Positions 1-43,035 of a DNA stretch of 43,035 nucleotides are shown here, in pieces. The stretch covers positions 1 to 43,035 of the forward strand of contig CALMST010000191.1 in NCBI GenBank assembly GCA_937872315.1, read 5' to 3'. This DNA is from an uncultured Ignavibacteria bacterium. GTDB taxonomy: Bacteria; Bacteroidota; Ignavibacteria; Tepidaquicellales; Tepidaquicellaceae. The number at the start of each line of letters is the position of its first letter. The first letter of the stretch is position 1. The position numbers and the translations under genes are program-made. The notes under the pieces were generated by a model. It did not search any database and was not told the DNA's origin. It was given only the letters and a program-made list of their open reading frames with translations.

Positions 1-1313
1 CCCTGATAATTTTCAAACAGTTCAAGAGAATTTAAAGTAAATGACCACTTAAGCTCTATTCCCAGTACCGGTTGATAATTCATTTTTCCGCCTTCCCTGC
101 TGATCAGATCCGCACCTGTAGAGATCAGAACACCATACAATAACTGTTCAGGAAAACCAAAGTTCTTTACTCTTACAACTTCAGTTCCTTCGTCTTTTCT
201 TACTATCATACCTCTCTGACCTGAATTAAAACTAAAGGGAGCAGCTATAGAAAATCCGGTTTTCAAAAACGGCAGAAGTACAGTTTCATTAACCAGATGA
301 TATTTGAGATTAACGCCAACACCAATTTTTTCCATTCCAAAATTCCCAAGAGTAACCTGCTCGTTAGTATTCGGATCAATGTAATTATTGCTTTCGGTAT
401 TAATATAAGGTGAAGGTAAAAGTGAACTCAGATCCTGATTGATCTGCGAATGATCATAAGACAATTCAGTTTCAAATCCCAGTTCATTTGTTATACCCTT
501 AATCATGGAAAAGCTGATATTAAATCCTTTTGATTCGTTCATTTCCGGAATATACAGATTATACATTCTCGAAAAATTAATGCCACCCTTAAGTGTATAT
601 TTATTAAGTGAAAGTTTTTTGACGGGATCAATAAATGTTAATCCCCTGAATTCTGACCATGTGACAGGTTTTTCTAATAATTGCCATTGTTCCTTTTCAG
701 GAAAATGATTTTTAATGAAATCTTGCGGCTCGGTAAATAAATAAGTTGTAGAGTATCTGAAAGTAAAAGATCTTTTATATGAATATCCGGCATTCCATGT
801 AATGTCAACAAAATACCATTTTCCGTGAATCTTTACTGCATTCCACTGATGGTTTGAACCCGGAAAATTCACAGGAAGAGTATACTCATTTTCAAAAGAA
901 TTTTTTGCGACACCATTAATGGCGACAGTTTCAAAACCTGCATAACTGCACATTTCGCTAAACAGGTTACAGTATCCAACACAAATTGCTCTCTTTGTTT
1001 TGAGAACGTCATAAGTATCACGAATTAAATCAGAACGCCTTAATTGAATTTCATTATCATATTCGATTTCAGTAGTGATCCAGTCATGAATGATCTTAAC
1101 TTTTTCAAAATCATCATTGATATTTGCGAGTAATTCTTTTGTTAGTATGGGTAAGTATTTTTTGGGGTTGTTGCGTGTACTGTCTCTTAAGCTATCGGAT
1201 ATTTTTAATAACCTCTCATCAGGTTCTCTTTCTATAACCTGCCCGAAAGACGATCCAATCAGTAGGAATGTCCCTGTCAGATAAAAGATCGCTAAATATA
1301 TATATCGGTTCAA
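1..1313 (-). CDS. Exported transglutaminase-like protein, 3' part cut by window edge
   Basis: The minus frame stays open from a TTG at 1313 down to the left edge (437 codons, no stop). The N-terminus is a signal peptide (hydrophobic residues 4-20, then SSFGQ). Residues about 60-180 match the transglutaminase-like (cysteine protease/KY-type) fold: Cys111 in AICVGYC, His155 in SNHQWNAV and Asp170 in WYFVDITWN form the expected triad. The remaining 250 residues alternate short amphipathic strands with Gly/Asn turns, as in an outer-membrane beta-barrel or beta-rich domain, but I do not recognise them. The TTG start is chosen because an AGAAAGG box lies about 13 nt upstream and the signal peptide begins right there; no ATG fits. 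It is the last visible gene of the leftward run that starts at 5391, 73 bp after the kinase. The substrate (protein cross-linking or proteolysis in the envelope) is unknown. Confidence 0.8.
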   Translation of the reverse strand, partial: MNRYIYLAIFYLTGTFLLIGSSFGQVIEREPDERLLKISDSLRDSTRNNPKKYLPILTKELLANINDDFEKVKIIHDWITTEIEYDNEIQLRRSDLIRDTYDVLKTKRAICVGYCNLFSEMCSYAGFETVAINGVAKNSFENEYTLPVNFPGSNHQWNAVKIHGKWYFVDITWNAGYSYKRSFTFRYSTTYLFTEPQDFIKNHFPEKEQWQLLEKPVTWSEFRGLTFIDPVKKLSLNKYTLKGGINFSRMYNLYIPEMNESKGFNISFSMIKGITNELGFETELSYDHSQINQDLSSLLPSPYINTESNNYIDPNTNEQVTLGNFGMEKIGVGVNLKYHLVNETVLLPFLKTGFSIAAPFSFNSGQRGMIVRKDEGTEVVRVKNFGFPEQLLYGVLISTGADLISREGGKMNYQPVLGIELKWSFTLNSLELFENYQ

Positions 1314-1386
1314 AATTTTTTATTGCCTTTCTGAGAGTTTTTTAATTTGAGCGGGAAAATTTTTTGAAAAGTTACGATTTATAAAC

Positions 1387-1929
1387 TTAATAGTTCAGTT
1401 GTCTCAAGTAATCCCTGAATTTCTTACGATCATTAAATATCATCAGATTCTTTCTGTCGAAATTTGTTTCTTCAATTATTGAATATATTTTTGATGTTTT
1501 ATATTTCCAAACAAACTTCAGGAATTCATATTCAGGGATAAAATTTTCTGTACAGCCCTCAGGCAGTTCTGTTCTCACTTCCATTCCGGTGTTTGACCTA
1601 ATACTTCTTTTTATAACTCTGAAAATACAGAGATATCTGGAATAATCATAAAGGTAAACTGCATCTGCTTTTAAAATTCTTTCCTTTAAAGTACTTGAGT
1701 AATTACCGTCAATAATCCATTCATTTTTAGTTAAGATTTCCCTCACGCTGTTAATAAATTCAGATTGCTCTTTCGGCTGCCAGTCAGGATCATGGAATTT
1801 CTGATCAAGATGAAAAACTTCAATATTCAACTTCTCACCCAGCAATTTTGCAAAAGTACTTTTGCCCGATCCGCTTCTGCCCAATACAAGTATCCGTTTT
1901 TTATTTTGTAATTCTTCTCTGCTTATCAT
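1387..1929 (-). CDS. FlaR-like P-loop nucleotide kinase (topology modulation protein family)
   Basis: This 180-residue protein has a Walker A loop, GRSGSGKST, at residues 17-25, followed by FHLDQ and a DPDWQP segment typical of the adenylate-kinase-like 'topology modulation protein' FlaR family. WIIDGNYSSTLKERI and the Arg-rich lid (VIKRSIR) complete the kinase pattern. Length is normal for the family. The name FlaR comes from an old genetic link to DNA topology; the real substrate is not known and is probably a nucleotide or other small molecule. Its ATG lies inside a 44-codon GNAT remnant (1901-2035) that overlaps it by 29 nt in another frame, so the two are transcribed together. The start codon itself falls within a 14-nt direct repeat that also occurs at the 3' end of the intact GNAT gene. 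Confidence 0.85.
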   Translation of the reverse strand: MISREELQNKKRILVLGRSGSGKSTFAKLLGEKLNIEVFHLDQKFHDPDWQPKEQSEFINSVREILTKNEWIIDGNYSSTLKERILKADAVYLYDYSRYLCIFRVIKRSIRSNTGMEVRTELPEGCTENFIPEYEFLKFVWKYKTSKIYSIIEETNFDRKNLMIFNDRKKFRDYLRQLNY

Positions 1930-2035
1930 AATTCCTTAAATACTCACGGTTTGAATCCGTTTGTTTAAAAAGTTCTTTTTCGTGAGATTCATTTATTAAT
2001 TCAAGCTTTATATTGTTTACTGTTATTTTATTCAT
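1901..2035 (-). pseudogene. Remnant of a RimJ/RimL-type GNAT acetyltransferase (44 codons)
   Basis: An ATG-started frame of 44 codons reads INESHEKELF and then DSNREYLRNY, the N-terminal signature of RimJ/RimL-type GNAT acetyltransferases, where a residue pair such as EW or KW normally follows NREYLR. After that point similarity ends and the frame runs out at a TAA inside the kinase gene. A full family member is about 170-180 residues, so roughly three quarters is missing. The loss point coincides with the 14-nt direct repeat TGCTTATCATAATT at 1920-1933, also found at 2061-2074. It sits 9 nt after the intact GNAT gene and overlaps the kinase start by 29 nt. It could still act as a translated leader for the kinase. 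Confidence 0.55.
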
Positions 2036-2044
2036 AAAGAGGGA

Positions 2045-2455
2045 TTAATCTTTACCTGATTGCTTATCATAATTTCTCAAGATCATTGCAGAATGTTTCT
2101 TTAATCCGAATTTTTCATAAAACTTCTGAACTGATTCATCACAAACTACATCGATCATGTAATAGTCCTCCAATTTTTTCAACATTCTTTTTACAAGTTC
2201 GCTTCCAATTCCTTTCCCCTGATACTCCGGTATGACTTCAAGTAAAGGAATGTAAGCGGAAAGCGCTTTGTCACTGATTGCGTTAATAAATCCAATAACT
2301 TTATCAGATTCATCATCAATTGCAAGAACTTTGTAACTACTGTTTTTTAAAATGGTAAATAACTTTTCCGGAGTTGGATTGTTTTTCCATCCATTGAAAA
2401 ATTCTGATAATTCAATAGGCTTTATTTCAACTAAATCGTCCGTATAAATTATCAT
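2045..2455 (-). CDS. GNAT family N-acetyltransferase
   Basis: This 136-residue protein has the acetyl-CoA binding motif A, VIPEYQGKGIGSELV, at about residues 74-88 and the C-terminal VQKFYEKFGL helix-turn of GNAT enzymes. It would transfer an acetyl group from acetyl-CoA to an amine; the acceptor cannot be told from sequence. It starts 3 bp after the alpha/beta hydrolase stop, so translation is likely coupled. The N-terminus (MIIYTDDLVEI) is short but complete for the family. The last codons carry a 14-nt direct repeat shared with the truncated GNAT remnant downstream. Confidence 0.85.
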   Translation of the reverse strand: MIIYTDDLVEIKPIELSEFFNGWKNNPTPEKLFTILKNSSYKVLAIDDESDKVIGFINAISDKALSAYIPLLEVIPEYQGKGIGSELVKRMLKKLEDYYMIDVVCDESVQKFYEKFGLKKHSAMILRNYDKQSGKD

Positions 2456-2458
2456 TTC

Positions 2459-3145
2459 CTAAATAAAAAAGTTTACAATCTCAGAAGTCAATCTGTCAGA
2501 ATTAATTTTTTCTATCGGATGAGGCGTATCGGGAATAACCAGAAGACTTCCCTTCTTAAGTTTTCTGTAAACATCAACTGTCTCTTCTATCGAAACCATA
2601 TTATCCCTGTCACCAACGCTGAGTAAAACCTCATTCTCTATAAATTCTAAGTCTGATATTTTCAGCTCAGGTTCAATTCCAAGATCCATCATCATTTCGG
2701 AAGTTTTATTTAATACAGTTATCCAGTTCTGCGGTGAATGGCGTGTCTCCAGCTCTTTTGCAAATGCCGGGATTTTCTCAATGATCTTTTCCGTATTCAG
2801 AAGTTTTGATTCTTTTAATGAAGTTTCAGGTTCCCATTTAAACTTTGTAGCGGTAGTAAAAATTTTTCCGATCTTTCCCGGAAAATTTCCTGCAATATAC
2901 ATCGCGACATATCCTCCCATGCTGTAGCCGTATACATCTATTCCGCTTAGCTTATTCTTATCAATAAAATGCATAACATCTTCAGCAAACAATTTTATGC
3001 TGAATGGTACAGCAGGAATTTCTTTTCCTCCGTGACCTGTGAAATTCCATAGATAAATTTCAAAATTATCTTTAAGTTTTTCTGCTAATGGTTCAAGCTG
3101 AGAGGAAGACCCAATGGCACCGTGCAGCAACAATAATTTATTCAT
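2459..3145 (-). CDS. Alpha/beta hydrolase
   Basis: The 228-residue protein begins with MNKLLLLHGAIGSS, the HG oxyanion loop of alpha/beta hydrolases. The nucleophile elbow is GYSMG with Ser75; the acid is probably Asp179 in SVGDRDNM and the base is His209 in DTPHPIEK, giving a full Ser-Asp-His triad. There is no signal peptide, so it acts in the cytosol on an unknown ester or related bond. DTPHP in place of the more common GGHxP around the catalytic His fits carboxylesterase or MenH-like members. It is 12 bp from the upstream SDR-like gene and 3 bp from the GNAT gene, in the same transcript. Confidence 0.85.
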   Translation of the reverse strand: MNKLLLLHGAIGSSSQLEPLAEKLKDNFEIYLWNFTGHGGKEIPAVPFSIKLFAEDVMHFIDKNKLSGIDVYGYSMGGYVAMYIAGNFPGKIGKIFTTATKFKWEPETSLKESKLLNTEKIIEKIPAFAKELETRHSPQNWITVLNKTSEMMMDLGIEPELKISDLEFIENEVLLSVGDRDNMVSIEETVDVYRKLKKGSLLVIPDTPHPIEKINSDRLTSEIVNFFI

Positions 3146-3157
3146 GATATAAGCTGA

Positions 3158-3814
3158 TCAGATAATAATTTCTCTTTCAAACTCTCCCTGCTTCTGTTCA
3201 TACAATTTCCAAAATGCTTCAGAGATAATATCGGGATCCCATTTTGTACCCGGTTTAACAAAACCGTTAATTGTGACAGTTGCAGCATGAATGTTTTTTG
3301 ATTTCAGGTCTGCATACAGGCTGAATGCAAGATTTCTGATACCGGCTTTTCCGATGCTAAGTGAAGTAAATGCCGGCATTGGTTCCAGAGCAAATGCTCC
3401 GCCGGTAAAAAACAGGCATCCGGATTTTTTTTCAAGCATTGAAGGAAGAACAAGCTGGGAAGACAGCAGAGCTCCGGCTACATTAACTTTAAAATCTTTA
3501 ATGCAGTCTTCATACTTCAGATCAAGAGGTCTGGACTGGCGCATTGCAAAAGAATTATAATGAAGAACATCTGTCTCTCCGGCATTTTTTCTTATAACAT
3601 CAAAAACTTTTACCAGAGAATTTTCATCCCCTGCATCGGCAGAGTATGCGAAAGCTTCCGTGCCACCGGATTCAAATTCTTTTTTGTAATCAAAAAGTTT
3701 TTGCTCGTTTCTTGCTATCATTGCAATTTTAAATCCTTTCTCTGCAAAATATTTTGCGGTTGAATAACTTACGCCCGGACCCATCCCGACGATTGTAATT
3801 AGTTTATCTCTCAT
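3158..3814 (-). CDS. SDR-fold protein lacking the catalytic Tyr
   Basis: The Rossmann nucleotide-binding motif is present at residues 10-16 (GMGPGVS), with ARN after strand beta-2 suggesting NADP(H) preference, and NVAG at 111-114 supplies the structural Asn. Length (218) is slightly short for classical SDRs. The active site is degenerate: in the Tyr-x-x-x-Lys motif only Lys156 is left (LSIGK, Leu152 where Tyr should be), and the upstream Ser position reads FFTGG. NNAG is replaced by HYNSF. The protein can probably bind a dinucleotide but may not catalyse normal SDR chemistry. It lies 10 bp after the nitrilase gene and 12 bp before the hydrolase. Confidence 0.8.
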   Translation of the reverse strand: MRDKLITIVGMGPGVSYSTAKYFAEKGFKIAMIARNEQKLFDYKKEFESGGTEAFAYSADAGDENSLVKVFDVIRKNAGETDVLHYNSFAMRQSRPLDLKYEDCIKDFKVNVAGALLSSQLVLPSMLEKKSGCLFFTGGAFALEPMPAFTSLSIGKAGIRNLAFSLYADLKSKNIHAATVTINGFVKPGTKWDPDIISEAFWKLYEQKQGEFEREIII

Positions 3815-3824
3815 GTTATTGGTT

Positions 3825-4628
3825 TTATAGATTATAAAATTCTTTTTTACGGTCAGTGAATATATTGTTTCTGTCGTTAAGATATTTATTCAAAGCAAGA
3901 TCCGGATCGATATCTTTTATGCAAATCTCCTCTTTGTCTTTGCTGCCCCGGCAGAGATATTCACCTTTTGGTGAAACTATCACGCTTTCTCCGGTGAAAA
4001 ATAATTTCTTATTCTCTCTTACATCATAACCGATCCTGTTTGCGGTAACGGTAAAAACCCTGTTCTCAAGTGCTCTGGTAAACATGGCGCTCTGGCAATA
4101 AGCCATGACAAGATTAGACGGATGACAGATAATCTGCGCTCCTTTCAGAGCGAGTGTTCTGGCTGTTTCCGGAAAGAACCAGTCGAAACAGATCATCATC
4201 CCTATCTTTACTTTTCCAAAATTATCTCCTTTGATCTCATAAACTTCCGGTGAAGAATCCCCGGGTACGAACCAAAGTTTTTCTTCATCAAACAAATGTA
4301 TTTTTCTATACACAGAAATATTTCCATCCGGATAAACCAATACTGAAGAGTTATAAATATTGTTTCCGGATCTTTCGCACAGACCTGAAACTATATGCGT
4401 TTTCTTTTCAATGCATATTTCTTTTAAAGCCATACAGAACTTACAGTTTTCTGTATCTTCGGCTAATTCAGTGAGTTCAGATTTATCGATAAATAAATAG
4501 CCTGAGTTTGCGAGTTCAGGAATAACCAGCAGATCAAATTCCTTATCTGAGATCATATCTGTTATTCGAGAAATATTTTTATCCGGATTTCCAAACTCCG
4601 GTTTAAACTGAAGATAACCTATTTTCAT
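3825..4628 (-). CDS. Carbon-nitrogen hydrolase (nitrilase superfamily)
   Basis: The 267-residue protein has the Glu-Lys-Cys triad of the nitrilase superfamily: Glu38 in IPELANSGY, Lys109 in YRKIHLF and Cys147 in MMICFDWFFPE. This arrangement and length fit cytosolic aliphatic amidases/N-carbamoyl-amine amidases rather than true nitrilases. The family hydrolyses amide or ureido C-N bonds through a thioester. Beta-ureidopropionase belongs to the same superfamily, so this gene is a possible, unproven source of the missing third step of the pyrimidine pathway encoded 20 kb away. It lies 19 bp after the methyltransferase gene. Confidence 0.9.
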   Translation of the reverse strand: MKIGYLQFKPEFGNPDKNISRITDMISDKEFDLLVIPELANSGYLFIDKSELTELAEDTENCKFCMALKEICIEKKTHIVSGLCERSGNNIYNSSVLVYPDGNISVYRKIHLFDEEKLWFVPGDSSPEVYEIKGDNFGKVKIGMMICFDWFFPETARTLALKGAQIICHPSNLVMAYCQSAMFTRALENRVFTVTANRIGYDVRENKKLFFTGESVIVSPKGEYLCRGSKDKEEICIKDIDPDLALNKYLNDRNNIFTDRKKEFYNL

Positions 4629-4647
4629 TTTTAATATTTTTATTAAT

Positions 4648-5391
4648 TTAATTTTCTTTAATCACACGGAAGCAGATGAACCATGGTTTAGTCGAGAGAA
4701 TTTTATATGCATCCGGGAACTTTGTTTTACATTCTTCCAGAGGTAATGGCTCGAGCACTTCGTCAATTCTGAAATCACATTCTTTCAGCACTTTAAAAAT
4801 ATCAGACAAAGGTCTTCTGTAATAGCTCATGATGACATCATAAGATGGCCATTCATCGCTGAGTAATTCTGTCTCAAAATAATTGCTTTCGCTATTGTTA
4901 TTGAAATCTGAAAACGGATGATGAGTGGAAAAAACAAGAATCCCGTTTTTTTTCAGTACACGGTTGAATTCACTGAAGAGTATCTGCCAGTCCTTTATGT
5001 AATGAATCACCATTGAGCTGAGAACGATGTCAAATTCTTCATCTTCCAAAAAATCCAGATACGAATTCAGATTAGCTTTTATGATCTTTCCTTTACCTGT
5101 TAGTCTCTCTTTTGCCAGAGAGATCATCTCATCACTGTAATCTATAGCAGTTACCTGAGCGCCTTTATCGGCAAGCAATTCCGCATAATTACCCGGACCG
5201 CATCCAGCGTCAAGAATTTTCGTATTCAGCACCTCCGGAAGAAGTGAAAGGGTTGCAGGTCTTTCATATAGCGCATTATGGGAATTATATTCGATCTTAC
5301 CGGAATAACTTTTTGCAAATTCTTTGTCATTGTAAACCTCAAGTGACAAAGTATCAAGATTTGGAATATTATTTTTAGTATTTTTAGTCAA
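4648..5391 (-). CDS. Class I SAM-dependent methyltransferase
   Basis: The SAM-binding motif I, ILDAGCGPGNYAELL, is at residues 59-73, motif II is AIDYSDEMI at 82-90, and the motif around IVLSSMVIHYIKDW matches UbiE/Methyltransf_11-type enzymes acting on small molecules. The 247-residue length is normal. The start at 5391 is a TTG; no in-frame ATG precedes motif II, so the exact start could be a later TTG. This is the first gene of a six-gene leftward cluster with gaps of 3-19 bp, facing msrB across a 146-bp divergent spacer. The methyl acceptor is unknown. Confidence 0.85.
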   Translation of the reverse strand: MTKNTKNNIPNLDTLSLEVYNDKEFAKSYSGKIEYNSHNALYERPATLSLLPEVLNTKILDAGCGPGNYAELLADKGAQVTAIDYSDEMISLAKERLTGKGKIIKANLNSYLDFLEDEEFDIVLSSMVIHYIKDWQILFSEFNRVLKKNGILVFSTHHPFSDFNNNSESNYFETELLSDEWPSYDVIMSYYRRPLSDIFKVLKECDFRIDEVLEPLPLEECKTKFPDAYKILSTKPWFICFRVIKEN

Positions 5392-5406
5392 AATTAGTAT
5401 TGTATA

Positions 5407-5438
5407 TTGAGTATTGGGTATTATGAATTTTAATTTTG
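5407..5438 (+). promoter_or_regulatory. Candidate Bacteroidota-type promoter for msrB
   Basis: TAATTTTG at 5431-5438 matches the Bacteroidota -7 consensus TAnnTTTG, with a TTG at 5407-5409 21 nt upstream as a possible -33 element. It would give a leader of roughly 90 nt before msrB. The match is short and the DNA is AT-rich, so this is tentative. Confidence 0.25.
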
Positions 5439-5537
5439 TATCTGTAAATATTATTTGAATAGAAAACCAGATCTCCGGTAAAGATAAGAATATGTTTAAA
5501 TTACTTTTTTATATTTCAATCAACAATTATAAAAATC

Positions 5538-5936
5538 ATGTCGGAAAAAATTAATAAAACAGACGAAGAGTGGAAAAAAACTCTCACGAAAGAGCAATTT
5601 TATGTTACAAGAAAGAAAGGCACTGAAAGACCTTTCACCGGTGAATATTATAAAATGGATGAAGACGGTATTTACAAATGTATCTGTTGCGGAAATCATC
5701 TATTCAGATCCGATTCCAAATTCGATTCAGGCTGCGGCTGGCCAAGTTATACAGAACCGATTTCCAGAGACGCTGTAATTTATGAAGAGGATACTTCTCA
5801 CGGAATGATCCGCACGGAAGTCAGATGCGGTAAGTGTGACTCACATCTCGGTCATGTATTTGATGACGGTCCCGGACCTGATGGCGCAAGGTTTTGCATT
5901 AATTCAGTTTCACTCAATTTCGAAAAGAAACCATAA
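5538..5936 (+). CDS. msrB: Peptide-methionine (R)-S-oxide reductase MsrB
   Basis: MsrB reduces the R-epimer of methionine sulfoxide in proteins. All key features are visible in 132 residues: two zinc-binding CxxC pairs (Cys48/Cys51 in CICCG, Cys97/Cys100 in CGKC), a SGCGWPS segment with a possible resolving Cys66, the [10 protein letters not shown] loop, and the catalytic Cys120 in RFCINS. Length equals a stand-alone single-domain MsrB; there is no MsrA fusion and no signal peptide, so it is cytosolic. The ATG is clear although no Shine-Dalgarno is seen. It is followed after 3 bp by a DUF2752 membrane protein. Confidence 0.96.
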
Positions 5937-5939
5937 AAA

Positions 5940-6311
5940 ATGCTGTCTTGCAAATTTAAAAAAGATCTTTCCGTAGCACTGAAATCTGTCTGGGTAATAG
6001 TTTCCGTTTTTATTTCCGCAGTATTATTTTTATCAGTGTTTTATCCCGAAGCATTATTAAGATCGGCTCCTGTATGTTTCAGTAAAGCCCTGTATAATAC
6101 TGAATGCTTTATGTGCGGGATGACGAGAGCTTTTAATGAGATTTCCCGCGGCAACTTTATTCAGGCTAATGAACTGAATTCTGTAAGCATTATAATTTAT
6201 TTTTTATTTGTATTGAACACAGCAGCATTAATTTTTTACGCAACAGGGAAGATCTTAAAAACACATAATCTTTATAAAAAACATCAAAATACTTTATTAA
6301 ATAAAAATTAA
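5940..6311 (+). CDS. DUF2752 membrane protein
   Basis: The 123-residue protein has two predicted membrane segments (about 14-36 and 80-100) flanking the DUF2752 signature, which here reads CFMCGMTRAF (consensus CPGCGLTRA), followed by GNFIQANELN. The Cys-x-x-Cys-Gly-x-Thr-Arg-Ala core is typical and complete; the function of the family is unknown. It begins 3 bp after msrB and ends 6 bp before another small membrane protein, so the three are probably cotranscribed. Confidence 0.8.
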   Translation: MLSCKFKKDLSVALKSVWVIVSVFISAVLFLSVFYPEALLRSAPVCFSKALYNTECFMCGMTRAFNEISRGNFIQANELNSVSIIIYFLFVLNTAALIFYATGKILKTHNLYKKHQNTLLNKN

Positions 6312-6317
6312 AAATTT

Positions 6318-6569
6318 ATGCAAATCATAAGTCTTATCTGGGGAATACTGGCAATACTGGGAATGCTGATAGGTTTTATACCCTGTCTCGGAGCATACAA
6401 CTGGCTTAACATACCTTTTGCGGCAATTGGACTGATCATCAGCATTATAGCAGTCGTTAATGAAAAACCGGGCGAATCCAAGAGTTCAGGAACGGCAGGA
6501 ATAATCATGTGCGCATCAGCTATCATCTTCGGGGTTTTCAGATTAATGCTGGGCGGCGGAATATTGTAA
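6318..6569 (+). CDS. Small membrane protein, unknown
   Basis: The 83-residue protein has two or three hydrophobic segments (about 3-20, 28-47 and 60-80) separated by a short polar loop NEKPGESKSSG, and many Gly and Ile residues. This layout resembles DUF4190-like small membrane proteins, but I do not recognise a specific family. It follows the DUF2752 gene by 6 bp and converges with the DUF2130 gene, whose stop is 33 bp away. Confidence 0.6.
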   Translation: MQIISLIWGILAILGMLIGFIPCLGAYNWLNIPFAAIGLIISIIAVVNEKPGESKSSGTAGIIMCASAIIFGVFRLMLGGGIL

Positions 6570-6601
6570 AAATTTTATTCAGTTAAAGATCAGTAAATTC
6601 A

Positions 6602-8449
6602 TTAATTATCTTCCGGATCCGGAAGTTCGAGTATCTTTATATTACCGATCGCATTTCCGGCAATACCTTTAATTGAGCCGTGCATGGCACCTGTGCTTAT
6701 AAGAACTTTTCTGATCTGTTTCTCTCTTGAGTTCCAGATCTTTTCCATTGCTGTTTTTTCTTTGTTAAGATCATTGAGCATACCGTGAAATCCTTCCACA
6801 ATGGTTTCCACCTGTCTTGCAAATTCATTACTTGTAACATAGCTGTACAGCATTTCCATCTTATCTCCTTTATTTTCCTGAACGGATTTTACGGAGTGAG
6901 TCATGATAAGCATTTCTCTTAAAACCAGCGCAAGACTCTTTATCTCGTTGAAATTGCAGATCCATACACCCTGTTTCATACCGAACTTTTCCATATCGGA
7001 TGGCATTGTTTCGGTAACAATTACAGCTATTTCCGCCTGTTGAATTTTCTGGTCATCCTTAAGTTTCTCAATCCATTTTTCACTGAAAGCCTGGGTTCTT
7101 TTACTCTCGTAAATTATCTTACCGCATTCCTGCTGAAGATTGTTTCTGACAAGCTGAATTGCATCAGCTCCGCGTTGTCCTTTTTTGATCTCGGATATAT
7201 TGTCAAATGGAAAATTATTCCTGAGATATTCTTCCAGAGCCAGCTCCTGCACTTCTCCCTGCAGCTGCTGGGATCCCTGCTCGGCTTTCTTTTTTAATTC
7301 GTCAATTAATTTTTTCTGATCTTCAAGCATTTTTTCATACTCACGGTTTTTCATTTCGTTTTTTTCCTGTTCTACTTTCACAGCTTTTTCACGGATCTCT
7401 TTTTCACGGTTGAGCAGCTGTTTCTCAAGATCAAGTTTCAACTGTTCTTCCCTGTCAAGCGCTTCCCTTTGCTGATTGAGCATTTCAATCTCTTTTCTTT
7501 TCAGAAGATCAATATTCCTTTTTTGTTCTTCCAGTTTCTTTTCATATTCTTCCTCTTTTAACTGTGATTCTTTCAAAGCCTCTTCTTCAATTAATCTTGC
7601 TTTCTCCCGCATCTGTTTTTCCATTTCAATTCTGAGATGACCGGTTTGCTCGAGCAGTTCTTTTTCCTTATTAACCAGTTCTTCTTCTCTTTTGCTCTTT
7701 TCTTCCAAAAGTTTATTCTGCTCAGCTATTTTCTTTTCATATTCAATGCTTAATAACTCATTCTTTTCCTTTTCCTGAAGTTTAGTTTTTTCTTCAATAT
7801 CTTTGAGTTTTTCTGACATCTTCTTTTCCATATCGATCCTGACCTGTTCTGCTTTTTCTTTAAGTTCCCGCTCACGGCTCATCATCTCAAACTCTTTCTT
7901 ATCAAATTCCGCAATGATCCTAGTCTGATTTTCAAGCTGTTTCTGATATTCTTTCTGCTTCAGCTCATTCTTTTCCTGTTCACGCCGGATCGCTTTAGCT
8001 TCTATCTCTCTGGATTTGTCCAGCATTTTTTTTTCAAGATCAATATTAAGCTGATCTTCTTTTTCTCTGAGTTCTCTTTCTTTATTTAAAATCTCAACTT
8101 CCTTTTTTTTGAGCTGAAGATTTTCCTTGGTCTTTAATTCACTGTCCTGTTTAATTTTGAGTATTTCAAATTCCAGATCTTTTTTTGCTTTAAATTCAGA
8201 TTCTTCAGTTATTTTTTTTCTTTCCTGGATCAGTTTTGACCTGATTATGTCATCCTGCTCTTCTTTCAGTTTTTTGATCCTGAGCAGTTCTTCATCGGCA
8301 GCTTCTTTTTTTAATTTCAAAACAGAAAGCTCTTTAGATAATTTTTCGGTGTATTCCTGTTTCAGGCTTTCTTCAGCCTGATGTTTAAAGACCTCATCAA
8401 CATCGATCTGTTCACCGCAATTCGGACATTTTATGGTTGTTTGTGACAT
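6602..8449 (-). CDS. DUF2130 protein with zinc ribbon and repeated coiled coil
   Basis: The 615-residue protein has three parts. Residues 1-24 hold a half zinc ribbon (CPNCG at 8-12). Residues about 28-390 are one long, highly charged coiled coil. Residues about 395-560 are the DUF2130 domain (EYLRNNFPFDNISEIKKGQR, GADAIQLVRN, IIYESKRTQAF). Asp429 and Glu448-x-Lys450 fit a PD-(D/E)xK nuclease-like site, so a nucleic-acid role is plausible; the function of the family is not established to my knowledge. The coiled coil contains four tandem copies of a 69-residue unit (see the repeat entry), which makes this protein longer than the DUF2130 members I know of. It is monocistronic, ends facing the msrB transcript, and has an ATG start with an AT-rich leader. 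Confidence 0.88.
   Translation of the reverse strand: MSQTTIKCPNCGEQIDVDEVFKHQAEESLKQEYTEKLSKELSVLKLKKEAADEELLRIKKLKEEQDDIIRSKLIQERKKITEESEFKAKKDLEFEILKIKQDSELKTKENLQLKKKEVEILNKERELREKEDQLNIDLEKKMLDKSREIEAKAIRREQEKNELKQKEYQKQLENQTRIIAEFDKKEFEMMSRERELKEKAEQVRIDMEKKMSEKLKDIEEKTKLQEKEKNELLSIEYEKKIAEQNKLLEEKSKREEELVNKEKELLEQTGHLRIEMEKQMREKARLIEEEALKESQLKEEEYEKKLEEQKRNIDLLKRKEIEMLNQQREALDREEQLKLDLEKQLLNREKEIREKAVKVEQEKNEMKNREYEKMLEDQKKLIDELKKKAEQGSQQLQGEVQELALEEYLRNNFPFDNISEIKKGQRGADAIQLVRNNLQQECGKIIYESKRTQAFSEKWIEKLKDDQKIQQAEIAVIVTETMPSDMEKFGMKQGVWICNFNEIKSLALVLREMLIMTHSVKSVQENKGDKMEMLYSYVTSNEFARQVETIVEGFHGMLNDLNKEKTAMEKIWNSREKQIRKVLISTGAMHGSIKGIAGNAIGNIKILELPDPEDN
7292..8107 (-). repeat. Four tandem 69-residue coiled-coil repeats in the DUF2130 gene
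   Basis: Residues 115-183, 184-252, 253-317 and 318-386 align as copies of one unit: (K/R)(K/R)E-x-E, then a hydrophobic pair, RELxEK, a (I/L)(D/E)(L/M)EK(K/Q) segment, EKNE(L/M), EYEK and an Ile/Leu-rich end. Copies 1, 2 and 4 are exactly 69 residues (207 bp); copy 3 lacks 4 residues. The copies have diverged, so this is an old duplication. Confidence 0.85.
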
Positions 8450-8728
8450 ATGAATTATTATTTCAGAAATGTAAATTAAAACTTAACTTAATCACTCTCG
8501 GGTAAAAATTAAATACAATTTAAATTAAAATTTGTTTATTTGTAAAAGTGCTGTCCCTTCTGCTGCTTTAGAACTGCCCGATAACAATAAATTGCCTCTA
8601 AGTCTCGAAGACTCTAAGAGGAAAATTTTAAAATAACTTAACATTTTATCTACATCGTGGTGGGTAAAATAGAATTTGATAAAAACTGGTACATAAACAT
8701 ACACTTAATGGTGGAATTTTTTTGGAAT
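8450..8728. other. Gene-free spacer with one hairpin
   Basis: 279 bp between the lipoprotein stop and the DUF2130 start, both minus strand. I see no ORF. It holds an imperfect hairpin at 8595-8621: outer arms CCTCT/AGAGG and inner arms AGTCT/AGACT around CGA. No T-run follows on either strand, so it is not a classical terminator; it may be a REP-like or RNA-processing element. Confidence 0.5.
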
Positions 8729-9046
8729 TTAGAACGGGTCTAAAAGAGCAACAGTAATAATTACGCCTGCCACTAAAGCGAACCCATATAAAATCCACAT
8801 AAGATTTTTTTTAGATTTTGTTTTTTCGGAGTCAGGTCCGGAATTCTCTTCCATATATTTTTTACATTCCCGGTCTTTTATCTTAAAATATTCTAATTCA
8901 CTATTTGTCATTTTTTTAGTTTCCATTTTCAAAAGTTTCTGATAGGTTAAATCCATACAGGGTGACTCGGAATATTCTTTAGGTTCGAGAGAAGAAGTAC
9001 ATGAATAAAAGACCAATGATGTGAATATTAAAATAAAAGTCTTCAT
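8729..9046 (-). CDS. Small lipoprotein with C-terminal membrane segment
   Basis: The 105-residue protein starts with a lipoprotein signal peptide; the lipobox LVFYSC puts the acylated Cys at residue 16. A polar, Lys/Glu-rich middle (about 20-75) is followed by a C-terminal hydrophobic helix (ILYGFALVAGVIITVALL), so it could be held at both ends. I do not recognise a family. It is isolated: 279 bp from DUF2130 and divergent from tmk, with a 126-bp shared upstream region. Confidence 0.6.
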   Translation of the reverse strand: MKTFILIFTSLVFYSCTSSLEPKEYSESPCMDLTYQKLLKMETKKMTNSELEYFKIKDRECKKYMEENSGPDSEKTKSKKNLMWILYGFALVAGVIITVALLDPF

Positions 9047-9172
9047 TAAAGAAAGTTTTTCTTAATTATAATAAAATCCGGATTTAAAATTGAATAAAGC
9101 AGCATTAAAAAATAGTCAAATTTTGAAATTGTTTTGAGTAAGTTTAGTTTGTAATTTAATCACAAATAATAT

Positions 9173-9790
9173 ATGTTTATAACATTCGAAGGAATTGACC
9201 TCAGCGGTAAATCAACACAGATTATACTTCTAAAGGAATATTTAAATTCAAAGAGGAAAAAAGTCATAACAGTAAGAGAGCCCGGCGGTACACAGATATC
9301 CGAAAAAATACGTGATATTTTACTCGACAAGAAAAATCTGAATATGGAATATCTGACAGAGTTTCTTCTATTTTCTTCTTCAAGACACCAGCTTACGAGG
9401 GAAGTGATAATTCCGAAACTGAAGCAGAAATATTTTGTCATCAGCGACAGGTATTATGATTCATCAACTGCTTATCAGGGATATGGAGGAATGATCGAAC
9501 TTAAAACGATCAGAAATGTTAACAACATTGCTTCCGGTAGTTTGACACCTGATTTAACTTTTCTGATCAATATCAGTATAGAGGAATGCATAAAAAGAAA
9601 GAAACTGATGAATAAGACAGAAGACAGGATCGAGCAGAAGAAAGTGTCATATTTTAATAAAGTAATAAAAGGTTATTTACAGATCGCAAAAAATAACAAA
9701 AACAGATTTGTTGTTATAGACGGCACAAAACCAATTCAGGAAATTCACTCAGAAATTATTTCCGTAATAAAATCAAAAGTTAAAATTTAA
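9173..9790 (+). CDS. tmk: Thymidylate kinase
   Basis: Tmk phosphorylates dTMP to dTDP for DNA synthesis. The 205-residue protein has the P-loop FEGIDLSGKST at residues 4-14, the REPGGTQISEKIRD motif that binds dTMP, the ISDRYYDSSTAYQGYG motif with the DR(Y/W) pair, and a C-terminal region with NKTEDRIEQ. DLSGKST in place of DGSGKST is a common variant. Length matches bacterial Tmk. There is no clear Shine-Dalgarno. The protease gene follows after 3 bp, so they are probably cotranscribed. Confidence 0.96.
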   Translation: MFITFEGIDLSGKSTQIILLKEYLNSKRKKVITVREPGGTQISEKIRDILLDKKNLNMEYLTEFLLFSSSRHQLTREVIIPKLKQKYFVISDRYYDSSTAYQGYGGMIELKTIRNVNNIASGSLTPDLTFLINISIEECIKRKKLMNKTEDRIEQKKVSYFNKVIKGYLQIAKNNKNRFVVIDGTKPIQEIHSEIISVIKSKVKI

Positions 9791-9793
9791 TAC

Positions 9794-11461
9794 ATGAAAA
9801 AGGTAAAATTCAAAACAAAAATCATAATCCCATTATTGTTGGTATTATTATCGGGATTTCTTATCGGGGCAAATGTTGCAGGTGATGATGATCTTTATGA
9901 AAAGATCAACAGAAACATGGATCTTTTCGGACAGGTCTATAAGGAAATAGCGCTTAACTATGTAGATGAGATAGATGCCGATAAGTTCATCACTGCAGGC
10001 ATAGACGGAATGCTGGCTACACTTGATCCTTACACGGTTTATATTGATGAAAATAACCGGGATCAGATAGATCTGATCACAACCGGAAAATACGGAGGTG
10101 TAGGAATAACGGTGAGCATAAAAGACAGCATGATTTTCGTCACAGAGGTGATGAACGGATATGAAGCGCAGAAAAAGGGAATGAGGGTAGGTGACCGTAT
10201 AGTCAATATCGGAGGGACAGATCTCAGTGATGTGAAGGTAGATAAATTAAGAATGCAGATAAGAGGTCCGATCGGGACGGATATCACAGTAAAAGTTTTA
10301 AGAGACGGTGAAGAGATCGATTTCAATCTTACCCGTCAGGAGATAATTCTTAAGAACGTTTCATATTTTGGTTATCTTGAGCCTGTTGATAAAGGAATCG
10401 GTTACATTAAGCTTGACAGATTTACAAACATTTCCGAAAGTGAAGTTGAGAATGCCATAAAGTTACTGAAATCAGAAGGGGAGCTTAAAGGACTGGTTCT
10501 GGATCTCCGAGACAACGGAGGTGGATTGCTTGATGCTGCAATAGGAATATTGAATAAGCTGGTTCCGAAAAACAGTTTACTGGTTATTACAAAAGGAAAA
10601 AGATCGGATTCAGAGAGGAAGTTTTTCTCAAAGGAAGATCCGTTACTACCTGCAGATGTACCTCTGGCAGTACTCATAAACGGAAACACAGCATCAGCAT
10701 CCGAGATAGTAGCAGGCGCTGTGCAGGATCTGGACAGGGGAATAATAGTAGGGACAACATCTTTTGGAAAAGGGCTTGTTCAGCAGATAAAGGATCTGGA
10801 TAAACGAGCGCAGATGAAAATAACCGCATCAAGATATTTTACTCCGTCCGGAAGATGGATACAGGAGAAGAATTATTTTAAGGAAAACAAATACGGAGTT
10901 TTCATAGACAATGACAAATACAATCAGACAGATTTCAAGACTATAGGCGGCAGAACGGTTAAATCATACGGCGGTATAACTCCTGATGTGGAAGTTGTAA
11001 CAATTCCCGAAAGTGAAATTCACACAGCATTAATGAAAAAAGATATGTTCTTTAAATTTTCCGATAAATATATTTCATCAAATCCGGGATTGGCCGTTGC
11101 TGTTCCAAGCGATGAAATGTTTGAACAGTTCAAAACTTATCTTGTGGAAAATAATTTTAATTATGAATCCCAGATCGAAAAAAAGCTGAAAGAGATCGGT
11201 GAAATAGCCTCTGAGAAAAAGTATGAAATAAATATTAATGAACTTCTTGATAAAGTGGAATCAGAAGCTGAAGCAGGTGAGAAGAAAGAAATTGATATGG
11301 CAAAAGAAGAAATATTGAAGAGCATTGCCATGGAAATTAACGCTAGGGTCATTACCGAATCAGAGCAGATAAAGGAAACATTTTCATTTGATACACAGCT
11401 GCAGGAAGCTGTCAGTATTCTGGAAAACAAGCCGGAATATAACAGCCTTCTCGGGAAATAA
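9794..11461 (+). CDS. S41 family C-terminal processing peptidase (CtpA/Prc type)
   Basis: A membrane-anchored periplasmic protease that degrades or trims proteins from their C-termini. Residues 9-27 form an N-terminal signal/anchor. The PDZ domain lies at about 98-175 (GVGITV, GMRVGDRIVNIGG), followed by the S41 core with the DLRDNGGGLLDAA motif (237-250). The Ser-Lys dyad is Ser301 in NTASASEIVAGA and Lys326 in TSFGKGLVQ; the 25-residue spacing matches Prc/CtpA. After the core come about 190 residues including a charged helical tail (430-555), longer than the shortest Ctp forms. It follows tmk by 3 bp. Confidence 0.95.
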   Translation: MKKVKFKTKIIIPLLLVLLSGFLIGANVAGDDDLYEKINRNMDLFGQVYKEIALNYVDEIDADKFITAGIDGMLATLDPYTVYIDENNRDQIDLITTGKYGGVGITVSIKDSMIFVTEVMNGYEAQKKGMRVGDRIVNIGGTDLSDVKVDKLRMQIRGPIGTDITVKVLRDGEEIDFNLTRQEIILKNVSYFGYLEPVDKGIGYIKLDRFTNISESEVENAIKLLKSEGELKGLVLDLRDNGGGLLDAAIGILNKLVPKNSLLVITKGKRSDSERKFFSKEDPLLPADVPLAVLINGNTASASEIVAGAVQDLDRGIIVGTTSFGKGLVQQIKDLDKRAQMKITASRYFTPSGRWIQEKNYFKENKYGVFIDNDKYNQTDFKTIGGRTVKSYGGITPDVEVVTIPESEIHTALMKKDMFFKFSDKYISSNPGLAVAVPSDEMFEQFKTYLVENNFNYESQIEKKLKEIGEIASEKKYEININELLDKVESEAEAGEKKEIDMAKEEILKSIAMEINARVITESEQIKETFSFDTQLQEAVSILENKPEYNSLLGK

Positions 11462-11506
11462 GAATATTAATTCCCGGGTATATGTAGATTCAATAAACAT
11501 AATAAA

Positions 11507-11523
11507 TTTCCGTTAAGCGGAAA
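11507..11523. other. Small inverted repeat before purK
   Basis: TTTCCG-TTAAG-CGGAAA is a perfect 6-bp stem with a 5-nt loop, about 20 nt upstream of the purK TTG and 45 nt after the protease stop. It is followed by AATAACC, not a T-run, so a terminator is not convincing. It could be an operator or a translation-affecting hairpin. Confidence 0.25.
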
Positions 11524-11543
11524 ATAACCATAAGTATTTAAAA

Positions 11544-12665
11544 TTGAAAATTGGTATAATCGGCGGTGGTCAGCTTGCAAGAATGATAATGGAAGGATGT
11601 TACAAATTCGGGTTTGAATTTTATATACTTTCAAAAGAGAAGGATTCTCCTGCGGGGCAGATCACGAATAATGAATTAACGGGAGACTGGAATGATGAGG
11701 AATGTTTAAAGAAATTCAGTGAAGCATGTGATATTATTACACTTGAGAACGAATTCATTGACCATTCAAAAATAGAATTTCTCGAAAGACTTGGCAAGCC
11801 TGTATATCCTGATTCGCGGCTCATCAAATTGATACAGGACAAACTTTATCAGAAGGAAACCCTGAAGAAACTGAACATACCCGTTTCGGATTTTTGCAAG
11901 GTTGATTCTACTGAAGATATAATTGAATTTGTCCGGAAAAATAATTATCCCGTCATGCTGAAATCCAGAACAATGGGATATGACGGTAAAGGAAATTTTG
12001 AAATTGGATCTGAAAATGACATTGAAGAAGCCTGCAAAGTATTATCCGGAAGAGGTGAACTTATGTGTGAAAGGTTTGTAAGATTTGATAAAGAGATAGC
12101 GACCCAGGCAGTGAGAAGCAGGTCAGGTGAAATTAAGATCTATCCGGTTGTGCAGACAATTCAGAAAGATCACATCTGCAAATATGTAATAGCAACTAAA
12201 AACCAGTTCAGTGAAATAAACGGTAAAGTAAAAGACATTGCAGAAAAGATCCTTACAGAAACAAATTATACTGGTGTGATGGGAATAGAGATGTTCCTAA
12301 CGGGAAATGAGATTCTCGTTAATGAGCTCGCGCCAAGAGTTCATAATTCAGGACATTATACTATCGAAGGAAGCAGGGTTTCACAGTTTGAAAATCATAT
12401 AAGAGCAGTACTGGACATGCCGCTTGGTGATACATCTCTGAAGTCTGATAATGCAGTCATGATAAATATATTAGGAGAAAGAGACGGTTTAGCCGAAACC
12501 AAAGGGATTAAGGAAGTATTAAAAAATAAAAACAGTTATATTCATATTTACGGAAAAAGAGAAACAAGGAAAGGAAGGAAAATGGGTCACATTACCGTAT
12601 TATCTGAAGATCCGGCTCAGGCAATGTCTCTGGCAAATCACAACAGGGAAAATATTTTTATATAA
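11544..12665 (+). CDS. purK: N5-carboxyaminoimidazole ribonucleotide synthase PurK
   Basis: PurK uses ATP and bicarbonate to carboxylate AIR in purine synthesis, passing N5-CAIR to PurE. The 373-residue protein opens with IGIIGGGQLARM, the PurK N-terminal motif, and carries the ATP-grasp core: PVMLKSRTMGYDGKGN for ATP binding, GVMGIEMFLTGNEILVNELAPRVHNSGHYTIE for metal/ATP, and a C-terminal MGHITVLSED. The start is a TTG placing MKIGIIGGG at the N-terminus as in the family. No purE is adjacent, which is unusual since the two are often paired. It is followed by an SPFH gene after 33 bp. Confidence 0.95.
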   Translation: MKIGIIGGGQLARMIMEGCYKFGFEFYILSKEKDSPAGQITNNELTGDWNDEECLKKFSEACDIITLENEFIDHSKIEFLERLGKPVYPDSRLIKLIQDKLYQKETLKKLNIPVSDFCKVDSTEDIIEFVRKNNYPVMLKSRTMGYDGKGNFEIGSENDIEEACKVLSGRGELMCERFVRFDKEIATQAVRSRSGEIKIYPVVQTIQKDHICKYVIATKNQFSEINGKVKDIAEKILTETNYTGVMGIEMFLTGNEILVNELAPRVHNSGHYTIEGSRVSQFENHIRAVLDMPLGDTSLKSDNAVMINILGERDGLAETKGIKEVLKNKNSYIHIYGKRETRKGRKMGHITVLSEDPAQAMSLANHNRENIFI

Positions 12666-12698
12666 TATTTAAAAAAGAATAAAAGAAAGGAATTTATC

Positions 12699-13634
12699 AT
12701 GATATCATTTATAATTTTTCTGATCCTTGCGATAATTATTTTATCAATAATAAAAGGTCAGACACAGCATAATTTATCGCTTCAAAAGATATTGAATAAT
12801 GTCAGAATTGCGGCCGGGGTTGGAATTCTTGTTGCAGTATTATTTTCGTTCATAAAGCAGATCGGTCCGGGAGAAGTAGGGGTGCAGGTACTTTTCGGAA
12901 ATGTGCAGGACAGGATATTAAGGAGCGGACTGAATTATATTAATCCTCTTGTGGAAGTGGAAGTTCTTGACATCAAGACACAGGCATACACAATGAGCGG
13001 CTCGAATGACAAAGATATGAATGAAGTAAGAAGCAATAAAAGTGATCCAATTCAGACACTTTCAGCTGACGGACTTACGCTGCTTCTTGACGTAACCGTC
13101 TGGTACAGATTAAGCGCAGATGATGCTCCGAATATTATCAGGAATATTGGTGTGGATTATGAATCAAAGATCGTTTTACCTGCGATCAGAACAGCGATAA
13201 GAGATGTTGCTGTAAATTTTCCCGCAAATGATATTTACTCATCAAAAAGAGATGACTATGTAAATGAAGTAGCGCTCAAACTAGAAAACTCTTTTGTCGG
13301 CAGAGGTTTGATTCTTGAGAAAGTTCTTTTGAGGAATGTAGAATTGCCGCTGAAAGTAAGGGAAGCCATAGATGAAAAGATCTCAGCAGAGCAAAGAGCA
13401 CAGCAGATGGTATATGTGCTTCAGAAAGAAAAACAGGAAGCGGAGAGAAAGACCATTGAAGCGGAAGGTGTTGCAGAAGCTCAGAGAATTATTAACAGCA
13501 CAATAAGTAATTCATATCTTCAGTGGAAATACATCGAGACTTTGAAAGAGCTCGTAAATTCCCCGAACAATTCTTTTGTCATAGCTCCTTACGATCAGAA
13601 ATTAACACCTATGCTAAATTTTAATCAGAAATAA
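12699..13634 (+). CDS. SPFH/prohibitin-family membrane protein (HflC-like)
   Basis: The 311-residue protein has two N-terminal hydrophobic segments (2-19 and about 37-54), then an SPFH/band-7 domain beginning GPGEVGVQVLFGNV and continuing with LRSGLNYINPLVEVEVLDIKTQ, and a coiled region rich in Ala/Glu (EKISAEQRAQQMVYVLQKEKQEAERKTIEAEG at about 225-260). This is the prohibitin-like arrangement; such proteins form large membrane rings that act as scaffolds or hold proteases such as FtsH in check. An AGAAAGGA Shine-Dalgarno lies before the ATG. It ends 1 bp before the DUF2007 gene. Confidence 0.9.
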   Translation: MISFIIFLILAIIILSIIKGQTQHNLSLQKILNNVRIAAGVGILVAVLFSFIKQIGPGEVGVQVLFGNVQDRILRSGLNYINPLVEVEVLDIKTQAYTMSGSNDKDMNEVRSNKSDPIQTLSADGLTLLLDVTVWYRLSADDAPNIIRNIGVDYESKIVLPAIRTAIRDVAVNFPANDIYSSKRDDYVNEVALKLENSFVGRGLILEKVLLRNVELPLKVREAIDEKISAEQRAQQMVYVLQKEKQEAERKTIEAEGVAEAQRIINSTISNSYLQWKYIETLKELVNSPNNSFVIAPYDQKLTPMLNFNQK

Positions 13635-13635
13635 A

Positions 13636-13893
13636 ATGGTAGAAGTATTTGAGACATATGACCCAATGATTGCAAATCTTGTTAAGGCAAAACTAAATGA
13701 TGAAGAAATTCCCTTCAGAGTAACCGGTGATTACAACATTGCCATGTCTATGGAAACTTTCAATACACCGATCGGAAGGATAGCTTTGAAAAGACCGATT
13801 AAATTTTTTGTTCCTGATAGTATGACAGAGCTTGCAAAGGTTGCAATAAATACTGATAAGTCATCATTTATGGATGATGATCTGGAATATTAA
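13636..13893 (+). CDS. DUF2007 domain protein
   Basis: The 85-residue protein MVEVFETYDPMIANLVKAKL followed by NDEEIPFRV matches DUF2007 (putative signal-transducing protein), a small beta-alpha-beta fold in which the N-terminal strand and the helix that spans an inherited 'two-source' pattern (covering xxAxxxKxxLExxGI) are preserved. It has no membrane segment. Starting 2 nt after the SPFH stop, it is almost certainly cotranslated with that protein. Its molecular role is unknown; many family members are acidic at the C-terminus, as here (SFMDDDLEY). Confidence 0.8.
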   Translation: MVEVFETYDPMIANLVKAKLNDEEIPFRVTGDYNIAMSMETFNTPIGRIALKRPIKFFVPDSMTELAKVAINTDKSSFMDDDLEY

Positions 13894-13941
13894 TTGCTGT
13901 TGAAAAACAGGAAGATAATTTTTTATGCATAGAAATTGAAC

Positions 13942-15261
13942 ATGAAAAATAAAAATTTAATTATATATCTTTCATCAATATTAATTCTTATTGTTATTCT
14001 TTTTAACAATGAGATCTTTTTACGGGATAAAACAAATTCCGAATACGAAAGCAGGGTTATTGAATCAGGATTCGGATCGAATTCAAATATATCAGATTTA
14101 AATAAATTGGCTAAAAAAACAAAAGTAAAAAAAGATTCAACCAGGAAAAGCACTTATCTGGAGATTCACTATGATGCAATTCTGGCTGATACCCACAATG
14201 ATTTTATATGGAAAGTTTTTGACAAAGGCGCAGCTTTTGGGATACGAAACTCCAATACTCAATCGGATCTCCCAAGGCTTAAAGAAGGCGGTGTTGATGT
14301 ACAGGTTTTTGCCATATGGATCCCGATGAATATGATCAGAAGTTCCTATAATTTTGTAATAGGCCAGATCAGCGCTTTAAAAAACATTGCATCGGAAAAT
14401 TCCTCTGATCTGGAATTCGCAAAAAGCTATGCAGATATAATAAGAATTACAAATGAAAAAAAGATCTGCGGTCTTATGGGAATTGAAGGCGGCACGGCAA
14501 TAGGAAATGATCTTGATAATATAAATGTTTTTTTTGATCTGGGAGTAAGATATATAGGACTTACCTGGAACAATTCGAACCTGATCTCTTCATCAGCCCG
14601 TGATGCGGTAGAAAAAGGAAAAGCCGGAGGTCTTTCAGATTACGGAATTCAGGTCGTTAAGAGAATGAACGAAACGGGAATGCTGATAGACGTTTCACAT
14701 CTCAGCGAAAACGGATTCTGGGATGTTATAGATAATACTGCGTCACCAATTATAGCTTCCCATTCCAACTGTTATTCGATAAATCCGCATTTCAGAAATC
14801 TTACTGACGAACAGATACTTGCCATTGCGGAAAACGGAGGATATATCGGAATTAATTTTTATGATAAATTCCTGGATAAGGATGCGGACAAAAACCGAAC
14901 TCTTAATGCTTATCAGAAATATGCTGAAGAACTCAACGAGCTTAATAATAAATATGGTGATGATCTCATTAAATACAATGAAGAGCGGGAAAAATTCCTC
15001 GAAGAGCATAATATATCGGGAGGAACTTCTATAGATAAAGTGATCGAACACATAGATCACATTAAAAATCTTGCCGGCATAGACTGTGTAGGATTAGGTT
15101 CGGATTTTGACGGAGGCATCACACCTCCCAATGAACTTTATGATGCCAGTACATATCCATTGATCACAAAAAAATTATACGAAAAGGGATACAGCGAGGA
15201 AGATATTAAAAAAATTCTGGGTGGAAATTTTTTAAGGGTTTTCAAGAAAGTTTGCGGTTAG
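13942..15261 (+). CDS. Membrane dipeptidase (peptidase family M19)
   Basis: A zinc dipeptidase of the renal dipeptidase family. After an N-terminal hydrophobic anchor (about residues 4-22) the M19 motifs appear in order: ADTHNDFIW (His-x-Asp zinc ligands), GLMGIEGGTAIG (bridging Glu), LIDVSHLSENGFWDV and PIIASHSNC (His ligands), and VGLGSDFDGG (Asp). About 440 residues is normal. I use the ATG at 13942; a TTG two codons earlier is also possible but adds nothing. An insertion of about 45 residues rich in Asn/Lys/Glu (about 310-360) sits before the last motif. The protein probably faces the periplasm and cleaves dipeptides, including D-amino acid or dehydro-forms in some relatives. Confidence 0.93.
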   Translation: MKNKNLIIYLSSILILIVILFNNEIFLRDKTNSEYESRVIESGFGSNSNISDLNKLAKKTKVKKDSTRKSTYLEIHYDAILADTHNDFIWKVFDKGAAFGIRNSNTQSDLPRLKEGGVDVQVFAIWIPMNMIRSSYNFVIGQISALKNIASENSSDLEFAKSYADIIRITNEKKICGLMGIEGGTAIGNDLDNINVFFDLGVRYIGLTWNNSNLISSSARDAVEKGKAGGLSDYGIQVVKRMNETGMLIDVSHLSENGFWDVIDNTASPIIASHSNCYSINPHFRNLTDEQILAIAENGGYIGINFYDKFLDKDADKNRTLNAYQKYAEELNELNNKYGDDLIKYNEEREKFLEEHNISGGTSIDKVIEHIDHIKNLAGIDCVGLGSDFDGGITPPNELYDASTYPLITKKLYEKGYSEEDIKKILGGNFLRVFKKVCG

Positions 15262-15319
15262 AAAATTACCTTATTCCATCTGAATATTTCTAAAGGATTT
15301 AAATATTTATTTTTACATA

Positions 15320-15829
15320 TTAAGCAGCTTCAGGGTCCACACCCAGCCAGCAATTTACAGTATTTAATTTTACTCCCAGAATTTTTAAATAAATGAACAG
15401 CTGCATTCTGTAAGCAGTCAGATGTTTAACGCAGGTATTTATAAGTGCTTCACCAAGAGGTATTTTTTCCTGATTTGGCATCATTACCATTTTATCCAGC
15501 AGATCTTTGTCGGTGAATTTTTCAAATAACTTTTTAATATCATCCAATTGCTGTTTCATCTCTTCCGGAAAATCAGGGGTTTGCATTTTTTTTGCTTTTT
15601 CAGAATACTCCTGGTAGAATTCATAGTTTGGTGAATCATCATCTCCGTCCATAAAGGTCTTTAATGTACCTACACTGCACCAAGTAATGTATCTCAATAG
15701 ATCATTAATTGTTCTTGTTTCTTCAGCCGGTTTAAAATCGAGCTTACCTTCCGGAATCTTTGAATAAAGATGATCAATTATATGAAATTCATCTTCAATT
15801 GCTTTAAGGATCTGTTCTTTGTTAGTCAT
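15320..15829 (-). CDS. DinB-like four-helix protein
   Basis: The 169-residue protein matches the DinB/YfiT-like four-helix bundle: an N-terminal helix EDEFHIIDHLYSKIPEGKL, the FKPAEETRTINDLLRYITWC segment, and the C-terminal CVKHLTAYRMQLFIYLK helix. Typical members bind a divalent metal with three His. Here the second-motif His is replaced (LLRYITW where LxHxxW is usual), leaving His in the first and third motifs, so metal binding may be weakened. Function is unknown; some relatives are thiol transferases. It lies 17 bp after uvrB and may be cotranscribed. Confidence 0.75.
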   Translation of the reverse strand: MTNKEQILKAIEDEFHIIDHLYSKIPEGKLDFKPAEETRTINDLLRYITWCSVGTLKTFMDGDDDSPNYEFYQEYSEKAKKMQTPDFPEEMKQQLDDIKKLFEKFTDKDLLDKMVMMPNQEKIPLGEALINTCVKHLTAYRMQLFIYLKILGVKLNTVNCWLGVDPEAA

Positions 15830-15846
15830 TTTGCTAAAGGTTTAAA

Positions 15847-17871
15847 TTAATTGTCTAATTTTTCCAGTTCATCTCTCAGTTCTGCCGCTCTTTCAAATTC
15901 AAGATCTTTAGCAGCATTTATCATTTCCTTCCGTAACTGATCAATAAGTTCTTTTCTCTGTTCTTTATTGATCTTATTTTTTACCGGATCAGTAATAACG
16001 CTCAATGTTGATTTCTTATCGCTTTTCTTTACCTTAGAGTTATATTCTGTTCTGTCTTTTGAATCTGCAACAATAGTGGAAGACATGATCTCTTCATATG
16101 TTTTGTAAATAGTTTTCGGTTCAATTCCGTTATCAATATTGTACTGAGTCTGAATCTCACGTCTGCGGGCAGTTTCCTTTATTACCTTATCCATAGAATC
16201 TGTAACTTTATCGGCATACATAACAACAAGACCGTTGACATTTCTTGCAGTTCGTCCGGCAGTCTGCATAAGGGATTTTTCGGATCTCAGGAATCCTTCC
16301 TTATCCGCATCCAGAATTGCAACAAGTGACACTTCCGGAAGGTCAAGACCTTCTCTGAGAAGATTTACTCCAACGAGGACATCAAAATCACCCAGTCTCA
16401 GTCCCCGAAGAATATCAACTCTGTCAAGAGTGATGACCTCGCTGTGCATGTATTTAACTTTTATTCCGATGCCTGTAAGATAGTCAGTCAGATCCTCGCT
16501 CATTCTTTTGGTAAGAGTAGTTACAAGTATTCTTTCCTTTCTTTCGCTTCTTGTTTTAATTTCATTAATAAGATCATCGATCTGATTTTTTACAGGTCTG
16601 ACCTGTATTTCCGGATCAAGCAATCCGGTAGGTCTGATTATCTGTTCGACTACAACTCCTTCAGACTTTTCAAGTTCGTATTTACCCGGAGTAGCGCTTA
16701 CATATATAGCCTGATTAACCATAGACTCCCATTCTTCAAAAGTCATAGGTCTGTTATCCAGTGCTGAAGGGAGTCTGAATCCGTATTCGCACAATGTCTT
16801 TTTACGCATTCTGTCACCGTTATACATAGCGCCAATCTGCGGAACAGTCACATGTGATTCATCCACAACAAGCAGGAAATCCTTCGGGAAATAATCAAAA
16901 AGACAGGATGGTCTCGAACCAGGTTCTCTCCCGTCCATATGTCGTGAATAGTTTTCTATGCCATTACAGTATCCTACTTCCTGGATCATTTCAATATCAA
17001 AATGAGTTCTTTGTTCAATTCTCTGAGCTTCAATAAGTTTGCCCCGGGATTTAAAATATTCTATTCGTTCGGCGAGTTCAGTTCTGATATTTTCAATGGC
17101 CTGTTCGGTTTTTTCATTATTTGTGACAAAATATTTTGCCGGATAGAGTAAAATACTTGTATCATTGCCAATGACTTTTCCGTCTGTTCTGTTGATATAA
17201 GAAATTTTTTCCACAACATCATCAAAGAGTTCTATCCTGATACCGGTCTCATCTTCATAAGCAGGAATAATTTCAATATTATCACCTCTTACCCTGAAAG
17301 TCCCTCTTTTAAAATCAGCATCATTTCTGACATAATGAATGTCAATTAATTTTGACAAAAGGTGTTTGCGTGAGATCTTGTCACCTGTTTTCACGACGAG
17401 AACCTGTTTTGCATATTCTTCCGGAGCGCCAATACCATAAATACAGCTTACAGAAGAAACTACAATCACATCATTTCTGCCTTCAAGAATGGAAGCCGTG
17501 GCTCTCAGTCTGAGACGGTCAATATCTTCATTAATGGAAAGATCTTTCTGAATATAAGTATCAGAAGAAGGCAGATAAGCTTCAGGCTGATAATAGTCGT
17601 AATAAGATATAAAAAATTCGACACGGTTATTTGGAAAAAATCTTTTGAATTCACCGTAAAGCTGGGCTGCGAGTGTTTTATTATGAGACATGATGAGGAC
17701 AGGTTTACCGACATTTTGAATTACATTGGAAATTGAAAATGTTTTACCTGAACCGGTAACACCTAAAAAAGTCTGATGTTTATCTCCTCTTTTAATTCCT
17801 TCGGTCAGTTCCTTGATTGCTTTAGGCTGATCCCCGGCAGGTTTATAAGAAGAATCTAATTTAAAATCCAT
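15847..17871 (-). CDS. uvrB: Excinuclease ABC subunit B
   Basis: UvrB is the damage-verifying helicase-like subunit of nucleotide excision repair, acting between UvrA and UvrC. The 674-residue protein is full length: Walker A GVTGSGKT (37-44), the beta-hairpin [18 protein letters not shown] (about 92-109), DESHV for motif II, helicase motifs V/VI ([40 protein letters not shown]), and the C-terminal UVR motif [22 protein letters not shown] that contacts UvrC. uvrA and uvrC are not in the window. The ATG lies 175 bp after the ClpS-like gene, so uvrB may have its own promoter. Confidence 0.98.
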
Positions 17872-18045
17872 ATTTTAAAAAGTCCCTGTTTAAAAAAGAA
17901 AATTGAAAAAAGAAATATATGGTAATTATAGCCAGACGGAAAATCAAAACGGAAAGATTATAACTGTACGATTTTTAAATTCTGAATAAATTTAAAATAC
18001 CGTACAAAAAATTTAGTTTAACAAAATCAGACCGGGAAAAGAAAT

Positions 18046-18312
18046 TTATTCAATTGAAGTTATAAGGTCAATTTCCTTCAATACCGAGTCAATTTTCTGA
18101 AGTTCGATCAGATCACCTGATTTGACAACTGCTTTACCTTTTGTGTGAGCAATAACAGCAATTTGTTCACAGTGGACATTGTCATATCCTGTTGCTTTAT
18201 GCAACTGAGCAGTGACATCATCCCAAAGATGATCAGAATTATAAATAATAAGCTTTCTCAGTTCATCTGAAATATTTTCCGATGATATTTTTTCAAAATA
18301 TTTATTATCCAT
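18046..18312 (-). CDS. ClpS-like adaptor (divergent)
   Basis: The 88-residue protein has the ClpS layout: IIYNSDHLWDDV corresponds to the VILVNDDYTPMEFV strand, followed by a helix, then IAVIAHTKGKAVV, matching the LAVHxxGKA motif. ClpS delivers proteins with N-degron residues to ClpAP. Asn25, Asp27 and His56 correspond to the N-degron-binding Asn, second Asp and His; the first Asp of the NDD triplet is Ser26. The C-terminal half is shorter than normal. It is 18 bp from dacB, with no clpA nearby. The divergence means substrate recognition may differ or be lost. Confidence 0.7.
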   Translation of the reverse strand: MDNKYFEKISSENISDELRKLIIYNSDHLWDDVTAQLHKATGYDNVHCEQIAVIAHTKGKAVVKSGDLIELQKIDSVLKEIDLITSIE

Positions 18313-18330
18313 AAAATTAAAACATACAGA

Positions 18331-19590
18331 TTATTTTCTTGAAAACTGGCAAAGCAGTTCGCAAATCTGATCCTGTTTATATCTTACTTCATTTGCACCG
18401 CCTCCAAAACCATTCATTACAATATAGAACATAAGCAGCTCGCTGTCTCTTGATACTGCATAACCTGAAAGAGCGCTTACGGAATTAAGAGTTCCGGTTT
18501 TCGCATGAACATTTTTTTCCGCTTCCGTACCTATCATTCGATTTCTTAATGTGCCGTCTTCGCCAGCTATAGGAAGAGTACTGTAAAAATAATCAAACGC
18601 ATCTGTTTTATCATACATATATTTGAGAAGTCTAATATACATGTCCGAATTTACTTTGTTGAATCTTGATAAACCGGACCCTTCGAGAATTTCAAATCTG
18701 TTTCTCTGATTTCCTATTGAGGTAAGGAATTCGACAACAGCAGATTCTCCTTTGGAAATAGATCCGGGAGGAGTGCTGTATTTAGCTCCTATTACTTTAA
18801 AGACTGTTATAGCAGAATGATTATCACTTTCTTTATTCATGTGAGCAAGTACATCAAAAATGGAATGAGATACAACGGCGATTTCCTTTGAAGCTGAGGG
18901 GGTCATACCGGCAACTACAATACCATCAATTAAAATATTCGATGCGCCGAGTTCGTCCTTAAGCACGGTTCCGGCCATCAAAGCAGGATCGAAACTTTTG
19001 GGATTTTTGTTGAAATTCAAACCGCTTACATACGGCCAGTAACCTCTTTTAGTATCACCCTGATAATAATCAGCAAGACTGTAATGTTCATCATCAAGAT
19101 ATGACTCATCATAGACAATGTTCCCGGTAATCTGAATAATTCCTTTCTTTCTTATTTCTTCGGCAAGGTACGTGATATCAAGTGAGTTCAGGTCAGGATC
19201 GCCATAACCTTTCAGATAAATATTTCCGTCGATCACACCGTCACTAATATTCTGATCATCTGTATAAACAATTGTTTTAAAGTCATAATTTATTCCAAGC
19301 ATATCGAAAGCAACGCATGAAGTTACAAGCTTAGTGATGGAAGCAGGTATCATTTCCAGTTGTGAATTATGTTCATAGATAAGATCATATTTGTCAGCGC
19401 TGACCACCTGAATTGAAACAGTGCCGTCGACACTGCTTACAATACCGTCAATATTTTCATTTAATTCGCTAACTTTATCATTGATACTGTGTGTATTTTT
19501 AGTATCGGGATAAATAAAATTCTGAATAGCAGCAATCTGAATCACAGAAATAATTAAAAATGATCTCTTTAAAATATTACTGAATTTCAT
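18331..19590 (-). CDS. dacB: D-alanyl-D-alanine carboxypeptidase/endopeptidase, PBP4 type (S13)
   Basis: A periplasmic penicillin-binding protein that trims or cleaves cross-links in peptidoglycan. The three PBP motifs are visible: SxxK as PASITKLV (Ser84, Lys87), SxN as SDNHS, and KTG as HAKTGTLNSVSALSGYA. An N-terminal hydrophobic segment (about 8-28) is the signal peptide. The region between SxxK and SxN is long, as in class C PBP4, but 419 residues is a little shorter than E. coli DacB. It sits 3 bp after the Nudix gene and 18 bp before the ClpS-like gene. Confidence 0.93.
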   Translation of the reverse strand: MKFSNILKRSFLIISVIQIAAIQNFIYPDTKNTHSINDKVSELNENIDGIVSSVDGTVSIQVVSADKYDLIYEHNSQLEMIPASITKLVTSCVAFDMLGINYDFKTIVYTDDQNISDGVIDGNIYLKGYGDPDLNSLDITYLAEEIRKKGIIQITGNIVYDESYLDDEHYSLADYYQGDTKRGYWPYVSGLNFNKNPKSFDPALMAGTVLKDELGASNILIDGIVVAGMTPSASKEIAVVSHSIFDVLAHMNKESDNHSAITVFKVIGAKYSTPPGSISKGESAVVEFLTSIGNQRNRFEILEGSGLSRFNKVNSDMYIRLLKYMYDKTDAFDYFYSTLPIAGEDGTLRNRMIGTEAEKNVHAKTGTLNSVSALSGYAVSRDSELLMFYIVMNGFGGGANEVRYKQDQICELLCQFSRK

Positions 19591-19593
19591 AAT

Positions 19594-20040
19594 CTATTTA
19601 TTTTTATTTTTTTTGTTAATAATAATTTTGTTTGCTTTTTTAATAGTTTTTTTTGACTGATCATAAGTGATCAGTTTCTGAGCTGAATTGAGAGTGCACC
19701 ATTTATAATTTACGATCTCATTTTTATCTATCTTAACTTTTGGTGAACTAGTTTCAGCAATAAAGTAACTTACTTCTTTTATAACTTTATTATTATTTTT
19801 TACTGAAAATGAATAATTTTCCTTTAGCTGAATTTTCTTTGAAATAAAACTTATTTTTTTTATTCCGGCTTCTTCGAGCAATTCTCTTTTAGCTGTTTCC
19901 AACTGAGTTTCACCTTTGTCTTTGTGTCCTTTTGCAAATGACCAGTGTCCTTTTTTATGTTTTAAGATCAGATATTTTAAAGAACGTGGAAATTCGCAAT
20001 AAATTATAATTCCTACTGATTTATCTTTTGTAACCGGCAA
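19594..20040 (-). CDS. Nudix hydrolase
   Basis: The 148-residue protein has a complete Nudix box at residues 38-60 (G-x5-E-x7-RELLEEAGI). WSFAKGHKDKGE before the box resembles diadenosine tetraphosphatase-type (Ap4A) Nudix enzymes; the substrate is a guess. The C-terminus is a Lys/Asn-rich tail. The start is a TTG preceded closely by AGGAGG, a stronger ribosome site than most neighbours have, though its 3-nt spacing is short. It follows mazG by 53 bp, so two pyrophosphate-cleaving nucleotide enzymes are adjacent. Confidence 0.85.
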   Translation of the reverse strand: MPVTKDKSVGIIIYCEFPRSLKYLILKHKKGHWSFAKGHKDKGETQLETAKRELLEEAGIKKISFISKKIQLKENYSFSVKNNNKVIKEVSYFIAETSSPKVKIDKNEIVNYKWCTLNSAQKLITYDQSKKTIKKANKIIINKKNKNK

Positions 20041-20093
20041 TGTCCTCCTGATAATAAATTTGTTTTATATTAAAATATTTCATTACTGATTTC

Positions 20094-20867
20094 TTATTTT
20101 TCTTTGGCTTTTTCCCAGATCACATCCATTTCTTCGAGAGTCATATTTTCAAGCGGAGTGTCATTCTCTTCTGCAAACTTTTCTATTTTGCTGAATCTGT
20201 CTCTGAATTTTTTAATTGTTTTCCTTAAAGCATCTTCAGGATTTATTTTTAAAAACCGGGAATAATTTACAATAGAAAAAAGAACGTCACCCATTTCATC
20301 TTCAATATCTTTAAGCGGTTTTCCGTTATTAACATTTTCTCTGAGTTCCTGAAGTTCTTCGGTAATTTTATCAAAGACCGGATCTTCTTCTTTCCAGTCA
20401 AATCCAACTTTAGATGCTTTTTCCTGAATTCGGTACGCTTTGAGTAACGCCGGAAGCTGCTCCGGAATTCCTTCAATAACGGATTTTCTTCCTTCTTTCT
20501 TTTTTAAAAGCTCCCAGTTTTTCTTGACTTCATCACTGTCTTCAACTTTCAAATCACCAAATACATGAGGATGTCTTTCTACAAGTTTCTTCTGTACGGA
20601 ATTAATAACATCAGCAAGATCAAAGTCATTATTCTCATTTGCAATTATCGAATGAAATATAACCTGTAAAAGAATATCGCCCAGTTCTTTTTTCAGCTCC
20701 GGCATGTTATTCTCATCAATGGATTCAAGAACTTCATAAGTTTCCTCAAGAAGACATCTTCTTAAAGATAAATGAGTCTGTATCCTGTCCCACGGGCAGT
20801 CCTTTCGCAGGCGTTTAACAATATTTACAAAATCATCAAACTCTTTAATCGGGTTTTCTTTATTCAA
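20094..20867 (-). CDS. mazG: Nucleoside triphosphate pyrophosphohydrolase MazG
   Basis: MazG hydrolyses (d)NTPs to NMP and pyrophosphate and clears non-canonical nucleotides. The 257-residue protein holds both MazG repeats: the N-terminal CPWDRIQTHLSLRRCLLEET with EExxE metal ligands and ELGDILLQVIFHS, and the C-terminal EELQELRE...EDEMGDVLFSIVNYSR. The start is a TTG giving MNKENPIKEF. It is first in the leftward series mazG-Nudix-dacB-clpS-like; the 459-bp region upstream separates it from the divergent mmsA. Confidence 0.95.
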   Translation of the reverse strand: MNKENPIKEFDDFVNIVKRLRKDCPWDRIQTHLSLRRCLLEETYEVLESIDENNMPELKKELGDILLQVIFHSIIANENNDFDLADVINSVQKKLVERHPHVFGDLKVEDSDEVKKNWELLKKKEGRKSVIEGIPEQLPALLKAYRIQEKASKVGFDWKEEDPVFDKITEELQELRENVNNGKPLKDIEDEMGDVLFSIVNYSRFLKINPEDALRKTIKKFRDRFSKIEKFAEENDTPLENMTLEEMDVIWEKAKEK

Positions 20868-21326
20868 TATAAATTATCTTTAGTGAAAATTTTTAAGTGG
20901 TGAAAAGATAAAAATTTTAATGTATTAATTCAGTGAACAAATTCTTCATAATCAGGGATCAGGACCGAAACTGTCCGAAACGATCTTTATAAATAATTAA
21001 AGTTTATTTTCAAAGTGCGAAACTGCTGTTTAGCCGCAGATTAACACAGATATTTACAGATAAGCAAAAAATATAGATCAATTACAGATGATGACAAGCA
21101 TTCAGATTAAGCTAAATAATTTTTATCTGAACACTTGTAAAATATAATAACTTAAAAGGGTTTGTTTTGATGATCAATTTAAATATGTTGATTTCAGATT
21201 ATAACAATATTTTTAAATCTTTTTAAATTAATCCTGACAATACAGAACATTCAAAATCAAAAATCTCTATTTCCTTTAATTTCAAATATAAATAGTATAC
21301 TTTTCTTTCACAAAAATTACAAATAT
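20868..21326. other. Divergent intergenic region between mazG and mmsA
   Basis: 459 bp with no supportable gene. It must carry the promoters of both mazG (leftward) and mmsA (rightward). The DNA is very AT-rich. The only distinct structure I see is the short CAGAT array at 21034-21060. No tRNA-like fold or riboswitch was recognised, and I could not place a confident TAnnTTTG box. Confidence 0.6.
21034..21060. repeat. Short CAGAT repeat with 10-nt period
   Basis: CAGAT occurs at 21037, 21047 and 21057, exactly 10 nt apart, within CCGCAGATTAACACAGAT and the following ATTTACAGAT, with another CAGAT at 21085. It resembles the CGCAGATTAAC-type intergenic repeat found dispersed in various bacterial genomes. 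Only one array is in this window. Confidence 0.5.
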
Positions 21327-22787
21327 ATGGAAACAAAATATACCGAAGTAAAAAACTTCATTTCAGGTTCGTTCACTAAAAACGGACATAAAACAATGGA
21401 CGTGTTTTGCCCGCTTGATGGAACAGTAATTTCAACAGTTCCTTTATCAGGAAAAGAAGATCTTGATGAAGCGGTGAGATCAGCTGCTGAAGCTTACCGG
21501 AGTTGGTCATTGGTACCCATTAAAGAAAGAGTTCAGGTATTTTATAATTACAAAACACTTCTGGAAAAGAATCTTACTGAACTATCAGAGCTCACTCATA
21601 TTGAAAACGGAAAGACATTTGAAGAAGCCAAAGCTGAAGTTGAAAAAAGCATTGAGCTTACAGAATTTGCCTGTTCATTGCCGCAGTTAATAGGGGGCGA
21701 GATACTCGAAGTAAGCACCGGAGTTGAATGCAGAATAGAGCATAAGCCGATTGGAGTCGTAGCATCAATTGCGCCTTTTAATTTTCCCCACATGGTTCCT
21801 CACTGGACAATTCCAAATGCAATAGCATTAGGCAATTGCATGATCCTGAAGCCCTCGGAACATGTGCCTATATCATCTAACCGGATAGCAGAAATGCTGA
21901 AGGAAGCAGGACTTCCTGACGGAGTTTTCAATGTAGTTAACGGAGATAAGGAAATCGTGGAAGCCATTTGTGATCATCCGGGCATTGCAGCGGTTTCATT
22001 TGTTGGTTCAACAAAGGTAGCAAAGATAGTGTATAAGCGCGCTACTTCGAATCTGAAAAGGTGTGTAGCATTAGGAGGGGCAAAGAATCATTTGATAGTT
22101 TTACCTGATGCCCATCCCGAAATGACAGCTAATAACGTAGCTGCTTCGATGTCAGGCTGCGCAGGACAAAGATGCATGGCAGCTTCAGCAATGGTAGGAG
22201 TCGGGGAAGTTGACGGAATAGTAGAGATGATAGTGGAAGAAGCAAAGAAGATCGTAGCGGGAAAGAATCTTGGATCTGTAATAACAAACGAAGCAAAGGA
22301 AAGAATTGAAAAATATATTTCGGAAGCTGAAAAACAGGGTGCAAAGGTACTTGTCGACGGAAGAAATGTAACAGTAGAAGGAAGTGAAGGCGGATATTAT
22401 GTCGGTCCGACAGTGATAGATTTTGTAAAGCCCGAAATGGCAATTGCAAAAGAAGAAGTTTTCGGACCTGTAATTTCGATAATCAGAGCAAAAGATATAG
22501 ATGAAGCTATTCGAATAGAAAACAGTTCGGAGTACGGAAATGCTGCATCAGTCTTTACACAAAGCGGAGCTGCAGCAAGATACATTATGGACAGAGCAAG
22601 CGCAGGGATGATTGGGGTAAATATTGGTGTGCCAGTTCCGAGAGAGCCGTTTTCATTCGGCGGATGGAATGAATCAAAATTCGGAGTATGTGATATTACC
22701 GGAAAGAGTTCGATAGAATTCTGGACACAACTAAAGAAGACGACTACGAAGTGGAATCCTGAAGCAAAGAAAAACTGGATGAGCTGA
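21327..22787 (+). CDS. mmsA: CoA-acylating methylmalonate/malonate-semialdehyde dehydrogenase
   Basis: This NAD-dependent, CoA-acylating aldehyde dehydrogenase turns malonate semialdehyde into acetyl-CoA and methylmalonate semialdehyde into propionyl-CoA. At 486 residues it is full length. It shows APFNFPHMVPHWTIP (cofactor entry), VSFVGSTKVAK (Rossmann loop), CVALGGAKNHLIV (the MmsA form, lacking the general-base Glu of ordinary ALDHs as expected for a CoA-acylating enzyme) and nucleophile Cys283 in GCAGQRCMAAS. This is the terminal enzyme of both valine and beta-alanine (pyrimidine) breakdown; a beta-alanine-type aminotransferase, NCS1 transporter and dihydropyrimidinase downstream argue for the latter. 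Confidence 0.95.
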   Translation: METKYTEVKNFISGSFTKNGHKTMDVFCPLDGTVISTVPLSGKEDLDEAVRSAAEAYRSWSLVPIKERVQVFYNYKTLLEKNLTELSELTHIENGKTFEEAKAEVEKSIELTEFACSLPQLIGGEILEVSTGVECRIEHKPIGVVASIAPFNFPHMVPHWTIPNAIALGNCMILKPSEHVPISSNRIAEMLKEAGLPDGVFNVVNGDKEIVEAICDHPGIAAVSFVGSTKVAKIVYKRATSNLKRCVALGGAKNHLIVLPDAHPEMTANNVAASMSGCAGQRCMAASAMVGVGEVDGIVEMIVEEAKKIVAGKNLGSVITNEAKERIEKYISEAEKQGAKVLVDGRNVTVEGSEGGYYVGPTVIDFVKPEMAIAKEEVFGPVISIIRAKDIDEAIRIENSSEYGNAASVFTQSGAAARYIMDRASAGMIGVNIGVPVPREPFSFGGWNESKFGVCDITGKSSIEFWTQLKKTTTKWNPEAKKNWMS

Positions 22788-22899
22788 TCCGATTCGGGAT
22801 AAAGGATCCGGGTTATTTGATTACGGATATTGATGACCGGTATATTTAAAATCATGATATAAAATTTATAACTAATATAAACTAATTTAATTATACCAG

Positions 22900-24012
22900 A
22901 TGAAAAAAAAATCTTCATTATTTGCATTCCTGATCTTTTTATTACTGATTTTTAATTCATCAGGATTAACAACAGCCTGTACAGATGCGAGAGTGATTGC
23001 AATGGACGGTTCAGTTCTATCAGCCCGATCGATGGAATTTGGAGCTGCAATGGATTCAAGACTGGTTGTTCGTCCTCAGGGAATGGAATTTAAGTCACCG
23101 GCACCTGAGAATTCAAAAGGGACATACTGGACGGGACAATACGGGTTTGTTTATCTTGACGGATTAGGGATCGACTGTGTAGTTGACGGATTAAATGAAA
23201 AAGGTTTAGGATTCGGCGCATTGTATCTTCCGGGATTTGCAAAGTATGAAGAAATAGAAAACTCTGTTCAGGAAAATGCTTTATCAAACCTTCAGTTAGG
23301 CGCCTGGATACTTTCTCAATTTTCTTCAACGGATGAAGTCATTTCGGCGATTTCGGATGTAAAAGTATGGGGAGAAAAATTAACTTTATTTGGAAATGAA
23401 TATGTGCCTTTACATTATGTGATACATGACCCTTCCGGTAAAAGTACAGTACTCGAATGGGTTGACGGAAAGCTTTCTGTTTATGACAATACAACCGGTG
23501 TAATGACAAACTCTCCGCCCTATGAATGGCATCTGACAAATCTTAGGAATTTTATCAGTCTTTCACCTGATAATTCAAATCCGGTAAAAATTGGTGGAGT
23601 AACATATCCTGCTAATGGTCAGGGTTCGGGATTATTTGGAATGCCCGGAGATCCAACACCACCTTCAAGATTCATTCAAACAGTTTTCGCGCTGAGAGCT
23701 TCAGATACGCCAAAAGATGTTAAAGAAGCACTGATACTCGGACAGAAGCTGCTTAACAGAGTTGATCTGCCTGAAGGTCTTGCAAAGGATCCTAAGTCGG
23801 GGGAAAGTGATATAACTCAATGGGCTGTATTCCGTGATCATAAGAACAAGATCTATTATTACAGAACATACAATGACATGACACTCAGTGCATTTGATAT
23901 AAAAACAGCTGATCTGTCACCGGGCACATCTGTAAGAAGAAAGACGATAGCGGTAACATCTCCAACGGTAAAATTCATAGATCAGAATTTGATGGAGGAC
24001 ATTTCAAGATAA
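22900..24012 (+). CDS. Exported linear-amide C-N hydrolase (choloylglycine hydrolase/penicillin V acylase family)
   Basis: An Ntn hydrolase of 370 residues. The hydrophobic N-terminus (1-25) ends at TTA, so cleavage exposes Cys27 (CTDARVIAMDGS), the expected N-terminal nucleophile; Arg43 in SARSMEF and the Asn in VMTNSPPYEWHLTNL are further family active-site residues. The same position would also read as a lipobox, but the Ntn pattern is the better explanation. Relatives cleave bile salts, penicillin V or N-acyl homoserine lactones; the substrate here is unknown. It lies between mmsA and the aminotransferase and would act outside the cytoplasm, so its tie to the pyrimidine genes is not obvious. 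Confidence 0.88.
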   Translation: MKKKSSLFAFLIFLLLIFNSSGLTTACTDARVIAMDGSVLSARSMEFGAAMDSRLVVRPQGMEFKSPAPENSKGTYWTGQYGFVYLDGLGIDCVVDGLNEKGLGFGALYLPGFAKYEEIENSVQENALSNLQLGAWILSQFSSTDEVISAISDVKVWGEKLTLFGNEYVPLHYVIHDPSGKSTVLEWVDGKLSVYDNTTGVMTNSPPYEWHLTNLRNFISLSPDNSNPVKIGGVTYPANGQGSGLFGMPGDPTPPSRFIQTVFALRASDTPKDVKEALILGQKLLNRVDLPEGLAKDPKSGESDITQWAVFRDHKNKIYYYRTYNDMTLSAFDIKTADLSPGTSVRRKTIAVTSPTVKFIDQNLMEDISR

Positions 24013-24183
24013 AAATACAGATATGGGGGTTAAAATATAGTTTGAATAAATTTGAACCGGCAGATACAATTTATATATTGAAATATACATTTGTAAATTG
24101 CCTGATTTAAGAATTTTTATAAAGTAAATTTTTATGCAAATTCGGAGGTGATTTGAAGGGAAAGATTTTTATGAATAATAATT

Positions 24184-24209
24184 AATAAAACCGTTTAAAC
24201 GGTTTTATT
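24184..24209. repeat. Left palindrome of the IS200-type element
   Basis: Perfect 26-nt palindrome centred between 24196 and 24197 (core CCGTTTAAACGG), about 16 nt before the transposase ATG and touching its ribosome site. As RNA it would fold into a 13-bp stem (less a few loop bases) just before the start, which may limit translation, as reported for IS200. Confidence 0.8.
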
Positions 24210-24225
24210 GGAAGGAAGGAGAAAG

Positions 24226-24678
24226 ATGGATAACACAATGATCAGATTATGGATTCACATTTTTTTCAGCACAAAGGATTGCATGCCATTGATTAAGGAA
24301 TCTATTGAGAAGCAACTTTACTTTAAAATTAAAATTAAGATAACTGAAGAATATCAATCACATGTGAAAAACATTAATGGAACAGAAAACCATGTTCATA
24401 TATTATTTTCATTAAATCCGAGTTTTAGATTGACTGATATTATGAAAAATATCAAAGGAGAAACATCTCATTGGATAAATCAGAATAAGTTTTTAGATGC
24501 GAAATTTTCATGGCAGAAAAGTTATAATGCATACTCAGTAAGCGAATCTAAACTTGAAGAAGTTAACAGATATATAAGCAATCAAAAAAAAATCCATGAG
24601 AAAATCTCTTTTTATGACGAGAGAGAATTGTTTTTAAAGAAAATCGAACATTATAACAATAGTGATAAAACCGTTTAA
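24226..24678 (+). CDS. tnpA: IS200-like Y1 transposase
   Basis: The protein (150 residues from the ATG at 24226) is a single-strand transposase of the HUH/Y1 class. The metal-binding HUH motif is NHVHILF and the catalytic Tyr is in NRYISNQKKIH (Tyr-x-x-x-Gln), both in the usual order; IKGETSHWINQNKF and FSWQKSYNAYSVS are also family-typical. Length is normal, so it looks active. I prefer ATG 24226 to the TTG at 24208 because GGAAGGAAGGAG lies just upstream of the ATG. The last codons and the TAA stop fall inside the right palindrome, so the end of the protein (DKTV) is encoded by it. No TnpB is present. Confidence 0.9.
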   Translation: MDNTMIRLWIHIFFSTKDCMPLIKESIEKQLYFKIKIKITEEYQSHVKNINGTENHVHILFSLNPSFRLTDIMKNIKGETSHWINQNKFLDAKFSWQKSYNAYSVSESKLEEVNRYISNQKKIHEKISFYDERELFLKKIEHYNNSDKTV

Positions 24679-24693
24679 ACGGTTTTATCACTA
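24660..24693. repeat. Right palindrome of the IS200-type element
   Basis: Perfect 34-nt palindrome centred between 24676 and 24677; arms read TAGTGATAAAACCGTTT. It includes the transposase stop codon and stands 18 nt before the aminotransferase ATG. It could act as the right transposon hairpin and also as a hairpin in the leader of the next gene. Confidence 0.8.
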
Positions 24694-24711
24694 AACCTAA
24701 ACATTAAAATT

Positions 24712-26064
24712 ATGCAATCACTCACTCTTTCTGAAAAAGAATTAATAACTCAAAATTGCCTTAATCATACATTGACTTCATGGTCAAAACAAAAAGGACT
24801 TAAGCCACTTGTCATTGATAAGGCTGAAGGTGTTTACATATATGATATCAGCGGAAAAAAGATCATTGATTTTTCTTCTCAGCTTATAGCTGTTAATATT
24901 GGACATGGTCATCCGAAAGTTGCTGAAGCAGTAGCTAAGCAAATGAGTGAAGTCAGTTATGTTCAGCCCGGTATGATGACAAAAGTAAGGGCGGAAGTCG
25001 GTAAGAAACTTGCTGATATTTCTCCGGGCACATTAAACAGAACTTTCTTTACACTTGGCGGAGCTGAGGCTGTTGAGAATGCAATTAAGCTTGCAAGGAT
25101 CTATACAGGACGTCACAAGATCATAACATTGTATCAGTCATATCATGGAGCTACTTATGCTTCTGCAACTGCGGGAGGGGATCCGAGAAAATTTGCAATT
25201 GATTCCCAGCAGCCGCCGAATTTTGTTCATGTCGAAAATCCTTATTTTTACAGATGTCCTTGGAATAGCAAGACTCCGGAAGAATGTTCGGAGAATGCTG
25301 CAGCTGCTCTGGAAAGAACAGTGTTGTATGAAGGACCAAACAGCATAGCAGCTATAATGCTTGAAGGAGAATCAGGCTCATCAGGCTGTATTAAATTTCC
25401 TCCCGGATACTGGAAAAAAGTAAAAGCCATTGCTGATAAATACGGGATACTCACAATTTCAGATGAAGTGATGAGTGGTTTCGGAAGAACAGGAAAATGG
25501 TTTGGTATAAATAATCACGATGTCGAACCCGATATAATGTGCATGGCAAAAGGAATTACATCAGCATATGTACCTCTCGGCGGAATAATTGTAAAAGAAG
25601 AAATTGCGAAAACATTTGATGATAAACCTATGATGCTGGGATTAACTTATTCAGCACATCCCGTTTCACTCGCAGCGGCAAACGCGGTAATTGATATTTA
25701 TACTGATGAAAACCTCATAGAGAATGCAGCAGCTATGGGTAAATATGTTAATGAAAAAATGTGTGATATGATGGGTAAGCATCCATCGATAGGTGACTTC
25801 AGAAACACAGGATTACTCGGCTGTATGGAATTAGTTAAGAACAGGAAGACAAAAGAACCGATGGCCAGATGGAATGCCCCGCCGGATGAAATGGGAATAA
25901 TGAATAAAGTAATGGCGAAAATATCCGAACTGGGAATGTTCACACTTGGAAGATGGAATCTGATTTTTGTTGCACCGCCTTTATGTGTGACAAAAGAGCA
26001 GATTGATGAAGGAATGGAGATCATTTCGGAAGCGCTGAAAATAGCCGATGAGGAAACTATTTAA
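24712..26064 (+). CDS. Class III (omega) aminotransferase, probable beta-alanine type
   Basis: A PLP enzyme of 450 residues. It has GGAEAVENAIKLAR (phosphate loop), LYQSYHGAT, LTISDEVMSGFGRTGKWFG with Asp251 pairing to the PLP ring nitrogen, and Lys280 in MCMAKGITSAYVPLGG as the Schiff-base lysine. The sequence style fits omega-amino acid:pyruvate/beta-alanine or taurine aminotransferases. With MmsA upstream and NCS1 transporter plus dihydropyrimidinase downstream, conversion of beta-alanine to malonate semialdehyde is the most likely job (inferred from context). Its immediate leader contains the IS200 palindrome, so its promoter may be altered. A HAD gene follows after 45 bp. Confidence 0.88.
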   Translation: MQSLTLSEKELITQNCLNHTLTSWSKQKGLKPLVIDKAEGVYIYDISGKKIIDFSSQLIAVNIGHGHPKVAEAVAKQMSEVSYVQPGMMTKVRAEVGKKLADISPGTLNRTFFTLGGAEAVENAIKLARIYTGRHKIITLYQSYHGATYASATAGGDPRKFAIDSQQPPNFVHVENPYFYRCPWNSKTPEECSENAAAALERTVLYEGPNSIAAIMLEGESGSSGCIKFPPGYWKKVKAIADKYGILTISDEVMSGFGRTGKWFGINNHDVEPDIMCMAKGITSAYVPLGGIIVKEEIAKTFDDKPMMLGLTYSAHPVSLAAANAVIDIYTDENLIENAAAMGKYVNEKMCDMMGKHPSIGDFRNTGLLGCMELVKNRKTKEPMARWNAPPDEMGIMNKVMAKISELGMFTLGRWNLIFVAPPLCVTKEQIDEGMEIISEALKIADEETI

Positions 26065-26109
26065 GTAATTAGGCAGAAGTATTCAGAAAATTTAAATTTA
26101 AACTATTTA

Positions 26110-27045
26110 TTGAAAAAGATAAAACTTATTTCAGATTTCGACGGGATCTGGACAAATCAGAATATTGAAGCTGAATATGTTTGGGAATTTATTCTGAGTT
26201 CTTTATCGGATCTGACTGGCTCCGGTAAAGATAAAATTCAGAATATTCTGGCTAAGTGTAAATCCGAAATGGATAAGCAAGCATCTAAATACGGTTGGTT
26301 TAATAACGGCAGCATTGCAGCATATTATCAGGAAGATCCTTTTGGAGATAATAATGCAATTTTTGATTTCATTAATAATTCAGTCGAAGGTGATCCTGAT
26401 CTTAATCTTATAAAAGAGTCCATTCTAAAAAAATATATTTCACTGGCAGATTTTTCGCAGGAGTGTTTTATGAACTCGACAAAAAAGTTTAAAGAAGAGG
26501 GAAAACTCAATCCGGTTTCTATTACAAAGAGTATTGTTGAAGATCTGAATAACTCCGGTGTCGAAATAATTGTTGCTTCAAATTCTAAGACAGAAAAGAT
26601 AAAATATTTATTTTCAAAAGCCGGTATAGATGTAACAGATGAGTCTTCACCAGAAAGAGGTGGTGTTCATGCAAAAGGAGATGCAAGAAAATTTGTTATT
26701 GATAATAATTATAGTGCTCTTCCGGAATATTTGAATACAGACGAAAATTATAAAATTGCATTGAGAAGAAGCAGTTATCATAAAATTCTTTCAGAAGAGA
26801 AACCGGATTTTGTGATCGGAGATGTTTTTTCTCTTGATATAGCTTTGCCATTATATCTGAGAATGAATGATGGATCTTTTGGTAATCTAAAAGTGATACA
26901 GAGAGTACAGCCATATACGCCTGACTGGGTAAAGAATTTTTTAAGTGAAGACAGATTCAAAGGAATTGCATTTATGGTCAATAGTGTGGAGGAGCTTCCA
27001 GGATTAATTAATAGAGTTTTAATTAAAACATCAAATGAAAATTAA
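26110..27045 (+). CDS. HAD-like hydrolase
   Basis: The 311-residue protein has the HAD motif I at the very N-terminus (SDFDGIWTN, Asp9 and Asp11), motif II in IVASNSKTEKI, and an acidic motif IV in PDFVIGDVFSLDIALP, so it is probably a phosphatase. The cap region (about 30-150) is helical and unlike families I can name. The start is a TTG, which places motif I right after MKKIKLI as in other HADs. It overlaps the next gene by 11 bp, implying translational coupling. A pyrimidine-nucleotide phosphatase would suit the locus, but nothing in the sequence proves it. Confidence 0.72.
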   Translation: MKKIKLISDFDGIWTNQNIEAEYVWEFILSSLSDLTGSGKDKIQNILAKCKSEMDKQASKYGWFNNGSIAAYYQEDPFGDNNAIFDFINNSVEGDPDLNLIKESILKKYISLADFSQECFMNSTKKFKEEGKLNPVSITKSIVEDLNNSGVEIIVASNSKTEKIKYLFSKAGIDVTDESSPERGGVHAKGDARKFVIDNNYSALPEYLNTDENYKIALRRSSYHKILSEEKPDFVIGDVFSLDIALPLYLRMNDGSFGNLKVIQRVQPYTPDWVKNFLSEDRFKGIAFMVNSVEELPGLINRVLIKTSNEN

Positions 27046-27778
27046 ATTATTGTTTGTTCTCTCAGTTATTTTATTGTTTGTGACCAGCTGGACTTATAAA
27101 ACTGATGGTTCATTTTATTATTTAGATAATGAAAACGAAGTTTGTTTTGAACGTGATGTACTTCCGATCTTTCAGAATAATTGTGCATTAAGCGGTTGCC
27201 ATAATTCAGAATCCCGGAAAGAAGGAGTTGTGCTGGATTCTTATGAAAACATTATGCAAAGCAAAAAAGGAAGGGCTATTATACCTTATAATTTAAAAAG
27301 AAGTAAAGTATTTAAAAAAATTACAGAAGATACAAAAGAAGACAGAATGCCTCCTCCTCCTAATGAGCCACTTACAGGAGAAGAAATTTCAATTATCGGA
27401 AAATGGATAATGGAAGGCGCTGCTGAAACAAAGTGCGATACTGACAGCAAAGAGACAGGAAATGAAAAAACATTCAATGAACCAACCGAGCAAACCGACC
27501 TATCTCCCACAGAATGTGATACTATAAATCTAACTTATAATGACATTAAGCCGATTATAGAAAAAAATTGCTATAAGTGTCATTCCGGGAATTCTCCGGA
27601 TGAATTATTCAATCTTGAAACTTATTCTCAGGTAAAACAAAAAGGTGATGAGGGTAAATTATTCGGAGCAATAAATCATCTTCCGGGATTTAAACCCATG
27701 CCCAGAAAATCTCCCAGGTTAAGCGGATGTGATCTTGATAAATTCAATGCATGGTTAAATGCAGGAATGAGAGAATAA
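27035..27778 (+). CDS. Exported protein with two cytochrome-c-like heme motifs
   Basis: The 247-residue protein has a signal peptide (residues 4-18) and two similar modules. The first (about 30-130) starts FERDVLPIFQNNCALSGCH, with an expanded C-x4-C-H heme motif, and ends with RMPPPPNEPLTGEE and a WIMEGA helix. The second (about 165-247) reads DIKPIIEKNCYKCH with a normal CxxCH, then MPRKSPRLSGCDLDKFNAWLNAGM. This is the planctomycete-type (PSCyt1-like) cytochrome c fold, where FxxNCxxCH and a distal MP motif recur. It would be periplasmic. It overlaps the HAD gene by 11 bp, so it belongs to that transcript, but how an electron carrier serves the pathway is unclear. Confidence 0.8.
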   Translation: MKIKLLFVLSVILLFVTSWTYKTDGSFYYLDNENEVCFERDVLPIFQNNCALSGCHNSESRKEGVVLDSYENIMQSKKGRAIIPYNLKRSKVFKKITEDTKEDRMPPPPNEPLTGEEISIIGKWIMEGAAETKCDTDSKETGNEKTFNEPTEQTDLSPTECDTINLTYNDIKPIIEKNCYKCHSGNSPDELFNLETYSQVKQKGDEGKLFGAINHLPGFKPMPRKSPRLSGCDLDKFNAWLNAGMRE

Positions 27779-27841
27779 AATTTAAGTTAGAAAAAATCGG
27801 TTCAGAAAATTTCAAGTTTTTAAAAAACAGTAATTTTCATT

Positions 27842-29332
27842 TTGTCAGACAAAAATTATATAACAGAGGAATATGATGAAGAGATAAAATCATCACCTCT
27901 TTACAGTGAAGATCTTGAACCCGTAATTAAATCCAAAAGAACCTGGGGAACCTGGAACTATGCAGCTTTATGGATTAGCATGAGCTTGTGTATTCCTACT
28001 TATATGCTTGCGAGTTCGCTGATAGAAGGTGGCATGAACTGGTGGCAGTCAATTCTGACTATCTTTCTTGGTAATACAATTGTTCTTATTCCGATGATAC
28101 TTAACGGGCGAGCCGGTACAAAATACGGAATACCTTTTCCGGTTTTTGCCAGAGCAAGTTTTGGAGTTCGCGGTGCAAATATCCCCGCTTTATTAAGAGC
28201 TGTTGTTGCATGCGGATGGTTTGGTATTCAGACTTGGATCGGTGGATTTGCAATTTATCAGATGCTGAGATTGTGGATTCCATCATTGGATAGTTTACCC
28301 GAATTGTTTCCAATCTCTTTTGATCTTCAAACAGGACCTGCTATTACTTTTTTTCTATTCTGGTTATTGAACATGTATGTTGTTTATCTGGGTGTAGACA
28401 GTATAAAGAAATTGCTGGTTTTCAAGGCATACTTTCTGCCAGTCGCAGCCCTGGCGCTTATGTTCTGGGCAATATATGAAACTGACGGTCTAGGTCCTAT
28501 ACTTGACCAGCCTTCTAAATTTGCAACAAGCGCAGAGTTCTGGCATTTCTTTTTTCCGGCATTGACCGGCATGGTTGGTTTCTGGGCTACGCTCTCGCTG
28601 AACATTCCTGATTTTACCCGTTATGCTAAAAGTCAGAAAGCACAGGTAAACGGACAGATTATCGGTCTTCCACCATCTATGACTTTGTTTGCATTTATTG
28701 GAGTTATTGTAACTTCAGCTACATTTTTAATATATGGTGAAACAATCTGGGATCCTGTTGTACTTGCAGGTAGATTCGAAAACAAAATTTTAGTAAGCAT
28801 TACAATGATAGCAATTGCTATTTCAACTTTAGCCACTAATATTGCTGCTAATATTGTGAGCCCGGCAAATGATTTTGCAAACCTTTCACCGGGAAAAATA
28901 AATTTCAGAAAGGGCGGATACATTACCGGCGTTATAGGTGTGTTAATATTTCCATGGAAACTGATATCAGATCCAAACGGGTATATTTTTACATGGCTTA
29001 TTGCTTATTCCAGTTTGCTTGGACCGGTAGGCGGTATAATGATCGCAGATTATTATTATATAAAAAGACAAACCCTGAATGTCAATGAGTTATATAAAGT
29101 AAAAGGTGAATATACTTATTCCAGAGGTTTCAATAAAAGTGCTGTGATTGCATTGATACTTGGAATCATTCCAAATGTACCGGGATTTCTTTTGACCGTT
29201 GGTTTGACCGGCAATGAAGTCTTTCCGGAATGGATCTCACATTTGTATAACTATGCTTGGTTTGTAGGTTTTGCTGTGTCGTTTGCTGTTTACTATTTGT
29301 TGATGAGAAAAAGTCCCACTTTGAAATTATAA
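27842..29332 (+). CDS. NCS1 family nucleobase/hydantoin transporter
   Basis: The 496-residue protein is a twelve-helix nucleobase:cation symporter-1 (Mhp1/PucI-like). The diagnostic N-terminal segment is RTWGTWNYAALWISMSLCIP, followed by NWWQSI, GIPFPVFARASFGVRGANIPALLRA and AACGWFGIQTWIGG-like sequence, then PDFTRYAKSQ and SPANDFANLSPGKI. Family members import uracil, allantoin, cytosine or 5-substituted hydantoins with sodium or protons. The adjacent dihydropyrimidinase, 16 bp downstream, suggests a pyrimidine, dihydropyrimidine or hydantoin cargo. The start is a TTG; no Shine-Dalgarno is apparent. Confidence 0.95.
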   Translation: MSDKNYITEEYDEEIKSSPLYSEDLEPVIKSKRTWGTWNYAALWISMSLCIPTYMLASSLIEGGMNWWQSILTIFLGNTIVLIPMILNGRAGTKYGIPFPVFARASFGVRGANIPALLRAVVACGWFGIQTWIGGFAIYQMLRLWIPSLDSLPELFPISFDLQTGPAITFFLFWLLNMYVVYLGVDSIKKLLVFKAYFLPVAALALMFWAIYETDGLGPILDQPSKFATSAEFWHFFFPALTGMVGFWATLSLNIPDFTRYAKSQKAQVNGQIIGLPPSMTLFAFIGVIVTSATFLIYGETIWDPVVLAGRFENKILVSITMIAIAISTLATNIAANIVSPANDFANLSPGKINFRKGGYITGVIGVLIFPWKLISDPNGYIFTWLIAYSSLLGPVGGIMIADYYYIKRQTLNVNELYKVKGEYTYSRGFNKSAVIALILGIIPNVPGFLLTVGLTGNEVFPEWISHLYNYAWFVGFAVSFAVYYLLMRKSPTLKL

Positions 29333-29348
29333 ATTTAATTTAAAAAAT

Positions 29349-30731
29349 ATGTCAATCTTAATCAAAAACGGACGTGTGATCACAGCTTCGGAAGATTACA
29401 CTGCAGATATATTCATAAAGGATGAAAAAATTTCTTCTATAGGCGAAGATCTTAAATATGATGCGGACGAAGTAATAGATGCATCCGGAAAATTTGTATT
29501 CCCGGGTGGTATCGACCCGCATGTTCATCTTGATATGCCATTCATGGGAACTTTCTCAAGTGATAATTATGAAACCGGAACTCTTGCAGCTCTTCACGGA
29601 GGAACAACAATGGTTATAGATTTTATTCTTCAGACTCAGGGTAAATCACTTTATTCAGCATTGGAAGAATGGAGAGGAAGATCGAATGGTAATTGCTATG
29701 GTGATTATTCTTTTCATATGGCGGTAACGGATTTTAATGATGAAACAAAGAAAGAAATAAAAAAGCTTATTGAAGCTGAAGGAATTACTTCATTTAAAAC
29801 TTTCATGGCATATAAAGGTGCCTTAATGATAGATGACAGACAGATGATTGGCCTGATGAATGAAGTAAGAGATAATGGAGGGATAGTGACAGTTCATGCA
29901 ACTCACGGAGATATTATAGATTTTCTAATTGCCAAACATGTTTCCGAAGGTAAACTTTCTCCGCTTTATCATTATTTATCCCAACCAGAGATAACTGAAA
30001 CTGAAGCTTCAGGCAGATTTGCAGATATGGCTTATCATACAGGAGTGCCTGCTTATATAGTTCATATGACTTGTGAAGGAGCATTGAATGAGATCCGGAG
30101 AGCTACCGAACGAAATCAGAAAGTTTTTGTAGAAACCTGTATTCAATATTTACTTCTTGATGCATCTTTATATGAAAAAGATTTTGAAGGTGCAAAATGG
30201 GTTATGAGTCCGCCATTAAGAGAAAAGAAAGATCAGAAGAGTTTATGGGCAGGTTTGAATCAGGGTTTAGTACAAGTAGTAGGAACAGATCATTGTCCGT
30301 TTGAATGGAAGAAAAAGCTTATGGGCGAAAAAGATTTTTCTAAAATTCCGAACGGACATCCCGCAATTGAACACAGAATGGAATTGCTTTATTCAGAAGG
30401 AGTGGAAATGGGAAAGATCAGCTTGAATAAGTTTGTAGAGGTGACATCAACAAATGCTGCGAAGATATTTGGAATGTTCCCGAGAAAAGGAACAATTGGA
30501 ATTGGTTCGGATGCTGATGTAGTAATTTTCGATCCGGATAAAAAACATGTGATCTCTTCGAAGACACATCACATGAATGTTGATTATTCAGCATATGAAG
30601 GATGGGAAGTAAAGGGGAAAGTGGAAACGGTGATGTTGAGAGGAAGAGTTGTTGTAGATAAAGGGAATGTGAAAGTTCAGAAGGGTTATGGAGAATTTAT
30701 AAAGAGAGGGAAGGTTTCGAAGGTAATATGA
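29349..30731 (+). CDS. hydA: Dihydropyrimidinase/D-hydantoinase
   Basis: This amidohydrolase opens the ring of dihydrouracil/dihydrothymine or hydantoins to N-carbamoyl amino acids. At 460 residues it has the whole binuclear metal set: His58 and His60 in DPHVHLDMPF, the carboxylated Lys150 in SFKTFMAYKG, His183 in VHATHGD, His239 in YIVHMTCEGAL, and Asp314 in VVGTDHCPF. These, plus the DYSFHMAV strand, separate it from dihydroorotase and allantoinase. It follows the NCS1 transporter by 16 bp. The enzyme for the next step (beta-ureidopropionase/N-carbamoylase) is not adjacent. The transcript end is marked by an inverted repeat pair and a RAYT gene. Confidence 0.95.
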   Translation: MSILIKNGRVITASEDYTADIFIKDEKISSIGEDLKYDADEVIDASGKFVFPGGIDPHVHLDMPFMGTFSSDNYETGTLAALHGGTTMVIDFILQTQGKSLYSALEEWRGRSNGNCYGDYSFHMAVTDFNDETKKEIKKLIEAEGITSFKTFMAYKGALMIDDRQMIGLMNEVRDNGGIVTVHATHGDIIDFLIAKHVSEGKLSPLYHYLSQPEITETEASGRFADMAYHTGVPAYIVHMTCEGALNEIRRATERNQKVFVETCIQYLLLDASLYEKDFEGAKWVMSPPLREKKDQKSLWAGLNQGLVQVVGTDHCPFEWKKKLMGEKDFSKIPNGHPAIEHRMELLYSEGVEMGKISLNKFVEVTSTNAAKIFGMFPRKGTIGIGSDADVVIFDPDKKHVISSKTHHMNVDYSAYEGWEVKGKVETVMLRGRVVVDKGNVKVQKGYGEFIKRGKVSKVI

Positions 30732-30746
30732 TTTTTTATTACCGGG

Positions 30747-30844
30747 AAGTGTGGCACATTTTTTCTAAAGAAGTGTGAACTTTATATTTAAGTTTAATCT
30801 TTATAAATTGTCTGCTATCTTTATTAAGAAAATGTGCCACACTT
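30747..30844. repeat. REP-like inverted pair upstream of the RAYT gene
   Basis: AAGTGTGGCACATTTT at 30747-30762 is repeated in exact inverse at 30829-30844 (AAAATGTGCCACACTT), 66 nt apart; a partial third copy AAGTGTG sits at 30771. The pair lies between the dihydropyrimidinase stop and the RAYT start, matching the REPIN layout (two REPs in inverse order) near RAYT genes. Alternatively the long stem could terminate the upstream transcript. Confidence 0.65.
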
Positions 30845-30884
30845 TGTAAGTAAACCGGATAACGAATGAATAGGAGGATTAATT

Positions 30885-31460
30885 ATGAAATACAGGGAAG
30901 GTCAGATTTTACATGTTTACAATCAGGGAAACAACCGGCAAAAAATATTTTTTAAAAAGATAAATTATATCTATTTTTTAAAAAAAGTAAGAAAATATAT
31001 CCATCCATATTGTGACATTTTATCCTACTGTCTGATCCCAAATCAATTTAATTTTCTGATATATGCGAATTCTTTTACTGTCTCTAAAGATGAAAAAAAC
31101 AGATATCCTTTAAGTGAAGGACTTAGAATTTTATTGAGCTCATACTGCAAAGGAATAAACGTTCAGGAAAATCGCACAGGTTCACTCTTTACTCAAAATT
31201 CACACATCAAATGTCTAGATACAGATCCATATTCTGCTTTAGCGTGCTTTGTTTATATCCTTCAGAAACCAAAAAAATCAGGCTATGTATTAAATCCAGC
31301 AGACTGGGAATTTAGTGCATTTAAAGATTATGCGGGATTAAGAAATGGAACACTTTGTAATAAAATTAAAACATTTAACGTGCTGGGAATTGATTCCGGC
31401 GATATAAAATTGTTTTCAGACTCTATTATTCCAAATGATTTATTGAAAAGTATTTTTTAA
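30885..31460 (+). CDS. RAYT-like (REP-associated) transposase with mutated HUH motif
   Basis: The 191-residue protein is of the Y1/RAYT type (HVYNQGNNRQKIFF opening; YCDILSYCLIPNQF; ENRTGSLF; WEFSAFKDYAGLRNGTLCNK ending), closely resembling Bacteroidota transposases of about 190 residues. The HUH motif that should read PNHFHFLI is PNQFNFLI: both metal-binding His are gone. The catalytic Tyr survives in FVYILQKPKKSGYV, but the usual YIHxNPVKAG context is altered. Despite this the frame is unbroken. AGGAGG lies 7 nt before the ATG, a stronger ribosome site than most genes here. It has probably lost DNA cleavage; recent decay or domestication are both possible. REP-like repeats lie just upstream. 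Confidence 0.85.
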   Translation: MKYREGQILHVYNQGNNRQKIFFKKINYIYFLKKVRKYIHPYCDILSYCLIPNQFNFLIYANSFTVSKDEKNRYPLSEGLRILLSSYCKGINVQENRTGSLFTQNSHIKCLDTDPYSALACFVYILQKPKKSGYVLNPADWEFSAFKDYAGLRNGTLCNKIKTFNVLGIDSGDIKLFSDSIIPNDLLKSIF

Positions 31461-31606
31461 AAAAATGACCTAGCTTTACAGGTTTGAATTAAAATCCTAA
31501 CTTATAAATTTTTAGATTGATTTATCAAATCATAGAATTCATTTTAGAAAAACTAATTTGTATATCGCAAAAATTCTTCAAGATCTTTTAAAAATTATAT
31601 AATAAT

Positions 31607-33319
31607 ATGAAATCCCTCATTTTTACATTCTTTGCAATTTTAATGACAACAGTTACTTCATTCTCACAATGGTCAAACGATCCTCAGACAAATCTTCTTA
31701 TTTCCGGTGCAACCGGTGAACAGGCGCTTCCTAAAATTACCAATACTGCAGATCAGGGAACATATATCTGCTGGTTTGATAACAGAAGCGGAAGTTATGC
31801 TGTTTATCTTCAGAGATTGAATTCTCTGGGCGAAGCACAGCTGGGAGACGGACTTCTTATCAGTAATAATTCTCAGAGTTCATCACTTGTAGATTATGAT
31901 ATGATAACTGATGACAGTGGAAACGCAATTATTTCTTTTACGGATACTAGAAACGGATCAGAAATAAATCCTTTTGTATATAAGATCAGCCCTGATGGGA
32001 ATTTTCTTTGGGGAGCAAACGGAATAAATCTTGCAAATGATTTTAATACCTTTCAGCCTAATCCTAGATTGGCAAAGACTACTGACAACAGTATAGTGGT
32101 TGCCTGGGTTTATAGTTCAACTCCAAATAAGATCGCACTTCAGAAAATTTCTCCGGGAGGCGATAAACTCTGGGGAACTGACCCCATTTATTTAGCCGGT
32201 GATGGTACAGAAAATTTCACATTCCCTGCTATGGTCACTTCAAATAATAATGCTGTTATTCTTTTATGGTCAGGTTATTCAGGTAATTTTTTAAATCCTG
32301 CAAATTACAAACTATACTCTCAAAAATATTCTTCTTCCGGAACAGTTGACTGGAAAGATACTGTGTATAGCTTAGGTAATGTAAATGGTTTTTTTGTTCC
32401 AAAGATCTTTTCAGACGAGAATTACGGAGCATTATATGTATGGCAGGATTTTAGATCATCAGGTACTATAGCCAGCTCTTATGTTCAGCATATTAATTCT
32501 TCAGGTAATGTGATCTTTCCTGTTAACGGATCTGAAAGTTCTACTGATGCATCAATGAATAAGTATGACGCATGGGCTTCTTATATGCCTTCAACAAATG
32601 AAACCTATCTTGTATGGAAACAGGCTAATGGTAATCAAAATCAATATGGAATTTATGGTCAAAAATTTTCTTCAAACGGTGGAAGGCTCTGGACTGACAA
32701 TGGAATGGCATTTGTTCCTATGGGTTCCAATTCATATGTAAATCAGGTTTGTTTTACTTATGATACAACAATTGTTTATGCATTCAATGAGTCAGTTTTT
32801 GGCAGTAATAATAATTTTCAAAAAGCATTTTCTTCAGACAGAAATGGAAATATCGGCTGGGGAGGAAATATTAAAGATATCAGCAGTATTTTAAGTCCGA
32901 AATCAAAAGTGGTTGCAACAATCAGCGATCAGGGGATGACCAAAATAGTCTGGTCAGATGAGAGGAATTCTGACAGAGATATTTATGCTCAGAATGTTAA
33001 TTCAAACGGAACACTTGGTAATACGGGTGTAAATATTATCAGCCACAACCAACCGGAAGGGTTTGAACTTTTTCAGAATTATCCTAATCCTTTCAATCCT
33101 AATACAATAATAAGTTATAGCCTGAGGAATTCAGCAAATGTTAAACTTAAGATTTTTGATGTTCTTGGAAATGAAGTTTCAGAATTAGTGGACCAAAAGC
33201 AAAATTCCGGCAGCTATAAAATTACATTTGATGGTGCAGGATTATCAAGCGGTATTTATTATTATACACTTAATGTTGATAATATATTATTGACAAAAAA
33301 CATGCTTCTGCTGAAATAA
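31607..33319 (+). CDS. Exported beta-repeat protein with T9SS sorting domain
   Basis: The 570-residue protein has a signal peptide (to about residue 20, TSFSQ), then about seven repeats of 60-70 residues with the pattern W-x-D-x-R...YxQ(K/R)(I/F)SxxGxxxW (YICWFDNRSGSY, SFTDTRNGSE, YVWQDFRSSG, IVWSDERNSD), probably blades of a beta-propeller. The last 85 residues (486-570) are the type IX secretion sorting domain: FELFQNYPNPFNPNT, YSLRNSANVKLKIFDVLGNEV, SGIYYYTL and a Lys end. It should be exported and fixed at the cell surface or released. The ligand is unknown. A small outer-membrane-type gene follows after 18 bp. Confidence 0.88.
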   Translation: MKSLIFTFFAILMTTVTSFSQWSNDPQTNLLISGATGEQALPKITNTADQGTYICWFDNRSGSYAVYLQRLNSLGEAQLGDGLLISNNSQSSSLVDYDMITDDSGNAIISFTDTRNGSEINPFVYKISPDGNFLWGANGINLANDFNTFQPNPRLAKTTDNSIVVAWVYSSTPNKIALQKISPGGDKLWGTDPIYLAGDGTENFTFPAMVTSNNNAVILLWSGYSGNFLNPANYKLYSQKYSSSGTVDWKDTVYSLGNVNGFFVPKIFSDENYGALYVWQDFRSSGTIASSYVQHINSSGNVIFPVNGSESSTDASMNKYDAWASYMPSTNETYLVWKQANGNQNQYGIYGQKFSSNGGRLWTDNGMAFVPMGSNSYVNQVCFTYDTTIVYAFNESVFGSNNNFQKAFSSDRNGNIGWGGNIKDISSILSPKSKVVATISDQGMTKIVWSDERNSDRDIYAQNVNSNGTLGNTGVNIISHNQPEGFELFQNYPNPFNPNTIISYSLRNSANVKLKIFDVLGNEVSELVDQKQNSGSYKITFDGAGLSSGIYYYTLNVDNILLTKNMLLLK

Positions 33320-33337
33320 CAAAATTTAAGTTAAATA

Positions 33338-33904
33338 ATGCATTTTATAAAATCTCTAATATTTATTTTTATTTTTTTTACTATTGGCTCAGATCTGTTT
33401 GCGCAGCAGAAACAGGATAAGTTATCTCTCATAGAAAACAATATTGCTTTTGATAATGTTGAAAATTCATCATTAAACAGTCTTGGATTAATAGCAGTTG
33501 TTTTTCCGGTTAATCCGATCTTTTTGATTGAGAACAAAAAATTTTATGCGGGATTAACAAAGGAGTTTTCACTAAGTCTATATCCTGTCGGCAGATTAGC
33601 GGCTGAGTATTCATTGATATTCAGGAAAACGGATCTGAATCAATTAAGATTTTCTTATAATTATGACATTCCCGTGGTAGCAAGTGATTTTGCTGTAATA
33701 TTTCTGTCTTTGGGCGGTGGATATTTTACGGATTTTAAGAAGTATGGATATTTTCCACAGACTTCAGCTAATTTTCTTTTACCAGCAACAGATGATATAG
33801 CAGTTAATGCTTATTTCAAAGTAAGAAATGTTTTTGTTAATGAAGATGAAGGTTCGGATGTATTTGATGTGTCTCTTGGATTCGGAACCATATTCAGTTT
33901 ATAA
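33338..33904 (+). CDS. Small outer-membrane beta-barrel-like protein
   Basis: The 188-residue protein has a signal peptide ending in DLFAQ (about residue 22) and then alternating hydrophobic/polar strands (KFYAGLTKEFSLSLYPV, RLAAEYSLIF, QLRFSYNYDI, AVIFLSLGGGYF, ISAYFKV-like and SLGFGTIFSL at the end). The strand pattern and aromatic-rich ends suggest an eight-strand barrel, but I recognise no family. It follows the T9SS protein by 18 bp and may be cotranscribed. It converges on pgl 34 bp later with no clear terminator between. Confidence 0.6.
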   Translation: MHFIKSLIFIFIFFTIGSDLFAQQKQDKLSLIENNIAFDNVENSSLNSLGLIAVVFPVNPIFLIENKKFYAGLTKEFSLSLYPVGRLAAEYSLIFRKTDLNQLRFSYNYDIPVVASDFAVIFLSLGGGYFTDFKKYGYFPQTSANFLLPATDDIAVNAYFKVRNVFVNEDEGSDVFDVSLGFGTIFSL

Positions 33905-33938
33905 TAAAAAAGTTTACATTCTATGTGACAGACATATT

Positions 33939-34685
33939 TCATTTCTGGTCTGAGCTTAATAAGCAGGCAGCATCTTTGTCAAGATACCATTTTAACGGAC
34001 CTTCAACTTCAGTAATATGTGATGCCGGATATTTTAGATAATCATTATCCTTATCAAGTATTTCTTTTAATATTTTTGCTTTATTCATCCCGGTTACAAT
34101 GAAATATTTTCTGTCAGCATTATTTATTATTTTGCCGGTCAATGTAATTCTCTTTTGTCCGGTATACGGATTCATGGCAACTTCACAATAATTATCTGAA
34201 TTCAGTAAATACATCTGATCAGGAAATATTGAAGCTGTATGACCATCATCTCCCATACCGAGTAGTATTATGTCAAACTGAGGTAAATTGTTATTCAGTC
34301 TTAAATTATTTCTCAAAACCCCCGCATACCTTTCTGCCTCTTTAAAAGGTATGTTTTCTCCATCTATATGATGTATGTTTTTTTCAGGGATATTAATAAC
34401 GCTTAATAAAAATTTATGCGTCATGCCAAAATTGCTTTCTTCACTCTCAGGCGGTACACATCTCTCATCAACCCAGAAAATACTTACTCTTGACCAGTCT
34501 ATTTTATGTTTATAATTATTTCCAAGTGTCTGAAATAATATCATAGGTGTATTTCCGCCGGATATTGCAATGCTGACTTTATTTTTGTTTAATATTACAA
34601 CGTCAATTATTTTTTTTAACTCCGAAGCCATTGACTCTGCAAGATCTGAAGGTGTATCAAAAATTTTCACTGATGCTGTGATCAT
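33939..34685 (-). CDS. pgl: 6-phosphogluconolactonase
   Basis: Pgl hydrolyses 6-phosphogluconolactone in the oxidative pentose phosphate pathway. The 248-residue protein is of the DevB/SOL type: SGGNTPMILF near residue 43, WSRVSIFWVDERCVPPESEESNFG, and ILLGMGDDGHTASIFP carrying the catalytic His. It is last in the operon pgi-gnd-zwf-pgl, 34 bp after zwf, which makes the assignment secure. The ATG has an AT-rich leader with no Shine-Dalgarno. Confidence 0.95.
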   Translation of the reverse strand: MITASVKIFDTPSDLAESMASELKKIIDVVILNKNKVSIAISGGNTPMILFQTLGNNYKHKIDWSRVSIFWVDERCVPPESEESNFGMTHKFLLSVINIPEKNIHHIDGENIPFKEAERYAGVLRNNLRLNNNLPQFDIILLGMGDDGHTASIFPDQMYLLNSDNYCEVAMNPYTGQKRITLTGKIINNADRKYFIVTGMNKAKILKEILDKDNDYLKYPASHITEVEGPLKWYLDKDAACLLSSDQK

Positions 34686-34719
34686 TTATAAATTTATAAT
34701 TTAAAAAATCAAAAATCGT

Positions 34720-36303
34720 CTAAAGTTCACAATAATTTCCATCATCGGATAGATTCTTACAAGGGTATCTCCATTTAAAATCCCTCCCTGCTATCAGATC
34801 ATCTGCGCAATCGGGTCCCCATGAGCCGCCCGGATATCCATATACTTTAATATCGGGATATTTTTTCCAGGCATTTAATATCGGCTGTATGAATCTCCAG
34901 CAGGCTTCTACTGCATCTTCCCTGATGAATAGTGTTGAATCACCCAGCATGCAGTCAACAAGAAGTTTACCGTATGCATCAGGTAATGGTGCGTTTGAAA
35001 GGTCTGAATAATGGAAATCCATGTTGACGTTTTTTACTTTGAATTCTGTACCCGGAACTTTCATAGCAAATTTGACAAGTATTCCTTCATCAGGCTGAAT
35101 ACGTATGACAAGCATGTTATAGGATTCCGCAATATCATGCCTGCTCTTGAAAAGTCTGTATGGTGTCGGTTTAAAGTGAATTACTATCTCCGTAACTCTC
35201 GTCGGCAGTTTCTTTCCGGTACGAATATAAAACGGAACGCCGCCCCACCTCCAGTTATCTATAAAAAACTTCATTGCTATGAATGTTTCCGTCCGGGATT
35301 GTTTATTTACATCTTTTTCTTCCCTGTATCCTTCTGACGCATTTCCCCTGATCTTTGATGAAGTATATTGACCTCGTAAAACAGTTTTTTCAACTTCTTC
35401 AATATTTATTGGACGGAGAGCCTGAAATACCTTTAATGATTCATCCCTGATCGATTTTGAATCAAATGATGAAGGTGGTTCCATTGCAGTATAACCGACA
35501 AGCTGAAGCAGATGATTCTGTACCATGTCCCTTAATGCGCCTGCATTGTCATAATAGCCGCCGCGGTTTTCAATTCCGATACTCTCGGCTGAAGTTACTT
35601 CTACATATTCCACATAATTCCTGTTCCATATAGGTTCAAATATCCCGTTTGCAAATCTTGTTACCAGAATATTCTGCACGGATTCTTTTCCGAGATAATG
35701 ATCTATTCTGTATATCTGATCTTCAGTAAAATATTGTCTGATCTTTTTATTTAATTTTAATGCAGATTCAAGATCGTGCCCAAAAGGTTTCTCTAGTATT
35801 ATTCTCGTCCATGATCTTTTGCTTTCATTTACATTTAATCCGCATAATGCAAGATTTTTAAGAATGGGGGAAAGTGAGTCAGGAGGCACTGCAAGGTAAA
35901 ACAAACGGTTGCCCTTTATATTCTTTTCCTTTTCAAAGGATTCCAGCTTATCACAAAGCCTGGCATATGAATCGGGATCATCATAATTTTCCGACATGTA
36001 ATATATGTTTTTTTCAAATTTATCCCATAATTCCTGATTGAAATTTTCTTCATTTGTGAATTCTATAACCGATCTTTTCATAGAATCCCTGAAACTCTCA
36101 TCATCAAGATCCTTTCTCGAAAACCCGAGTACAGTAAAGTTTTCCGGTAACATTTTTTCACTGAAAACTTTATAAAGATCCGGGATAAGCATTCTTCTTG
36201 TAAGATCTCCGCTGGCTCCGAATATTACCATTACACATGCTTCCGGAACTTTTACTTTTTCTGTAATCCCTTCTAACCGGTCTTTATCTTCTTCTGTTGT
36301 CAT
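34720..36303 (-). CDS. zwf: Glucose-6-phosphate 1-dehydrogenase
   Basis: Zwf oxidises glucose-6-phosphate to 6-phosphogluconolactone with NADP (sometimes NAD). The 527-residue protein has the Rossmann motif VIFGASGDLTRRML near residue 27, the substrate-binding RIDHYLGKESVQN with the catalytic His region, and IRTGKKLPTRVTEI. It is slightly longer than the usual 490-510, mostly from N-terminal extension and small loops. The operon partners pgl (34 bp after) and gnd (63 bp before) support a complete oxidative branch. Confidence 0.97.
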   Translation of the reverse strand: MTTEEDKDRLEGITEKVKVPEACVMVIFGASGDLTRRMLIPDLYKVFSEKMLPENFTVLGFSRKDLDDESFRDSMKRSVIEFTNEENFNQELWDKFEKNIYYMSENYDDPDSYARLCDKLESFEKEKNIKGNRLFYLAVPPDSLSPILKNLALCGLNVNESKRSWTRIILEKPFGHDLESALKLNKKIRQYFTEDQIYRIDHYLGKESVQNILVTRFANGIFEPIWNRNYVEYVEVTSAESIGIENRGGYYDNAGALRDMVQNHLLQLVGYTAMEPPSSFDSKSIRDESLKVFQALRPINIEEVEKTVLRGQYTSSKIRGNASEGYREEKDVNKQSRTETFIAMKFFIDNWRWGGVPFYIRTGKKLPTRVTEIVIHFKPTPYRLFKSRHDIAESYNMLVIRIQPDEGILVKFAMKVPGTEFKVKNVNMDFHYSDLSNAPLPDAYGKLLVDCMLGDSTLFIREDAVEACWRFIQPILNAWKKYPDIKVYGYPGGSWGPDCADDLIAGRDFKWRYPCKNLSDDGNYCEL

Positions 36304-36366
36304 TAACTGTATAAGTAAATTTGATTTCTGTCTAATATTTTTAAATTGATCTCAACTTTTGGATTT

Positions 36367-37266
36367 CTATTCCTTCTTATGTATATTATGTCCTCCAAAT
36401 TCATTCCTCAGTGCTGCAAGTATCTTAGCTCCGTATGATTCAGCCTGTCTTGATCTGAATCTCATGAATAATGATTCTGTGATGACGGGAAGTGGTATGC
36501 TTTTTTCAATACCATCAAGTACCGTCCATCTTCCTTCACCCGAATCTTCCACATAATCTTTTATCTCTTTAAGGTCTTTATCATCTTTCAATGCATCGGT
36601 AAGAAGTTCAAGAAGCCATGATCTCACTACACTTCCTTTTCCCCAGAGACTTGCAACGCCTTCAAGATCAATATTGTAATCAGAAGCATGCATAAGTTCA
36701 AATCCTTCCGCATATGCCTGCATCATTCCGTATTCAATTCCATTATGAACCATTTTAACGTAATGCCCGGAACCGCTAGCGCCTATATATTTATATCCGT
36801 CGGCCGGCGCTAAAGATTTGAATATTGGTTCGCAATGTTCAAATATTTTTTTCTCTCCGCCTATCATTACGCAGTATCCTATCTGAAGTCCCCAGATACC
36901 GCCGCTTGTTCCGACATCAAGATAATTTATATCCATACTTTTTAATTCATTGAACCTTCTCACAGAATCTTTATAATAAGAATTTCCGCCGTCTATAAGT
37001 ATGTCTCCTTTGGAAAGTAAAGGAACGAGAGATTCTATCATTTTTGTGACAACTTCTCCCGAAGGGATCATCATCCATACAAGTTTCGGACCTGTAAGTT
37101 TCTCTATAAGCTCCTCAGGTGAATATGAACCGATCGCTCCTTTCTTTTCCATCTCTTTAATCTTATCATGAGTTCGGTTATATACTATAACTTCATGCCC
37201 GTCTTTTAAAAGACGCTCAACCATGAAAGCTCCCATTTTCCCTAAACCAATAAATCCTATTTGCAT
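36367..37266 (-). CDS. gnd: 6-phosphogluconate dehydrogenase, short (decarboxylating) type
   Basis: Gnd oxidatively decarboxylates 6-phosphogluconate to ribulose-5-phosphate. This is the short, about 300-residue form (like B. subtilis YqeC) rather than the 470-residue type. Residues 4-12 (GFIGLGKMG) bind the dinucleotide; DILIDGGNSYYKD and LDVGTSGGIWGLQIGYCVMIGG are substrate motifs, and HYVKMVHNGIEYGMMQ holds the catalytic Lys. The NRT following strand 2 (VYNRTHDKI) suggests NADP acceptance, but I cannot be sure of the cofactor. GGAG is present upstream of the ATG. It is 119 bp after pgi. Confidence 0.95.
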   Translation of the reverse strand: MQIGFIGLGKMGAFMVERLLKDGHEVIVYNRTHDKIKEMEKKGAIGSYSPEELIEKLTGPKLVWMMIPSGEVVTKMIESLVPLLSKGDILIDGGNSYYKDSVRRFNELKSMDINYLDVGTSGGIWGLQIGYCVMIGGEKKIFEHCEPIFKSLAPADGYKYIGASGSGHYVKMVHNGIEYGMMQAYAEGFELMHASDYNIDLEGVASLWGKGSVVRSWLLELLTDALKDDKDLKEIKDYVEDSGEGRWTVLDGIEKSIPLPVITESLFMRFRSRQAESYGAKILAALRNEFGGHNIHKKE

Positions 37267-37360
37267 TTTTTACTCCTTATTAAATAATTTTTTAAATTAA
37301 AATCTTAAACAAACATTATTCTTTTCTGAATATCTTTGTTAAAGCTGTATTATTGTATTT

Positions 37361-37379
37361 ATCCGGATTTATTCCGGAT
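37361..37379. other. Small hairpin between pgi and gnd
   Basis: ATCCGGA-TTTAT-TCCGGAT forms a perfect 7-bp stem with a 5-nt loop, 7 nt after the pgi stop. In the direction of transcription it is followed by AAATACAATAATACAG, not a T-run, so it is more likely an mRNA processing or stability element than a terminator. Confidence 0.35.
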
Positions 37380-37385
37380 CGTAGT

Positions 37386-39119
37386 TTATAAGGTTTTCTT
37401 TAAAATTTTAAAAAGCTCTTTTAATCCTTTCTCAATATCTTTACCCAGATCTATTTTTATCACCCGACGGTTATGTTTTATAAGTGACTGATAATCTCCT
37501 ATTGCCTGAGATTGCTTCAGTATTCCAAAGGTATAAGGTCTGTCAGGTATATCAATATCTCTTGTATCTTCAGCGACTATCTGAACAAATACACCGTTAT
37601 CAGCTCCGCCTTTATGAAGCTGCCCTGTAGAATGCAGGAATCTCGGACCGTAACCAACTGTAGTTGCTATTTCCTTTCTGCTTCTAAACAGCTCCCTTAT
37701 CTTTTGAAGATACTTCTCGTTAATTTTATCCTTCTGTATGTATGCCATGATAGCGGCGTAATCTCCCTTTTTTATCTGTTCAAAAAAGTATGCCAGGTAT
37801 TTTTCAATATCCCAGTTTGATAATCTATCATCCCCGGAAAGTTTTTTTTGATTAAGTTCTTCATCAAGATATATCTTAATTCCATCTTGATCAGCTGATG
37901 GTGTTTGTACAGGCAGTTTCCCATTTTCCTTATAATATTCAAGAACTTTACCCGTATTGTCTTTACTTTCTTTTACATTGGGTTCATCAAAAGGATTAAT
38001 ACCAAGTACTGCTCCCATTACTGCTGTGGCAAATTCCCATAAATAAAACTGTCCTCCAATATCATAAAGATCTTTTAGCCTTATATTGATTAAGTTTATT
38101 TTATCCCCTGTAAGTTCTTCAAAAATTTTCTTTTCATCTTTGTTTTCTTTTCCTAATATAAATCTTACAAATACCCTGTCTTTTTTATAGGATGATCTTT
38201 TTCCTATACCTTCCCCTTCAACAGGAAGAATTCCCATTCCTTCTTTTCCTGTACTTTCGGCAATGAGCTGCTCTGCCCAGTATCCGAATGATCTCAATTC
38301 ATACGGAAGAAAAAATGTTAATTTATCTTTTCCTTCAAGCGCAAGTTCTCCTGCTATGGTTCCAAGCATTATTCCCGGATTCATTTTTGTACTGACTCGC
38401 ATGCATCTTTCCATCATTATTCCGGCATTATTCAGTAACAATTTGATATCAACTCCGGTAAGAGATGCCGGTACAAGACCGAAATAAGATAACGCAGAAT
38501 ATCTCCCTCCGATATCAGCAGGATTAATAAAAACTTTTCTGAATTTTTTTTCACCGGCTAATGATTCCAGAAAGGTGCCCGGATCCGTTACAGCTGCAAA
38601 TTGCTTACCGGCTTCTTCACCTTTTATCTTTTTTATTTTTTCAAAAAAATATCTGAAGAAAGAATCCACTTCTATTGTTGTACCCGATTTACTGGATACT
38701 ATAAAAATTGTTTTTTCAATTTCAATAGAATCTTCAATGTCAAGAATAGTCAAAGGATCCGTTGTATCAAGTATGTGTAAATTCAGATATCCTTCCCTGA
38801 TGCCGAATGTATCCCTGCATACTTCAGGGCACATACTGCTTCCTCCCATTCCCATCACAACAGCATGCGTAAATCCGTTTTCCCTCAGATCATCAGTAAA
38901 AGCATTGATCTCGTCACAGTTGCTGATCATTTCTGTAGGAAGTGACATCCAGCCCAGTCTGTTCTTAATGAGCTCATCATAATTCTCGCCTTTTTTCCAT
39001 ATAGTCGTATCCTTTTCCCATATTCTTTTTATAACATCCCTTTTCTCAAATTTTTTTAATGTCTTGCTGATCCCGGATCTGTTTTTTCCAAGTTTGAATT
39101 CTTTTTTATCGGGTTTCAT
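37386..39119 (-). CDS. pgi: Glucose-6-phosphate isomerase of the transaldolase-fusion type
   Basis: Pgi interconverts glucose-6-P and fructose-6-P. The 577-residue protein shows the SIS fold: MGMGGSSMCPEV near residue 90, IFIVSSKSGTTIEVDSFFRYF, and WEFATAVMGAVLGINPFDEPNVKESKDNT, with FLHSTGQLHKGGADNGVFVQI near the C-terminus. These last motifs are diagnostic of the Pgi half of bifunctional transaldolase-Pgi enzymes; the N-terminal transaldolase domain is absent and no tal gene is in the window. It is first in the operon with gnd, zwf and pgl, and its ATG has no visible Shine-Dalgarno. It probably feeds fructose-6-P back into the pentose phosphate route. Confidence 0.92.
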   Translation of the reverse strand: MKPDKKEFKLGKNRSGISKTLKKFEKRDVIKRIWEKDTTIWKKGENYDELIKNRLGWMSLPTEMISNCDEINAFTDDLRENGFTHAVVMGMGGSSMCPEVCRDTFGIREGYLNLHILDTTDPLTILDIEDSIEIEKTIFIVSSKSGTTIEVDSFFRYFFEKIKKIKGEEAGKQFAAVTDPGTFLESLAGEKKFRKVFINPADIGGRYSALSYFGLVPASLTGVDIKLLLNNAGIMMERCMRVSTKMNPGIMLGTIAGELALEGKDKLTFFLPYELRSFGYWAEQLIAESTGKEGMGILPVEGEGIGKRSSYKKDRVFVRFILGKENKDEKKIFEELTGDKINLINIRLKDLYDIGGQFYLWEFATAVMGAVLGINPFDEPNVKESKDNTGKVLEYYKENGKLPVQTPSADQDGIKIYLDEELNQKKLSGDDRLSNWDIEKYLAYFFEQIKKGDYAAIMAYIQKDKINEKYLQKIRELFRSRKEIATTVGYGPRFLHSTGQLHKGGADNGVFVQIVAEDTRDIDIPDRPYTFGILKQSQAIGDYQSLIKHNRRVIKIDLGKDIEKGLKELFKILKKTL

Positions 39120-39359
39120 ATTTTATGATTTTATTAATGATTTTTATTATGATGCAGTAAAAAAATAGTTGTACTTTTACGCATAAAATTGTTGTTACAG
39201 AAAAATTAAATTCAGAAAATTTTTTTCGGATTAAAATATTTTTTCGGTATAAATAAAATATGTATTCAAACTAAAAAAATTTTTTTTCAAAAACTATGTG
39301 ATTGCAGATTTTGATAAACCAATTTTTTTTCACAAATAACCGGATCATTAAGTTAATCT

Positions 39360-39371
39360 ATTGTATACAAT
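39360..39371. promoter_or_regulatory. Operator-like palindrome
   Basis: ATTGTATACAAT is a perfect 12-nt palindrome between divergent pgi and beta-helix genes, about 240 bp from the pgi start. TTGTATACAA resembles sites bound by GntR-family repressors, but no regulator gene is nearby, and AT-rich DNA yields such palindromes by chance. Confidence 0.25.
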
Positions 39372-39802
39372 CATAAAAAATAAAAATTTACACGGAACTG
39401 ATTTTTTGTTAAATGTAAATTGTATAATTAAAATTTAATTTTTATATTAATCCACTAAAAAATTTAAAGAGTAAGCAAGTATGAAATCCCTGATCATTCC
39501 AATAATCAAATTTCCGGAATTTCCATCCTGCATGATAAATAGATCCTTTTATAAATAAGGATTTTCATAAATGATTTATCCTGGACAGATAATGTTTGCT
39601 CTTTCGTTTTTAAAATTCTCTCAGTGGAATTTTAATGTTAAATAATTAAAGGAGGCAATCACAGTAACTGCACATAACTCAGCTGCCTTTGTCTTTCTTG
39701 TTTTTTTACCGGTTTGAAATAATCATGTTCATAATTTACTGGTAATTTCATATTCGGTATATGAATGTTTCATTAAAAATCATTTCATAATGTTAACGGG
39801 AT

Positions 39803-39843
39803 TTTGTGCCCATTTATGAAAGAAATGATCTGTATGGGACAAA
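39803..39843 (+). promoter_or_regulatory. Leader hairpin of the beta-helix gene
   Basis: TTTGT(G)CCCAT at 39803-39813 pairs with ATGGGACAAA at 39834-39843, a 10-bp stem with one bulged G and a 20-nt loop. It lies about 150 nt upstream of the ATG. No T-run follows, so a regulatory or stabilising RNA structure is more likely than a terminator. Confidence 0.35.
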
Positions 39844-39916
39844 TAATACCTTATGCTCTTTTTACAATTTAAATATGTATATAAAAAAATAACAGGCTCT
39901 TTGAAATTATAGTAAC

Positions 39917-39946
39917 TCTGAAATTCAGAAAATCTGAAATCAGATT
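39917..39946 (+). promoter_or_regulatory. Tandem mini-hairpins before the beta-helix gene
   Basis: Two adjacent inverted repeats, TCTGAA-A-TTCAGA (39917-39929) and AATCTGA-AA-TCAGATT (39931-39946), share TCTGAAA/TCAGA and lie 50-80 nt upstream of the ATG. They could be paired operator half-sites or RNA stems; loops are too short for good hairpins, so DNA binding sites are as likely. Confidence 0.3.
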
Positions 39947-39995
39947 AACGGTTTTTAATGAGTCAAATTTTTCAATAATTAAACCCGATTAAATT

Positions 39996-42900
39996 ATGAA
40001 AAAATCTAATTACTTTTTTCATTTCTTTACGTTCCTTTCATTTCTCATCTTTTCAGGTAATCTGCTTGCGCAAAGCGATATAGCTCCGCTTGAAAGAAAA
40101 TTGAAAGGTCCGGTTTTAAATACTTCTTCTGAAGTAAGAACACCAGATAATAATTCTGACGCGATCATTATAAATGTCCCGGGCAGTTATTCAACCATAC
40201 AGGCTGCGATCAATGCGGCAAATAACGGGGATATTATTTTAGTGGCTGCGGGAGTTTACAGAGAAAATCTTACTATTAATAAATACATACAACTAAGAGG
40301 ATCAAATTATACCGTGAATCCGAATACAGGTATCAGAGGTCCGGAGACTGTTATTCAGCCGGGTACATCTGATCCCGACCCTAATAGTCTTACTGCTGTT
40401 AATATTCTGTATATAACTCCCGGAGGCAGCGGTTCTGTTATAGACGGATTTACATTTGACGGTGATAATACAACTATTACAAGCGGTGTGGTCATGAACG
40501 GTGCCGATGTAGATGCTGTCGAAGCTATCAGCGCATATGACGGCCTATCCAACACTACGATCAGTAATAATATAATTAAGAATCTGAATTATGCCGGAAT
40601 TGATCTTTACAATTATACTAACGGCGGTGCTTCTACTTATGATAATATTGTTACCAATAATAAATTTGATAATATAATCCCTGCATCTTATGGTATAGGT
40701 GTCCTTATATATAATAATTGTTACACCTCGGTGACATATAATGTAATGACAAGAGTGCGTATCGGCGTTCAGACAGGAAATTATTATAATGCTGATCTCG
40801 GATCAAATCATACTATCAGTCATAATGATATTGAATGTTCAAGACTCGGTATATTCCATAATCTTGCATATTCAAATGCTACTACTTACACATTGGACAG
40901 TAATAACATTACAACTGTTGCCGGCTCTCTAAATAACAATGGTATCCTTGTCTCATCTTTTCAGGGTGCAGCTGCTGTTAATATGAATGATAATAATGTT
41001 TCAGATGCAAGAATCGGATTTAATCTTTGGAACTGTCCGACTACAAGTACTGTAACTGTTAACGGCGGTACTGCATCAAACTGTAATATCGGTGTGTTTG
41101 CAAATAATTTTGACGGATACTCCTCCAATGCAACTACAAGTTCCTATGCAATGACAGGCGTGACTTTATCAGGCTGTGATACTTCCATCTGGATAAGGGA
41201 TAATGATCTGAATACTAACAGTTCTACCGTAACTCTGAACATTAACAATTCATCAAACTTTGTAAACGGTACCGGAATGGGTCTGCTGATCGAAGGAAGC
41301 GATGCTTTTGTATTATTTAACGGAGCAGTGCCGGTAGATTTCAGCGCTTCGCTAAGTAAATATATTCGTCTCGCCACTAACGGATCGAGTGTTCCATCAT
41401 CCTTAATTAATGCGCAGAATGTTTATTTTGGCGGAACAGACGGTTCGTCAATGACAAATGTACAATTGTTCAGCACAGAAGATAAGATCGATCACAGAAT
41501 CGACTGGAGTGACCTTGGATTCGTTTCGGTAAAATCCAATAATAACTTTGTAACCGTAAACAGCTATTACACTCCCAATACAACATCAGCCAGGATCCAG
41601 AGAGGGGTTGATGTAGCCGTTCCCGGAGATACCGTAAATGCCGGTCCGGGAAATTTCACTGAACAGCTCGAGATCAATAAAGCTCTTGTTCTTGACGGAC
41701 AGGGAAGCGGTACAACAAATCTGATCTCACCTGATACTCTATTATTATCATATACGACCTCGGCTGTTAATAAACCTGTTATCTATGTTCACGATGCATC
41801 TGATGTCATTATAAAGAACATGACAATTGACGGAGCAGGAAAAGGTAATCTGAATTACAGGTTCCAGGGTATAGGATACAGGAATGCAGGAGGTACTGTC
41901 AGAGACTGTGAGGTTAAGTCCATCCGTAATACACCCATTAACGGTGCACAGGGCGGTGTTGGAATCTTCGCTCAGGCAGATGACGGAAATCCAAGGACGC
42001 TTGATATAATAAATAATGATATTTTTGACTTCCAGAAAAATGCGACTTCTTTCTCGGGAGCTGATCTTATTGCAAATGTAGACAGTAATTCAGTAACAGG
42101 AGCCGGACCTGTCAGCTTTATTGCTCAGAACGGCATTCAGATCGGATTCGGCGCAGGTGGTTCGGTGACAAACAATACGATCAGTAATATTTCATATGTG
42201 CCTTCAACTGTGGTTTCCTGCGGTGTGCTGCTTTATCAGCCTTCGGGAACGGTGACAACTTCTAAAAATACCCTGACAGCCTGTCAGATGAGTATATATT
42301 ATATTGACGTTGGAGGTGATATATCTGAAAATACTATCAATTCTACTCTGGCAAATACCGGTACTGCATTGTACTGGGGCATAGATGCTGATCCGGGTGA
42401 CAGACCCAGAGTCGATCCCCAGCCTTTTGATGATGAGGATCTTTCATTAAGAAAAAATTCATCCGCAAGAAATAATGCAAACGCGATCACTACTTCTATC
42501 TTCAGAAATGTCCTTACAAGTGACGGAACAAACGGTACTGGCATTGAAATGGATGCTCTCGGTACAGAGACACTTAATGCAACCGCAACTGAAAATAAAG
42601 TGAATGGATGGGATGCAGGGGTAGTATTTTATAAAGATGCAGGGGCTACATTGAACGGAATTGTAAATGATAATGATCTCAGCGGAAATACATATTCGGT
42701 CTATGACCTTACAGGTGTTACTCAAAATGCAACTTGTAACTGGTTTGGAACTACAGATGTCCCGACCATTCTTACAGGTATCTCAGGAGCAGTCCATTTT
42801 ATTCCTTTCGGAACAGACGGTACAGATAATGATCTGGTAGCGCCGGGCTTTCAGCCGGTTCCCGGATCATGTAACGGTGTTGGTCCGGTAAAAAACATTA

Positions 42901-43035
42901 CTCAAAATCTGACCTATGTTGCGATTCAGCCGGCAATAAACGCTTCAAACAACGGCGATACTCTGGAAGTATCTCCCGGCACCTATAACGAACAGGTACT
43001 AGTTAATAAAGGATTAGTAATAAAAGGAGTCGGCG
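39996..43035 (+). CDS. Very large exported parallel beta-helix protein, cut by right edge
   Basis: The frame is open from the ATG at 39996 to the window end (1013 codons). Residues 1-25 are a signal peptide (LLAQS cleavage). The rest is right-handed beta-helix sequence rich in Asn-Asn-x-Ile (SNNIIKN, TNNKFDN, ENTINS, NDNDLSG). A start-of-module motif, (Y/A)xxIQxAINAANNGDxxxV, then G(T/V)YxExLxIxKxxxLxG, occurs three times at about residues 62-95, 532-565 and 974-1010, so the protein is built of about 450-residue super-repeats. A CNWFG segment closes the second. Such Bacteroidota surface proteins often end with a T9SS sorting domain, which would lie outside the window. Pectate-lyase-like or adhesin roles are possible; no catalytic set is visible. 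Confidence 0.88.
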   Translation, partial: MKKSNYFFHFFTFLSFLIFSGNLLAQSDIAPLERKLKGPVLNTSSEVRTPDNNSDAIIINVPGSYSTIQAAINAANNGDIILVAAGVYRENLTINKYIQLRGSNYTVNPNTGIRGPETVIQPGTSDPDPNSLTAVNILYITPGGSGSVIDGFTFDGDNTTITSGVVMNGADVDAVEAISAYDGLSNTTISNNIIKNLNYAGIDLYNYTNGGASTYDNIVTNNKFDNIIPASYGIGVLIYNNCYTSVTYNVMTRVRIGVQTGNYYNADLGSNHTISHNDIECSRLGIFHNLAYSNATTYTLDSNNITTVAGSLNNNGILVSSFQGAAAVNMNDNNVSDARIGFNLWNCPTTSTVTVNGGTASNCNIGVFANNFDGYSSNATTSSYAMTGVTLSGCDTSIWIRDNDLNTNSSTVTLNINNSSNFVNGTGMGLLIEGSDAFVLFNGAVPVDFSASLSKYIRLATNGSSVPSSLINAQNVYFGGTDGSSMTNVQLFSTEDKIDHRIDWSDLGFVSVKSNNNFVTVNSYYTPNTTSARIQRGVDVAVPGDTVNAGPGNFTEQLEINKALVLDGQGSGTTNLISPDTLLLSYTTSAVNKPVIYVHDASDVIIKNMTIDGAGKGNLNYRFQGIGYRNAGGTVRDCEVKSIRNTPINGAQGGVGIFAQADDGNPRTLDIINNDIFDFQKNATSFSGADLIANVDSNSVTGAGPVSFIAQNGIQIGFGAGGSVTNNTISNISYVPSTVVSCGVLLYQPSGTVTTSKNTLTACQMSIYYIDVGGDISENTINSTLANTGTALYWGIDADPGDRPRVDPQPFDDEDLSLRKNSSARNNANAITTSIFRNVLTSDGTNGTGIEMDALGTETLNATATENKVNGWDAGVVFYKDAGATLNGIVNDNDLSGNTYSVYDLTGVTQNATCNWFGTTDVPTILTGISGAVHFIPFGTDGTDNDLVAPGFQPVPGSCNGVGPVKNITQNLTYVAIQPAINASNNGDTLEVSPGTYNEQVLVNKGLVIKGVG

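Follow-up and report, generated by a model that had tools for sequence, protein, structure and literature searches.

Why would a gene of the RAYT type stay open after the residues that hold the metal in its product have been replaced? In TnpA_REP proteins, the metal ligands are two histidines and an Asn or Gln that follows four residues past the tyrosine (N119 in E. coli; PMC6006769), and in the protein described here all three of these positions are occupied by other residues. The gene lies in a stretch of 43,035 nucleotides from an uncultured Ignavibacteria bacterium (contig CALMST010000191.1), and this stretch as a whole is referred to as the window. A preliminary description of this DNA, which was made from the letters alone, had begun its region at position 30747, i.e. 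at the left arm of a repeat pair (the gene itself starts at 30885), and had offered two readings for the loss of the ligands, either a very recent death of the gene or a domesticated DNA-binding RAYT. What had been read directly was reproduced: the unbroken frame of 191 codons with its strong AGGAGG, the motifs LIPNQFNFLI (with Q54 and N56) and YILQKPKKSG (with Y124 and K128) in the translation, and the two 16-nt repeats upstream, which are exact inverse copies of each other (Table 1). As set out below, we consider it probable that the gene is a vertically inherited RAYT derivative that would no longer cleave DNA, would bind REP hairpins, and is kept by purifying selection.

Table 1. Positions of the RAYT-derived gene, its motifs and its surroundings in the window
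Feature	Position	Strand	Basis
hydA (dihydropyrimidinase-like), upstream syntenic anchor of all four orthologues	29349..30731	+	
Left REP arm AAGTGTGGCACATTTT of the REPIN-like pair	30747..30762	+	Exact inverse match, genome pairs
Right REP arm, inverse copy; 16-bp hairpin with the left arm, 66-nt spacer	30829..30844	-	Sequence, folding
Shine-Dalgarno AGGAGG	30872..30877	+	Sequence; 7 nt upstream of the ATG at 30885
Gene of the RAYT-derived protein, 191 aa; Q54, N56 and K128 replace all three HUH-site metal ligands, Tyr124 kept	30885..31460	+	ORF, alignment, fold, column conservation
Codons CAA TTT AAT (Q-F-N) where the HuH motif stands	31044..31052	+	Q54 = CAA 31044-31046, N56 = AAT 31050-31052
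Y124-I-L-Q-K128; nucleophile Tyr kept, Asn ligand at Tyr+4 replaced by Lys	31254..31268	+	Alignment to 4er8

Fold and family of the protein

By curated models, the assignment of the protein to the RAYT family is weak: there is no match in Pfam, including none to Y1_Tnp, and with the NCBIfam model REP_Tyr_transpos (NF047646) the protein reaches 18.3 bits, which is under the curated cut-off of 80. By its predicted fold and by the alignment to RAYT relatives, the assignment is firm. An AlphaFold model that was built from 33 window and locus proteins (pLDDT 91.8, pTM 0.90) has its best structural match in the PDB with 4er8, which is E. coli TnpA_REP with a REP hairpin (Z 16.0 over 153 residues, 2.6 A), and the next matches, IS200-type transposases, do not exceed Z 9.4. 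A PDB search with a two-sequence profile gave no match, but with 33 sequences it led to 4er8, and the profile alignment places Y124 on Y115 and K128 on N119 of that protein (4er8 motif YIYIN). The helix is of the class 2 type with a proline at Tyr+5, and the class 1 IS200/IS605 signature (HUH plus Y---Q) is absent from the window protein. A separate IS200-type Y1 transposase with HVH and a Y---Q helix is encoded at window positions 24208-24678 (+); it scores 82 bits with Pfam Y1_Tnp and is apparently intact.

Like TnpA_REP as a class 2 Y1 HuH enzyme, the window protein thus has the fold, the position of the tyrosine and the Y-xxx-xP helix, and it is encoded by one gene of its type, which sits at a stable locus and is flanked by inverted REPs that recur in other parts of the genome. 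Unlike TnpA_REP, it has neither the HuH histidines nor the Asn ligand, it falls short of the NCBIfam threshold, and its REPs lack GT[AG]G, a tetranucleotide that is also missing from the REPs of Quentin subclass 2.6. The RAYTs of Bacteroidota and Ignavibacteria that resemble this subclass (NHFH, YIHQNP) are mostly 35-51% identical to the window protein over the full length and share with it the motifs HIYNRGNN, R-x-G-x-LF-x-Q and W141 as well as GTAG-less REPs elsewhere in the genome, but their triad is intact. Because the HuH motif and the Asn ligand were both looked for and neither is present, the window protein is a RAYT-derived homologue that stands outside the RAYT nucleases. We infer that its action corresponds to the REP-binding part of what a RAYT does.

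Loss of the metal site in orthologues

A scan of contigs with the single window protein found no relatives, and an alignment-based scan found 80 relative loci from Bacteroidota, Balneolota and Ignavibacteria; relatives at E <= 1e-15 occur in 14 of the 44 genomes of the order. Four syntenic orthologues from three genera lie directly 3' of the same hydA gene, namely those of the window genome (G000), of a second species of the same genus (G002, 84% identity) and of G028 (53%) and G030 (47%), each of which belongs to another genus. The HuH triplet reads QFN in the first three and QFQ in G030, and the Tyr+4 residue, which is Asn in intact relatives, is Lys in both congeners, Leu in G028 and Ser in G030. 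Positions 54 and 56 are therefore amides (Gln, and Asn or Gln) in all four members, though overall identity drops to 45-53%, and between the congeners the codons CAA TTT AAT of the window and CAG TTT AAT of G002 differ synonymously, with Gln retained. Nearly all other aligned relatives keep H-x-H...Y---N. Among 96 aligned relatives, an alignment that includes most of the 80 loci and from which two incomplete rows were set aside for this count, the only two other departures at the His and Asn positions are L043 (HFE, Thr) and L099 (HIL).

In the tree, the four orthologues form one clade (support 100/97), and the grouping persists when the ligand columns are masked (SH-aLRT 88). In the 81 intact relatives, 30 columns are conserved to at least 93%, and of these only H54, H56, N128 and the neighbouring M51 (a conservative change to Ile or Leu) are changed in all four members, and H10, N13, G15, N17, G99, L101, F102, Y124 and W141 are left unchanged, the catalytic Tyr (Y124) being invariant. 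Since the genes form one clade, still group with the ligands masked, and have their common changes confined to the ligands and M51, the loss of the metal site is, as read from the aligned sequences, specific, shared and old. A sequencing or assembly error is ruled out, as the replacements are found in four genomes, three of which come from separately deposited assemblies.

The sister species G002 has a second RAYT (L014/L043, G002:C77, ORF 1474-2118 of L014) with HFE, Thr at Tyr+4 and a long branch, and this gene perhaps lost its metal site independently.

REP repeats and REPIN-like pairs

For an arm with up to three mismatches, 0.5 matches per window would be expected by chance. In the whole genome, the exact AAGTGTGGCACA occurs eight times, in the form of four perfect inverted pairs, and TGTGGCACAYTT gives five inverted pairs and one lone match within a coding frame; a chance repeat was rejected, as the exact arms come in pairs and reversed controls occur 0 and 1 times. 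In keeping with the REPIN-like nature that had been proposed for the window pair, the five pairs in the genome are inverted, extragenic and able to form hairpins. They sit in gene gaps, immediately 5' of a gene start or 3' of a stop, and fall into two length classes, with 57-58 or 90-95 bp from core to core. As single-stranded DNA, the window pair forms a hairpin of 16 bp (z -6.2), and all five tested pairs are strong hairpins (z -5.5 to -8.7). The arms follow the pattern A[ACGT]GTGTGGCACA[TC]TT; the nucleotide preceding GTG differs among the elements (A, C, G, T), the arms agree in all but one element, and a 5' GT[AG]G is absent. Intrinsic terminators were also considered and rejected, because the stems are long and perfect, yet no T-run follows the right arm.

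HUH-intact relatives from the sister family identify the repeats as the REPs and REPINs that belong to RAYTs of this type, since they carry a related REP, TCGTGGCACGA, with the same GTGGCAC core. These relatives show the same pair architecture and spacing around their RAYT, and many of the TCGTGGCACGA copies form pairs 79-82 apart, some of them clustered. In three of their genomes there are 55, 29 and 33 exact copies, as compared to about 10 sites in the window genome, which suggests that the ligand-less lineage has a small REPIN population. As with the REPINs described by Bertels and Rainey (2011), the elements are inverted extragenic REP doublets that form hairpins and are tied to a RAYT, but there are only about five pairs per genome, there are two length classes, and signs of recent insertion within the genus are absent. 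The high copy number and insertion polymorphism of a replicating REPIN population were hence not found, and the sites that are readable in congeners are shared.

Two further observations concern other repeat and protein families. In the same genome as the window, an HUH-intact RAYT of another subfamily (L005, G000:C147, 2030-2472) is followed by a dense near-tandem array of REP-like GATGCCATC/GATGGCATC. In G002, a protein of ~490 aa without Pfam match (L025, G002:C193, 711-2171, minus strand) has several to dozens of diverged paralogues per genome in the six genomes searched, which represent three genera.

Orthologous REPIN sites were located via their flanking genes. The sites at the RAYT, slt/rluD, pfkA/permease and M20 peptidase genes are common to G000 and G002, and the slt and com sites are also found in G001, the com gap of G002 being a contig end. 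In seven orthologous comparisons, the arms show 0/182 changes versus 51/284 aligned positions in the spacers; this arm conservation is partly biased, as the elements were found by exact arms, yet none of the orthologues looked degraded. Among 29 genomes of the family, only G000, G002 and G028 show the long paired pattern, and all three have the gene. In G028 two REP pairs flank the gene itself, and in G030 two direct REP copies lie at its 3' end (L029 2060-2127), where they read in frame as ...NVPHFQNVPHFS and give the protein a longer C-terminus. The REPINs of genus g1 at slt, pfkA and com are not present in other genera, and as these three sites are empty there, the spread of some of the elements may post-date the loss of the metal site, unless they were lost elsewhere or moved in trans by another RAYT. 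Remnant-like g1 sites are seen in G031, in the slt gap (10/13; 12/1000 shuffles) and in the gap downstream of hydA (11/13; 6/1000), and no remnants of the pfkA and com REPINs were found in the gaps of other genera.

Could the site still work in another form? In principle, it may have been rebuilt from amides, with the carbonyls of Gln and of Asn or Gln holding a divalent ion (a ‘QUN/QUQ’ variant of HUH), and REP cleavage would then persist, perhaps slowly. The retention of amides at 54 and 56 in all four members looks as if the site were still working, the nucleophile Tyr is invariant, some of the elements at the three g1 sites that are empty elsewhere may have spread after the change, and Gln is known as a true ligand in place of the second His in the HUQ Reps of circoviruses (PMC9973303). 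In those Reps, however, only one His has been exchanged and the triad is completed by Glu, whereas all three ligands are replaced here, the same four genes having Lys, Leu or Ser as the third, and the literature searched yielded no HUH enzyme in which both His are replaced. About five pairs, whose positions coincide within the genus wherever they can be compared, moreover stand against the 29-55 copies of intact relatives, and we regard an amide-rebuilt site as unlikely. It is distinctly improbable that the repeat pairs owe their persistence to a separate role, as mRNA hairpins or as protein sites between genes, and that the gene only shares their history. Such a role would agree with the position of the pairs next to gene starts or stops and with the perfect arms of the slt and com pairs in G001, which persist despite the loss of the gene from the hydA locus, but the paired long form is confined to genomes with the gene, two pairs flank the gene in G028, intact relatives have the same architecture around their RAYT, and the absence of a T-run means that the pairs are not standard terminators.

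Purifying selection and gene losses

Since both congeners carry the loss, all divergence between G000 and G002 post-dates it by parsimony, and the clean test of constraint is confined to this pair, as synonymous sites are saturated in deeper pairs. By NG86, dS is 0.58 and dN 0.083, resulting in a dN/dS of 0.144, with 0.037 for the neighbouring hydA in the same comparison, and codon ML gives an omega of 0.131 with rejection of omega = 1 (2dlnL 55.8); a ratio well below 1, as the preliminary description had proposed to look for, is therefore found by both methods. The congeners differ by 46 synonymous and 36 nonsynonymous changes, where neutrality predicts about 66 of 82 to be nonsynonymous (P 4e-13). 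As intact RAYT pairs have an omega of 0.055-0.065, i.e. about half of that of the ligand-less pair, these sequences point to a real but somewhat weaker constraint on the ligand-less frame than on intact RAYTs. The gene is dispensable, because it has been deleted in G001 and lost in G031: in G001 (L046), the region 3' of hydA has lost the RAYT gene along with parts of the adjoining genes, and in G031 the gene is absent and a REP-like remnant is left. The deletion junction of G001 seems to keep a piece of the gene for a 188-aa protein (window 33338-33904).

That the gene is dying, with catalysis lost, no role left and a frame that survives by chance during decay, would fit these losses, the weaker constraint and the few REPINs, but it is strongly disfavoured by the 46 synonymous against 36 nonsynonymous changes between the congeners, by frames that are open in three genera, and by changes that are focused on the metal ligands and not scattered among the conserved columns. 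A very recent death, the first reading of the preliminary description, is rejected, since the loss is shared with a congener and two other genera and purifying selection acts between the congeners. Domestication is the better-supported branch, because the repeat has further pairs in the genome and the orthologues share the Gln/Asn-type loss in open frames; it stands in the form of a derivative that probably no longer cleaves, may bind DNA and may have a function in the host.

Possible mode of action

The events at this locus may be described as follows. A RAYT (TnpA_REP) lost its divalent-metal site in a common ancestor of three or more genera of one Ignavibacteria family, and the derivative has since been retained by purifying selection. 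Without the metal, the protein would no longer nick and join REP single strands, but it would keep the RAYT fold and could bind TGTGGCAC REP hairpins when these form by extrusion in single-stranded DNA or in RNA. EMSA of other TnpA_REP proteins was run without divalent metal (PMC8266576), so that the metal site need not be required for REP binding. The REPIN in the 5' region of the gene itself may be one such binding site, which would make autoregulation possible, and at the four further REPINs that are fixed in gene gaps the protein could act by occupancy, in a regulatory or structural role. We give about even chances to the more specific view that this is a separation-of-function RAYT, in which the entire metal site is gone while selection maintains the protein as a host factor that binds REP hairpins at few fixed REPINs.

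Significance for the RAYT family

RAYTs have been called domesticated, yet they are held to copy REPINs still, at low rates (PMC8049555), and the main census of the superfamily excluded proteins without the core motifs as probably non-functional (PMC6006769). Filtering by HUH hides genes like the one described here. With a ligand-less clade that is under selection in the tested pair, and with intact controls from the same order, the benefit of REP binding can be examined separately from that of cutting. A gene of this kind can therefore help in testing how RAYTs serve their hosts. If the separation-of-function reading is true, RAYTs could be of benefit to bacteria without cleaving DNA or replicating REPINs.
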